Origin: Chlorella sorokiniana
Lineage: Eukaryota; Chlorophyta; Trebouxiophyceae; Chlorellales; Chlorellaceae
Length of the DNA stretch: 64,000 nt
Reading direction: 5' to 3'
Assembly (NCBI GenBank): GCA_025917655.1
Contig: CP084611.1
Span: 1,240,001-1,304,000 of the forward strand
The notes under the pieces: model-generated
Seen by the model: only the letters and a program-made list of their open reading frames with translations
What the model was told of the DNA's origin: nothing
Databases searched by the model: none
Translations under genes and position numbers: made by a program
Shown: positions 1 through 64,000 of the stretch, piece after piece
Layout: each line of letters starts with the position of its first letter
How positions within the stretch are numbered: the first letter of the stretch is position 1

Positions 1-161
1 ACGCGGTGCCCGTAGAGCCGCCAGTCCACGGCGTCCCAGTGGCGACGCAGCAGGCGCAGCAGCGCTGGCAGCGTGATGCCGCTGAGGAAGTGGTTCTTGA
101 CGCTGAAGCGCCGTGGCAGGCCTGGGGCCAGCTCATACACCGGATCGGCGGTGCACTCCAT
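1..161 (-). CDS. 5' end of an unrecognised gene (truncated by window)
   Basis: An open frame reads leftward from an ATG at 161 to the window edge without a stop, giving about 53 residues. The start of the protein is not obviously a signal or transit peptide. The stretch contains the segment FSVKNHFLSGITLPALLRLL followed by WDAVDWRLYGH, a pattern of hydrophobic, Trp and Arg residues that looks like folded protein rather than chance. I cannot place it in a family from 53 residues. The frame is open throughout, codon use is GC-rich like the neighbours, and the ATG faces the start of the next gene across a 557 bp gap, which fits a divergent promoter. The alternative is a chance open frame. Confidence 0.5.
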   Translation of the reverse strand, partial: MECTADPVYELAPGLPRRFSVKNHFLSGITLPALLRLLRRHWDAVDWRLYGHR

Positions 162-718
162 GGCCGCAGCGACGGCAGAATGAGGGGGTCAAGGGTAATT
201 GGCACGGAGCGATGCAGCAGGGATGGGCGCAATTTGATCAAGGCAGATCAGCATAATGAAATCAAGGAGGAATGAAGAGAAGGCAGGCTCGCAGGAGCGG
301 CATCTTTATGTCACGCTACCCTTCTCGGACACTGTGGCATAGCCTCAAATATTCAAAGAGCAATGGAGACTGCCGTGTGCCTGCGGTGCGCAATTCAGAC
401 GCACGCTCTGCGCTGATGTGTCATCTGCCAGGTGACATATCAGCATCTCGTTTTCAAACCTTCCGCATAACCCACCACTCCGACACGCCCCACTCGCCTC
501 TTACAGCTTCAAGGAACTCGTTTACCCCGTCTGATTACGCCAGTGAGGCATTCGACTGAGGCGCCGGCGCTCGTTCCCACAGTGTCCCACTTACTCCTGG
601 CTGCGTTGCCTTTCTGTTGCCTGCCCTCCCGAGCGTTTATTACAGGTAAGACGATCTTGGGGCCTCTCTTCGCCCGATCACCTCTCGTCAACAATTGACA
701 GGTCCCGCTTCTCGCAGG
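162..718. promoter_or_regulatory. Divergent intergenic region (557 bp)
   Basis: This stretch separates two divergent starts (161 minus, 719 plus) and must hold both promoters and both 5' leaders. It is visibly less GC-rich than the coding flanks. Open frames inside it have no recognisable protein character. I see no firm TATA box or operator. Confidence 0.5.
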
Positions 719-3700
719 ATGACAGGCTGCCCGTTCGGAGGACGTTCTAGCATCACTGGAGAGGGGCCAATCAGCCCCAGGCGCGCGCTGCAGGAGGTGA
801 GCCGGAGCCTTGTGGGCGTGGCGCAGAAGCAGCGCATCGGCGCTTCCTCGTCAGCGGTGACCAGAGCTCGTTGCACGGGGCTCCATCCATCTCATTGCTC
901 CGTTGGCTTTCCTGCAGGCCAATCAAGCCGAGGCTGCGGCGATTTGTCCCAAGCAGCTCCTGCGCCTCCCCTCCGGGCGCGCACGCGTCCGCCTGCTATG
1001 TGAGCGTGCTGCTGCCTTGCCCACTGCTCCGGCTGGTGTGCATGCATACGTCTGCATGAACGCGTGGTGACCCTGCTGCAGACGAGGAGTATGTGCACCT
1101 GGACTTGCTGCGGAGCGTGTGGGAGCGCCCAGCCACCGAGCGGCCGGTGCTGGAGCCGCTGTTTGCCGCCGGCTTCCACGGCATTGAGCTCGCCCTCATC
1201 CTGCTGGCCCAGTTTGTGAGCGACGGGCGCAGGTGTGGCAGGTCCTGGTGCCATGTTCACGCCAGTGTCCGGCAACTTGCACGCTAAGCACACATTCTGG
1301 GCATGCCCAGCCGCAGCCCGTCCTGACCTACCCGCCCTCTTACAGGTATGTGGCCAAGCGCCCACGTGTTGAGCTTGTGGCCGAGGACATCGCCACCCAG
1401 GTGGGAAGAGCCGGCTTCTGGCTGTTCGCCTGCATGCCGCACGTGGGCAGTGTGGCACTGCGAGTCAGAGGCGCAATCCTGCTGGATTACACGGCACTCC
1501 TCCTGGCCGCAGCATCTGGAGGCGCGGCTGCATGCTTACCTCGCACCCACGGGCGCGCTCCCTCTGCTCCTGTGCAGTGCCAGCTGCTGACCGACGTAGT
1601 TGATGCTGAGCTGGAGGAGGAGCTGCAGGGCGGCTGCCATGCGTCCCGCCTCTCCCTCACCCAGCCCTTCCCCTTTGAGGGCTGCCCCCCACCAAGGCGG
1701 AGCCGTGCCACTCGCCGGGCCTGCAGCGCCTCACCGACGCCATCACCGCCAACCTGGGCGCCATGAGCGAGGCGGAGCGCAACTCGCTCGTCAAGGTGGG
1801 GCGGCTGCTGCCGTCGCTGGGTGATGCTGGCTGCAGGCCAGGGTGCACCGGCGGTCGGGCCTGCCGACTGGGCTGGGCTGCCTGTGGCCTGCAGCTGATC
1901 CCCCCCTGCGCTCTGCTCTGCTCCCTGCAGCTGGTGCTCAACATCACCGCAGCCTTCGCCTCCTTCCAGCGCTGGACTGTGGGGCTGGGCATCGAGGGCC
2001 AGCTCAACGGTCTGCGCGCCGCCGTGGGTCTGTCGCCTGTGCCGGTGAGCGGTCGGCCCAGATGACTGCTGCTTTCCTTCCCATCGATGCAGCCTCTTTC
2101 CAGCGGCGCCAATTCACACGCCGCCCCCACCACCACCACACCCACCACACACACACCCCACCCCCAAACACATGCATTCGCTTCCTCCGCAGGTGTGCCA
2201 CGTCCTCAACCTCGACTATGACTCGCTCTGCCAGCCCTGGCGCTGCGAGCAGACGCTGACCTGCGAGAAGTACACCCACGGTGGGCCCCGCTGGACGCAA
2301 AAAGAGAGGGGCAGCGTCGGCAGGGGCTCCACCTGAGGAAAGAGTGCACTGCCAGCTGTTATGGGCAGCCCGGCCGACTGGGGCAACTGCCTCCGTGGGG
2401 CCCCTCGTTCTGATGCTCCTGCACCATGCCCCGCCTGCGCAGCCGAGGACTTTTTCTTCAGGACAATCCACCTGGGTACAGACTGCTGGGCGTTTGTGGC
2501 GCTCTCACGCATGGAGTCAGCCCGGGCTGCGGCGCAGGCGGGCGACTGGCATGCGGCGGCTGCTCGCGCGACGCAGGTGGGCGCCTCCCTCCCGCTGCAC
2601 CCACATTTTGGTTGCCAGAGAACCGTCGCATGTCAGGGCCTGCTTTGCAAGGTTTTGCACCTGTCGGTGCTTACTGCCACCGCTGGCCGCAGTCGCTGCC
2701 ACGTGCACCACCCGGCCACTGCGCTTCGCTGGCTCAGCAGCAGCCCGCCTCCCCCACCCTCCCCCACCCCTCCCTACCCACTCGGCCCCCCCCCCCCCAA
2801 ATGAAAAACAATCGGCAGGCCTCCCGCATCCTGGACTACCTGGGCTCCCACGTGATGCTGCTGACCTCCATGAACCTGCGGGACTACCTGCACCTCAAAG
2901 TGGAGCTGGAGGGCACCAGCGGGGAGGGCTCCGCCCTCGTCAAGAGCTTCAGGCCCGCGGTGCGCAGCCTGCTGCAGCCGCTGGCCGCCGCGCTGCTGGG
3001 CTGCGACGGCGCAGCAGCGGCGGAGGCCGCCGACGCAGCCTGCCGGGCGGCCAGCCAGCAGCAGCGTGGCTCTGCGAGCGACAGCGACTGCGAGGAGGAG
3101 GAGGAGGAGGGGGCAGTGGGGAAGAGGTGGCGGGCCCGGCCCAGGACCTGCACACCCGCCTGATGGCCATCTATGAATTCCCGACAAGCAGCCAGGTGAG
3201 GCGCCGCAAAGCCCTGGGGACTGGGAGATTCCACGCTGCCACCGTCCAGCCTGCCCTGGGCTGGACACATCCGCTTGGTAACAGCCTGTTGATCACCAGG
3301 TATTGTACCCGTTCCCCTCGTTGCACTTAGCCGCACCTTCCCCCCACGTTCAACGTCAAGACCACATGCGCCCCTTACCCACCCGCCAGGGCTGTACAAC
3401 TACTGCAAGGCGCTGGAGGGGCTGGAGAGCGGCCTGCTGGGCGGCTTCTACTACCGCCACTACTGCCTGGCGGCCAACGTGATCGGCAGCGCCGCGCGGG
3501 GCACCATGAAGCGCGCCGTGGCGGCGCTCAAGGCCGGTTACGAGACGCCCGTCTTCCCGTTGCTGGACCGTTGCAGGTGTGTGGGTGGACAAGCGCTCTC
3601 CAGGGATCGCTGCGGCCGACCTCGAATGCTTCTTTGCTCTGCCTTGCCTTCCTGTGCCGCGGTTGTTGCGTTCGCCTGGGCTGTATGCGGTGACCAGCCG

Positions 3701-5941
3701 CCTGTGCCACCTGCACACGTGCCTGGAGCTTAGCCCCCTTCACTCCCTGCCTGCTTTTGCAGGGTGATGCTGGGCGTCCGCATCGATGCCGAGGTTGCGC
3801 ACAACAAGGGGCGTATGATGGATGAGATACTTCGGCGCTGCTCTTTCAAGCAGGGAGGGGCTGCCGGGAGCCTGCGCCGCCCGCGCCGCCCGCGCCCCTG
3901 GGGGCCTGCCCGGTCGGCCGCGCCTCAGCCTCCCCCTGGCACGACCCCCAACGCCGAGGACGGCTTCGAGGTCGCTCGGCGGCGGCTGTACAGCTGGGAG
4001 GGCGTACCGCATGCTTTCCGGCAGGAGGTGACGGCTGAGCTGGCGAGGCAGGCTGAGCAGCTGGGGTTGGTGCCGGCGCCCGGGGCCGCCTGCCCGCTGG
4101 CCTTCCTAGACCATGCCTGGGGCCAGCTTGCGCCTCTGGCACAGGTGAGGCTCGACCTAGTTTGTGGTGTGAGCTGTGGCGGTGTTTCTTGGTAGCGAAG
4201 CACACAGGAAATTTTGGCCGATCCACCCACCTGGATGCCTCCACACGCTCACACGCCTGCAGTACTGCGCCTGGCGCGAGGCGGCCGCCCTCTTCCAGCT
4301 CGGCAACCCGGCCTGGGACGCCGCCTTTGGGCGCGTGCTGCCCCAGGCGGCGGCTCACGTGCGGACCCTGCTGGGTCTGCCGGCAGGCGCCGACGCTGCC
4401 AACACCCCAGCTGTCCACTTCGGGGCAACAGCCACGAGCTGGTGGCCCGCCTGCTGTCGTCCTTCCTGGAGGCGCGGCGCGGAGGCGACAACGGCGGCGG
4501 CATGCTGTGCACGCTGCGCCCGCTGCGCCTGCTCACCACCGACACCGAGTTCTACTCCTTCACTCGCCAGCTCAACCGCTTCGTGGGTGAGTGCCTGATG
4601 TGCTGCGCATCGCCTCTGGTGCAAGTCCCCGCTTGCCGCTTCCAGCGCCTTGTCTGCGGTTTAGCCCAGAGCCTGTTTGGTGTTTTTATGAAGACTGTTT
4701 TATGAGCATCCTGCAGAGGCGGGCCTGGCCAGGGTGGATGTGGTGCCAGCCGAGCCGACAGACACCTTTGCCGAGCGCTGCGCAGCGGCGGTGGCGCGTG
4801 CTGCCGCCGCGGGACGGCAGTACACTGCCGTGTACGTCTCACAGGTCACCTACCTCTCGCAGCGCTGCCTGCTGCCCAGCATCCCCGACTTTGTGAGCCG
4901 TGTGCGTGCCGCCGCTGCCGACCCCAAGACCGGCGAGGCGGCGGCAGCGCCAGCAGCAGCAGGCACAGCCGGCAGCACCCCAGCCGCCCCCCTGGTCATC
5001 ATCGACGGCTACCACAGCTTCTGCGCGCTGCCCACCCGCCTGGGCGCGGCGGGGCAGTCCTGCTGCTATGTGGGCGGCCTCCTGAAGCACGCCGGCTGCG
5101 GCGCCAACTGCGCCTTCCTGGTCACCCCGCCCCACCTCGCCCCGCGCCCCGTCATCACCGGCTGGCTGGCCGACCCCTCGGTGCTCGCCTCCGGCAGCTC
5201 CGGCATCCAGGTCGGGTCGGAGGTGAGCGGGTGGGGGGGGCACAGGGGCCCGGCTTTCCAGCTGTGCATGCGCGGGGTCGTCCTTTGACGAGCCCAGCAT
5301 GCAGCTAGGCAGCAGGGCTGGTGGATCTGGAAACAGGGCTGACCCCCTCCCTGGCGCCCTGACAGGTCGGCTTCCTGCCTGAGCTGGCGCTGCAGGGCGG
5401 CACCCCCTCCTACCTGCTGCCCCTCCTCACATTCAACCACCTCATGCAGGCGAGCCTGCGCAGCTGTGGGCACCGGCTGCTGCCCTGGCCTGCAACCCGC
5501 TCGCTGCACCACCTCCACAGCAAGGGCGATGCGCCAGCTGGGGCCTCCCTCATGGTCTGCGTGCCTCGCCCTCCTCCTCCCTTGCAGCTCTGGCAGGAAG
5601 CGGGGCCGCAGCCCGTCAACGTGGAGGGGCTGCACGCACATGTCGTGCGCCTGCAGGAGCGCTTCCTGGAGCGGCTGGACGCTGCTGGGCACCCAGCCAT
5701 CAGCACGCGCACCCTGCTGCCGCCGCAGGACACCGCCTGCCGATCACACACCCTGGTCTTTGCCCAGCCAGATGCCCCCGCTGCCAAAGACGTTGTGGAT
5801 GGCCTCGCCAGCAAGGGGGTGGCGGTGGATTGCCGCAAGGCCTTTGTGCGCTTCGGTTTTGGCGCCAACCACAGCGCAGCTGACGTGGACGCCTTGCTGG
5901 AGGCGCTGATCGCGCTGGCACCTTCAGCTCGCAAGGTGTAG
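719..5941 (+). CDS. Tryptophan 2,3-dioxygenase-like / kynureninase-like fusion protein
   Basis: The N-terminal half resembles tryptophan 2,3-dioxygenase (heme-dependent opening of tryptophan to N-formylkynurenine). It has YVHLDLL, the distal-His motif FHGIEL near 1180, LRDYLHLKVELEGTSGEGS near 2876, and FYYRHYCLAANVIG near 3450, whose His aligns with the heme ligand. The C-terminal half resembles the kynureninase/class V aminotransferase fold: SHELVARLL, VYVSQVTYLSQR, IIDGYHSF near 5000, then GGLLKHAG with the PLP lysine near 5080. Exons include 719-796, 918-999, 1082-1232, 1346-1400, 1931-2044, 2193-2280, 2443-2576, 3390-3576, 3763-4144, 4263-4586, 4717-5222, 5366-5449 (GC donor) and 5588-5941. 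The halves join in phase across the 3577-3762 intron. Unspliced, the first half would stop at TAG 3731-3733, about 30 bp before an ATG at 3764, so a dicistronic reading is possible. One-base frame changes occur near 1690, 3100, 3390 and 4424. Family assignment is firm; substrate is inferred. Confidence 0.72.
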
Positions 5942-6267
5942 CTTCCGTGAGGAAAGGTGCATCATCCTGACCGAGCAAGCAGGCTGATTTCGCTGCTGGT
6001 CAGTAGCACTGCTTTGTGAAAGGCACCATGGCACGCGGCACCCCTATGCCCTGTACCCGCCTCAGGACTGTTCAGCCTGGTGCGCCCTGTACATCAGATG
6101 ATCATGTATCAAATGCTTCTTGCTTGCTTACACCGGTTTGTGATATTCTTGTCCCCCTCTACTCTCGTGTTCCTGTGGCACCGCACGCCATTCATCCGTC
6201 CTGTTAAAGTCTTGTACTCCGACTCGCATGTTCTTGAACCTCATCAAATGCACATTAGCAAATTGAT

Positions 6268-6286
6268 GTAATCAAGTACCATGTAA
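6268..6286 (+). terminator. Two TGTAA poly(A) signals
   Basis: TGTAA occurs at 6268-6272 and 6282-6286, about 330 bp after the stop of the dioxygenase/kynureninase gene. TGTAA is the usual green-algal polyadenylation signal. The surrounding 5942-6420 is relatively AT-rich and shows no coding exon, which fits a 3' untranslated region followed by the promoter of the next gene. Confidence 0.55.
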
Positions 6287-6420
6287 CACCTAATCAAAGC
6301 GTTTGCGGGTACAGGTTTGGCCAGAAACATGCGCTTTGAGCCGCAGTACAATGATTGTACAGAATGCTGAGCAGAGACGTCGCGTGGATATGAACTCTCC
6401 TCCCAATTCTCCGCTTTCGC

Positions 6421-9400
6421 ATGAATAAGGATTTACGACTACCGCCACTACTGTGCACTTGGGGTGCACTTGGGTTGTCTGAGGGCTCGGTTGCCGGGAA
6501 GGCGCCTGTGGGCGCGGTTCCTCCTTCAACTACTGTCGTTTTTCGATTTCTCACACCTGAAATAAAGTGATCGCAGCCTTTCAATCAAAGTCGCGGTTAC
6601 CAGCGGGCGGTCAAACGATGCCGACACAAGCCCCCTGGCGGTCTCCTATGGGAGCCTCTTCCGCTATGCCACGCTGAAAGAACGCGGCGTGATCGCGCTG
6701 GGATGCGTGTCAGCCGCTGCCACAGGTCGGCCGCCCTCAGCGCCCCCAGCCGCCTGCTGAGCTACCTTGATGTGCCGCGCATGACTCGCATGCTCTTGCC
6801 ACCCCGGTCGTGCAGGAGTCATGACCCCTGTGTTTGCTCTCTTCTTTGGCAACCTTTTGAATGCATTCTTCGAGCCCGACTTTGTTTCTCAAGTCAACAA
6901 GTTTGCCCTCATCATCCTGGGGGTGTCTGCAGCCGCCGGGATCTCTGGTGCGTGGTAGCACTGGCCCAGGCAGCCCTGACCCCAAGTCCCTGGGTGCACA
7001 TCATCAGCAGCGGCCAGGTCAACCCCGTGTCTTGTGTGTGACCGCAGGCACTCTGCAGTTCTCCTGCTTGATGTGGGGTGGCTCGCAGCAGGCCAACCGC
7101 GTGCGCTTCCTGTACCTCTCCTCCCTCCTGTCCCAGGCGCGCAGGCTTGCTCATGGTGGTGCTCTGCCGCAGCCTCTGCTGCTCTGCAGGCTGAGGGGCT
7201 GTATACTGCGCCATGCCCATCTTCTTATCTGATCTGCACCCACCCTGCTTCTTTCCGCCACCTGGCAGGACATGGCCTTCTTCGACACCTCGGCCGCCAC
7301 CTCCGACCTGCTGCACGCGCTGCGCGAGGAGGCGCTGGCCTACCAGGAGGCGGTGTCGGACAAGCTGGGCAGCTTCGTGCAGGGCGTTGCCTGCTTCGTG
7401 GGGGCCATGGTGAGGGGTGCCCACGGGTGGGGAGGGCTGGCGGCAACCCTCGTTTGCAACACTCTGTATGCTCTGCATATGCCCTTCACATGCCCTCCTG
7501 GGCTGCACCGCAGATCGTGTCTTTCATCCGCGGTTGGGATCTGAGCCTGGTGAGCGCCATGCATCCACTGCTGCCCGGCTTCTGCTCGCTCTGGCGGCTT
7601 GGCACCAGTGCACACCTCGTCATTGCGCGGGACGCTTGCGCTGCATTCGCAGGTTGTGCTGGCTTCCGTGCCTGCCCTGGTCATCGTGGGCGCCGTGTGC
7701 GGCATCTTCACCGCCCGCCTCCAGGTGTCTAGGCTGCCACGTGATCTGCGTATCCTATGTGCCTGCGTTCGCCCTCGGCGCACCCGGCTGTCTCTCAACT
7801 GCCGATGTGCCCCTGCAGGCCAAGGCCACCAAGGCATACAGCCGTGCGGGCGGCATTGCCCAGGAGGCCGTCTCCAACCTGCGCACCGTGGCCGCCTATG
7901 GCCAGGAGGAGGCTGCGGTGAAGAGCTACGCGTCAGCGCTGACCCCGCCCACCAAGGTGCGGCGGCAGCACGCAGGGACGGCAAGGCGCGCTGCTCGCTA
8001 GCGCCCCAGCTCCCAGGCTGTGACTGCAGCCAGCGCTCCACCTGGCTTGCCGAGGGCCAGCCCCCTGAGCTGCGTTTGTGCATGCCCTCCCCCTTCTGCC
8101 GCCCCCTGCAGCTGGGTGAGCGGCAGGGCCTGCTGGCAGGGTTCACCCTCGGCTCCACCCACCTCGTCTTCTTCGCCGCCTACGCCCTGGCCATCTGGTA
8201 CGGCAGCGGGCGCGTGGCGGACGGCGACATGGACACCGGCAAGGCGAGCAGGGCGTGGGAGAGGGGGTGACTGCCCTCGTCGGCGGGTTGCCCGAGGCCT
8301 GCCAGCAGCTGTCGCCGGCAAGCCTGCTGCACATGCTGCATGTTGCCTGGTGGCCTTGCGGTGCAGGTGTGGAGCATCATCCTGTCCTGCGTCCTGGGCG
8401 GCTTCTCGCTGGGAGGGGTGAGCGGCGGAGGGGCAGCGCCTCTTGACCGACCAAAAGCCTGAGCACGTGCGGGATGTGTGTTTGTGTTGCTGCGCGTGCA
8501 AGCAACAATGTCTCCCCCTTTGCATGCAGGCCATGCCTCACTTGGCAGTGTTCAAGCAGGGCTGTGTGGCGGCGGCGGGCCTCTTTACCGTGATTGAGCG
8601 CACACCCGCCCAAGCCTCCAGCGCAAGCGGCGACGCGGTCGTCGTCACCTTCACCGCCAGCCAGGGAGGGCGGTGGGGCCCAGCAAGGTGGCACCCGCCG
8701 CCAAGTCCAGCCAGGTGGTCTACACGGGGAGGACGGCGAGCTGGTGCCAGCTGGCAAAGCCTGCCGCGGCGATCTGGAGCTGGCCAACATCACCTTTGCC
8801 TACCCCGCCCGTCCAGACCGACCGGTCTTTAAGGGCCTGAACCTGCTGTTCCCTGCAGGCAAGCAGTACAGACAAGGGTGGGGTGGCAGCGTGTGCGTGT
8901 GGGAGGCAATTATTTATGTCTTGCACTTGCGGAAGGTGCAGCCTGCAGACCACGGCATTGTTTCTGCGCTCACCACTGCAACCACCAGCCTGCTTGCCTG
9001 CCTGCTCAGTCGTTCATTCTGGTGCCCTCCAGGCAAGACCACTGCGCTGGTGGGTGAGAGCGGCTCCGGCAAGTCCACCATCATCCAGCTGCTGCTGCGC
9101 CTGTACGACCCCAGCCGCGGCGCGGTGCTGCTGGACGGCCGCGACGTGCGCACCCTGCCCCTCAGATGGCTGCGCGCGCAGGTGGGGCGCTGGATGGCCG
9201 GCGCTGCAGCTCCCCCTTCCCTCTCACAAGGCAGCTTGCAGCAGCTGCTTCTGACCTGGTCCCGCCTAAACTTGCGCACACGCACATAAACTCACCCGCG
9301 CTCACCCCCGCAGTTTGGCCTGGTCAGCCAGAACCCCACCCTGTTTGCCTCCTCCATCTTCGACAACATCTCCCTGGACAGCGGCGCCACCATGGAGCAG

Positions 9401-12400
9401 GTGGTGGCGGCCGCCATGGCCGCCAACGCGCACGGCTTCATCTGCAAGCTGCCCAATGGGTGAGGCGGGCGCTTGGCCTAGGGTGGCGCCCTGGAGGAGC
9501 GGGCTGCTGAGCCGATCAAGGGAATGGAATTGAAAGGAGAGTCATAATGCCTCTGGCTCAGATACACACATGCACCCACCCTGCGCTGGCGCCTCCCATG
9601 CCTGCCAGGTACGACACGATCGTGGGCGAGAAGGGCAGCAACCTGAGCGGCGGCCAGAAGCAGCGCATCGCGCTGGCCCGCGCCGTGCTGCGCAGCCCCG
9701 CGGTGCTGCTGCTGGATGAGGCCACCTCCGCGCTGGACGCGGGCTGCGAGAAGGCGGTGCAGGCGGCGCTGGAGGCGCTCATCCCGGGGCGCACCTGCAT
9801 CACCATCGCGCACCGCCTGTCCACGGTGGCCGCCGCCGACGCCATCCACGCGCTGAAGAACGGGGCGGTGATCGAGTCTGGCACGCACCGCCAGCTGCTG
9901 GAGGCAGGCGGCTACTACGCCAGCCTGGCCGCCAAGCAGGCTCTGCGCCTGTCGGACGAGGGCGGCGCCGCCGGCGACGACGATGCAGTGGTCGCGGTGG
10001 CGGCTGGCGGGCGCAGCAAGGGCCCCCTGCGCACCGTGCGTGACTCTGTGCTGCGCCGCGGCTCTGTGCGCCTCTCCGTCATCCCACAGGCAGGCAGAGG
10101 GACCAGGGCTGGGTGTGCTGCTTGGTGAACGGCGCGTTCGACGGTTGGCGGGCGAGACTCTGACAGGATCTAGCAAAGTGGACCCTGCCTGCTTGTGCCC
10201 AGCCAGCTGAGGCGCTGCATGGCCTGCCCCGCTCCCCCACGCTGCAGCAACTCATGGACAAGATGCAGGCACGCAAGTCGCGGGAGGAGACAGAGGCGCC
10301 GCCCGTCGGGTTTGGCCGCCTGCTGGCCCTCAACCACCCAGAGCTGCGCTACCTCCTGCTGGGCCTGGTCTGCGCGGCGCTGGCGGGCCTGCAGGTCGGT
10401 TTCGCCGCGCGCCTTGGCGGCGGTTGCTGCACTGCCCAGCGGGCCGCCAAGCTCAGCGCTGCCCGCGCTTCTGCGTCACCAGCCGCTGCCCTGCTGCTCC
10501 TGGATCAAACAGCCTCCTGCCTCTCCCGATCCAGATGCCCGGCTTCTCGTTGGCTCTGTCCGAGGTCCTGGCTGGGCTCTACCTACCCGACCCTGCTGAC
10601 GTCAGGCAAGACGGGCGCAGGGCACCCCGGAAGGGGGGGCTGCTGCCTCGGCTGTTTGGTGGGCACGGCGTCGGCGCAACGCTGCAGCTCTGTGCATGCC
10701 TTGTGCACCTTGTAAAACCGCCTGGCCCGTTGCACACGCACGCAGGTCTGAGGGGCGCAAGTGGGCGCTGGTGTTCTTCTGCATCGGCCTCGGAATCCTG
10801 GTGGTGGAAACGGTGGAGGTGGGGGCGCCTGCTGCGGCCCGCCCGCCCTGCTGGGCTCCCCTGCACGGTGCCACACTGCCAGGCAGCCCAGCCTGGGCGC
10901 ACGCTGCTGTGGGTCGCCCTGCGCCCCAGCCTCCCGCAACCCTTGCCGTGGTGCAGGGCTGGTGCTTTGGCGTGATGGGCCAGCGCCTGGCCACCCGCCT
11001 GCGCACCCTCATGCTCAAGTCGCTGCTGCGCCAGGAGGCCGCCTTCTTCGACCGCCCGAAAACGCCCTCAGCCCTCATGTCCTCGCTGGCGGGCGACGCG
11101 GCCAGCGTGCGCGGCGCGGTGGGCGACCGCCTGGGCGTGCTGGCCACCGTGCTGTCCTGCATCGTGGCATCCTACACCATCGCCTTCATCAACAGGTGCG
11201 CGCGCCCGTGTGCACCCCGTGTGCACATCAGGGCGTTTGTGTCCAGGCGCAAGCGCAAGCGCCCGGCAATGCGTGGCAGCCGGGCACCGCGCACATGCGG
11301 ACTCCTCTGCGCGCTGACCGCCGGATGCTGAGAAGTTGGGGCTGCGACACGGAAAGCGCAGGAGTGCCTGGCATGAGCCGTGTGGTGCAAGCAGAGCCTC
11401 ACTGAGCCCTGCAGCCCGTTGCCGGCCGTTGAAGGCCCCCGCCTGCTGTTGTCGCCCTCCTCGCGCAGCTGGTCGGTCACGCTGGTTGTGACCGCGGTGC
11501 TGCCGGTGCTGGTGGCCTCTAACGGCGTGCTTGCCAAGTACGCGTTCGGGCGGCGCAGGCCGACCGCGGCGCGCTGGCCGCCGCCAACACCCTGGCGGCG
11601 GAGGCCCTCACCTCCATCCGCACCGTGGCCGCCTTCAACATGCAGCCCTCCTACGCCCGCCTGTACCAGCAGGAGCTGCAGCGGGCGCGCAGGCGCGGGC
11701 AGCCGCGCTGGCGGGGCTCGCCTTTGGCTGCAGGTGGGCGGCCGCCTCGGTTGCGCAGCTGCAGGGCGAGGCCGACATGTCATGTTGCCTCCGCGCGCAC
11801 CGCAGCTCTCAGCCTCCTCTGCGGTCTGCCTCGAACTGGTCACACCGTCCTGCGCTCGGCTGCGCCCACTCCCCCTGCAGCCAGTTCTTCCTGCTGGGCG
11901 TGACCAGCCTGGGCTTCTGGTTTGGCGGCACCCAGATCGAGGGCGGGCACCTGGGCTTCAAGGAGATGCTCACCGCCAACATGTCGGTGTTTTACGCTGC
12001 CTTTGGGCTGGCGCAGGTGGGCCAGGGGGCATGACATGCGTGTGGCTGTGTGCGTGGGTGCGTGGAGTTGGGGTGGCCGCCGGGACGTCATGCACGGCAG
12101 CGGCGGCAGCGGCATGCCTTACTCCGAGGCTCAACCTTTCAGGCTGGGTTCCAATGCTCTCTATCATCGGCCCGTGCCGCCGCCGCAGGCCCAGACCGCC
12201 TTCCCGAGCTGGCCCGCGCGCCGCGGACGCCGTGCGCCGCACCTTTGCCATCCTGGACCGCACGCCGGGCATCAGCCCCGCCGGCGGCGCTCAGATGGAG
12301 ATGGAGGGGGCTGTGGAGCTGAGGCGCGTCGCCTTTGCCTACCCCTCCCGCCCCGGCCGCCTCATCCTGAAGGAGTTCAGCCTGTCGGTGGCGGCGGGCA

Positions 12401-13797
12401 CCTCCTGCGCGCTGGTGGGCGGCAGCGGGGCGGGGCGGGGGCGGGGCGAGAGCGACGAAGCGGCGCCACGGTGTGGTGCTCCGCTGGCCGCACTGCCGGC
12501 TTCCTGCGGCTTCCAGGCCTGGCCTGGTGACTCGGGTGGTATGGGCCCGCGCCGCATGCTGCCCCTGGGTGCAGGTGGGCGAGAGCGGCCACGGCAAGTC
12601 CACCATCATCTCCTTGCTGGAGCGCTTTTACGACCCCGTGGAGGGGCAGGTGGGTGGGGGTTGGCTGGGGGGGGCCCATGCTAGTTGGCGCTTGTGGGCT
12701 ACGCCTGCTTTCTTCTCAAGGATGTAGGCCTAGCCCCGCCGCTGCGCCCCCGCTGCAGGTGCTCATCGACGGCATCAACATCGCCAGCCTGAGCCTGGCC
12801 AGCCTGCGGCGGCAGCTGGCGCTGGTGGGGCAGGAGCCGGTGGTGTTCAGGTGCGGCAGCATCCCATATCCCCCCGCCCCACTTGTTGGCTCCCGCCCCT
12901 CATCTGCACGCATCACCTACAGCCCCGGCTTAGTCCTGCTTCCATTCTATGCTCAAATCCTGCATTCCCCACCGGCACCCCAATTGCAATTCCACCCCGC
13001 CCATCCGCCCACCACCACCCCCTTTCGACACCCACCCTGACCCCGCCCTTGCAGCGCCTCCATCCTGGACAACATCACCATGGGCAGCGGCGCCAGCAGC
13101 GATGCGGTCAAGGCGGCTGCGCGGGCCGCCCACGCCCTGGACTTCATTGAGTCGCTGCCCGAGGGCTTTGCCACCCGCCTGGGCGACGGCGGCAGCCAGC
13201 TGAGCGGCGGGCAGCTGCAGCGGCTGGCGGTGGCGCGGGCCATGCTGCGCTCGCCTCGGGTGAGCGCGCCCCCGCCCTCCGCATTCCGCTGCCGACAGCT
13301 TCCTCCGCCTGTCGCCGTGCCATCTCCAGCGTGCCTGCGCCTCGAGGGATGCAGGCCGTGCCACGCCCGACCTCACCACACTCTCCTGCCCTGCTCCCCC
13401 TCCCGCAGATCCTGCTGCTGGACGAGCCCACCTCTGCGCTGGACAGCGAGTCGGAGCGCGCGGTACAGGCGGCCCTGGATGCCTTCATGGTGCGACCCCC
13501 AGCACAGCCGCTCCGTCCGCTGCGCAGCGGGGGCGCTGTGCGGCAGCCGGTCTGAGCCGCGCCAGTGCCCCTGCTCCCCCTGCTTGGCTCACGCGGCGCC
13601 GCCCTGCCCTGCCTGCCCTGCTGCGAGCGCAGGTGGGGCGCACCACCATAGTGGTGGCTCACCGCCTCTCCACCGTCATGGCCTGCACCAGCATCGCCGC
13701 CGTCTACCGCGGGCGCGTGCTGGAGCAGGGCAGCCACGACCAGCTGCTGGCCAAGAACGGGTACTACAAGCACCTGTGGGACGCGTCACAGACGTGA
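6421..13797 (+). CDS. Full-size ABC transporter, ABCB (MDR/TAP) type
   Basis: This is a membrane exporter with TMD-NBD-TMD-NBD order. Coding sequence is certain from 6577 (a segment with [15 protein letters not shown]). The first exon is not fixed; an ATG at 6421 can be spliced in phase and is used as start. NBD1 shows Walker [10 protein letters not shown] near 9055, Q-loop LVSQNPTLF near 9325, signature LSGGQ near 9645, Walker [13 protein letters not shown] near 9705 and H-loop AHRLS. NBD2 shows GESGHGKST near 12585, LSGGQ near 13203, [12 protein letters not shown] near 13411 and AHRLS near 13660. Both sites keep all key residues, so both should bind ATP. More than 20 exons can be traced, with GC donors at 7137, 8244 and 8859. 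Frame breaks of one base appear near 8667, 8729, 11545, 11690 and 12205. Substrate and membrane cannot be read from sequence. The TGA at 13795-13797 follows a typical C-terminus. Confidence 0.88.
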
Positions 13798-14144
13798 AGG
13801 CGGCAAGAGAACGAGCGCAGGGTGGCACGGTGGATGTACAGAATAAGGCAAGGCGCTGGCGTGCAGGCGACCGCAAGGCGGTGCAAAGGGGCGCCACATG
13901 AAGACAGGAAAACGGGCCTGCCAAGGGAACACAAAAACGCAGATGCTACAGCCGGCAGGCCCAGAATACATCAAAAACAATAACAGGCGCATGCCTGCCA
14001 TTATTTGCTTTCCGTCTTGGTACAACAACTAGAAATATAACCGCCCCTCATGCGCCAATTTGGCACATGTAAGGCTTGTACTCTTGAAGAGTTGAGACCG
14101 CAGCCTCTCCTTGAATCTTCTTGAAACCACCAGGCCAGGCAGCT
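13798..14144. other. Convergent 3' intergenic region with TGTAA signal
   Basis: This is the gap between two genes that end toward each other. TGTAA at 14068-14072 is a plausible poly(A) signal for the plus-strand transporter, about 270 bp after its stop. No matching signal (TTACA on this strand) was found for the minus-strand gene. No coding potential is seen. Confidence 0.5.
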
Positions 14145-17100
14145 TCAGCATGCCAGCGGTCCTGCCTCGAGCTCCGCATCCGCAGCATCTGCTGCGGGCC
14201 GCTCGTCTTCCTCCTCGCCCGCAGACAGGAGCGTCCAGTCAGCGTCCTCCTCGCCGCTGGCCTCCGGCTGCGCACCCTCAGCGTGCTCAGCGGGGGCCTC
14301 CGGGTCGGCGGCGCTGCCGCTGTGCTCCCCATGCAGTGCCACCTCAGCCAGCGGCTGCACCTCCTCACCAGCTGCCTCGCAGCCTTCCAGAGACAGCTCA
14401 TTGATTTGCGCCCCAAACTCTGCCACCTGCTGCGCGGCGTAGGCCGCCGCCACCTCCGTGGCGCTGCTGCCCGAGGCGCTCGCCTGAGAGGCTGCCAGCT
14501 CCGCCTGCGGGCGTGCGTGCCCTGCTGCAGCGCGGCCAGGGCGGCCAGGGTGGCCGCAGCGGCGGGGGCGGGTGCCTCCTGGGGCCAGCCCCCAGCTCCT
14601 CCACCCACCCCTCCAGCAGCTGCACGGTCAGGCGAGGGGCCAGGGCAGACGCTCAGCGCCAGGTCCACAACACACAGTCAAGCATCAGGTCCGCAACACA
14701 AGTCAACACCGAGCCCTGCATGCTGGTCAACACCAGGGCGGTACAGACGGCAATCAAACAGCAGGCACGGCAACCACTGCTGGGCAGCCAGGCGCCGCCC
14801 CACCTGCTCCGCCGCCGCCTGCAGCCCCTGCACCCGCTCCAGCAGCTCGCCCACGGCGGCGCAACGCGCTTCCACGCAGCGCAGCGCCCCCAGCCGCTCC
14901 GACTCGCCTGCAGGCGCGCGGAAGCTGGTCGGCACGCCCACCTGCTGCCGGTGTCGTGCCTTCCCTGCATGCGTCTCAACGCCGCCCCAACCCCCCGCCC
15001 TGCCTCTCCCTTCGCCACCTCCCCCTCCTCGTCCGACCCACCCCCTCACCCAGCCGCGCGGTGTCCAGCGCATCACGCATGGCTGCGGTGTATGTGGCGG
15101 CGTAGGCCTGCAGCCGCCCCGCGCCTCGCCCAGCCTCTGCGCCAGGTAGGCGTGCACGTAGCCGCGCACGGCACGCACGCTGCCCGCCGCGCTGTCACGA
15201 ACCATGCCCTCAAAGTACTCGCGGATGGCGGCGGGGTCGGCCACGTAGCGCGCGCGCCTCACACGCACCTCCTCTGTGTGTGTCTCGCGCGTGGGCTCCC
15301 TGAGCCGTTGTTTGGGGGGTGGGGCCAGATGGGACGGGCTGAAAACGGCGGTTGTGACCAGCAGCGGATGACAAACCAGGCAGACGGCACACAAAGAGGC
15401 TGCGAAGCTCAAGGGCGCAGGTCTGCGCAGCTGCATGCATGTCTGTCAGCCGCTCCCGGCTCCGCGGGTCAGGGCCGCACCCAGCGGCGCCAGCTCACCA
15501 CCACTCGAAGCGGCGGCACAGCCCGTCGTCCTGGCGCTTGATGTACACGACGTGCTCCCGCTCCTCCTGCAGCACCTCCTCCCGCTCCTCCTTCTGAATG
15601 CCTGCAGGCAGGCAGGAGGGGGTGGGGGAGCCGGGTGGGGTGCAGCCGACCGAAGCACTGGCCGACGTGCAGGGTGATGGTGGGCGCGCGTGCCCTGCAC
15701 CCAGCAGCACCGCCCCATGCACGTGCCCCGCGCGTGCCCTGCACCCAGCAGCACCGCCGCATGCACGTGCCCCCAAGGTGCCCACCTCGCCGCAGCAAGA
15801 CCTGCAGGTTGACGTGGAACTGCTCGGCGGTGGGGGCTGCAGGCGCATGTCCACCGGGTCCAGGGCGCAGCCCAGCGCGCCGCTCACCTCCGCCTCGATG
15901 GCGGCGCCCAGCGCCGACAGCCGCGCGTTGAGGGCGGCGCACAGCTGGCGCTGCCGCGTTGGTGGCCTGCTCCAGACCGTGCCAGAACTCCCGGGTCTCG
16001 GTCTCAATCTGCGGCGGGGCGGCGAGGCGGAGAGGAAGATGAAGGGGGGACTGGGAGGACGACGCCCCAAGCCACGGCAATGGGCCATCTGGCCTCCTTC
16101 TCCCCCTAGCTTAAGAGCCTCCTGCCCCCCCCCTCATACCAGCGCGGCCCCACCTGCAGGTATATCATGCTGTGCAGCCTGCTCAGCATCATCTGCAGCT
16201 CCTCCTCGCTCTCAGCGCCTGCAACACCCGGCGGGCCAGAGCATGTCAGCCAGCGCTGTGTGCCGGGCGCACGCGTCGTGACATGTCCACCGCAGGAGGA
16301 CGCACGCCAGCCGCTCCCCGCCCGCTGGCCTCGCCCACCTTCTGGCTCGGCAGCGCCGCGGCGGAACAGCCCCTTGACCATGCTCCACACGGCGGGCCAG
16401 CGGCCGTGAGAGAGGCTGCCGCCCGGGGTGTCACGGGGCGAAAGCACGCGCCCAACATGGTCCAGCAGCTGGTCCTGGAGCCGCCCCATGCGCGCCCGCA
16501 CCTGCGCCGGAGGCGTGGGGGGGGGGGGGGGATGAGGAAGCTGATGGTTGGGTTGTCGGTGGCAGAGGGGTTGCTGTGCCCGTTGCAGCAGCCCATGCAC
16601 GCCCGTCGAGACCAGGGCATGCTTTGCCGCATGGCATGCAGGGCAGCATGGGTAACTTGAGCTGGCTGCCGCAAGGGGCGGCACGCAGGCTTCAGCCCGC
16701 CACGCCCTCCCGCCCCGCCCTCACCTCGTCCACCACCAGCGCCTCCAGCTGCTCCACCTCGCCCCCACATCCTCAAACTCTGCCAGCGTGCGCGCCAGGC
16801 GCGCCTGCAGCCCCCAACCTGCTCCGTCAGCGAAGCCACGCCCTGGCGCAGGGACGCTGCCGCAGCGCTCGTCAGGTTGTGCACCTGTTGGTTTGTGTGT
16901 GTGTGTGGGGGGTGCTGGGTTGGTGGATGGGCGCATGCGGCGGCCATGTGTGTGGGGACCTGCCTACTGCCTGCCCCTTCCCTCAGGAAGGCAGGCAGGC
17001 GCTGGTTCTTCTCTGAACAGCAGATGATGCGCATACCTGGCGTCCCACGCACCCTGCCCGGCAGGCGCGCTCCGCCAGGCGCACCCACCTGTGCCAGCAG

Positions 17101-18999
17101 CCGCTCCGCGTCGTCCAGCAGCGCCACCTGGTGCAGCACGGCGGCGCGCCGCCCCAGGAAGCCCAGCACGCCCGCCTCCAGCTCAGGCAGGCCCGAGGCC
17201 GCCAGCACCTCCTCCGCCTCGCGCCTGGTGCGGGTGCATGGCGGGGGTGGGGCTGGGTAGGGGCGGCGCCGTGACATTGCTCTTATGGGGCACCTGCCAT
17301 GAAAACTCCCGCTCCTCGCAGACCCCTCCCCCAACCCCCCTCCCCGTGTTACACACACACACACAACAACAAAAACAACCTCCAACACGCGCACACGAAA
17401 ATGCCGCTGCCTCACTTGACCAGCTCCGGGTCGGCGTGCCTCCGCCAGGCGCGGCCAAAGGCCAGCTGGCGGAAGGCCTCCACGTCCTCCTGGGGGGCTT
17501 GCGGGTGCAGCGCGCGGCGGGCACGCAGCGCATCCAGCGCACTGACCAGGAAGATCTTCAACAGGGCAAGGGGCAACAGGGGGTCACATTGCATGGACAA
17601 CCAGCAGAAGCCTCGCACTTTTAGAAAAGCGCGCCAGCAGGATGCCCCGGCCTCCAGCAAGCTCAGCGACGTCTGCCTGCCTTGCATGCCGCACCTGCTC
17701 CGGCCGCAGCTCGAAGCCCGGCACGCCCAGCTGCTCCGTGATGAGCTCAGCCACGTACTGCTGCGTCTCCTCGGGCCCCATGCCGTCCTGCCTGCCCATC
17801 ACATCCACCTTGTTCACCGCAAAGAAGCAGCGGGTGCACAGGCGGCGGAGCAGGGAGGGGTTCAGCTCCTGCAGCCGCTGGAACAGCGCCTTCTCCTCAC
17901 TGCAGGGAAAGGGCAACGGAGCAGCAGGGACAAGCAGTAGTTGGAGAGGGCATGCGGCAGGAGGGGCAGGCGTGAGGCTGCGAGGAGAATTCTGCACCCC
18001 TCTCGCCTCTCCTCTTTCACACAATAGCAGCAGGGGTCCCACCCTCCTGAGTAGAATAAAAACTCGCAAAAGGAAAAAGAGGTATGGGGAACCTTAACTT
18101 TTACAAAACAAATCCCTCCTAGTCTGATGCACCGCCCACCTCGTCTTCAGCTTGGTGTAGTCCAGCAGGTAGAGCAGCGCGTCCACACCCTCGGCCAGAC
18201 GCTCCACCTTGTACCGCAGCGCATCCTCTCCGGCCTCGTTGGGCCCTGCCGGTGACAAACATGGAGCAGGGAGCGGTAGCCTGGTGGGCGTGGACAAGGC
18301 AGCCGGACACAGTGCTGCGCAAGCAACCAGCACGGCCACCCAGCAGCCACAGCACATCGTTGGCATTCTCATGGCCGCAGTCAGCTCGCCTGGGGTGTCC
18401 AGGATGGTGACTCTGCTGGAGGGGGAGCCTGCCGGGAGCCCGCCAGCGCCGCCACCGGCACCTCGATCTCCAGCGGCCGCTCATCCGCAACCAGCCCCTG
18501 CTCGCCGCCCCGTGCAGCCATGTTGAGCTGCCGCAGGTGCTCGTGAATGGCAGCACCGCCCTCGACCACAACAGTCTGGCCGTCTGGGGCTGGGTAGGAG
18601 AGGCGGGCTGTTGCGGCGTCTGGAGTGTGGTGGATTGCGATGATTCGCGCCGTTTCTGGCACGTTGTTAGCGGGCAGGATAGAGGCTCCCAAAATTGCGT
18701 TCAGCAGCGTTGACTTGCCTGCAGTGGGGTCAGGCATCAAAGATCCGTCAGCCTGGGCGCCGGCGCACTCGCATGTGCAGAGCTGGGCGGGTTGGCGCCT
18801 CACCGCTCTTTGCCAGCGCCAACACCGCTACCGTGCATGGCTGCTCTGTTGCTCGCTGCTTAAGGGACTCGTAGCTGCTCCACAGAGAGGTGAGCGAGGC
18901 GTCACCCCCAGCAGAGGCACTGGCGCCATCGCATCGGGAAATCAGAGCGTCCCCCGTGTCACGTAGTACTTGCTCAATATCCTCCGACAGTTGCGACAT
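14145..18999 (-). CDS. Dynamin-like large GTPase, CrfC/YjdA type
   Basis: The start MSQLSEDIEQVLRDTGD is at 18999. The P-loop ALAKS|GKSTLLNAILGAS is split by an intron; its first residue is Ala where dynamins usually have Gly. G3 reads ILDTPG|PNEAGEDALRYKVE, also split, using a GC donor at 18389. DTPGPNEAG is the form I associate with bacterial CrfC/YjdA. It is followed by LLYLLDYTKLKT, and G4 is FFAVNKVDVMGRQDG near 17800. Downstream are long helical, charged exons (for example RREAEEVLAAS, KEEREEVLQEEREHV) expected for a stalk, then an acidic tail to the stop at 14145. A one-base frame change lies near 18430. The role is inferred from family: GTP-driven membrane remodelling or self-assembly. 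No transmembrane segment was seen, unlike mitofusin/FZL. Location is unknown; the N-terminus does not look like a transit peptide. Confidence 0.7.
15686..15772. repeat. 44-bp tandem duplication
   Basis: Two head-to-tail copies, 15686-15729 and 15730-15772, start with GCGCGTGCCCTGCACCCAGC and differ at one clear base (CGCCCC versus CGCCGC). The repeat lies in an intron of the dynamin-like gene, between the exon encoding FHVNLQVLLRR and the one encoding KEEREEVLQEE. Confidence 0.85.
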
Positions 19000-19463
19000 T
19001 GCTGCTCAACCTTGCGGGCGCCACAACAGTGCCGGGACTCGAGAGGGTTTTACCCTCTAATGTTACGGAAGCGCTCGCCAAGATGTTTGTTGTCGCACAG
19101 TTGCTTATGAGGGCCGAGAAAACAATGGGCAAATGCTCAGAACAGATAAAATGCCATGTACCGCTCTCTAGTGGTAGTGCCTGTCGTGCCAAGATTTGCA
19201 GCCTGATAGGAAGCGGCTGTCAGCCATCTGGGACTCAGGGGTTGATACCTCAGGAGCGATCTGGGAGCAAGCATCGTGCAGCAGCAGCTTAGCGGGATTT
19301 GTGCTGGCGCTCGCGCCCGAACCAAGCGCCCTGATCTGTCAGCAGCATTTGGGCCGTGCCCATATGCACATAAGCTGTCAAGGTGCTACCAGGCACCTAC
19401 TCAATCAAATGCTTTCACAGACTGAGACAAGGTGGGCCCGTGACCGCTGCTGCGCGGCGGCAC
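19000..19463. other. Intergenic region between two minus-strand genes
   Basis: It contains the promoter and leader of the dynamin-like gene (right of 18999) and the 3' end of the GYF gene. Composition is less GC-rich than the flanks. No convincing exon, RNA gene or repeat is seen. Confidence 0.4.
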
Positions 19464-20911
19464 TCAGTCTGCCAGCCACGCCCGCATCTTCTTCTCCTTC
19501 AGCTCCTTCTTGCGCTGCTTCACCGCCCGCAGCTCCTCTGGTGTCAGCGTGCGCTTGCGCCGCTGCGCTGCTCGCGCCAGCTGCTCCCCCAGCTCATGCG
19601 GGTTGGCCCAGCTGGACACCTCTGCATACAGCGGCTCCTGCACCACACCATCCAGGGAGTTGTGTAAGCAGCGCGGTGATGCCCACGGCGCAAGAGAGCA
19701 TCGAAGGGTGTCAGAGCATCGGCATGCATGAGAATCCCAGCCAACAGCAGCGAGCAAGAGCAGCCGCCACGGCGCCCTGACACCAGCGATACAGCGCAAC
19801 ACGCTGCGTGCAGCCTCCCTCACCGGCTCGCCCGGCGCTTGGATGCGGCCCCTTGCTGCCACCCTGTACGCCGTGCTGGTATAGTCTGCCTGCTGCGCCC
19901 GCCCCCACTCCAGCACCTCGCTGATGCTGCGTCCCGAGGCGGCGGCCAGGCGCGCCACCCCCACCGCCTCGTCGTGTGCGGGCAGGCCGTACAGCACAGC
20001 CTGGGCCAGCGAGTGAGCGGTGCCTCGCTGCCGCTCCGCTTCATACAGTGTTGCTGGCGGCGCGCTGCCCGGCCAGGCGGCCTGGGGGAGGGGAAAGGGG
20101 CGAATATGGTCATCAGCCAGCGCTGCAGCTTGCACAAAATGCCAGCGGTTGGTGAGGCGCGAGCAGCGGGCTGGAAGCTGAAGTGGCGGCGATGGCGGCA
20201 CCTGCTCGGGGTTTCGAGCCGCCACCGCTCCAGCAGGTCCTCGTCTCCCAGCACGCCAGCCAGCTCAAGCTCGGCCCAGGCCAGTTCAGTCCCGCCGCCC
20301 TTGCTGCCGGGAGCCACGCCGTCTGTCTGCCGTTGCCGCTCTTCGCCCGTGCCGGCGCCGCCGCTGCCGCCTTCAGGCACAGCCTCACGGCGCAGGATGG
20401 TCAGGTTCATGGGCAGCATGCCGCGCCACTCCCTGAGCTGGTCCAGGGTGAAGGGGCCTTGCAGCTGCTGGAACGCATCCCGGTAATACAGCCCGGGCTT
20501 GTAGGTGCGGTCGCTCTGTGGATGCTGCGCGGGCTGCGCGGCGCCGGCCTCCCCAGCTGCGGCAACAGGTCCAGCGGGCGCCTGTGGGTGCTGCGGCTGG
20601 GGCCCAGCTGCCGCGCTTGCAGAGCCCCAGGGGGCGGGAGGGAACCATGAGCTGACACCCGTGGCACGGTTGAACCAGTAAGGGCGACCGCTGTTCAGAT
20701 CGGTCGCTTGCTCCCAGCAGTCGCGCACCCAGGGCCCGTCGCCGCCGCCGCTACAGGCAGGGCCCTCCGCGGCGTCTGAAACTGCTGCTGTCTGCTCATT
20801 TGGCTGGTCATCATCTGGTTCCGCCCATGCCTCAGCCTGAATCTCGTCTGCCAGCGCTTCCAGTGCGGCGAGCTCAGCATCTTCAGCTCCCGCCTGGTCA
20901 ACCTGCGCCAT
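19464..20911 (-). CDS. WW- and GYF-domain protein, splicing-factor-like
   Basis: The start MAQVDQAGAEDAELAALEAL is at 20911, followed by an acidic stretch. A WW-type module follows (DCWEQATDLNSGRPYWFNRA, then SWFPP), then a Pro/Ala/Gln linker and a GYF domain (LYYRDAFQQLQGPFTLDQLR, then MLPMNLTILR). GYF domains bind proline-rich peptides, and the WW + GYF pair is typical of spliceosome-linked or translational adaptor proteins. After an intron an exon reads VLYGLPAHDEAVGVARLAAA. The last exon is strongly basic and ends KQRKKELKEKKMRAWLAD and stop at 19464. Three exons are clear (20911 to about 20210; about 20080-19826; about 19637-19464). It is probably nuclear. The exact orthologue is not identified. 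Confidence 0.8.
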
Positions 20912-21251
20912 GATCCAGCACGCGCTGATATGTAGATTGAGTTTAGCCCGCCTGTGCTTGTGCCGGCGTGGGGCATACCGTGAGCCAGTACACACAGCCT
21001 GTACTGACGCTGGTAACCTTTTTGGCTGGTTGTCCAACGGGGTTTGCATTAGAAAGGACATAAACCTGGTCCGCGGATGAGCCACAACCAAATCATACCG
21101 ATGCAGAGGGCGGGAAATGTAGAGAAGACCAACTGAGCGAACCTTCGTGGCAGGGTCGCTGTCTGTTGCATCAGCCGTCGTTCTACACCTTTCTACAGAA
21201 TTGTAGCGATACAAGCAATCACAAGAAGCATACTGCATTCCTTCAATCAAT
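20912..21251. other. Intergenic region, no gene seen
   Basis: This holds the promoter of the WW/GYF gene and the 3' end of the bHLH gene, both on the minus strand. The sequence is AT-richer than the coding flanks. A long open frame continues upstream from the GYF gene but has no conserved character and is better read as leader. Confidence 0.4.
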
Positions 21252-22182
21252 CTACTTGGTGTCTGATCCCAGCATGGTTGCCAGAAGGCCATCGTCATCG
21301 TAGTCGGCGCCCATCTCAGGAACCGGAGCCGGAGGGGCCTGCGCCATGATCGCAGGCGCGTCAAGCATGCTGATGCAGGAGGTCCTTCACATGGCAGCTT
21401 CCCCAGCGCACCCTCGCCTTGTGTGTATCTCCTGGAGGCAGCGCCAGCTCCTGTGCAGGCTGAGGCGTGGCGGCCAAGGCCCGCAGCTCGCGGATGGTCT
21501 GCACTGCTGCCCGAAGTATTGTGAGCTTGTCGTGCTTGGCACCAGCAGGTCCATGCAGGTTGCAGAGCATTGCAAGCTCACTCAGGCTGGGGGGGGGGGC
21601 GTCGGCGGAGGGGAATTATGGTAGACAGTTTTTGCAGGACATTGACCGCCGAGTGACGGCAGCAGTGCTGAACTTGATGGCGACATACATCTGGTAAGCA
21701 TGGGCGCAGCCGCGTACCATTGGTTGGTTTGCTCACGCCGCGCCTTTTCTCGCGAGGAGCGCGTAGGGTCCCGTGCCTGGCAGTAGCGGCAGCGCTTAGC
21801 ACCTTGCATAGACTCAGCAGGCTGACTTTCATCTGGGTCTGGAAGGAAGCTGAGTTGGGCTGGGGGCCCTTCCAAGCTCAGGGGCTCCAGAATCAGCGAC
21901 TCCACTGCAACTTCCTGGAGACATTCACGGGGTGGCGGCGAGGAGCGCGGCTCGTTAATATCACTGCCCTTCAATGCCCCCCAAGATGTCGCAAGTGTTT
22001 CTTTAAATCAATGCGTCGGAGCCGCCAGAAGGTGGTCAAGAGGCATGATCGTCCCTCCACCCTCCATAGAAGGCCAGGAGCACCTGCGAACCACTGCCAT
22101 TGCTGAGCACTCCGTCATCAAAGAGGCTCTGTAGGTCAGTGTTGCCGAGCGTGAACGGCGAGTCGGCGGCAAAGCTTGCCAT
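21252..22182 (-). CDS. bHLH transcription factor
   Basis: The start MASFAADSPFTLGNTDLQSL is at 22182. After an intron comes an acidic, Pro-rich segment, then the basic region SSREKARREQTNQ and, across an intron, helix 1 CLSELAMLCNLHG, a loop, and helix 2 KHDKLTILRAAVQTIRELRA. The basic region carries the E and R residues (REKARRE) expected of E-box binders. The splice from ACCAACCAATG to the exon starting CCTGAGTGAGC is in phase and rebuilds the domain. The final exon ends in an acidic tail, EMGADYDDDGLLATMLGSDT, to TAG at 21252, possibly an activation motif. The start also contains DLQSLFDD, another short acidic-hydrophobic motif. The domain is closest in style to the ILR3/bHLH104 group, known in plants for iron responses. 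That link is family-level only, though an uptake-like receptor gene lies close by. Confidence 0.75.
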
Positions 22183-22421
22183 GGTCGCGAGTTACCCCAC
22201 TATCACAACTCCAGCAGGTTTGTGGAATGTACAGGCCAGGACAGCATGTGCGAAGCGCGCGGAACTAGCCCCATGAGCCCCGCGAGCAGAATTTGGGGAT
22301 ACAGCCTGCCACGCTGGCAACCCCTGGGATAGAAACCTTTGTTTCAAGAAGCGGTGGATTAGCTTGTTCACATTCTCTTTTGCTTCACAACACTTAGCAG
22401 CAAGTGCTTCTGCCTTGAACA

Positions 22422-23477
22422 TCACTTAGCAGCTGTCACATCACTTGTATACTGGTCCAGATCAAATGCTGTGCCGTGGGCCGCCTCCCAGTCAGCATAC
22501 CAGTCCACATTATGAGGCAGCGGCTGGCAGGGGGTTACGGAAAAGTCGCAAAACGGTGGAAAGAAGACGCACAACGGGCCCAGGCTTGGAGAACCTGCTG
22601 CCTGGGCAGCGGAAATCGCATGTTGCTTGCTCTCCCTGCAGACAGGGAACAAGATCCATTGTCTAATGGACATATACAGCGCGTAAACTAACAAAGTCTG
22701 AATTGGGTAGTCGAGCTGGTTGGTGCAAATTTCAAGGTGTCCTCTGCTGGGATCTCATGGCAATTGCACGCCAACAGAACCCCAGCACCCACACAACCGC
22801 TCATGTCGCTCGCAGCAACCATCACCAGAAGCACAGCCCTGGGCTGAGACGCCTGTCGGCAAAACGCACGACAGAGGCATACGCCAGCGCAGCAGCGTGG
22901 ATGTGGATGTGAGAGTTATGCTGCAGCTCGGGGCACAGGACGGCAACGGTTTGTAGAACAGACGGCTGCCTGCTCATGTGGGGCGACATTGATCGTTTGA
23001 CAGGCTCACCTCAAGATACGGCGCACCCTGATGGTAGATGGTCACCCAGCCGTCACTTGCATAGGACATCTGCAAGCGGGGTGGCACGGGGCACCTACCG
23101 TGCCTCTGCAACAGGCTGGCCAGTGCACTCATCCCAAGTAGCGCCAGCCCTCACAGCATGCAGCACTCCTTGCATGCTCTCACCTCCAGAGCAAAGTCAT
23201 TGCCTGGGCCACCCCTGAACGGGTCGCCGCGGTACTCCAGGGTGCCGGCAGCGTTGGTCAGCGTCACGGCGGCGCTGGTGTGCAGCAGTTCGTCGGTGAG
23301 GAGTGCACGCAAAGACTCGCAGCGGGCGCAGGGGTTGCCGTGGGTTGCGTTGGCGGCAAGCGAGCCGCGGCCAACGGCATGTGTGATGGGCAGGCGGGCG
23401 CCACTGGCGGATGACGCCACATACAGCAGCACCTGAACCAGGCGCCCAAGCAGGGCAGGTGCAGGCTTCAGCAGCAT
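22422..23477 (-). CDS. Secreted or membrane-associated orphan protein
   Basis: The start MLLKPAPALLGRLVQVLLYV is at 23477: a basic n-region and hydrophobic core followed by SSASGA, a good signal peptide. The mature part begins THAVGRGSLAANATHGNPC and contains CARCESLRALLTDELLHTSA. Exon 2 (about 23070-23011) encodes MSYASDGWVTIYHQGAPYLE. Exon 3 (about 22950-22865) contains VLCPELQHNSHIHIHAAALA. The last exon, after a likely GC donor, carries NVDWYADWEAAHGTAFDLDQ and stops at 22422. Splices are in phase. Cysteines (CARC, VLCPEL, FFPPFCD) suggest disulphides. I do not recognise the family. The gene is divergent from the binding-protein-like receptor gene, with 229 bp between the two ATGs, so a shared promoter is likely. 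Confidence 0.55.
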
Positions 23478-23706
23478 TCTTCTACAGCTGAACAAACGCT
23501 GTCAAAGTACAGTTGTGCTGATTCTCCCTGCACCAACCTCCTGAAGATAAGGCAAACAAACGGCAACATGGCTGGGGGAAGGGGGGGAGTGCTCCGCCAT
23601 CACGGAGCACTCTGCGCAGGAGTGCTCTGGCGCGCACTCCTCGCTGCTGCACATTTACTGGGCTGGTATGCGTACCCTGAAAAATTGTCGCACCTGAAAG
23701 CCCTCC
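23478..23706. promoter_or_regulatory. Short bidirectional promoter (229 bp)
   Basis: It separates the start codons of the secreted orphan (23477, minus) and the receptor-like gene (23707, plus). At 23595-23635 there is an imperfect inverted arrangement, GCTCCGCCATCACGGAGCAC followed by GGAGTGCTCTGGCGCGCACT, in which GAGTGCTC/GAGCACTC words recur in both orientations. This could be a palindromic regulatory site; it is an observation only. Confidence 0.4.
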
Positions 23707-26700
23707 ATGATGCCGTGCTGCAAGAGTGTTCAGATTCTCACAGCCTGCGCCCTTGTGGCATGCGTGCTGCCAGCGGGAGTGCGGTGCGCCCCTCCAAGGC
23801 TCGAGCAGGATTGCGTGCCCAGCGGGACGTTCAACGAGTCTTTTGGTATTTTCCCCGCTGGTGCCATCCTTGGGTCCGGCCAGGAGGCAGCCGGCCTCGC
23901 GGCGGTGAGTGGAGCCGACTTCTTGGCCTACCCGAGGGGCTGCCACTGGCAGACTACCGACTTTTGACTGTTCAAAGCGCAGGTGACAGTTGCCGATGGA
24001 TTTGAAGTGCGTTACGGGCCCACTTTCAAGGTGGGGAAGTACACATCTGGCGGTGAACGCTGGCCCGCTCCCGTCAGCCTCGGCATTCAACTCTGTTCTT
24101 CCCAATCCTATGAGGCAGGTCGTTAAAAACATTCCCAACAACGAAACTTACTTGCTCTACCAATGTGGCACCGAGCTGCCGCGCTCCGAAGTGCTGGCGC
24201 TGCCTGCTGCCAAGGTGTTTGAGGTCCCTCTGCGTGCCGTCAGCGCCCCAGACACTACTGTGCTGGGCTTCATGGTGAGTGACTGGTCCTGGAGCGTGAA
24301 AAGGCGAAGTATGCGTTGCTACAGCCGTGATGAAGGCCGGCGCCCGCCGTCCAGCATGCAATCGCCTCGTGTAAGTTGGCACACTCTGCAGGAGGCGCTC
24401 GGTGTGGAGGACCGCGTGGCGTACGCCAGCCATTACTCTGTGGGCACCTGCATGCAGCAGATGGTGCACGGTGAGCAGCTGCGATGCCTGTGCAAACAGC
24501 TGAATGCCGTGCCGCACTTCGCTGATTGCAAGCGGGTCAGCATGCCGTGCGGGGACAGCAGGCTGCAGCTGCGTGATGCTGCATGTTGCTCCAACCACAC
24601 CCCCTGCTCATGTGCGTGCAGATTGCCAGGGCGGGCAGGCGGCACTGGACCCCACCGCCCCCCAGCCGACCTGGCGCTGCTTCAGGCGCAGCTGGCAGGG
24701 GTGGATGCTGTGTTCACATTCTCGCCCTCCGACAACCCCCAGACCATCTCCTTCACGTGAGGAAGGAGGGGTCAGCAGCCTTATGTGCCAGCGTCCTGGG
24801 AGTTGTTGCTGGTGCTGGGCATGCTGCCTGCTTTTTTGGGGGCAGGCCAGGGACCGAGCGGCAGCGCAGGCTTGCGCCCCAACCCAGCTCAGCAGAGCTA
24901 CAACACCCCGGGAACCTGGCTCAGGGCCTCCGCCGATGCCGGCCCGCTGCACCGTGCCGAGTGGGTCAAGTATTTGGCGCTGTTCTTCAACCGCGAGGCG
25001 GCGGCCAACGCGTTTTACAGCCGCGTGGCGGCCTCCTACCAGGCGCAGCTCAAGGCGGTGCAGCAGGCGCGCCCTGCCGGTGAGCACGCCCCTTGCCTGC
25101 CAGGCCGCGCTCGCTGTCGGCAGGCGCCGCCCTGGCCAGCCCGTGAGCTGCCCTCCACACGCTCCAGCAACATCAACCGCATGGCTTTCAACATCGCAGA
25201 GCGGTGTCCCGGATTTGTCTCCTCCTCCAACATTGCAGGCGTGGAGCGCCCTCTCGTTGCGTGGCTGTCCTACAAGAGCTACCCCAGCTACGGCATCCCC
25301 GAGCAGGTGGATATCTCCTTCGCGCCCTTCAAGGTGCAGCTGATTGAGGTGAGCGCCCGCAGCCTGTCGACTGTCTCCGGCAGGTGCTGCAGCTGGATGT
25401 GCCAGCCCCGCCGCTCCTGCTTTGCTTGCTAGTTTGATGTCGCTGCAGCGCCCAAGCCCAGTGGTCTGCATACAGTTGCCCTCCCGAACTTGAGCCTCAT
25501 TGCCCCCATAGAGTTTCAGTTCATATGCCGTTGCACCCAAGCGCTTCAAAACCCTGTTCACTGCAGGATGCGGGGGCAAGGTGCTGGACCGCGCCGCGCT
25601 GCTCCAGCAGTACAGTGACGCAGCGGAGGAGGGAGGTTCGACCGCAAACCCTGCTGTGTCGCTGCTGCTATCCAAGCCTGGGGCGACAGACGCCGTGAGG
25701 GAGATCTTGAAGCAGGCGAGCCTGGCTCGGGCTTGGGAGCATGGGGCAATCAAATGCAAGACAGCCCTCTGGTGCTGAGGCTGCCAGTTGCTGCCGAGCT
25801 CCATCACGCGCAGCAGCCATACTGGACTACTGGCTGAGGTGGCCGCCAAGTCCTTGACCGCTGTTCTGGCCCGCATGAACCCCCTGTGCCACAGGTGTCT
25901 GTCATCATCGACGAGACTCCAAACGGCGAGGGCGGCTACAACATCAGCGACGTGCGCGACGTGACCCTCGCCGACTTTGCGTCGCGGCTGGGCCTGGCCC
26001 CTGCTGCAGACTTCCCGCCCTGGCCGCCCGCCGGGTGTACCACCTGAACGGGCGCATTGCAGAACGGGCGGTGGATGGCTACAATGGCAAGGACTGGTGG
26101 CAGACTGCGCTGGCCCGCCCGACCAGGTGCGCTCCTTGCCAGCAGGCAGGCGCTGGCAGGGACCCATGCGCTGCTTGGCATGGACTGCGGCTGCTCATGC
26201 CTGCTACAGGAGGACAGCGCTTGCTGCCCTTCATGCTGCCGGTTACTGCCGGCTGGGGTCGCTGGTGCTCGGTGCTTGGTTGCGAGACAGGCGGCAACCG
26301 TGGTGCGCAGGTGCTGAGCGACATGGTGCTGGCCATCACCCCGGGCGCTTCCAACCACGGCCAGGCCGCCTTTGTGGCCAACTACGACACCGACGCCATC
26401 CAGGCGGTGCCGGCCACGGGCTGCAACGACGCCTGCACCCGCTCCACGCGCGCCATCTGCCCCTCCGTACAGCGGTGAGGCACGGGCCGGCGCTCCTGCT
26501 GCTGCTGCTGCTGCAATGCAGGCCGGTGCAATGGCAGCAGGGCAGCGGTGTCTCTGCCAGCGGCCAGCCGTGCTGACTGACGGCTGGGCTGCTGACCCCT
26601 TGATTTTGCCATCCGGTCTGTTGCACTGTTGCAGTAACTGCGAGGGCCAGCTGGTGTATGTGGCCAACAACGAGTGCCTGGAGCCCTGCAACCAGGGTAC

Positions 26701-27029
26701 CAGCAGTGCAAGCGACAGCATGGTTGTTGAGGAGCTTCTAGCTCGGGTGCGCCTCAGGCGCACACCTTGTGTGGGTTGCTGCCTGGCTGGCAAGGTGGGA
26801 TTTGAGCTTGCTTCCACTTCATCAGCTAGCCTGCTCTACGCTGTTGCCTGCAGATCTGTCAGCAGGCGCCATCGCTGGCATCGTGGTGGGCTGCGTGGCA
26901 GGCGTCATGACGCTGGCCGTCGCAGCGGCTCTGTTCATGCGCAGCCGCACCCGCAAGACAGCTGCTCGCGCCCCCAACCTGAAGCCCCTCGACTCCGACC
27001 CAGGCGACAAACTCTCGGATGTGGCATAA
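23707..27029 (+). CDS. Periplasmic-binding-protein-like (TroA/siderophore-receptor fold) type I membrane protein
   Basis: A signal peptide (MMPCCKSVQILTACALVACV) is followed by a lumenal or extracellular domain: VVKNIPNNETYLLYQCGTEL, EALGVEDRVAYASHYSVGTC, LAGVDAVFTFSPSDNPQTIS, HRAEWVKYLALFFNREAAAN, VAWLSYKSYPSYGIPEQVDI, GGKVLDRAALLQQYSDAAEE and VSVIIDETPNGEGGYNISDV. The order fits the substrate-binding fold used by bacterial ABC uptake for siderophores, cobalamin or metals. A Cys-rich stalk (CNDACTR, CEGQLVYVANNECLEPC) leads to one transmembrane helix, AIAGIVVGCVAGVMTLAVAA, and a basic cytoplasmic tail ending KLSDVA. Exons include 23707-23904, 23983-24030 and 24119-24274. One-base frame changes occur near 24655 (run of C) and 26010. 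It probably acts as a surface receptor for an iron or metal chelate. Fold confidence is moderate; ligand is inferred. Confidence 0.65.
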
Positions 27030-27747
27030 CCAACACATCCCACTTCAAGACGACGGTCCCCGTTTGATGGAGAGTCACACGAAGTCTTCCTGCAGTTGAA
27101 AGGGTTGTCTGGCGCCTCTGCCAGCGCTGCGGCACAGACACATCACTCCCTCCAACAGTCAATCCCCTGCATTTCGCTCTGGATGATTACCAAGAATTGG
27201 AGTCACCTTCGACCGGCGCCGATGATTACCGCCGGGTGGTAGCTAGGGCGCGCCAGGCCGTTGACACTGACCAGCAGGCAGCTACAGCAAGATTGGCATG
27301 CATGCAGCCTTCCAGGCCACGTGCCAGTCAAGCATGCTGAGTATGCTCGCGTCATTACAATGGCTTCACCCATGTGCCATGGCTCCCCCCCCAGGCTTCC
27401 CAAACTTGCCCTGTTTCTGCCGCTGTGGTGCTTTACAGCACTGCCAGCATTTTATAATAACGTGCTAATTAAACAGATTGTTAATGAAAAGAAAGTTGTG
27501 AACAAGTAGTGAATCTTTGGTAGGTTGGTGTGACCGCATACAAGGCGGGTGTCTGCGGCGCCTTTGCGCATGCACGACGACGGTAGCACCGCCCGGTGGG
27601 GCAGACAAGGAGGCGCCTTCAATGTCAAGTCATAGCTGGCATGGCGATTGCGGGCTCACACATGATGGGCATTCACGGCCTGCCTCACCGTGCCTCGCAG
27701 AGCTAGACTTGCTGTACGCCAAGGCACCTTTTCCGAAATCGGCTAAG
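27030..27747. other. Convergent intergenic region (718 bp)
   Basis: This region lies between the 3' ends of the receptor-like gene (plus) and the SGNH esterase gene (minus). TTACA at 27356-27360 is TGTAA on the minus strand and may be the poly(A) signal of the esterase gene, about 390 bp past its stop. An AT-rich patch lies at 27450-27510. No gene or repeat is seen. Confidence 0.4.
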
Positions 27748-30523
27748 CTACAGTGAGACGCTGACAGCTGTCAGCATGACCTTGTACTGCTTGCCAACGA
27801 TGCCATCCTCTGGAGCCTTCACTATGGTGACACGTATGCGGCACCGCTTGTGCTGCGTAACCTGCATGCTCAACGGTCAAGGTCGGTGATTGCCCTGCAA
27901 CAACCTGCGCCTCTCCCCCACCTGGCACCTGTCTGTGATATGCTGTCTTGAAGACTGACGCTCGCTCTTTTCGGGTGCAGTCTACTTGGAGCGCGGGGCA
28001 GGAACAGCCTGCGACACATGTAAATCTTGCATGTCCCATACCCTCGTAAGAGGAGAGATAGGTCCATATCACGGTGGCAGTGCCAGCTATGATGTCGTTG
28101 CCCGAACGGGTGTCCAGCTCAAGTTCAGCCCAGGAACCTGAAGGGGCGACATGCGTTGCGTTTGACACACTCTGGTGTTACTCACCCTCCACCCTTCCCA
28201 TCAAGCCTCCCACCCACGTAATAATTGCAGCAGACAGCCTGCAGCTGCCTGGTGCCAATGCTACAAGGTTTGCCTACGCCCAAGTGTGCCAGCCTGCTCA
28301 GTGGTTGGAACGGCCACCCACCTATGCGCGTCCCGGACCAGCCCCATTTCTGCTGCGACCACTCGGTGGCTCCGGGCCGCTCTGCCTTGTAGGAGAAGCC
28401 CTGCTGCGCCTTGACCAGTGGCTGGAAGTGCTCCTGCAACAGCGCACCAGCCGCGTGGGCTCGAAAGCTTTGTTATGCGCGAGCGTCATGATGCTGAACA
28501 GCGGCATTAAGCAGCCAGAGCTCAGAAGCAAGGTGCCAGCACCAGCAAGACACCACCTACGGTAAGCGGAAGCTCACCGGCAAGGCGCAGAAGGACACCG
28601 GCAGGTCGGTGTTGTTGGGCAACATGGGGGCGGCAGCCCCTCCAGGCCGGCATGCTGCCGGGACTGCAGCTGGTATACTGCCGCCGCTTCTGCCAGGGCC
28701 CGGTTCAACAGCCACAGGACCAGCTCTGCCAACGCTTTGTTCCCTGTGGGCCCGGGGTGGATGCTGCGGCATGCAACAGGCAGCAACGGCAGTGTGACAG
28801 ACGGAAGTTGGGTGCCACAGGGCACTCAGACATCAGTGGACAGGCAGGCCTAGAAGCGATGCAGGCCAAGCACAAAGTGAGTGTCTGGCTGGAGGTTGCT
28901 GCCCACACTCACGTATCTTTGTAGAAGTAGCTGTCTTTCAAGGCTAAGTCTGCCATTGGCAGAAATCCGCGCGCCTTCAAGCGATGCACATTCCGAGCTA
29001 GAACCTTGTCAACCTGCAGCAAAGGATTTGATAAGTAGACGAACAGCGCAATAGCTTGGTGCTGTGGACAGTACTGTCCAGCAGGCAAGTGCTGCATTCA
29101 ACGGGCATTGGGCCTGACCTTGAACCCTTCCACGCCGGCATGCATCAAGCGCCATGCAGCAGCTCGCAGAGACAGCGCAGGTGTGTCGTAATACTGCAGA
29201 CATGCGGATGAGTGTGTGGACATGAGGACACCACCCAGTTTGTTGTGAAGGAAACACCACCAAAAGCGCACCGAGAACCTCAAGCAGAGGGTTCCCCCTC
29301 CCACCACACAGCAGGTTTTGCGCTGCAGCAAAGCACCCACACTGGCCAGGGTGCTGAGCATGTGCTCAATGCGGGCGTGGAAGGCGCCCTCAGTGGCGCC
29401 CTCCGCAGAGGCTTGCCACCAGGCGTAGTGATTCAGCAGCAGCACGGCGGGCTGGCTGGGGAGCGCCAGCGACTTGCGCAGCAGCTGCTCGTACGAACGC
29501 TGCCGGGCCCACTCTATTGGCGCGATGTCGTTGTACGCAAACTCGACGACCAGCAGATCGGCGGTCTGCATGTGTGAGGTTGGTGCAGGCAAGGTTCACG
29601 CAGCAGGCGATTGGTGCTGCATTCCTCCAGCGCCCCAACCAACCTGCCCACCTGGGGCACCATTCGCTCCAGGCATGGGCCAAACACGGCAGACGTGGTT
29701 CCAGACATTGCTTTGTTGCCATACACGTGTGCGCTGCAGGAGGCGAAAACGGGATCGTTCACAAGGTAAACAGTGGGCATGGCCATGCCTGGCTGGATGT
29801 GCTGACGCCCAGCTGGCATGCAGGCCAGCCCTGCCGCCCTTGGTTGAGGCGCAGCACTCTTGCCTGTTTGGAAAGCTGGCGTTCAGGGCGTCAAACGCTA
29901 GCCGAGCCCATGACGCGCCCACGGTCACGCTGCCACCCAGCATGAAGACCTGGATGGGCTTCCCGCCCAGCAACTTGTGCGCCACTCGCCGCAGGCGGTT
30001 GCCGCTGCCCAGGTACGCCAAGCCGCGCTGGGCCTCCTCCTCCATCAGAACTGGCCTCCAGGTGGGTTGGATCTGTAAGGCAACACGACGCTCCTTCCGA
30101 TGTATATAACGCTCCGGATCCATGTTCAGATTTGCTTGACTAGTCCCGCCCGACTGTGACAGACATGCACATGCCAACGCGCAAACTCCCGCACCTGTGG
30201 CCCCCTGACGCAGCAGGCATGCTGGCATGGGCTGTGAGCGTTTTCTTCAAATGTGTGAATGTCGGTAACACATCTACATGACAAGAGAAGAGTGGGACTG
30301 TTAAATCTTCATTCCAAATGAGAATGCTCCTGGGGTGCCCAGCGGCTGTCCCGGCGGGTCAGTAGGGTCCCTTTCAGCAGGCGCAAGGGCACCAGTGGGT
30401 GTTGTTCTCACCGCGGTTGGCAAAATGCAAGGATAGCGTGATGATCAGCGCTGTAAGGGCCAAAGAGAGCAGTTGCCACCTCCTGGCCTCGAGGGCACGA
30501 CTCCAGCTTCCTGCCTGCTCCAT
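27748..30523 (-). CDS. Membrane-anchored SGNH-hydrolase-type esterase
   Basis: Exon 1 (30523-30412) begins MEQAGSWSRALEARRWQLL and runs into a hydrophobic helix (SLALTALIITLSLHF), a signal anchor. It splices in phase to GAGVCALACAC. Block I is VFMLGGSVTVG with the catalytic Ser near 29940. Further segments are VFASCSAHVYGNKAMSGTTS, block III LLVVEFAYNDIAPIEWAR (Asn-Asp), AVLLLNHYAWWQAS, and block V split by an intron as FYKDT|IHPGPTGNKALAEL, which rebuilds the DxxH dyad. So Ser, Asn, Asp and His are all present. A second C-terminal module contains GSWAELELDTRSGNDII, TYLSSYEGMGHARF and CVAGCSCPALQVDC, then CRIRVTIVKAPEDG to TAG at 27748. The enzyme probably faces the Golgi lumen or outside and may deacylate or transfer acyl groups on polysaccharide. 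Substrate is unknown. Confidence 0.75.
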
Positions 30524-31139
30524 TCGGCCACGTAGTTGAGCCGAATGTCCCAAACAAGGCTTTCACACGATCATCTCCTGACTGCTCGCACTTACACGTG
30601 GTGGGGGTCGTACGGGCACGGTCACAGCATTTCCTCCGCCCTCCCAGACCCGTGCATTGGCCCCTACACGAATATGAGGTTCGAAGAAAGCTGTATAAGC
30701 TATATTCACGCGCGCATCAACCGCTCGGGGTCATCTGGGCGGCGCAAGCCAGGCTGTCGTCAGGCGGTGGCAGCAACACTGGCAGGCAGGCAGCAGCAGC
30801 GCGACCTGCCAATCAAGCATAGAAAGGGGTTGCGTGTGATCTCAGCCATGCGTCACAGCTGTGCTCACAAGGCTATGCTCACAAGGCGTGTGCACAGCGC
30901 TTCCCTGAGTCGGCAGCCCCGCTACGACTGGTGGAAAAGCAAACGGTGCCTTTTGGCAACAACCAAGCAGTGCTCACCTGCGGCTGAACAGGGGCCTGGC
31001 TCTCGTGCCCAAAAACGTGCAGGGTCCACACGCAGTGAAGAACTCCGTCTTCATTCCGCAGCCGCAGCTTCTGCCTGCAATGGCGCCTTCCCAGCTGCAG
31101 CTGCCGCCTGCTTGCGTCGTAGAGCAAAGAATGAGCGCA
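30524..31139. other. Intergenic region, no convincing gene
   Basis: This holds the promoter of the SGNH gene and the 3' region of the deaminase gene, both minus strand. A long plus-strand open frame crosses it (30536-31204), but it shows no domain, overlaps the certain coding end of the deaminase, and is treated as chance. Confidence 0.45.
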
Positions 31140-31864
31140 TCAGGCCGCCGCACTCTGCAGCCAGCACGCCACGTCGTACTTCCATGTTAGGGTGGAAGGG
31201 GTGAGGGCGCGCGGGTTGCGCTGCCGCCATCGCGCCTTCATTTGGCGCTGCTGCTTCTTCGGAGATCCCCGCTCGCTGCCTGCAGGCAGAGGTTCACCGC
31301 TGCTGCCCTCGTGGCTGCCGCTGTCGCTGTGATGGGCAGAAGCAGCGGTTCTCGGCAGCATCGAGATCCAGCTGCCATCGGCGCCCAGCAGCGTGTTGCG
31401 TGCCCCATACACCACGGTGCCCACGCGGGACTGCAGCAGCGCGCCCGCGCACATGGGGCACGGCTCCAGCGTGACGTACAGCGTGGCATGCAGCAGGCGC
31501 CAGGCGCCCGTGCCGCCGCTGCGCCGCGGATGCACACCAGCTCCGCATGGGCTGTGGGGTCGGCGCTGCGCTCGGTCTGGTTGCACGCCGTCGCCAGCAC
31601 CTCGCCGTCGCTGGACACTAGGACGGCGCCCACAGGCACCTCACCGGCGTCGGCCGCAAGCTGGGCCTGGTGAAGGGCCAGACGCATGAAGTGCTCGTCG
31701 GCGGCAGGGCCTGGGAGGGGCCCCGGCCGCCTGCCGGCGCCACTGCTGAAGCAGCCGCGGCAGCTGCAGAAGCCACGTACGCAGGCTGCGACTCGCCAGC
31801 ATCCATTGGCTGCGCAGACGCGCACACCGCGCCTCGACGAGGCTGGAAACAATGGGCATTGCAC
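31140..31864 (-). CDS. TADA: tRNA adenosine deaminase, TadA type (organelle-targeted candidate)
   Basis: A Zn-dependent deaminase that converts wobble adenosine to inosine in tRNA-Arg(ACG) in bacteria and plastids. The catalytic domain is clear: [40 protein letters not shown], the HAE zinc motif in [12 protein letters not shown], then [20 protein letters not shown] with PCPMC, and [19 protein letters not shown]. The proton-shuttle Glu of HAE and all three zinc ligands are present. The N-terminus, [20 protein letters not shown], is Arg/Ser/Ala-rich and could be a transit peptide. A basic C-terminal extension ([17 protein letters not shown]) follows to the stop at 31140. Between HAE and PCPMC the frame changes by one base near 31515, in GC-rich sequence, so the two halves are not in one open frame as given. 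The gene appears to lack introns. Confidence 0.82.
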
Positions 31865-32346
31865 AAGCCTGCAGGCACTCGGCGGCGGCGGCGGCGTGAC
31901 GGCCGGTGGGCAGCTTGCAGGGTGCTGCGCAGATCCATGGCACTATGCGATGACACTTCATCAACCTTTTCACCTGGTCGATTGTGCCGTGAAAGCCAGC
32001 GTGTTGCACAAGGCGAAACCAGCCGCGCACAGGTCACCATGTCCACTGAGGGCTCGGTAAAATAGCAGAATCACAACACTGGTGCAGCTTGCGGCTATGG
32101 AGGTCCACCCGAGACGTTTCTGACGGCGAGGGATGTACCATTGCAGTACAAGACGCAGAATTGCGTTGCGAAACGTGCGTATGTGATTTAGGGCTGCATT
32201 CAACAAATTGAATAGATTCCATTGTCTTCGCTGTCGCGGAAGACATTACCGCTGCTCTACAACCTCAGTCAAGGCATGTCTCTCCCGCCCTTTGTAACCC
32301 ACGGGCATTGTTGGTTGTACATCAGTACATAACATAAGCTACAGAA
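31865..32346. promoter_or_regulatory. Divergent intergenic region (482 bp)
   Basis: It lies between the minus-strand deaminase start (31864) and the plus-strand coiled-coil gene start (32347). The part nearest 32347 is AT-richer. A minus-strand open frame extends upstream of the deaminase start, so its true start or a 5' exon could lie here. No other gene is seen. Confidence 0.4.
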
Positions 32347-33936
32347 ATGCAGCAACAAGAGCTGCTGCGCAAAGCGGTTGTGGCCCTGGAAAGGAAGCTG
32401 CGCGACAGCTCCTGCCTGGCGTCGGCACTGGAGGCAGAGCTGGCGAAGGCACGGCAGGAGAGCGCAGAGCTGCCAGCAGCTCGACAGCGCTTGGCTGACA
32501 CCCAATCAGCTCGGGAAGCGCTGGAGCAACAGCTGCAGGACCGCCAGCGTGCAGCCAAGCAGGCTGTGTGCGAGGCGCAGTGTGCGGGTGAGCAGCGGGA
32601 CAGGGCGCAAGCAACTGCACGAGCTGCCGAGGCTGAGCAGCAGTCGCTTAAAGAGCAAGTGCGGCAGTGTCAAGCAGATGTGGAGGCGCTGAGGGTGGAT
32701 GAGGCACGAGCGCGGGGTCAGGCGGGGGTTTTGTTGGAGCAGGTGCAGCAGCTGGAAGCAGCCAACAGCAGCCTGAGGCAGGACAGCCAGTCGCATGCGG
32801 CACAGCTGCGGGCGGCATATGAAAGGTGAGCTGGAGCGCAGTGATTGAGGCGGGGTCATCTGATTGCAACAAGCTTTGCTAGCCTGGCTGTCTGCAGGGA
32901 AGCGGAGCTGCTAGCACAGGTTTCTGAGCTCAAGGCACAAGCGCGCCATCAGCAAGCCCTCCAGCCTTGCAATGCTGCATGCCAGCGGCATCCGCCAACC
33001 CCAGAGTGCAGCATCCCAACCTCTCTGCTGCCTTCATCTGCTGGGAGTGGTCTGGAAGCGGCGCATCGAGCCCTCTTCCTCGCCGCGGCAGCAAACCTGA
33101 CGCAAGGCTTCTCGTGCAGGGTGGAGCAGGCAGACGCCAAGGCTGCTGCCCTCGACAGCCGCCTGTTAGCGGTGGCCGAGGCTGTGAAGCGCCTGGGCAC
33201 CAACAACGCGGGTATGCAGGCTCAGCTGGTAGCAGCTCAGCAGCATGGGGAGCGGCAGGCACAGACTGCTGCCGCCCTGCTAGAGACAAACGTGCGGCTG
33301 CATGAGACGGTGTTGACGCTGCTTGAGCATTGCCCAGCAAACGTGGGTGTCACAGGCCCACCAGGACACGTGGAACAAAGCGGTGCGACCATGCCGGGAT
33401 TGCAGTTGGAGGGACAGCGGCAGCAGCAGCAGCGAGGCATGTCAGCACGCGGCAGGCTTCAGCAGGCGCAGCGCACTCCACGTTCCAGCGGGCTGCTCCT
33501 TGTGCCTCACGAGGGTGTGCGGAGCAGGCTCGGCAGCACAGGGACGGCTGCGGATGCAAAGCGGCCGCTGGGGCGCCCTCAGCAGCAGGCATCGGCACAG
33601 CGGGGCACCGCTCCACGCTCCGTGGACAGGCCGAGCCAGCAGCAGAACCAGTTGAATGCTGCACCGCTCCTCCATCGGGAGGCAACAGCCAGGCAGGCAG
33701 CAGTGGCTGCTGCGTTGCAGCTGCTCTCAGAACACCGCAGCCTGCTGGCTGTCCAGCGCACAGCGGCGGCAGAGCTGCAAGGTGTGGCTGGCGCCCTGGC
33801 TCGTGCTCCTAGCGGCAGCCAGCTGGAGCTGCTGCACCGACACGCCAGGCTGCAGGGCAAGCTTCGGGAGGTGGCGGCCCAGCTGGAGGACAGAGCGGTG
33901 CGCCTGGCGGCCCTGAGGCAGCAAGACCTACTGTGA
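32347..33936 (+). CDS. Coiled-coil protein of unknown function
   Basis: The start MQQQELLRKAVVALERKLRD is at 32347. The first 160 residues are an almost unbroken heptad-rich helix (LEAELAKARQESAELPAARQ, ALEQQLQDRQRAAKQAV, LLEQVQQLEAANSSLRQ). An intron at about 32827-32898 joins AAYER to EAELLAQVSELKAQAR. A further open segment, 32960-33120, looks un-helical and may be an intron; the frame is open across it. Coiled coil resumes with VEQADAKAAALDSRLLAVAE. A Gln/Arg-rich, Pro-containing region follows, then a last helix (QLELLHRHARLQGKLREVAA) to the TGA at 33936. It has no enzymatic motif, signal or membrane segment. Such proteins often scaffold centrioles, flagella or vesicles; nothing here decides between these. 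Confidence 0.65.
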
Positions 33937-34228
33937 TGCTGGGTTGGTTACGGGTGGCATGATTGTGTTTGAAATGCAGCGCATGTGTTGGCACTATAGC
34001 TGGGAAATAATGTATTCAGGCATGCGCAGGAATATCAAAGTACGCAGAGTAGCAGCAGCTGTCTTCTTGGAGTGTGAACGCAATGCAAAAAGAATATCAG
34101 TGAGGGGGCCTAGCCCATCAGTTGCCAAGGGAGCCCCTCAACTAAATGAAGCGTGTTTGCGGGTATCCACGAGTTCTGGGTATGGTACATCAGCATGCCA
34201 GGGTGGGGAAGGAGGGTCGCGGGTAGGT
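33937..34228. other. Convergent 3' intergenic region
   Basis: A 292 bp gap between the ends of the coiled-coil gene (plus) and the RraA-like gene (minus). It is AT-richer than the flanks, without a recognisable TGTAA in either direction and without coding exons. Confidence 0.4.
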
Positions 34229-35754
34229 TCAACACTTGTCGCTGCCTCGGCCCTCGCCTTCGCCGCACACACCCTTGAAGCTCACGCTGCGGCGGCGGCC
34301 CAGGCCTGGCGCATTGGTGCTGCTGCAGCGGGTGGCAAAGGGCGACGGCAGCTCCCGCACAATGTCCAGCGCTGCCACAGCTGCCGCTGCCTCCTCCAGG
34401 GTGGCCGTCACAGCGGGCTTGGTGGACACGGGGGTGGCGGGGGCTGCGGTGCCGCTGGGGAGGCGGGAGCTGCCGTTGGCGCTGCTGCACGTAAGCAGCT
34501 CCTCATCGGTGGGGATGGACAGCGGGATGGGCCCCTTGGGGGCGTCCTTGGGCATCACCAGCTCCGTGCTGCTGACCAAGATGCCGTCTGCAGCCGGGGC
34601 CCGGCTCAAGGGTGGCAGTTAGCACCGCTGAGCGGCAGCAGGCAGCCGGCAGCAGGCGAGCGCGCGGCGAGGGGAGGCGCTGCCACAGCTCTCACCCTCG
34701 TCTGCGTACAGCCAGTCGCCGGGGTGGATGGTGACGCCGGCAAAGGTGACGGGGACGTCGCGCTGCCCCACGTGCTTCTTGCCGGGCTTCAGCGGGTGGC
34801 TGTCCAGCGCCATGACGCCTATCAGGAAGCTGCGCCAGGGCCGTGCAGGGCAGGCAGCAGGCGGTTTGTGAGCAGGGCTGCCCTTCGCGGCGGCAAGGGC
34901 AGCAGGGAGCTCTGCATGGCCAAGGCTCCTGCCGCCACGGGCTCCCTCAACGCCTGCCTGGGCCACAAAGCAGGTACGCCGCCCCACCCGCTGCCCCCGC
35001 CCCTCCCCCAAGCCAAGAACGCGGGCCGCGCCCCGCCGCTCACTTGCGCAGATCGCTCACGTCCCGCACGCAGCCGTTGACCAGAATGCCGGCCCAGCCC
35101 TGCAAGTATGCGTGCTCCGTGAGGCGGTCGCCCACCAGGGCGCAGCGCATGGATGCGCCGCCGTCTATGACCAGCACGCGCCCAGCGCCGTCCTCGTTCA
35201 GCGTCTTGCGGACCTGCACGCCAGCAGGCAAGGCGTGGCGCGCCGGGCGGGATGGGTGGAGGCAGCGATGATGGGCATGCGCAGCGCGCAGCGTGCAAGT
35301 AAGGGGCGCGGTGAGGACGGCGTCAGCGCGGCAGCTTCCAGCCAAACGGGAGCCTGACCAGCGGGTTGCTGTCGTTGCACACAAGCGTGGTGACACGGCC
35401 CCGAAAGGACAGCATGCCGCCATAGTGCCTGCAGAGCAGTGAGCAGACAGCTGTGTCAGCTGACGCTCGCCTGGGCGTGCCATGGCGAGCTGCATGCGCC
35501 AGCAACATTGCGTGGCCAAACCGTGCTGGCACGCGCCTGAACCCGGGGTGCAAGATTTTCACGGTGGAGGGGCTCGTTGGGTCGTCTATCGGAGTGGCAA
35601 ACATGTCTGCAAGGTCGCTGACACTGCAGCGGCTGGGGTCCATGCCTGCGCGCAACCAGCAGGAGTGGGAACGTGGGCCGCTGGACCCGCCAGAGCAGGT
35701 GGGCGGAAGAGGACTTGGCGGCGGCCGGCAGCGGGCAACCATGTTCACCCTCAC
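34229..35754 (-). CDS. RraA-like protein with long C-terminal extension
   Basis: RraA family members were first described as RNase E inhibitors; others are 4-hydroxy-4-methyl-2-oxoglutarate/oxaloacetate aldolases. The fold is assembled from in-phase exons: [14 protein letters not shown] and [71 protein letters not shown] and [35 protein letters not shown]; and [20 protein letters not shown]. The active-site segment GCVRD, with R and D used for substrate and metal in aldolases, is intact. After the family's usual end the protein runs on for about 90 residues, Thr/Ala/Pro-rich, ending [20 protein letters not shown] at 34229. Start choices are 35754, 35742 (basic, Pro/Ser-rich leader that could be a transit peptide) or 35643 (no leader). 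Catalytic role versus RNase regulator is undecided. Confidence 0.78.
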
Positions 35755-36055
35755 CCGTCGGCCATTTGGTGAGTTTTGGCACGCTGCCGGCCCGGGCTGC
35801 CGAGTCGCCGCTAAACCTCTGAGAGCCTTGGCGCATCATAGCGCTGGGTGGAGTCCTCGCCCGCAGCAGTCACAGATCTGGAACTCACACAACATAAAGG
35901 GCCCTATTTGGAGCTCTGGGAAAGCTGTTTTCTCATGTGCCACTCTGGCGGCGGCGCATGCGCAGCACGGTCTCGCTGCTGCGCCATCCCACGTGCGCAC
36001 TTTGACTGAATGCTGGATCGACCCAAGTAAAGGAGCCATCGCATCACGAATGAGA

Positions 36056-38782
36056 TCATGTGGCAATGTGCGCTGCAGCACCATCAAACAGCGCCGCGAT
36101 TTCAGGCGATTTCGCTACCTGCGCGGCCGTCCTGCCTTCTCCATTCAGCACGCCCAGGGCAGGGGCCGCCCGCTGCGCCAGGCACTTGCAAACCTCCGGC
36201 TTGCCGTTGATAGCCGCCAGGTGCAGCGTGGTATGGCCCTGCTGGTTGCAGGCCGCCGCATCAGCCCCCGCATCCAGCAGCGCCTGCACCGCAGCCAGCT
36301 TGCCGCCGCGCACCGCCAGCATGAGCGGCGTCCAGCCGTTGTCATCGGCCGCGCTCACATCTGCACCCCGCTTGATGAGCAAGCGCAGCAACTGCAGCAT
36401 GCCGCGGTTGGCAGCCTGGTGCAGCGGGGACGCAAAGTCCTGCAGGGCCGGTATGTCCCCAGGATTACATACGACTGGAGGGCTTGCGCTGAAGTGCCCA
36501 TCCCCCATCCACCCCGCCTTTGACACGCTCCGACAGGCAAGCCGTCGCATCTTTTGTGCCTGCTGTGACGCCAGCAACACATTCCCCTCACCTTACTGCC
36601 CACGTTCACGTTAGCGCCAAAATCAATCAGCAGCTCGCACATTTCATCGTCCTGAAGCCACATGATGGGCAGAAGGTACCGCCCCTCAAAGCAAAGGCCT
36701 GCCCGCCAAGGGCATGAGCAGCAACACCAAAACGCAGCCTTGCCTGCATCTCCAGCGCGCCATGCAGCGGCGTCTTGCCATCGAAATCGGTGCAGTTGGG
36801 ATCAGCGCCAGCCCTGCGCTGGGCAGGCACCATGAGGTGCTTGAATCAAAGGCAGCGGCACCTCATCGCGACCTGTGTATGCCATGCTGTGTGCCGCAGA
36901 CTGCTGCCCACTCTTGTTGTGCAGCAAGACAGATGAGCAAGGGAAGCAAGGCAGGTGAGCCCGGCGGCTGATCAACCAGCGGGCCGCCCTCACTCGAGCA
37001 GCATCTTGGCAATGTCCACATCCCCGGCCTCCACCGCCACGTGCAGCGGCGTCTGGTGCAGCGGCTGCAGCTGCCGGCCGCCGCTGCGTAAGCACAGCAG
37101 GAGGGCATCTTGGCACGGCGATAACAGCTGCACATCAGGTCCAGCAAATCAAAGCAGGCTGGCAGAGGAGGGAAGCTGGAGTGATGGCCAGGCGCAGTGC
37201 CCAAAGCACCGCAGCCAGCACCTGATCCAGTTGCCTGAGGCATACTCGCTCTTGTTGAAGTTGCGCACATCCAGCCCCGCCTTCTGACGAAGCAACAGCG
37301 TCACCACCGCCTGATGGCCTTCGCGCACGGCGTGGTGCAGCGCGGCATTGCCCTGCCAAAGGCAGGGGCAGAGCGACGGGGTGGCACGAACCCCTCGGTG
37401 GGCAGCATGGGGCGCTGCTGATGCCGTCCCTCACCCTGCTTGTTTGGAGTCGGTTGGCAGTCCCTTCCGCAGCAGGAAGCAATCAGGCATGCGTCCCTGA
37501 ACCGCAGTGCACTCACCTCCCAGTCCTGCATGTTCACAAACGAACCCTTCTGCAGCAGGAAGGACACAGCGCCCAGGTGGCCTCCCGCTGCCGCCAGGTG
37601 CAGCGGCGCCTGGCCATCGGCATTGAACACGTCGGTGTCGTGCTCCGGTGCCTGTTCAACAGGCAGGTGGGTTGGGGCGGTCAGAACAACACCCACAACA
37701 ACCGCGCACGCAGAGCGCTGCAGCCAGACTTGGCGTCTGTCGGGGGCGGTGCCTGCATGGGCTCCAGCCGCAGTGAGCCCACCTCAATGAACAGAGCGCG
37801 CAGGCCCGTCACGTCGCCAGACGCCGCGCAGGAAAAGATGCGTGGGTCAGGCCCGTCCAACAGTGCCCTGCAGGGCGACCAGCAGCAGTGCGAGGTGCGG
37901 CGCCCAAAATGCGCATACCACGTTTGGTGGGCAGTGTGGCCCAGCGCAGCCGCACCTGATCTCATTGCCCTCTGCCAGCTCATACGGAAGCCGCCCCTGC
38001 AGGTCTGGCAGCCCCGTGTCCGCTCCAGCACCCAGCAGCAACTCGCAGATCCTGCAGAGGCGCACACAGCCTGCTGACACCTGCGCATGCAACGCAACAG
38101 CGGGGGCCAAACTGCAGAGGGGCGTTGGCCAGCAGGACTGCAGGGTAAAGGGGCGCAGAGAGGGCTCACTCTCGCGTGCGACTCTTTGCGCCCGCGGCAA
38201 AGTGCAGCGGCGTGCCGCCGCGGCTGTTCTCCACGTTCACGTCCGCCCCCAAGTCCAGCAGCTCCTTGGCAGCCTCCACAGAGCCCCTGAGTTTAATCGA
38301 GGCGGCAGAGAAGCAGCACACATGGGAGGGACTGCACCCTGGCAACACTTGCTTGGGGTCCACGCCCACTGGATCAATGGGAGTGAACCTGATCCCCTTC
38401 TCACCATAGGGCAGCCACATGCAGCGCTGTCTGGCCTATTTGGTTGCAAAAGGCCACCGGCACGCCTGCAGAGAGGGCTGGGACTGGACTGGCCATAGCT
38501 ATCCCAGGAAAATCTACAACACCTCCAGGCCACCTACCTGCCTCCACCAGCAAACGTATCCCCTCAGCATTGTTGTTTTTGGCAGCCTGCGGAGCAGTCA
38601 AGCAGCATAGGGAGCTCCTTGGGGCTGCAGGCGCCTGGGGGCAGGGCCCTCCCAGGTGCAGCGGCAGCAGAGGTGATTGTCAGAAACGCCAGGCAGGGTT
38701 GCTTTGCAGTAATCAACATGAGTTTTTAAGGCAGCCATGCCTGAAGTAAGGCCTCGGGAGTAAAGCGCTGGGTGCCCGCCAT
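36056..38782 (-). CDS. Ankyrin-repeat protein
   Basis: Exon 1 (38782-38741) encodes MAGTQRFTPEALLQ and splices in phase, with a GC donor, to AAKNNNAEGIRLLVEAG. Ankyrin repeats follow exon by exon: GQTALHVAALW; AAKELLDLGADVNVENSRGG with TPLHFAAGA; CELLLGAGADTGLPDLQGRL; DVFNADGQAPLHLAAAGGHL; GNAALHHAVREGHQAVVTLL; TPLHVAVEAGDVDIAKMLLE; AGADPNCTDFDGKTPLHGAL; CELLIDFGANVNVGS; and in the last exon SPLHQAANRGMLQLLRLLIK, NGWTPLMLAVRGGKLAAVQA and GHTTLHLAAINGKPEVCKCL. That is ten or more repeats with the TPLHxAA signature. The C-terminus after the last repeat is short (stop at 36056). No other domain, signal or membrane helix was found, so a protein-binding adaptor role is the most that can be said. 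Confidence 0.8.
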
Positions 38783-38840
38783 TGACGCGATCAATCAAGG
38801 GTGTGTGCAGGGGAGCTCACAAAGTCATTTGCACCGTCAG
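38783..38840. promoter_or_regulatory. Very short head-to-head promoter (58 bp between ATGs)
   Basis: The ankyrin gene starts at 38782 (minus) and the LYRM9-like gene has its first good ATG at 38841 (plus). The 58 bp between them must serve both, or the transcripts overlap in their leaders. A CAG just before 38841 could also be a splice acceptor, which would move the LYRM9 start upstream into the ankyrin gene on the other strand. Confidence 0.4.
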
Positions 38841-39589
38841 ATGAATTTGATGTATCGACAACTGCTCTTTCAGGTACGGAATGCATCCCCAACGCACGCC
38901 GAGCAAAACGCCCTGCTGGCACCCTTTGTGGATGCAGAGTGCTGTCGCGGGACCCTGATTTGTCTTGTGCCTTTGGCGAAAGTGCTCGTTCGTTTAATCA
39001 GGCGATTTCTGAAAAGCCGCTGCCGTCGATTTTTGTTGAGTTTTTGTATGGCCAGTTCACCAGCAGCGCTTTCCCTCTACAGAAAGCTGTATCGCAGAAC
39101 GAAAGACTTGCCCAGGTGATCTTTACAGCCTCAAGCGCTGCCGAGGCCTCTTTTAACCTTTGTGTGAAACTGTTGAATGCTCACTGCAAAGCTCTCGAAA
39201 ATTATTGCTATGGTTTCCTACAGCATTTCACGAAGGACCAACCGCGACCCTGCCAGCCACTGTGCTCTCAGTCCTCTGCCCGCTCCGCCAACCTCAACAT
39301 CCTCTGCTGTGTTCGCATCCGCTGATTGGCTTGCAGGCAGGTGCAGGGATATTATCGTAACGCAATTCGCTCTTCCTTTGTTGCACACGCTGATGAAGAG
39401 GATCCAGAACGGCTGCAGCACATAAATGAACAGGCGCTGAAGGACGCAGACTGGGTTGTTGAGAAGGTGGGCGGGCGGGTTGGTGGTGGGCGGGTTGCTG
39501 TTGGGACACCTATGGGAGCACTGCACGACACACAAGCAACGTTGCCCTTGCCTTGAGCGCAGTACAGGAAGTCCCCCAACGCGCGCTAG
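38841..39589 (+). CDS. LYRM9: LYR-motif protein, LYRM9-like
   Basis: A small (about 63 residue) Complex1_LYR protein. Exon 1 (38841-38873) encodes MNLMYRQLLFQ, the LYR-type motif (here MYR) and first helix. Exon 2 (39341-39466) encodes VQGYYRNAIRSSFVAHADEE and DPERLQHINEQALKDADWVV. Exon 3 (39563-39589) encodes YRKSPNAR and TAG. All splices are in phase with GT-AG ends. The pattern YxLL, RxxxRxSFxxHxDExxPER and ADWVxxKY is that of animal LYRM9 in sequence and size. LYR proteins act in mitochondria with acyl carrier protein in assembly of respiratory complexes or Fe-S delivery; the partner of LYRM9 is not established here. The first intron (467 bp) is long for this genome, and a short extra exon within it cannot be excluded. 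Confidence 0.8.
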
Positions 39590-39659
39590 ACTGTGCCCTC
39601 GCGGAGGGCCGCGACGTTGGTTTCCTTTGCGTTAGCTGCCACGCACACCAGCAGGGCAC

Positions 39660-41818
39660 ATGGTGACGACGCGGCGGCAGGAGGCGCTCCAGCAGCTCGG
39701 CACACCCCCGCTGCGCGGCTGCAGCAGGCAAACGACGAGCAGTCACCGGCCACGCCTGCAGATGCACCTGCGCCCGCTCCACGCCTGCCGCTCAAGTCGG
39801 CGTTGAAGACGCGGCGGCGAGGCAGGGGCAGCGACGGCCAGGGCGACACCACCCCGTCGTCACCGTGAAGAAGACGGTGCGCATCGACTCCACCGGCAAC
39901 CTCGTTCACGAGTTCCAGGCCAGCCTGACCACCGACGGGGCCGCCTATGGCAGCGACGACGACGGCGACGCCACACCTGACAGCGGGCGCGGCGGCGAGG
40001 GCCGCCGCTCCGCCCGCATGCCGCGGGCGGGCTGCTGTGGGGCGGGGGACCAGTCGGCGCAGCGCGTGGCCGCGGCCGGAGGGCACTGCTGTGCTGGGAC
40101 TGCTGTTTACGCTGAGCTGGATGCTGGCCAGCTCAGCGCTCATCTTTGTGAACAAGACGCTCATGGTGGATCACGGCTTCCGCTACCCCTTTGCCCTCAC
40201 AGCCCTGGGCCAGCTGTCCTCAATCACCTTGGGTAAACCAGTGGCCGGGGGCCATGGCCGGGGGCCTGGGAGGCAAAGGGCCCCGCTGCAGCGCCGCACG
40301 CAGGAGCCGCCTTGTGTTGCTGTGGGGCGGCCCGAGCAGCGGCCAGGCAGCTGCCGCGCATCCGCCCACCGTTGTCCTTTCACGGCCCCACCCGCGCAGC
40401 CTACCTGGCGTCTGCGCTCGGCGTGGCGCCGCTGCGCCCGCCCCCTCCTGGCAGCAAGCGCTGACCCGGCTGGCGCCAGTCTCGCTGAGCTTTGCCGCCT
40501 CGCTCTTCTTGGGCAACGTGGCCTACCTGGGGCTGTCGGGTGGGCTTCCCATGGCCGCCTCCCCCAGCCGCCGCGGGCGCCTCAGCGCCTTGATGAGCTT
40601 GGCCGCCTGCCCCCCTCTCCTCCCCCTCCCCCAATGCCATACACCTTCCCGGATTGCCCAACGCCGCCTGCCCGTCCTGCTCTCTTGCAATGAACACTGA
40701 GCCACACATCTGCTCCCTCCTCCCCACCAGTTGCCTTCATCAACATCATGAAGGCCGCCACGCCGCTGGTCACGCTGGCGGTGGGGCTGGCGCTGCGGCT
40801 GGAGCACCCCTCGCGCGCCACGCTGGCGGGCACCGCCCTCATAGCGCTGGGCACCGCCATCTCAACCGCCTCCGAGGCTGCCTCGGGTGGGCTTAGGTTG
40901 GGGCAGCCCGCTACAGGAGTTTGCCGCCGTGCAGGCGATCGTGTGGGCAGTGCTGCCGGTCCCCTTGGCCTGCTGGTTCCAGCCGGCTCGTGCCGCATCG
41001 GCCGCCCTCCCTGCGCAGGCCACTTGCACTGGCTGTCCTTTTCGCGTTTGCGCTGTCGGTCGTGTTTGAGGGGCTGCGCGTGGTGCTGACCGAGCGGCTG
41101 CTGGGGCAGGCCAAGTTCAACGCCATGGAGGCGCTGGCGCACCTGGGGCCCTGCACCCTGGCCCTGCTGGCGGCGGGCGCCTACGCCTTTGAGTGGGATC
41201 GGGGCCTGTCCTCAGAGGTGGGCTGCGGCGCCTGAAGCCGGCCTGCCTGCTCTGGCTCCAGGGAGCCTGTCGGCGCGGTTGGCACACATGGTCGCAGTAG
41301 GGCTTGTGATGTCGCCGCCCTCGCCCGCCCACCCATCCTCGCCTGCGTGGTCCAGGGCCTGGCCATCATGCTGGCGCGACCCTGGGACTTTGCGGTGGCC
41401 GCTGTGGTGTCCTTCCTGGTCAACCTGTTCTGCTACCTGGCCATCAAGCACGTGTCGGCCACCTCCTTCAAGGTGGCGGGCTGCCTGAAGAACGTGCTGG
41501 TGGTGTGGGGCGGCATCCTGCAGGGCGACGTCGTCACGGCGAAGGAGGTGCAGGTGCGGCTGCAGGGGCTGGCTCCTCGGGCAGGCTGCCCGGCATGCCT
41601 GCTGGGCGCCTCTCGGCGCGTAGGCGGGGGCTCAGGCGGGGTGCCAGCATGCTGTGCTGCTGGGCGGCAGATGCATCGTGATTCCTTTGCCCTGCCTTTG
41701 CCTGCAGGGCTACATGATATCGCTTGCAGGTTTCTTGCTGTTCTCTGCATCTCGCCTGCGTGGAGGGAGCGCAGGGGGCAAAGCAAACGGCAGCAGTTCC
41801 CGCAAAAAGCAGCAGTGA
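39660..41818 (+). CDS. Triose-phosphate/nucleotide-sugar translocator family (TPT/DMT) transporter
   Basis: A multi-helix carrier of the plastid phosphate translocator / Golgi nucleotide-sugar transporter group. Membrane segments visible: GLLFTLSWMLASSALIFVNK (KT-type first helix), FALTALGQLSSIT, VSLSFAASLFLGNVAYLGLS, FINIMKAATPLVTLAVGLAL, VVFEGLRVVLTERLLGQAKF, LAIMLARPWDFAVAAVVSFL, NLFCYLAIKHVSATSFKVAG, KNVLVVWGGILQGDVVTAKE and YMISLAGFLLFSASRLRG. The lysines in INIMKAATP and ATSFKVAGCLKN sit where the family binds phosphate. The C-terminus is basic and Ser/Gly-rich. The N-terminal soluble part (KSALKTRRRG; KKTVRIDSTGNLVHEFQ) is split over several frames, with one-base changes near 39850, 40070 and 40445. 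ATG 39660 is a provisional start, only 70 bp after the LYRM9 stop. A TGTAA poly(A) signal lies at 41902. Substrate is unknown. Confidence 0.8.
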
Positions 41819-41901
41819 GCGCCCGGCCTACTGCTGCGGACGCATTCTTCCGTGTCCGCTGTGTTTTTCTCCACCATTTTTGATTCCTCTTAAGTAACAC
41901 G

Positions 41902-41906
41902 TGTAA
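41902..41906 (+). terminator. TGTAA poly(A) signal
   Basis: TGTAA lies 84 bp after the translocator stop codon at 41816-41818, in an AT-richer stretch. It is the consensus green-algal poly(A) signal and well placed for this gene. The remaining 41907-42296 shows no coding exon and would hold the promoter of the phosphatase gene. Confidence 0.6.
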
Positions 41907-42296
41907 CACCACTGTACCAATACATCATTAAAATGCCAGCTTTGTACGCATTTGGGGCATGACCTAGATGGGCTGGTGCAAGCAGCAGCCAGCGCCAGGC
42001 GGCTTGCCGCCAAGCGCGCTGGCCCCCATGTCACCAGCTTCTATCGGTTGCGGTCTCGAGCAGTCCTACCCGAAGGTTTCTCGCGACCCTGTGGCTGTCT
42101 CTCCTCTTGTTCTGCTGTTTCCCGCCCCCTGCAAGCCTGGGCCACTGTCGAGGCCTCCCCTCTAGGTCTCCTGCGCGACTGCCTTGCAGTTTTTCTCTGG
42201 CTTAGACTCACAAAGGCGCGTTAGATGTGCCGAACCGCGTAAGCGGAACCCCGGAAGCACTTGAGGGAGTGGGAGAGCAGGAACTCCTCCTCCCCG

Positions 42297-44373
42297 ATGG
42301 CCACTACAATGCTGCGCAGTCTGGTTGGAGGAAACCAGGGAGCCGAGGAACAGGACGAGGGGAAGCTCTTGCAGCTCGCCGATCGCGGGGAAGAGACGGA
42401 GCAGCCCACACCGAGCTCCCAGCAAGAGCCTGACGACGTGATGCTGGATGATGGGCAGGAAGTGGCCTTAGCGAGCGTCATCACGCAGGTGTCGTCAAGA
42501 GACCAGCAGAAGGCGGTGCCGCCGCCTTCGGTGCAGTATGCTGTGCAGCCGCCCGACGACGCCAGCGCAGAAGTGCGGAGCACATGGAAGAACAAATTCA
42601 GGTGAGCAGGGTGCGGGACGGAAGGCACACGCTCTTCTTGTGCGTGCTGGCTGGGCCTGACAACAGGGATGCACGAGGGCGTTGCAACAAGCCTGTGCTG
42701 CGACGTGCTGCATCCGATGGACCGCTCATCCCCCTTTTGAGCCCCGTGTTCCCCACAGAAGCATTTTCTGCTGCTTGGCGCCCTCCTCCAACGAGCAATA
42801 CGTGCGACAGGACGAGGGCCCTGTGGTCCTGCGGCCCATAGCGCCGCAGCCGCCGTCATGGGCGGAGCCGGCGCTGGGGCCGCAGCTGTCGCAGGATGCG
42901 GGCAAGAAGACGCTGGTGCTGGATCTGGGTGCGCGCTGCAGCTGCCGGGGTAGAGGGGGATGGGCGGATGGGCGGCTGCTGCCGCTCCGCGCACGCTGCT
43001 TCAGACCAGCGCCTGTGGCCGAAAGGCGTGCCGACGCGGCGCTGGCGCTGGTGCACCACCACCGCTGCGCCCTCCCTCTGATGGTGTCCCCCTGCTGCCG
43101 CTGCAGACGAGACGCTGGTGCACTCGTCGTTCAAGCCGGTGCCGCAGCCCGATTACATCATCCCCGTGGAGATAGAGGGGCGGGTGGTGGATGTGTACGT
43201 GCTCAAGCGGCCCTTTGTGGACCACTTCCTACGCGCCGTCGGCTCGCGCTTCGAGGTGGGGAAGCGCTCGGGACGCGCTTGCGGGCGGCTGAACAGCGGC
43301 GTGATGCTAGCCAGGCAGCTACCTCGACCGCCTCTGCCTCTTCCAAGTGTCCTCAGCAACACCCCCTGCCCGCAGGTGGTTGTGTTCACTGCCTCCCTGG
43401 GCAAGTACGCCGACCCGCTGCTGGACCTGCTGGACCGAGCCAACGTGGTGCGGTGGCGCCTCTTCCGCGAGGCCTGCTACCCCTATGAGGGCTCCTACGT
43501 CAAGGTGGGTGGGAGGCGGAGGAGGAGGGGTTCTGGCAAGCCGCACCCAAGCGGCCGGCCAGTGCAGCTTCGCTGCGGTTCTTCTGCCCTGCTGGGGCTG
43601 GGGCCGCACAGCATCCTCATGCAGCTGGCACGCGGGCATACGGAAGGCTCGGCAGGCGGGGTGAGGAAACGTCGAGGCAGATGCGCGCCTGACCACGCGG
43701 CCCCTGCCCCCTCCCCCTCCCCGCGGCCCGCAGGACCTCCAGTGCCTGGGCCGCGACCTGGGCCAGACCATCATCGTGGACAACTCCCCCACTCCTACAT
43801 GTTCCAGCCGGAGAACGCGCTGCCCATCGGCACCTTCATCGATGACATGCAGGACCAGGTGGGTGGGTGGGTGTGTGTGTGTTGGGGGGGGACGCGGGTG
43901 AGACTTGGTGTGTGCTGTTCCTCTTCATTTGTCTTCTCTTTGTCGGTGTGGGCGTGGAGAGGGGGGGCCCGCGCCCGGGGGAGGGGGGGCGGCGGGCGCA
44001 CGCACCCCACACAACCTGGCCTGGTGCGGGCCTTGCGATTAAGCGCGCCGTGCTGCCCACGCTGCCGCAGGAGCTGCTGGACTGCCTGGACCTGCTGCTG
44101 GCTGTGGAGAAGGTGGAGGATGTGCGGGCGCACCTGGGGCCCATCCTGGCGCGCAAGCAGGCGGGCCTGCTGGCCTCCCTGACCCAGGTAGGTATGTGAA
44201 CGCGCCGCTGCAGGGAGGCTTGCTTACCAACCTTGCAGTGTCGGTGGCTGCAGCTGAGCTGCTGTTAGGTGCACCAACCGCATGCGCGCCTCTTGCAGGC
44301 GGTGGGCAACACGCTCAACTCCTTCACGACGCTGGGGCGCCCACCGAATCAGGCTCAGAGCGAGAGCAGCTGA
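42297..44373 (+). CDS. SCP/NIF-type CTD phosphatase (FCP1-homology domain)
   Basis: A HAD-superfamily Ser phosphatase of the small CTD phosphatase / NLI-interacting-factor group. The start [20 protein letters not shown] (ATG 42297) leads an acidic N-terminal region. [21 protein letters not shown] follows across an intron. The catalytic motif is rebuilt by splicing as [19 protein letters not shown], giving DLDET with both aspartates. Then come [20 protein letters not shown], the second motif [35 protein letters not shown], and [20 protein letters not shown] with [11 protein letters not shown]. Every element expected of the fold is there and intact. The last exons ([40 protein letters not shown]) end at TGA 44371-44373. 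Likely substrates are phospho-serines of RNA polymerase II CTD or of transcription regulators, inferred from family. Most splices are in phase, making this one of the cleaner models in the window. Confidence 0.88.
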
Positions 44374-44755
44374 AGCTGTACGGACTCGAGTGATCAACTG
44401 AGCCTGCCCACAGCAACACACACCCCTGCAAACCGACACGCCTCGCATCGAACAAAACCTATCCGCTTTGCCGCTGCCCGCACCGTGGCCCCCCCGGCGC
44501 TCGTTGAATGGCTTCATGTCGCGGGCTCTGCTCGACATGACTTCCTGATGCCCTCTGATGGCCCCCGCCTCACCACGTTGCTGCCCTGCTTCCACGCCCT
44601 GACCGCCGCCACAGCCGCACTCCCGCCTCTTTTTCTCGACCAACCCGGCACTGCTCTTCTTCTGATGGGGCGTGTAGCACTGTGGACTGGCTGAGCTGTG
44701 CCTCTCACAGAAACACTGTTATCGTGAGAAATGGACAGAGGCTACCTGGGCACAG
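44374..44755. other. Convergent 3' intergenic region
   Basis: A 382 bp gap between the ends of the phosphatase (plus) and PWP2 (minus) genes. It has no TGTAA in either direction, no coding character and no repeat. Confidence 0.4.
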
Positions 44756-47700
44756 TCAGCGTTCGGCCATGCCGTCATCTTCAGACTCCTCCTCGTCTGA
44801 GCCCTCTTCCTCCTCGCTGCTGCTGCCGTCGCTGCCCGCCTGGTGCTGCTCCTCCCCTGCCCCTTCTCGTCTTTGCGCGGCTCATGAGGTTGCTGCGGGC
44901 CGTCTGCCAGGCTGGCCAGGTACCGCAGGCTGTACAGGTTGGCCTCGCAGGTGGAAGCCAGGTCCTCGTGCAGCCGGGTCAGCGCCTTTTGCAGCGAGCG
45001 CAGCGCGGGCAGCGCGGCCGCCGCACCGCTGCTCCCGCTGGACTGCAGCGCGGCCCCGTGCCGCACGCACAGGGCTTGGGCCCATCTGCACGCACAGGGC
45101 AGGCAGGTGAGCAGTCAGTGAGGCAGGCTCAACGGCAGAGTTGTCTAGAGAGCAACTGAACTGGGTGTTCAGCAGGGCGTGCAGTGCCCAGGCCGTCGCT
45201 GAGCTCACCCCAGCAGGTGCTCGATGTGCGGCGTGTGCGGCAGCAGCTCGCCCAGCGTGCTCAGCAGGCGCGGCATCACCGCCGCCGGCAGCTGGTTGGC
45301 CAGCAGCTGGACCTGGGCAGGCGGCGTGCTGCGGGGGCGGCGAGGGGAGCACAATGAAAGCGGGTTAAACAACCGTACTCCCAGCACAGCACACCTTACA
45401 GCCGCGGGGGGCTTGCTAGCGTGCAAGCCTCTGTACCTCTGTGCCCAGCTGGCTTGCCTGTCCTGTCGGGCAACTGCAGCTCGGAGCCCCGAGCTGACGC
45501 CACGAGACACCCATCTCCCCCGTCCTGGCCCCCTGCTGCCTCTGCCTGCCTCACACCTCGCCCACCTGAGCACGGCGTGCTGCACCAGCGCCGGGTTGTT
45601 GAGGCGCAAGGCCATGAGGAGGGCCTTGAGGTGGGCGCCTCGGTGCAGCGCACGCAGCGCCGCCTCCGGCGTCACGTCCTCCGCAAGGTCCGTGGGGTCG
45701 AACACCAGCCCCTCGTCCAGGCCGTACAGCAGCACGCCCTCTGTGGTGGCCGCAGCCCAGGAGCGGCCGGTGGGCGACAGCGCGACGGCGCGCGTGCGCA
45801 CCGCGGGCGCGCGCTTGCCGCCCGTGCCGGGCAGGTCGTCGGCGGCGGCCGCCCCGCCCGCCAGCGTGGGCGGCAGCAGGTCGTCATCGTCGCTGCCGCC
45901 GTCGTCGGCAATCTGGTCCAGCGGTCCCGCATCCGTGATGTTGCTGCACGCAGCCAGCGCGGGGTGCGCAGTGGGCAGCCAGCTCCTCCCGGGGAGCAGA
46001 GGAACAGCTATGTTCCGGGGCGGGGCAAATGCCGTGGACAGGGAAGGGCCGGCCAGTCCCCCAGCGTGCGTGCCCGCCCGCCCCCTTTCCCACCCCCTCC
46101 CCCATCCCCTTTTGACCTTCCCCAACCCACCCTCCAGCCCTCCCCCCCGCCCACACACCACCATCACCGCCAGCCAACCCACCGCGAGTTCAGCTGGTCC
46201 AACACGCCGTCCAGCGACTTGTTGTGGGAGATCTGAAGCGGCGCAGCATGACGCGCTCCGCCACGTCGTAGAGGCACACGTACCTGCGGCGGGGGCGGGG
46301 GCGCGGGTGGGAGGAGAGGCCACAAGGGCAGGGGGAGGACGTGCCAAACACGCATGCATGCAACTTGGGCACACCGCTGCTGCCCGCTGTGGCTGCCTGC
46401 CTCTCCGCGCGCGTCCGCTTTCCCTCTCCCTCCCCTTTGCCTCACTTGCTGCTGCCGCCCGCCAGCAGGAAGGAGCCGTCCGCCGAGAAGGCCAGCGACG
46501 TGAAGCACCGCCCGCTGCTGCTGTTCTCCAGCGAGCGGCGGTCGGAGCGCAGGCGGCCGCCCGCGATGTCGCGCCGCCCGAGATGGTGCCCTGCACAGGG
46601 GAGGGGGAGGCAGGGAGGCGCCTTCTTGAATATTGGCAGCCGCAAGCCTGGCACCTGGCAGCAGGCACCCGCAGCAGCCCACACAACGTGGCTGAATGAA
46701 CGGCAGGGCCCACCCCCTCCAGCAGCACCGCAAGCAGCGCCCCAAACTCGGGAACGGTTGTTGCAGGCAGCAGCCACGGCGTGCTTTGCCCTCACGTCCC
46801 AACGCGACTGCCGCAACCACCGCCACCTCATCCCACAGCCGCCCCCACCTGCAGCGCCGCCTCGTGCGGATCCCACAAGTAGATCTGGCCGTCCAGGGTG
46901 GAGGAGGCCAGCTGCTTGCCGTCGGGCGCCACGCCAGCGCCAGCACATCGTGCTGCAGCGGGGGCCATGCAGCGGATGCAGCGTCAGCAACGCGCTGGGG
47001 AAATAAACCGCAGCCGCCACTGGGCGAGCGAGCACGGCGCGGGGTGATGCGGCGGCCAGCAGGCGCTCTTGCGCCCCGGCCGCCTCGCCTCGCAGCCACC
47101 GCCCTCACCTGGTGCTGCAACGCCTCCACCGCGCCCTTGCCGCTAAACACGTCCCACGTGCGCACCGTCCTGCAGGCGGGAGCGCGGATGCGGAACGGGT
47201 GCTGGCCGTGCACAGAGGCAGCTGAGCGCTGCGCTGACGCGGGCGGCCCGTCCCACCCCGCTCACTTGTCCCAAGATGCTGAGCCGAGCAGCGGGGCCCC
47301 GGGCAGAACTGCAGCGCCACCACGGGCCCCTCGTGCGCCGCCAGCACCTCCAGCAGCCGACCCGTCTTGAGGGACCACACGAAAATCTGGAAGGAGTCGC
47401 GGCTGCCGGCACAGATGACCTGTGAGAGAAACGCGGGGCAGAGAAGGGTGGTTGGGGTGCCCCAGCTCGCATCGGCGGCCATTCCACACTCTTTTCCAGC
47501 AGGGATTAGCCCGTGGCTCCGCTGGGATTGCACGTGTGAGGCGTGGCTGGGGCCGCCCCTGGCCCCGCCAGCCTTGCGTGCCCGCTCACCTCCCCGCTGG
47601 GTCGCAGGCCAGGGAGATGAACTGGACGGGGGTGGGCGTGGTGAGGGTGCGGAAGTTGCGGTACCGCACCAGGTCGAACGCGCGCACGGTGCCGTCCAGG

Positions 47701-50036
47701 CTGGCGCTCAGCACCGCGTGGCCGCTGCAGGCAGGAGCCACACGCGCAGAGGGGCCGCTGGTGCGCACCACGTGCGACACATGAGCGGCGGGCAGACGAT
47801 GCGGCTGCGGCCGCTGTGCTGGCCACGCGCGGCGGTGCCAGGCGCGGCACCCACCCACCTTCCCAGGAACTGCACCGCGGTGACGGGGGCGGTGTGGTCG
47901 GCAAAGGTGACGAAGCAGAAGCCGGAGGCGGGGGTCCACACCTTGACCTTGGCGTCGTCGGCGCCGGTGGCCAGCAGGGCGCCGTCGGGGCTGAAGGCCG
48001 CTGCCGCCACGTCGTAGTAGTGGCCCTGCAGGGGGCTTGCGTGTGTGTGGCCCGGCGGTGGTGCTGGGAGCAGATGAGCGGGCTGGCCGGGAGCCGAGGG
48101 GAAGCGCGGGGTGCGCTGCCGGGCCAGAGCGGGAGTGCACTGCAACGTGCATCCAGACGCACGCGCGGCCTGCCAAGAAAGGGGCCCTGCTGCAGCTGTT
48201 TCGAAGAAGGGGGTCTCAGCCTGCAGCGGGTGCAGTGCACAGTGCGCGGCGCCCCACCTGCTGCTTCAGCACATACGTCTCGCTGCGCCACTCCCACACC
48301 AGCAGCTGGCCCAGCTGGGCCGACCCCACCGCCACCCAATCGCCGCTTGAGTTGAAGGCCAGGGAGGTGAGCGCCTCCCTGCAGGAGGGAAGCCGGGAGG
48401 AGGCGTGGAGAAGGAGAGCCGCAGCACAGCAGCGTGGGCTGAAAGCGCACACGGCTGGATCCCCACAGCAGGGCGTGCGGCAGGCTGCAGCAGGGCCCCG
48501 CTGCCCCTCTCATGTGCCTGACTGCGCCTGTGCAGCCCTGGAGCTGCAGCGCGCACCTGCCGATGGAGAGCGTGTGCACCGGCGTGAGGTCGGGCAGCTG
48601 CAGCAGCTCGAAGATGCCGGAGCTGAAGCCCGCGGCCAGCAAGCCAACGCCGCCCTGGAAGGCGGCCGCCGTCAAGCGCGCCCCCGCTGCCCGAAGTAGT
48701 GCTTCTCCGTCAGCCGCCAGTGGCCCCCGCGTAGGTGGTGGACTGTGCCTCCGCCTCGTCGCCGCCCGCCGCCGCCGCCGCACGAGGCGGCTTGCTGCCG
48801 CGCTTGGCCGTCGAGCCGCCGCCCCCTCCTCTGCCTCGGATTCCGACTCGCTGCTGCTGCTGCTGCTGCTGCTGCTCCCCTCCTCGCCGCCCTCACCCTC
48901 TCCCTCGCTATCTTCCTCCTCGCTCTGGGCGCTGCCGTTCGCTGCATCCACGCCGCCGCTTGCGCGCGCCGTTGGCTGCCGCCGCCACCACGCCATCAGG
49001 AGCGTCTTTGAAGTACGTCCAGGCGAACAGCGCTCCGTCGCGGGACAGGGTGTACAGCTGGGGCGCCTCCTTGCCTATGAGGCCCGCCGATTCCTGCAGC
49101 TTGGCGCTCGTGAAGTGCACTGCAGCAGGGGGGGCGCACGCCGTGGAGGGATGACACGTCATGCATGGCCACAGCGAGGGGCTGCGACCCCAACCCGCAG
49201 GTCTGCAGCCACCGGGCCGCTCTGAATGGCAAGCCACAGCGCAGGCTGAACCGCGGCGGGGAGAGTGGACGCGAAGCACCTCCCGGCTGAAAGACGGCGA
49301 GCAGCCCCCCCACACACCGCCCCCGCAGGCGTACCCGCGACGAGCGGCTCTCGGTGGCCTGCCAGGGTGGGGGGGCGGTAGCCCTCCAGCGGGTGCATGG
49401 AGAAGATTCGGGTGGAGAGGTCCTTGCCGCCGGCTGCCAGCCACAGGGAGTCGGGGCTCCAGTCCAGGGCGGTGATGTCGGCGTGGCACTGGCCGTAGGT
49501 GCGGTGCAGCTCCATGGGGGCCACGCTCTTCTGCAGGCCGGGGGCGCGCCACACCTGCAGCAGGCGCCCCACCGCGCACGCCACGTAGCGGCCGTCGGGG
49601 CTGAACCTGGCGGCGCGCACGGGCCCCTTGAACGAGAAGTGGTGCAGCAGCGCGCGGCGGCGGCGGTTGACCACCACCGCGCGGCCCTGCTCGTCGATGG
49701 ACAGCAGAATGCGGCCGTCGGGGCTGACCGCGATGGTGCGGATCTGGCGCCCATTCTCAAAGGGCAGCGTGCTGCTCACAGACTCGGTGAGGTTGATCTG
49801 CAGGAGGCGGCCAGCCAGGCAGGCAAGTGGCGGCGGGCCGCGTCAGGGGCTGCCTGCCGGAAGGCAGCGCGCCGTTATGCAGTCCCCTTCCTCTGTTGAT
49901 TGCACGATGGCATTCTGGCAAGCCAGCACACCTGAGTGACCCTGTTGCCGACAGGAGTGAGGAGGTCATTCTCATGGATGAGCAGGTTGCCGCCCCGATA
50001 GGGCGCACCAAGCAGAGATGAAAACTCGAAATTCAT
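44756..50036 (-). CDS. PWP2: PWP2 / UTP1, WD40 protein of the small-subunit processome
   Basis: A nucleolar protein of the UTP-B complex needed for 18S rRNA maturation. Exon 1 begins MNFEFSSLLGAPYRGGNLLI at 50036 and continues TPVGNRVTQ, the hallmark PWP2 start. Blades follow: GRQIRTIAVSPDGRILLSID with NRRRRALLHHFSFKGPV; HADITALDWSPDSLWLAAGG; PQLYTLSRDGALFAWTYF; REALTSLAFNSSGDWVAVGS; DVAAAAFSPDGALLATGADD; GHAVLSASLDGTVRAFDLVR; ICAGSRDSFQIFVWSLKTGR; TVRTWDVFSGKGAVEALQHQ; and FTSLAFSADGSFLLAGGSSK. Then come DGVLDQLNSR, an acidic loop (ADDGGSDDDDLLPP) and the C-terminal UTP12-like helical domain (ALLMALRLNNPALVQHAVL; LPAAVMPRLLSTLGELLPHT; ANLYSLRYLASLADGPQQPH). The C-terminal acidic tail (EEEEGSDEEESEDDGMAER, stop at 44756) lies one base out of frame from the preceding exon near 44850. 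A Ser/Glu-rich insert lies near 48740-48960. About fifteen exons can be traced. Confidence 0.9.
48852..48878. repeat. CTG/CAG trinucleotide run in PWP2
   Basis: About eight CTG triplets in a row, on the coding (minus) strand CAG/AGC, encode a poly-Ser or poly-Gln tract depending on frame, inside the acidic, low-complexity insert between WD blades of PWP2. Such runs are prone to length change. Confidence 0.7.
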
Positions 50037-50742
50037 AGCGGGCTGCTATTACGCTCATTCACCCTCAAGGCGCATGTTGCATGTTCTTGTAGTCGCGCAA
50101 ATCAAACTTTGGCGGCCCGGTCGAGCGTTCTTCAGCTATTGATAAATATTGATCTTGCATGCAAGGCAGCTGGCCACTTCGACTCATGACGGAGCCCCGT
50201 GTACTTCTGTACCGTGCGTTAACTTCCCAAATCCGCTCGGCCAAACGGTTGAGCGGGAGTTTTTTCAGTCCTTGGTTTACGCTCACACATTCATCGATCT
50301 ATGCAGAAAGCCTGCAACATTACAATCTGCAGGGTCTGTTGCAAGGTGTGCGCGCAACCCTCCTGGGGGAGCAGGTGCCCCGCCAACAAAGCTTGACCGC
50401 CTCGGACGCTCACAAAAGCGTAAATCTTTGATCAGGAAAGATGGCAGCCGTTGGCCCGTCAGCGCAAGTGCCGCTGGCGGCAGCAAAGCCAGGTTGGAGG
50501 GTGTGCCCCGTCCCACGCCTGGCGCGTGGCCCGCTGTTCTTCCTCGTAATCCAGTGAGTTTGAGGGCTGTCATGGTCCTCATCGAACTCCGATTGAATAG
50601 CCAAACTTTTCCAACTTGTGCCATTACCACTCACCCGCCACAACTGCCGCCAACCACCACGCCGTTGCTATAACGGACCAAATGCTGAATGTATGGCGAT
50701 TCATCCTTACCCCTGCAGGAGAAGCGTTGGCCAGTGCGGCCT
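50037..50742. promoter_or_regulatory. Divergent intergenic region (706 bp)
   Basis: It lies between the PWP2 start (50036, minus) and the Gln/Ala-rich gene (50743, plus). An AT-rich word, TTGATAAATATTGATC, lies near 50138. Codons just upstream of 50743 are open (a frame from 50689), and a CAG at about 50719 could be an acceptor, so a 5' exon of the right-hand gene may lie here. No RNA gene was found. Confidence 0.4.
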
Positions 50743-51893
50743 ATGGCCTTCTACAATCCCTCTCATCAGCAGCCTCTTGCTGCGATCACCAATCAGCACG
50801 AGCAGCGGCGGATGTTGAACGAGCGCATTGCAGCGGCCTCGCCAGCACAGCGGCAGCGCTTGCTCCAGCAGCTGGTGGAGGCTCAGCAGGTGCTGCGTCG
50901 GCAGCAAACGCTGAGGCAGCAGCAGGAGGCGCAGCGCCAGCAGGCTGCCTGGAGGCACGCCGCGGCACAGCGAGCAGCTGGTGGCAAGGCCGCTTCCAGC
51001 GCTGCAACGGCTGCCTCAGCCGCTGCGCGTGAGCCTGAGCATGCCGCGGGCAACGCCACGAGCGAGCCCGCTTTTGCCACCGCTGGTGCCGCAGCTGGCG
51101 CCTCCTTTGCAGCGGCCGGGTCACCCAGCGGCGGCCATACATGCGCTTCTGCACGCGGGTGGGAGCCCTTCTCTGCGGCTGCCCACCAGCACCACCACCA
51201 GCAGGGCCCGCACATGCAGCAGCAGCCCCACCACGTCTACCAGCGGTCACACCACAGGCACTACGACAAGCCTATCGATGTGGACGACTGCTGGGGGCGG
51301 GGCGCAGGCAGCGGCGGCTCCCGGGGGCTCCCGCGCGGCTGGCACCCACTCCACAGCCCCATCCAGCTCGTCCCACGCCGGCATTGCTGGGAGCGACGGC
51401 AGCAGCGCGCGCGGCAGCACCCGACAGAGCCGCCGTGCCAGCTACTTCAATGACGAGGGTCGACGCAGCACCGGCTCCGAGATCAACAACGGCAGCGAGC
51501 GGGCCTGGTGGCGCGGCTTTGCGCACGACGCAGCCGGCGGCTTCCACTTCCATTCTGGCAGCGGTGGACAGCAGGAGGCGTGGCAGCAGCAAGCAGGCCC
51601 GCACAGTGGCGCCTTCAGCGCAGACGCTGCGGCAACGCTGGAGGGGCAGGTCCGCGGGGAACTGCAGCACCTGCTGTCCCAGTCTGGCGGCGACCTGCTG
51701 CGCTTCGTGTCAGCCCTGGGCATCAGCTTTGAAGCGGGGCCCAGCCGGGGGCGGCCATGCGCAACGCGCGAACCGCCGCACTGCTGCGCCTGCACCCGAC
51801 CACCTTTTGCGGGAAGGTGCGCGTCAGCGGGAGTTTGGTGCGCAAGCCACGCAGCTTGTGAACCAGCTCTGGCGGGCTGCCAGCAATCGTTGA
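50743..51893 (+). CDS. Gln/Ala/His-rich orphan protein
   Basis: The start MAFYNPSHQQPLAAITNQHE is at 50743. A helical, Gln/Arg-rich segment follows (RRMLNERIAAASPAQRQRLL, QQLVEAQQVLRRQQ), then long Ala-rich and His/Gln-rich low complexity (HQHHHQQ, MQQQPHH). A more structured C-terminal part contains RRASYFNDEGRRSTGSEINN, WWRGFAHDAAGGFHFHSGSG and AATLEGQVRGELQHLLSQSG with DLLRFVSALGISFEAG. The best final segment, LLREGAR then FGAQATQLVNQLWRAASNR, ends at 51893. These parts lie in three frames, with changes near 51330 and 51750, so either small introns or one-base indels intervene. No known domain is recognised. The composition suggests a transcription or RNA-binding co-factor, but that is guesswork. 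Confidence 0.5.
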
Positions 51894-52754
51894 ACCTGGA
51901 TCAAGCTGCTCTTGTCAGTGTCCTGTGCTTGTTGAGTGCAGGGCTTTCTTGCACCCATCAACCAAAACAGACCTGTGTTCCATCTCTTTGAGCATTGACA
52001 TGCCTATGTACATTTCTTTTCGTCACAATTGTGAATCCAACTGTATCAGAAAACAAAGAGTTGTACAATGAGCAGCGTTCGGTTTATCGAACGAAAGCTG
52101 GTGGGGCGGAACATACACAGGGCAAGGGCGCCGCGGCCTCAGGATGGGATGGCCATTTGTTGAGGGGTGTCAATGCTGCTGGCCTCAACCTTAATTTATC
52201 CATCATTCGGCAGTGCACATCGCAATGAGTCGCATGCATGGGATGGGTGGGCAACATCGTGCAATCCTTTTGGTGCTGCGCACTCCCGTCAACCTTGGCG
52301 GCATCTGCAAATAGCAGACTTGGCTCCACGGAAAGTCGTGTGGGAGGGGAAAGCGACTCAATTGCGACGTAAATCGCCGAGAACAGCCGTTGGCCTCACA
52401 GTTGGGGCAGGGAGTGCGTGTTTCGAGAGGTACAGGGTCGCCGCACCCCGTGCACGACGTACTTGCTGCCGGGCGTTGCTCTTTTGCACCTAGACGTCTC
52501 AACGCCCTTTTCGGAGGGCAGCGCGCCCTCAGCCGTTGGGCGTGTTTCGCTTGAGCATCCGCATCCCACACGTGCGCCTTGGCCTGCGGGGGTCGCAACA
52601 GGCGCAGCATCCAACAAGGAGCGGTCCCAGCGCCACCCAAGGCCGCCGGTTGCGCCGCAGGGCCAGGCGGGGCTGCTGACGCCAACTCTGGCTCGCCGCC
52701 GCCGCCGCCGCTTGCCACCAGCGAGAGACCCAGCGCAAGGCAGCAGGTGCAGCC
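51894..52754. other. Intergenic region (861 bp), no gene seen
   Basis: The left part (51894-52200) is AT-richer and fits a 3' untranslated region. The right part becomes GC-rich and holds the promoter or leader of the demethylase gene. An open plus-strand frame (52418 onward) runs into the JmjN exon but has no conserved content upstream of 52755. No repeats or RNA genes were recognised. Confidence 0.4.
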
Positions 52755-55700
52755 ATGGCTGCCGCCAGCAAGGGCGCCCGGAGTGCCCTGTGTTCTACCC
52801 AACCATCCACGAGGTGAACAGCATGTCTTTTGTGGAGTATGTTGAGCGGCTGGAGAAGCAGAAGGGCTTCCGCGAGGCCGGCGTATGCAAGATTGTGGCA
52901 CCCGATGGCTGGGCGCCGCGCCGAACCGGCTACAACCGCCTCAACTTTGAGCTGCCCAGGTGGGAGCACGTGCAGTCCTGGTGCGGCCGAGCAACTCGCT
53001 GTGTGGGTTGGCACAAGTGGGCGGCCAGCCTGGCCGCCAAAGCACGGCAGGCCTGCCATTGCTGCTGCTTCGCTGACCCATGCTGCGCTGTGCCGCGCCG
53101 CCCATTGTCAGGCCCATCCGGCAGCACGCCACGGGGAGGCAGGGCCTGTATCGCACGTTGATGGTGGAGAGCCGGCGCATGCCGCTGGATGAGTTCCGGG
53201 ATATGGCCCGGGAGGAGGTGAATGCTGCGCCGCGCGAGGCGGAGCCTGAAGAGCTGGAGCGGCAGTTCTGGCGCAACGTCACCCTGAACCCCCGCTCTAC
53301 GGTGGGCATTAGGGGGAGGGCATGGCGGTGGTGGGCGCTGAAGGGCTGCTGTTTGCAGGGGCGGAGCAGGCGGGTGGACACCAGCAGCGGCACCCGCCCG
53401 GCCTGCTGCACAGGCGCGGTGGGCTGGGCACCGCTGCATGGTGCCCCGCTCATACAGGTCGGCGCATCTCCTCACCGCCCTGCAGGTGCCGATGTGCCGG
53501 GCAGCCTGTTTGAGCCGCAGTGCAAGGGGTGGACGCTGCGCCGCCTGCGCTCCCTGCTGAGCCAGACGCTGGAGGCGCATGGCGTGAAGATGCCCGGCGT
53601 GAACGAGCCCTACCTCTACGTCGGCTCCTGGCGCTCCATGTTTGCTTGGTGCGGCGCCCAGCGCACTCGGGGAGGGATAAGGGGCGCTGCGCATTCCACA
53701 CGGGGGCGTGCAGCTGTGCTTGGGAGCGGCTGGGGCCCGCCGGCAACAGCCCTGCACGCGTTGCAGGCACCCGCTTTGCTAGTCGTGGCTGCGCCCCCCT
53801 CCGCTTGCTCCTCTCCCTCCCCCTTACACACACCTTGAGCCCACCACCCCCACCCCCACCCCCAACCACCACCAGGCACACCGAGGACATGGACCTGCAC
53901 AGCGTCAACTACCTGCACTGCGGCGCATCCAAGCAGTGGTGCGCCCCGCCTGCACCGCCTGCTGGCCAACCAGCCCTTCAGCCCGCAGCTGCTGCTGCAG
54001 AAGTCTGTCGGGAGTGGCCCACGCTGGCCTTGGTCCTGCCCGGCAGCGTTTCTGAAGCGCCGGGCTCCTGCCCCCCAACCCCCTCCCCCTCGCTGCTTCC
54101 CGCCTGTTGTAGGTATGTGGTTCCTCCCGCCCACCGCCCGCGCTTTGAGCGCCTCATGCGCAGCCTGCTGCAGGACCTATTCCGCGCCTGCCCAGAGTTC
54201 ATGCGCCACAAGGTGCGCGGGTTGGGGGTGGGGAGGTGCGTGGATGTGTTTGTGTGGGGCGGGGGGGGTAGGGGGACCTTGCAGCTGGCCCCACCCTGAC
54301 ACTGTGCCCACGCCCACACATGCCTCTGCCCTGCCTGACGAGCGCCGACCACTGCGTGCATCCAGCATGCCGGCCCTTATGCCTGCCTCTGGCCTGGACC
54401 CCACCCCCTCTTCCTGCAGGAGCTGCTGGTGTCTCCGCAGCTGCTGGCCAGCCACGCGATCCCGGTGGTCAGGGTGGTGCACCACCCGCGCGAGTTTGTG
54501 GTCGTCTTCCCGGGGCCTACAGGTGGGTGGGAGGCTGCGCAGCGGCGGCGCCCAGGCCAAGCCGGGCGCTGCAGCAGCCAGCGGGCGCGCGCCGCCCCGG
54601 TGCCACCCACGCCCATGGGCACCCGAACGTCTGCAGCACGCTCTGCGGCCCTGGACGCCAGCCAGCCTGCTGTACGCCTGCCCGCCCACTGCCGTGCCCG
54701 CCGCCACTTCCCTCCCCCGCAGCGGCTTCAACCACGGCTTCAACATCGCCGAGTCGGTTAACTTTGCCACCCGCGCCTGGCTGCCAATTGGCGCCGAGGC
54801 AAACTACTGCGAGTGCCAGGCGGTGAGGCGGCGACTCGCCGCTGCAGGGGCGGCTGCAAGCACCCGGGGCCCCGCTGGGATCAAGCAGCTGCCAATGGGA
54901 TCAAGCAGCCGCCACACCGGCTGCAGGCACTCTCGTTGTCTGTGCTTGCATTGTGCTGCGGGCTGGCAACACCTGGCACAGTCCCACTTGCTGCGTACTG
55001 ACCCGTTTGGGGAGGCGCGCCTGTTTGCCGCCCGCAGGACAGCGCACGCATCGACATGCGCCTCTTCCGCGAGCACATGCCGCCCAAGCTGCGGCGCCAG
55101 GTGGACGAGATGTATGCCAGCTCGTCGGACGAGGAAGGGAGCGAGGGGGAGGGGGAGGCGGAGGAGGACAGCTCCCCCGGTGGGTGCCGCCGCAGCAACT
55201 TGTCGCCCCTGGCTTGGAGCTGGCCTGGTGTTTCTGCGACTGGCTGGATAGGAAGCATGTTGCGGCGGAGAATGCCGACCATTTAGTGCTCTCCTGTGCA
55301 GGCTCCGCCGAGGAGGAGGAGGAAGAAAGCGAGGTGGAGGCTGACGCCAGCTGCGGCGAGGACGAGGCGCCCCCGGAAAGCGGCGGCGGCAGCAGCAGCA
55401 GCAGCAGCGTGGGCGCAAGGGTCGGCCGCAGCAGCCGGTGCCCGACTCCGAAGCCGAGTCCACGTCTGACCTGGAGGCAGAGGAGAGCGAAGGGGAGGCG
55501 CCGCATGCAGCCAAACGCGCACACTCGGGCCGGGGCAGCCGCCGCACGGCGGGCGCAGCCGCGGCAGCAAACCAGGCCCCCCGCACAGCAGCAGGAGCAG
55601 GAGCAGCTGGCGGCGCCGTCGAGCGGGCGGCCGCAGCGCACGCGGCGGCCGCCGCCGCGACCTGGACATGGTGCCGGTGCGGCTGCGCCCTCCGCCCGCT

Positions 55701-55946
55701 GCCCCCACGCAGCTGCAGGGCGCTGCCAAGGGGCGCATGGGCCTGGCCAGCAGCCGGCCTGTGCCCCAGCCCAGCCCCGCAGCCGCGGCAGCCAGCCGCA
55801 AGCGCAGCCGTTCACGCAGCATGGCGGCGGCGGTGGCAGCAGCCCCTGCGTCCAAAGTGATGGGCACCAGCAGCCGCGGGCGGCCGCTGCTGCTGAAATT
55901 CATGGACTCTGCCGTGTCGCTGCTGCCCTTTGGCAGCCAGAGGTAG
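52755..55946 (+). CDS. JmjN/JmjC histone lysine demethylase, KDM4/JHDM3 type
   Basis: An Fe(II)/2-oxoglutarate dioxygenase that removes methyl groups from histone H3 lysines. JmjN is CPVFYPTIHEVNSMSFVEYV plus GVCKIVAPDGW. JmjC contains ADVPGSLFE, VNEPYLYVGSWRSMFAW, the iron motif HTEDMDLHSVNYLHCGASKQ (His and Glu) near 53876, VVPPAHRPRFERLMRSLL, LLASHAIPVVRVVHHPREFV and GFNHGFNIAESVNFATRAWL, with the second iron His near 54735. The catalytic triad is therefore complete. The region after the core is very acidic (SSDEEGSEGEGEAEED; SAEEEEEESEVEAD), then Arg/Ser/Ala-rich, ending LLKFMDSAVSLLPFGSQR at 55946. No PHD, Tudor or C2H2 finger was found. One-base indels near 52780 and at the C run near 53293 break the frame; one more C at the latter would turn NPRST into NPPLYGADV, the family's expected reading. 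H3K9/K36 specificity is inferred. Confidence 0.85.
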
Positions 55947-56823
55947 AGCCGGCTGCGTGCCGCCAGGCTCCGTGCCTGCCACGCAGCAGTGCAGCCGTTG
56001 ACGCAGCCAGGGGCCTCCATGCTGCAGTGTGGCACGCTGCAAAAGGCGTGCCAGTGTGTGCGGCGTGGCTGCGAGGCCTGCAGCCTGGAGGCCTTGCACC
56101 TTGGGACCCTGCTTGCCCACTGCTCCAATGTACCCTTTTTCATTTGCTTTCCGTCCAATCCTTAGCTTGATGCCCACTTCAACCATCCAGCGCTGCAGTC
56201 CCGCCTTTCGTGCCACATATCCCATGTCGACGTTTCAGGCGGCGGGCACTCGCTGCCAACACTCGTGCTCGACCCGCCGTTCTCCGCCCGCCTCCATCCT
56301 TGGCTCTCCATGTGCGCAGCTCTTCTCTCGTGTGCGTCTCTTCATTGTTTTCACAAGGTGTTGCACTGCTGTATATCTGTCTTGGTTGCACCTCAGGCGA
56401 GAAGATGGTGAGCCGGGTGGCGGGCTGCCTGCTGCGCTTGACGGCACTTGGCATGAGCAGCTCCACCCAGGGCGATCGATGAATGAAACGTTTGTTTTTT
56501 GTCACTTTTTTCCCTAAACCATGCGGGACTGAACTGCTGCGCTGCAAAGGATGCAGACTGTGTTTGACGCCAACTCGCAGGCGCTGCGTGGCCGGCCGTG
56601 CCTTGGGATTGTGCACCTTGGAGCGAAAAGGTGATCGTTTCGTACGCAATGCGCCAAGGCTTGTTCAACCCATGGGCGCTATCCGCCGATGGGTGCAAAT
56701 TCTTGGTCCTGTTGTAGGCCAGTAGTCAATTTGTCGGCCTCTCCTGCGCCACGAGCAATCAGAGTGAACCGCCAGACCGCTTGGATTGCAGCCAGCCACC
56801 AGGGCAGTGCGAGTGGTACCAGG
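55947..56823. other. Intergenic region (877 bp), no gene seen
   Basis: This is the 3' region of the demethylase gene and the promoter of the flavoprotein gene, both plus strand. Several short open frames exist on both strands, but none has protein-like content or credible splice sites. No TGTAA was found. Confidence 0.4.
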
Positions 56824-59800
56824 ATGGCGGCGGCGTCTGTGTCTGCCGCCGCGTCCACCTCTTCTGACAGCGCTGCGGGCAAAAAGGCCGTCGTGGTCGG
56901 GGCAGGCAAGCGCTTTCATGGGCGACACCAGGAATGCACACGCATCACACCAACAGCCTGTGCGGTGTGGGTTCCTGCCGTCGCCTCGGCACCGCCCAAG
57001 TCCCTCGTCACCACGCCTGGTCGCTCGCAAACTCGTGCTCACCCGGCGCCCCCTGCCTCCGCTCCCGCTCCCCAGGCCCCGCGGGCGCACTCACAGCCAT
57101 GCTGCTGGCCCGCCAGGGCTTCCGCGTTGATGTGTTTGAGCGGCTGGCGCCGCTGGTGGGGCGGGGCGGCGAGGTGCGGGCCAGCATCGGCCCCCGCTCC
57201 TACCACATCCTGCTCACCGAGCGCGCCATCACTGCGCTGGAGGGGGCGGGCGCCGACCTGCAGGGCTTTGACATCCCCGACCTCGCCTACGGGCTGCGAC
57301 ACAGGTGGGGGCGGGGGCGGCCTGGGATGTAGCACGGGCCACGGTGCGCCGCGGCAACGGCAGCCAGCCTGCTGGCATCGTGCCGGCGGCGGCAGTGCAG
57401 CAAGCAAGGCGACAGGTGGCGCTCCCGCCCTGAAGCTGGCTCCGCCCACCGCCCGCAACCCCTCTCCCGGCCTGCAGGCTGCGCGGCGCCCGCACGAGGG
57501 CCGTCGCTCCACGCTGCCCGGCCGCTTGAAGGTGGCCAACCGAGGCACGCTGGCGGGTGCGCTGGTGCAGCAGTGCCTGGCGCAGCACGGCAGCCGCGTG
57601 CAGTTCCACTTCAACCAGGCAGGCTGTCGTGTGCTTGGTCGCCGCCTTGCTCACAGCGGAATGTGCTCAGCAGGGACCCCACCTGTTCTGTGTTGCTGTG
57701 TTAAGGGCCCAGGCCCGCCGCGGGCAGCCTGCTCCCCGCCAACACGCATCCCCTGCCAACCCCCAGCCACACACCTGCCACGCCACCCAACATCAAGCAG
57801 GACCTTCACCTGCTGGACCCCGTCAACCGCACCGCCTACTTCCGAGCAGTGGACTCAGCGGCAAAAGGGGCTGCCATGGCATCATCCGGCGCTGGCGCGG
57901 GGGCGGCTGCGGCTGCGGCCCGGACCCAACCAACGCGCCTGCGCCGGGCGAAGCAGCGCAGGGCGGTGCCGCTGGCAGTGCCGCGGCGGAGCTGCAGGCG
58001 CTCACAACGCAGCGCACGCCTGCCTCTGCCGACGCGCTGGCGTCCTTCAAATTTGACCTGCTGGTGGCTGCCGACGGCGCCTCCAGCCTGGTGCGGCGGG
58101 TGGTGCAGCGGCACGACAAGGAGCTGGCTGTACGCCTCACCCGCGACACCAGTGAGCGCAGGCTGCACGGCACTGCCGGTCGCCGAATTGCAACAACGGC
58201 GGCGCCGCCTCACTGCCTGCCCCCTGCCCCGCCTGGATGCCTGCGTGCCTCAGCCACTGGCTGGACGCCCCCTCCCAAACACACCCACAGTGGAGTTCAA
58301 GGTGTGCGACATGGGCCCTGCCGACGACTTCCTGCCAGCCGGCGTCAGCCCAGTGGGCACCTTCCAGACGTGGAGCAACTCTAAGGTGGGCGGCAGGCGG
58401 AAGGGCCGGGGCCTGCTGCGTCGCTGCCCGCGATCGCACACGCCTGCCTGGCCCGCATGCCCACCTTGGGGCGCTCGCAGGGCCCGCTCGCCTCCCTCGC
58501 TCGCCTCACCGCGCTGCCGGCCCACCCTCACCCACCCAGCTGCAAGCCTCCCTGGTTGGCGGGTCGTCGGGCGACGGACGGCTGCGCTGCGCGTTCATCC
58601 TGCCAGGAGGGGTGGGTGCGCTACTGCCCCCGTGCTGGCCATCCCACTGGTGGGGAGCATGTGAAGCAGATGGTCAGGAGGCCCTGCCCAGCCTGCTGCT
58701 TGCGCTACTCTGCTCGGCGGCTGCCGCTCGACTGCGCCGCCCTCTGCCTTCCCTCAGGAGCACGATAAGCTGCAGAGCGCTGAAGACTATGAGCGGGCCC
58801 TAGCGCATACGTTCCCCAGCCTGCCGCAGCACACAGTCAAGGTGGGGGCTGGCCGCGCTCGCTGGCTGGATCATTTAAACCCCTACCCTGCCCCTGCTGT
58901 CCCCTGCAACATGATGCATGTGCATTTCTCCTCTGACCTTCGCGCAGCACATTGCACCCCAGCTGGCCGCCTGCCCGGTCTCCAATGGCGGCACCATCGT
59001 GCGCTGCTCCAAGCTGCACAGGTGCACCTGCAGCGGGGTTGTGGGGCCTGGGCTGGCGCCGCTCGCGCAAATCAACGCTGTGCTTGCCTGACCAACACGC
59101 GTGTGCGCGAGGCGCGCCGCTGCCCACTCTGCCATGCAGCGGGCGCGTCGTGTTGGTGGGGGACGCCGCGCACAGCGTGTACCCAGCGCTGGGGCAGGGC
59201 GCCAACGCTGCGCTGGAGGGGGCGGCCACCCTGGGCGCCGTGCTGGCAGGCAAGCAAGCGCGGCTGGAGCACAAGCGCGGGCCAGGCTGGCGCTTGGCAG
59301 CCCAGCGGCACTGTGCACGCTCTGCCAGCCTGGGACGGGCCGCCTAGCCGTTGCGTTCCCCTACCCGGACTTCAAGCCGCTCTTGAACAAGCGCTCCTCA
59401 CCCACGGTTTTGTTTCGCTGCAGAGGCGGGCGCAGCTGACTTGGAGGGCGCCCTGGCCGAGTACTCGCGCTGCTGGCTGCCCAACGCCCACGCCGTGGCG
59501 GACCTGACGGAGGATGCCTTTGGCGGCAACGCCCGCGAGTTCACTTTGAATTTGAAGCTCGTGCAGGTGTGTGTGTGTGTGTGTGGGGGGGGTGCTGGAG
59601 CGGGGAAGGGGGGAGGGGGCTGGAGCGGGTATGGATGCTTCCCTCAGCTTGGCAACCGCTGTTGCAGCGCCCGAAGCAGCGCAGCACTAAGGGGCAGTTG
59701 GGATGGGCAAGTACTTGCGCCTGAGAATGTGGGCAGCCCTTTGCCCGCGTCAGCGCTTTGCCTGTTCCCAGCCACTGCCGGGCCTGCTCCCGCCCCCTCC

Positions 59801-60033
59801 GATCCCCCTTGCAGCTCGTTTGCCAGATGCTGCTGCACAGGGTGCTGCCCTTCCTGGTGCCCAAGCCCGCTCTCCTCTTGATCAACACCACGATGCCCTA
59901 CGCCGCCATCCTGCGCCGTGGCCAGCGGGAGATGGCGGCGTTCAAGGCGTTGCTTGCCGCCGCCGCAGCTGCGCTCCTGGCTGTGCTTGTCCGCCATGCC
60001 AGGCCCTCCCTAACTGCCCTTGGGCTGGTCTGA
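56824..60033 (+). CDS. Kynurenine 3-monooxygenase-like FAD monooxygenase with C-terminal membrane helix
   Basis: The start MAAASVSAAASTSSDSAAGK is at 56824. The FAD dinucleotide motif is rebuilt over a GC-donor intron (donor 56906) as KKAVVVGAG|PAGALTAMLLARQ. Next are VDVFERLAPLVGRGGEVRAS, KVANRGTLAGALVQQCLAQ, and FDLLVAADGASSLVRRVVQR with the DG motif near 58070. Then GRLRCAFILPGG and the GD motif GRVVLVGDAAHSVYPALGQG ANAALEG near 59150 show the second FAD contact. EYSRCWLPNAHAVADLTEDA and LHRVLPFLVPKPALLLINTT resemble the C-terminal half of kynurenine 3-monooxygenase, and the protein ends with a hydrophobic helix (AAAAALLAVLVRHA), as the membrane-bound mitochondrial enzyme does. Stop at 60033. 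A frame change lies near 57900-57960. The alternative is another group-A flavoprotein hydroxylase. The tryptophan dioxygenase/kynureninase fusion elsewhere in the window supports the KMO reading. Confidence 0.68.
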
Positions 60034-60750
60034 CAAGCGCTCCATGTGGCTGAGTCGCCCAACGCGATTTTGACGCACTGCACAGATTCTCTTGTCCCTG
60101 ATTGGCCGACGTACTGCGTTGTTGGTTGCTTCTCATGAGCTGTGCCCTGGGTGCCAGACGACTGTGTGGCCCACCTTGTGAAGCAAACGCTTGAAGATGT
60201 GACTGCGCTAAGCTGCCTTTCCTCCCTTCGAGAGGGTATGATTGAAAGAGGTCACAATGCAGTGCACATTGCAAGAGTGACAGCAAAGAGCACCAGCCAC
60301 CCACTGAAATGGTACCCAGGTTCAAACGGTGGGGACACGGGACATCATGCAGGTGGGCACTGGACTGACATAATGTGCTCTTTTGGTATGGCACGCAGCC
60401 CACAGGACTGCAAAGTACATCAGAATCAATTCGCGTGAGGTGTGGATCATCGGTGCACAGCACGTTGTGCCGCAATGTTGTCCGGGGCTCAGCCATGTGG
60501 GGCAAGCATCGACAGCCAGGCTGGCAAAGGTGTGCAATCTATGGAAGGAGTTCTTGCAGACACAATACAAGCTGCGGTGGACAAGCCCAGTATTCGTTAG
60601 CAGAGGGCACGGCCTAGTCATTCTTGAGCAGGAAGCCCGCCATGCAAGCTACAGCGGTGCTCAGCCTCGCAGCAGTTCTCATACGTTGTTCGGGTTGGCT
60701 GGGTGTATTAGTGCCAAGCTGACACAGCAGATCAGGAGGGGCCCAGGCCC
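60034..60750. other. Convergent intergenic region (717 bp)
   Basis: It lies between the ends of the flavoprotein (plus) and isoamylase (minus) genes. No TGTAA in either direction, no repeat and no coding exon are seen. A GGTTCAAAC word near 60321 resembles a tRNA T-loop, but no acceptor stem or D-arm can be paired with it. Confidence 0.4.
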
Positions 60751-63700
60751 TCACGCATCCTTGGCAATGAGCATGACGGAGGAGTGGGGCTGGATGCAGT
60801 ACACAGGCTCCACGCCTGCGGCACAGCCATACCAGCCAGCGCACAGCGCTCAGGGCATCGGGAGTTAGCCAAGCGGCCCGCCCCACACACACTGTCGCTC
60901 CCCCTTCCAGACCCTCTCCCTTCCCAAGCAGCCATCCCCAAGCCCAGCCCACCTGCGTTTCCGCCTGGGGTGAAGTCCTTGGGGGTGCCAGGTTGGTGTC
61001 CACCACCCGGCACCACTTCTTGCCCGACGGCGGCGGCGGCAGCGTGATGCGCACCTCAAAGGAGTGGGCGTTGAAGGCGGCGTAGATGGAGCCGCAGCCC
61101 TGGCCCCTGAAACACACAGAAGGGGGATGGACGAGGTGTGTGTATGTGGCGGGGGGTGATCGAGTGTGGTAGGAACTCGAGCCGCATCAGCAGCCGTGGG
61201 GTGCCTGGCGGGCGCTGAGGCCTCACGCCAGCAGCAGGCGGCCGAGTGCGGGCACAGGGTGGCGGGCAGGCGCGACGCACCTGTCGTGCAGCGTGAAGGC
61301 CAGGAAGCGCGACTCGGGGGTCGTCCCAGCGGTCCTCGTGCCACGTCACATCCTGCGTGCAGCGGGCGCCCAGGCGGCTCATCAGAATCACCGGCCGAGT
61401 GAGACCCCCCCCACACACACCGCCCCCTGCCCTGGCCCAGTGCACAGGGGTAGGAGCGAGGCAGTGCCTTTCCAACCCCTACTCCCGGAGCAGGCCCCAC
61501 CTGGGGCGTCAGGAACTCAGCGCGCCCCAGCAGCGGGCACTCCCGCCTGAACTTGATCAGCTCGCTGTAGAACCTGCGCGGAGGCCGGAGGCGGGAGGGG
61601 GGCGCGGGGGGGCGCGGGGCAGGTTGTGCGCAGGGAGGGTGCTGAAGGCAGGCGCTAATGATCGGGACGCGCTCGTCGGTGGCGGCAGCTGACGCGCAGC
61701 TGCTGGTCTGCACGGTTCTGGTGCGGCCTGTCCGCGCCCCACCTGAACCACCCGTTCTGCTTGGCCTCCTCCAGCTGGTGCCAGTCGTAGTGGGTGAGGG
61801 GGTGTCGTGCCCGTAGTAATTGTTGTTGCCCTGCCGGGTCTGGCCATACTCGTCTCCTGCACGGCACGTGTGTGCATGTACGCGCATGTGGGGGTTCAGG
61901 TGCCTCGCAGGTTGGCAGGCTGCAGGCGGGCTGGCACTGGGCAGAAGAGGAGAGGGTGCCTGGCTTTGGGGGAATCAGGCTGGGCTCACCCATCAGCAGC
62001 ATGGGGGTGCCCTGTGACAGCATGAGCGCCAGGTGGTAGTTGCGCATCTGCACCCGTGAAGTGGGGTTTGGGGCACACACGCGCGAGTGCCTTGGTGAGC
62101 AAGTGGGGTGGGAAGGTGGGTGCGCAGGGTGGCTGGTGCAACAACCCCAACGGGGGCAGCTTGGGGGCGCGTGGGCCGCCGATGCGCACCTGGCGCTGGC
62201 GCAGCGCGATGACGGCGGGGTTGTCGGTGGGCCCCTCCACGCCGCAGTTCCAGGAGAAGTTGTCGTTGGTGCCGTCACCTGGAACAGGAGGGAACAACGT
62301 GAGAGCAGAGGCCTGGTAACAGGCGTTGTGAAGGCGGCATGCCGGTCAAGGAAGGAGCGGGGTTGAGCAGGAGCGGCGGTGGCGCAAGGGGCCGCGGCTG
62401 CACCAGCAGCGGCGGGGCGGCGCCTCACGGTTGTCCTCCCGTTTTGGTCGTTGTGCTTCTCGTTGTAGGACACGAAGTCGGCCAGGGTGAAGCCGTCGTG
62501 GGCGATGATGAAGTTGACGGAGTGGAAGGGCTTGCGCTGGTTCTTGTGGTACAGGTCGGCGCTGCCCGCCAGCCGCGTCGCAAACTCGCTCTTCAGGCCG
62601 GGGTCTCCCCTGCACGCGCAGCAGGGAGGAGTGGGTGAGAGCAGGCATGGGAGGCGTTGCAGGGCCCGCCCGAGCGTTGACAAACTTGACGGGTGGCTGC
62701 TGGCACGGCCAGCCAGCTGCACGGCGATGCACGAATCAGGGGAGGAGGCCGGCATCTGTCTGGGCCCCGCCAGGCGCCCCCGCTGCGCCCATACTCGGGC
62801 TTGCACCACACGCGCGCACGCTGCCGAGCGGCGTACCGGAGGAAGCGGCGCACGTCGTCGCGGTACCGCCCGTTCCACTCGGCCCACACGTCCCAGTTGG
62901 GGAAGGATCCGACCATGTAGGCGCCGATGTCCCACGGCTCCGAAATCAGCTTGACCTGTGTTTTTGATGAGGTGTGTGGGGGCGCGCGCAGCAATCTTGC
63001 ATATTTATGTGGTATGCTGGAGCGCGTGCAGGTCTCGCAAACTGCCGGCCATCACAGCACGATGGGCAAGTGCCGCGCTGCCCGCTGCCCCCAGCCCCGG
63101 CCCCGCCCGCCCACCTTGGACAGCACTGGATCCTTGGTGATGGCGCGGATGAGCGGCGGGTTGCTCATCACCTGCCCCGTGGCGTCGCGGCACAGGCAGG
63201 GGGCTGCGGCAGCGGGGCGGCGACAGCGAGCACCAGCCTCAAAACGGTGACCGCTGCTGCGCTGCTCTTCTTCAGTGCGCCTCTCACCCTCCAAGGCACG
63301 CAGCCACAACAGCAACCGTTCAGGAAGCTCTCTCCAGGTGGTCCCCCAAGCCCCCTCCGTTCGCAGCAGGCGCCCAAAACAGCAATGCCCCGAGATCGCT
63401 GTCCCCCCCCCAGCCCCAAGATCGCTATCCCCCCCCCTCCCCCCAGCCCCAGCAGCGCCGCCCCCGCAGCGCCGCCCACCCAGGTCGAAGCGGAAGCCGT
63501 CCACGTGGTACTCCTCCACCCACCAGCGCAGCGAGTCGACAATCTGCTGCGCGGTGGCGGGGTGGTTGGCGTTGACGGTGTTGCCGCAGCCGCTGTAGTT
63601 GAGCATCTTCACGTACGCCCCCGGGTCCTGCTGGTAGTAGGCCTCCGCGTCGATGCCCCGCCACGACAGCACGTAGGGCTCCTGGTCAGCGCCTGGTGGG

Positions 63701-64000
63701 TGGCGCGGGGGGCCGAAGCGGGTTCGAAACCTCTCTGCTGCGCCCACCCAGGCTGCGTTGCACACTCTCGGCCCACCTCGTTACTGGGCGATCGGTGGGT
63801 GGCTGAGTGGACAGGCTCCCCACCAGCACGCCTCATCCCCCGCAGCCATCCCCAACTCCGCCCGCGCGGGCGCGGGGCCCCCACCCCACCCCATTCCCCA
63901 CCCCCACCCCCACATACACACCCACCCACTCTCCCCCTGTCCACCCCCAGGCAGCCACCCACCCTCCACCGTGTGGTTGTACACCACATCCACGATGACC
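60751..64000 (-). CDS. Isoamylase-type starch debranching enzyme, ISA3-like (5' end missing)
   Basis: A GH13 enzyme that cuts alpha-1,6 branches of starch or glycogen. The window edge cuts the gene inside region [14 protein letters not shown]. Then follow [20 protein letters not shown] and [20 protein letters not shown], and region II in [10 protein letters not shown] at 63481-63510 with the nucleophile Asp. Region III is [20 protein letters not shown] with the acid/base Glu near 62935, and region IV is [20 protein letters not shown] near 62490. Further segments are [39 protein letters not shown] and [20 protein letters not shown]. The C-terminal beta domain contains [20 protein letters not shown] and ends [17 protein letters not shown] at TGA 60751-60753. 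All catalytic residues are intact. [11 protein letters not shown] and the single-exon spacing resemble the ISA3 class, which acts on short branches during starch breakdown; this subclass call is less certain than the family. Confidence 0.88.

Follow-up and report, generated by a model that had tools for sequence, protein, structure and literature searches.

Does the locus at 719-5941 of the window (the whole 64,000-nucleotide stretch of Chlorella sorokiniana DNA analysed here) encode, as the original prediction proposed, a single protein in which a tryptophan dioxygenase (TDO)-like half is fused to a kynureninase-like half, and what might such a protein do? The reading that we favour, with a probability of roughly 55%, is a bifunctional enzyme of the tryptophan/kynurenine type, with changed substrate, made from one gene. 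The features on which the argument draws, all on the plus strand, are as follows.

719-5941 (+), whole fusion gene, annotated manually from splice sites and frame continuity
719-796, 918-999, 1082-1232, 1346-1400, 1578-1795 (+), exons 1-5
1931-2044, 2193-2280, 2443-2576, 2819-3195, 3390-3576 (+), exons 6-10
3763-4144, 4263-4586, 4717-5222, 5366-5449, 5588-5941 (+), exons 11-15
1082-1795 (+), Hs1pro-1_N-like region, protein residues 52-139 (Pfam PF07231)
1685-1690 (+), frame break 1, C run, read as sequencing error
2193-3576 (+), Hs1pro-1_C/TDO-like core (PF07014, TIGR03036, short-TDO profile alignment)
2466-2489 (+), distal-type His motif IHLGTDCW (short-TDO profile alignment)
2882-2899 (+), DYLHLK (short-TDO profile alignment)
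3109-3121 (+), frame break 2, G runs
3180-3182 (+), frame break 3, CCC
3449-3469 (+), proximal-type His motif YYRHYCL (short-TDO profile alignment)
3577-3762 (+), intron 10, GT..TTTTGCAG, in-frame junction between both halves; in-frame TAG if retained
3763-5941 (+), short linker and kynureninase-like PLP domain (KYNU_C, bacterial relatives, alignment A4)
4422-4425 (+), frame break 4, GGGG
4427-4441 (+), NSHEL, C half motif
5073-5096 (+), GGLLKHAG with PLP Lys, C half motif
5151-5165 (+), TGW, C half motif
5450-5587 (+), intron 14, GC-AG ends, length a multiple of three, open frame
5849-5872 (+), RFGF, C half motif

The hand-made gene model has 15 exons, with 3,134 nt of exon encoding about 1,045 aa, and 13 of its 14 introns have GT-AG ends. 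The GC-AG intron, intron 14, might be retained, since its length is divisible by three and its frame is open. The segment between the halves is best read as an intron uniting them in frame: it is 186 nt long, starts GTGTGT, ends TTTTGCAG, is 80% pyrimidine near the acceptor, and on removal gives the junction ..LLDRC-R-VMLGV.., in phase as predicted. GC3 is alike in the two halves (0.872 for the N half and 0.856 for the C half), and among the best candidates all 18 genome matches at E ≤1 lie within the fusion locus. The halves could instead be tandem genes, a dicistron or close neighbours, sharing no mRNA reading frame. MLGVR at 3767, followed by MMDEIL, offers a possible second-frame start, and if intron 10 were retained the reading frame would meet a TAG at 3731; however, the segment resembles the other introns and leaves an in-frame junction, and exon 11 has no Met from MMDEIL to the start of family similarity, so that we regard tandem genes as improbable. 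The single spliced gene, which was the original claim, is borne out by the in-frame exons across intron 10 and the similar GC3.

The exons contain four frame breaks, which the original prediction did not mention, each as though one base had been lost. We read them as sequencing errors because they fall at G/C runs, as do those in HSP70 genes: in this assembly, three HSP70 stretches chosen because their matches switch frame contain four single-base breaks at G/C runs, with a base missing at three and an extra base at one. A pseudogene with four frameshifts would explain as many breaks across 3,134 nt of exon, but every break is one base short at G/C runs, similar breaks occur in the HSP70 genes, and conserved motifs are present 3′ of the breaks; it is accordingly the explanation to which we give least credence. 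Allowing four homopolymer errors, the locus reads at the DNA level as one spliced open gene.

What the N half is can be approached through the HSPRO family, which is named for nematode resistance, and whose plant members are not known to have a kynureninase-like domain. The algal N half matches both parts of plant Hs1pro-1/HSPRO, Hs1pro-1_N and then Hs1pro-1_C in the right order, with both scores below cut-off (PF07231, E 3.9e-5, 23.9 bits, cut-off 25; PF07014, E 0.0034, cut-off 29.3). The TDO model TIGR03036 also matches at E 3.9e-5, but with 23.2 of 390.7 bits, while the Pfam TDO family PF03301 gives no match to the protein at E up to 1. Profiles were then built from bacterial TDO ORFs with filters off, dropping one badly extended ORF. 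The profile of 12 short-type TDOs scored 21.6 bits against the N half, the best of 2,000 shuffles reaching 3.3; the distal and proximal His are collinear in this alignment, and its two blocks taken separately scored 13.7 and 5.3 bits. The long-type profile (n = 32) did no better than chance (3.3 bits, best shuffle 5.5), all 44 ORFs combined gave 9.4 bits (best shuffle 6.5), and a profile from all 45 ORFs under default filters did not match the N half.

Both heme-site His are conserved in the N half; their counterparts H55 and H240, which we take to be the distal and proximal heme-site histidines of TDO, are invariant across 18 bacterial TDOs. Further likenesses to TDO are the collinear core, Phe51, the Tyr of DYL, and SG. 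In contrast, the algal N half adds the Hs1pro-1_N part, has Leu at the position of Phe116, has lost the GTGGSSG loop, and in DYLHLK replaces with Lys the Arg117 that is invariant in 18/18 bacterial TDOs and is presumably the substrate-carboxylate residue. The motifs cited in the original prediction (FHGIEL at 1174-1191, YYRHYCL and GGLLKHAG) are present, but the distal-His motif of TDO corresponds to IHLGTDCW and not to FHGIEL. Of the proposal that the N half is a tryptophan dioxygenase, the superfamily relation stands, through TIGR03036 and the short-TDO profile, and the family assignment does not, with PF03301 unmatched and HSPRO closer: the N half seems closer to plant HSPRO than to bacterial TDO. 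No close bacterial relative of the N half was found in plasmids by tblastn, and none was found among 65 pattern matches in a genome scan that used only the N half. A PrnB identity was tried and rejected, PF08933 having no match in the protein at E up to 1; in the genome PF08933 was without match, as was the control there.

The HSPRO family itself appears related to TDO: of 18 bacterial TDOs tested with Hs1pro-1_C at E up to 10, 13 gave weak matches, the best at 1.4e-5. These 18, comprising 12 short-type and six long-type, were drawn from the 45 TDO ORFs; PF03301 matches all of them, and Hs1pro-1_N is absent from their matches.

The C half was called kynureninase-like at the outset, and this has held up. 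KYNU_C matches at E 1.6e-4, below cut-off, and the best bacterial kynureninase-like gene matches at 7e-54 (an E-value relative to candidate stretches only), identity to this bacterial family being 26-36%. When the C-half family profile was compared with solved structures, the best match was Pseudomonas kynureninase 1qz9 at 9.5e-20, the next being 1.8e-7. In alignment A4, which sets the algal sequence beside 15 of 86 bacterial ORFs, K293 and R454, which we take to be the PLP lysine and the RFGF Arg of kynureninase-like enzymes, are invariant in 16/16 sequences. Like kynureninase (1qz9, 3e9k; KYNU_C), then, the algal half conserves this Lys, TGW and RFGF; unlike it, it belongs to a divergent bacterial subfamily, is fused, and has replaced the Tyr before the Lys, which is Leu in the algal GGLLKHAG and Tyr in the other 15 A4 sequences. 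The HSHHxWPD and GEG motifs are also altered. The expected pairing of PF03301 with PF00266 in one protein was not seen, neither matching the algal protein at E up to 1 in Pfam, although PF00266 matches 12 of the 16 A4 members at E up to 0.01. Among NCBIfam models nothing matches the algal C half at E up to 1, including the kynureninase model TIGR01814, which matches 3/16 A4 members, a cysteine-desulfurase-family model matching 11/16. None of 10 pattern matches in viral contigs was a kynureninase-like relative.

That TDO genes adjoin such kynureninase-like genes in bacteria, as had been suggested, proved correct. Among 80 bacterial loci kept (E 7e-54 to 1e-33 against the C half), a TDO-like ORF lies nearby in 42 and none was seen in 38. 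In 29 it precedes the kynureninase-like gene on the same strand, as in the algal fusion; in 12 it is on the opposite strand, and in one it is an overlapping call. Five plasmid loci were examined of eight matching records, and three had the TDO (Persicobacter, Streptomyces, Nonomuraea). Bacterial pairs such as those of Persicobacter, Streptomyces goshikiensis and Amorphus thus resemble the fusion in having the same two partners with TDO first, but they are separate genes, and Hs1pro-1_N was listed for 0/18 of the TDOs. The further suggestion, that a bacterial gene pair was simply transferred, is not supported because the N half looks more HSPRO-like than TDO-like; none of the bacterial loci retrieved had the two genes fused.

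Sequence comparison thus establishes the homology of both halves, the conservation of the heme-site His and PLP Lys, and the neighbouring of the same partners in bacteria. Under the favoured reading, one nuclear gene would yield a bifunctional protein. Its N part, HSPRO-like and within the tryptophan-dioxygenase superfamily, probably binds heme and probably oxidises tryptophan or some related indole, and its C part, a kynureninase-like PLP enzyme, would then split the product of ring opening into alanine and a compound of the anthranilate type. Heme binding, catalysis, substrate, channelling and expression of the fusion are what we infer here, and either domain could be inactive. A non-catalytic N half, serving as sensor or scaffold as plant HSPRO might, and joined to a PLP enzyme whose activity has changed, would suit the altered substrate-contact residues of both halves, and excerpts of two HSPRO papers give signalling or resistance/defence roles and name no enzyme activity. 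We think it rather unlikely, since both heme-site His and the PLP Lys are conserved, and all 18 of the bacterial neighbours tested match PF03301, the TDO family.

Exon-by-exon searches of the genome, which miss intron-rich genes, gave no match at E up to 1 for the TDO, 3-HAO and formamidase families, of which the formamidase result counts against the favoured reading. For a second HSPRO, PF07014 gave one chance-level match (0.87), and PF07231 gave none, its control likewise. These results do not show absence, because the same kind of search with PF07014, PF07231 and PF03301 missed the fusion gene itself and reached only 0.03 for NadA.

The fusion bears on the published statement (PMC4217691) that the kynurenine pathway is missing from Viridiplantae. 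A stated exception is Prasinoderma coloniale, with a reported kynurenine pathway and a KYU-HAAO protein (PMC7455551); this is likewise a kynureninase fusion in a green-plant alga, but its partner is 3-hydroxyanthranilate dioxygenase. The fusion also hints at the chemistry of HSPRO: because the bacterial relatives of its kynureninase-like fusion partner are often found next to TDO genes, it becomes a testable hypothesis that HSPRO binds heme and oxidises tryptophan or an indole. More broadly, and as a possible but doubtful extension, the HSPRO proteins of green plants may be heme dioxygenases of the TDO superfamily, with green algae retaining a version fused to a kynureninase-like partner; HSPRO would then act in an unrecognised route of tryptophan/indole catabolism, in a lineage from which the kynurenine pathway is said to be missing. 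A literature search linked neither Hs1pro-1 to tryptophan dioxygenase nor HSPRO to kynureninase or Chlorella, and individual full texts may still contain such a link. Its co-mentions of HSPRO with indoleamine came from a Chlamydia trachomatis study, and those of kynureninase with Chlorella include a Nannochloropsis study.

The most economical reading of the locus is a predicted single fused product, with an HSPRO/TDO-like N half (HSPRO, plant nematode-resistance family; TDO, tryptophan 2,3-dioxygenase) and a kynureninase-like C half. The host genome (38.8 Mb, 15 contigs) is GC-rich with many short introns, features that fit a green alga, and the gene was annotated by hand (13 GT-AG introns, one GC-AG).

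719-5941, + strand: fusion gene, 15 exons, hand annotation
3577-3762, + strand: intron 10, 186 nt, GC 0.63, 80% pyrimidine before the acceptor

The original prediction placed an in-phase join over 3577-3762, and the sequence supports this. The stretch is intron-like, the other introns of the gene being similar in composition; its removal gives a continuous frame across the junction (..VFPLLDRC-R-VMLGVRIDAEV..), and its retention stops the frame at TAG. GC3 is 0.872 in the N half (522 codons counted) versus 0.856 in the C half (526 codons counted). Among the best candidates scored, all 18 matches of the spliced protein to its own genome (E up to 1) fall in the fusion locus. Intron 14 (5450-5587) has the GC donor, a length that is a multiple of three and an open frame, and could on these features be retained.

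The fusion-gene frame is broken at four sites, each approximating one missing base at a G or C run. Three places in the same genome where HSP70 matches overlap in two frames served as control.

L104, L105 and L106, own genome, contigs 3, 2 and 10: HSP70 control loci, one-base breaks at G/C runs

Judged against known HSP70 sequence, these hold four such breaks, three of which look like a lost base and one, the first in L104, like an extra base; chosen for a visible frame change, they tell what type of error occurs but not how often. Because HSP70 genes of the same assembly break likewise, the four breaks in the fusion gene are taken as assembly errors, and any finding in this genome that rests on a frameshift should be treated with caution.

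The predicted N half has the HSPRO layout, with under-cut-off Pfam matches to Hs1pro-1_N (residues 52-139, 3.9e-5) and Hs1pro-1_C (229-342, 0.0034); the NCBIfam tryptophan 2,3-dioxygenase model TIGR03036 matches residues 263-346 (3.9e-5, far under the equivalog cut-off). Two classes of bacterial TDO ORFs, short-type and long-type, were found near kynureninase-like genes. The short-type profile (12 sequences) matches the N half in two collinear blocks: in the first, IHLGTDCW falls on the distal-His block and DYLHLK..TSG on the substrate block; in the second, YYRHYCLAANVIG falls on the proximal-His block. Its total is 21.6 bits (single blocks, 13.7 and 5.3), with no shuffle out of 2,000 exceeding 3.3; the long-type profile (32 sequences) gave no score above shuffles. 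With 18 of the 45 bacterial TDO ORFs tested and the algal gene left aside, Hs1pro-1_C matches 13 (E up to 10; best, 1.4e-5) and Hs1pro-1_N is listed for none. HSPRO and TDO therefore look like homologues across a portion of the core. HSPRO may already sit in the TDO/IDO-like superfamily in InterPro.

The sole Pfam match of the C half is KYNU_C (weak, 1.6e-4, below cut-off), and NCBIfam gave none at E up to 1. TBLASTN with the C half found eight plasmid records (best E-value, Persicobacter, 5e-20), and a three-sequence alignment found at least 494 relatives in genome contigs. The best 80 of these (7e-54 to 1e-33) were retained, and their titles include Polyangiaceae, Chlorobiales, several Proteobacteria and Bacteriovoracaceae, among others. 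A 16-member profile (alignment A4: the alga and 15 of 86 bacterial ORFs) has Pseudomonas kynureninase 1qz9 as top structure (9.5e-20), followed by cysteine C-S lyase (1.8e-7), human kynureninase (3.9e-7) and cysteine desulfurases. Against a kynureninase placement based on 1qz9 weigh the NCBIfam counts, in which a cysteine-desulfurase-family model matches 11 of the 16 members and the kynureninase model three; KYNU_C matches 15. In A4 the algal sequence retains the PLP lysine, TGW and RFGF; its HSHHxWPD and GEG motifs are altered, as is the tyrosine preceding the lysine.

The N part would most likely oxidise tryptophan or another indole in a reaction using heme and oxygen, after which the ring-opened product would be cleaved by the C part with PLP; for the fusion protein we infer heme, PLP, catalysis and channelling alike. 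Replacement of Arg117 by Lys and of Tyr by Leu suggests that the substrate has shifted or that one activity has been lost.

Viridiplantae are described as using the aspartate pathway and lacking the kynurenine pathway (Ternes and Schonknecht 2014, PMC4217691). For the Prasinoderma genome both pathways are reported, with a kynureninase-HAAO fusion that differs from the algal HSPRO/TDO-like and kynureninase-like one (PMC7455551). Passages on HSPRO in PMC5731681 and PMC6479909 describe resistance, WRKY interaction, an imperfect LRR or a putative membrane receptor, and name no enzyme activity. Among the matches listed in open-access literature, none ties HSPRO to tryptophan dioxygenase or kynureninase.

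A kynureninase-like ORF was recovered in all 80 bacterial loci. The expectation that a TDO-like ORF lies nearby held in 42 and failed in 38, a count limited by some short contigs; because related genera (Bacteriovoracaceae, Bosea) contribute several of the loci, these are not independent events. The 42 lie upstream on the same strand (29), on the opposite strand (12) or in an overlapping ORF call (one). With ORFs run from the first possible start, 25 of the 29 fall between a 67 nt overlap and a 12 nt gap. Three of five plasmid loci fetched have a TDO-like ORF (Marinibacterium and Novosphingobium do not). No ORF among the loci fetched matched the TDO query as well as the kynureninase-like one, so no bacterial fusion was seen, and no formamidase was obvious by eye in the first 60 residues of each ORF at 11 loci. 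Of the two TDO types, the short one has a profile match to the algal N half and the long one has none; at loci L048, L050, L064, L088 and L090 a short-type TDO on the opposite strand adjoins the kynureninase-like gene. In Streptomyces goshikiensis (locus L003, 4246-6233) the pair is surrounded by genes for enediyne chromoprotein, benzoate-CoA ligase and aminomutase, a setting that looks like a natural-product cluster.

Downstream of the fusion gene, two of the ORFs tried, 6861-7232 and 7554-8270, gave no Pfam match (E up to 0.001), and a third is probably an ABC transporter gene, judging from its Pfam match.

8594-9289, + strand: ORF, ABC_tran match 5.2e-13
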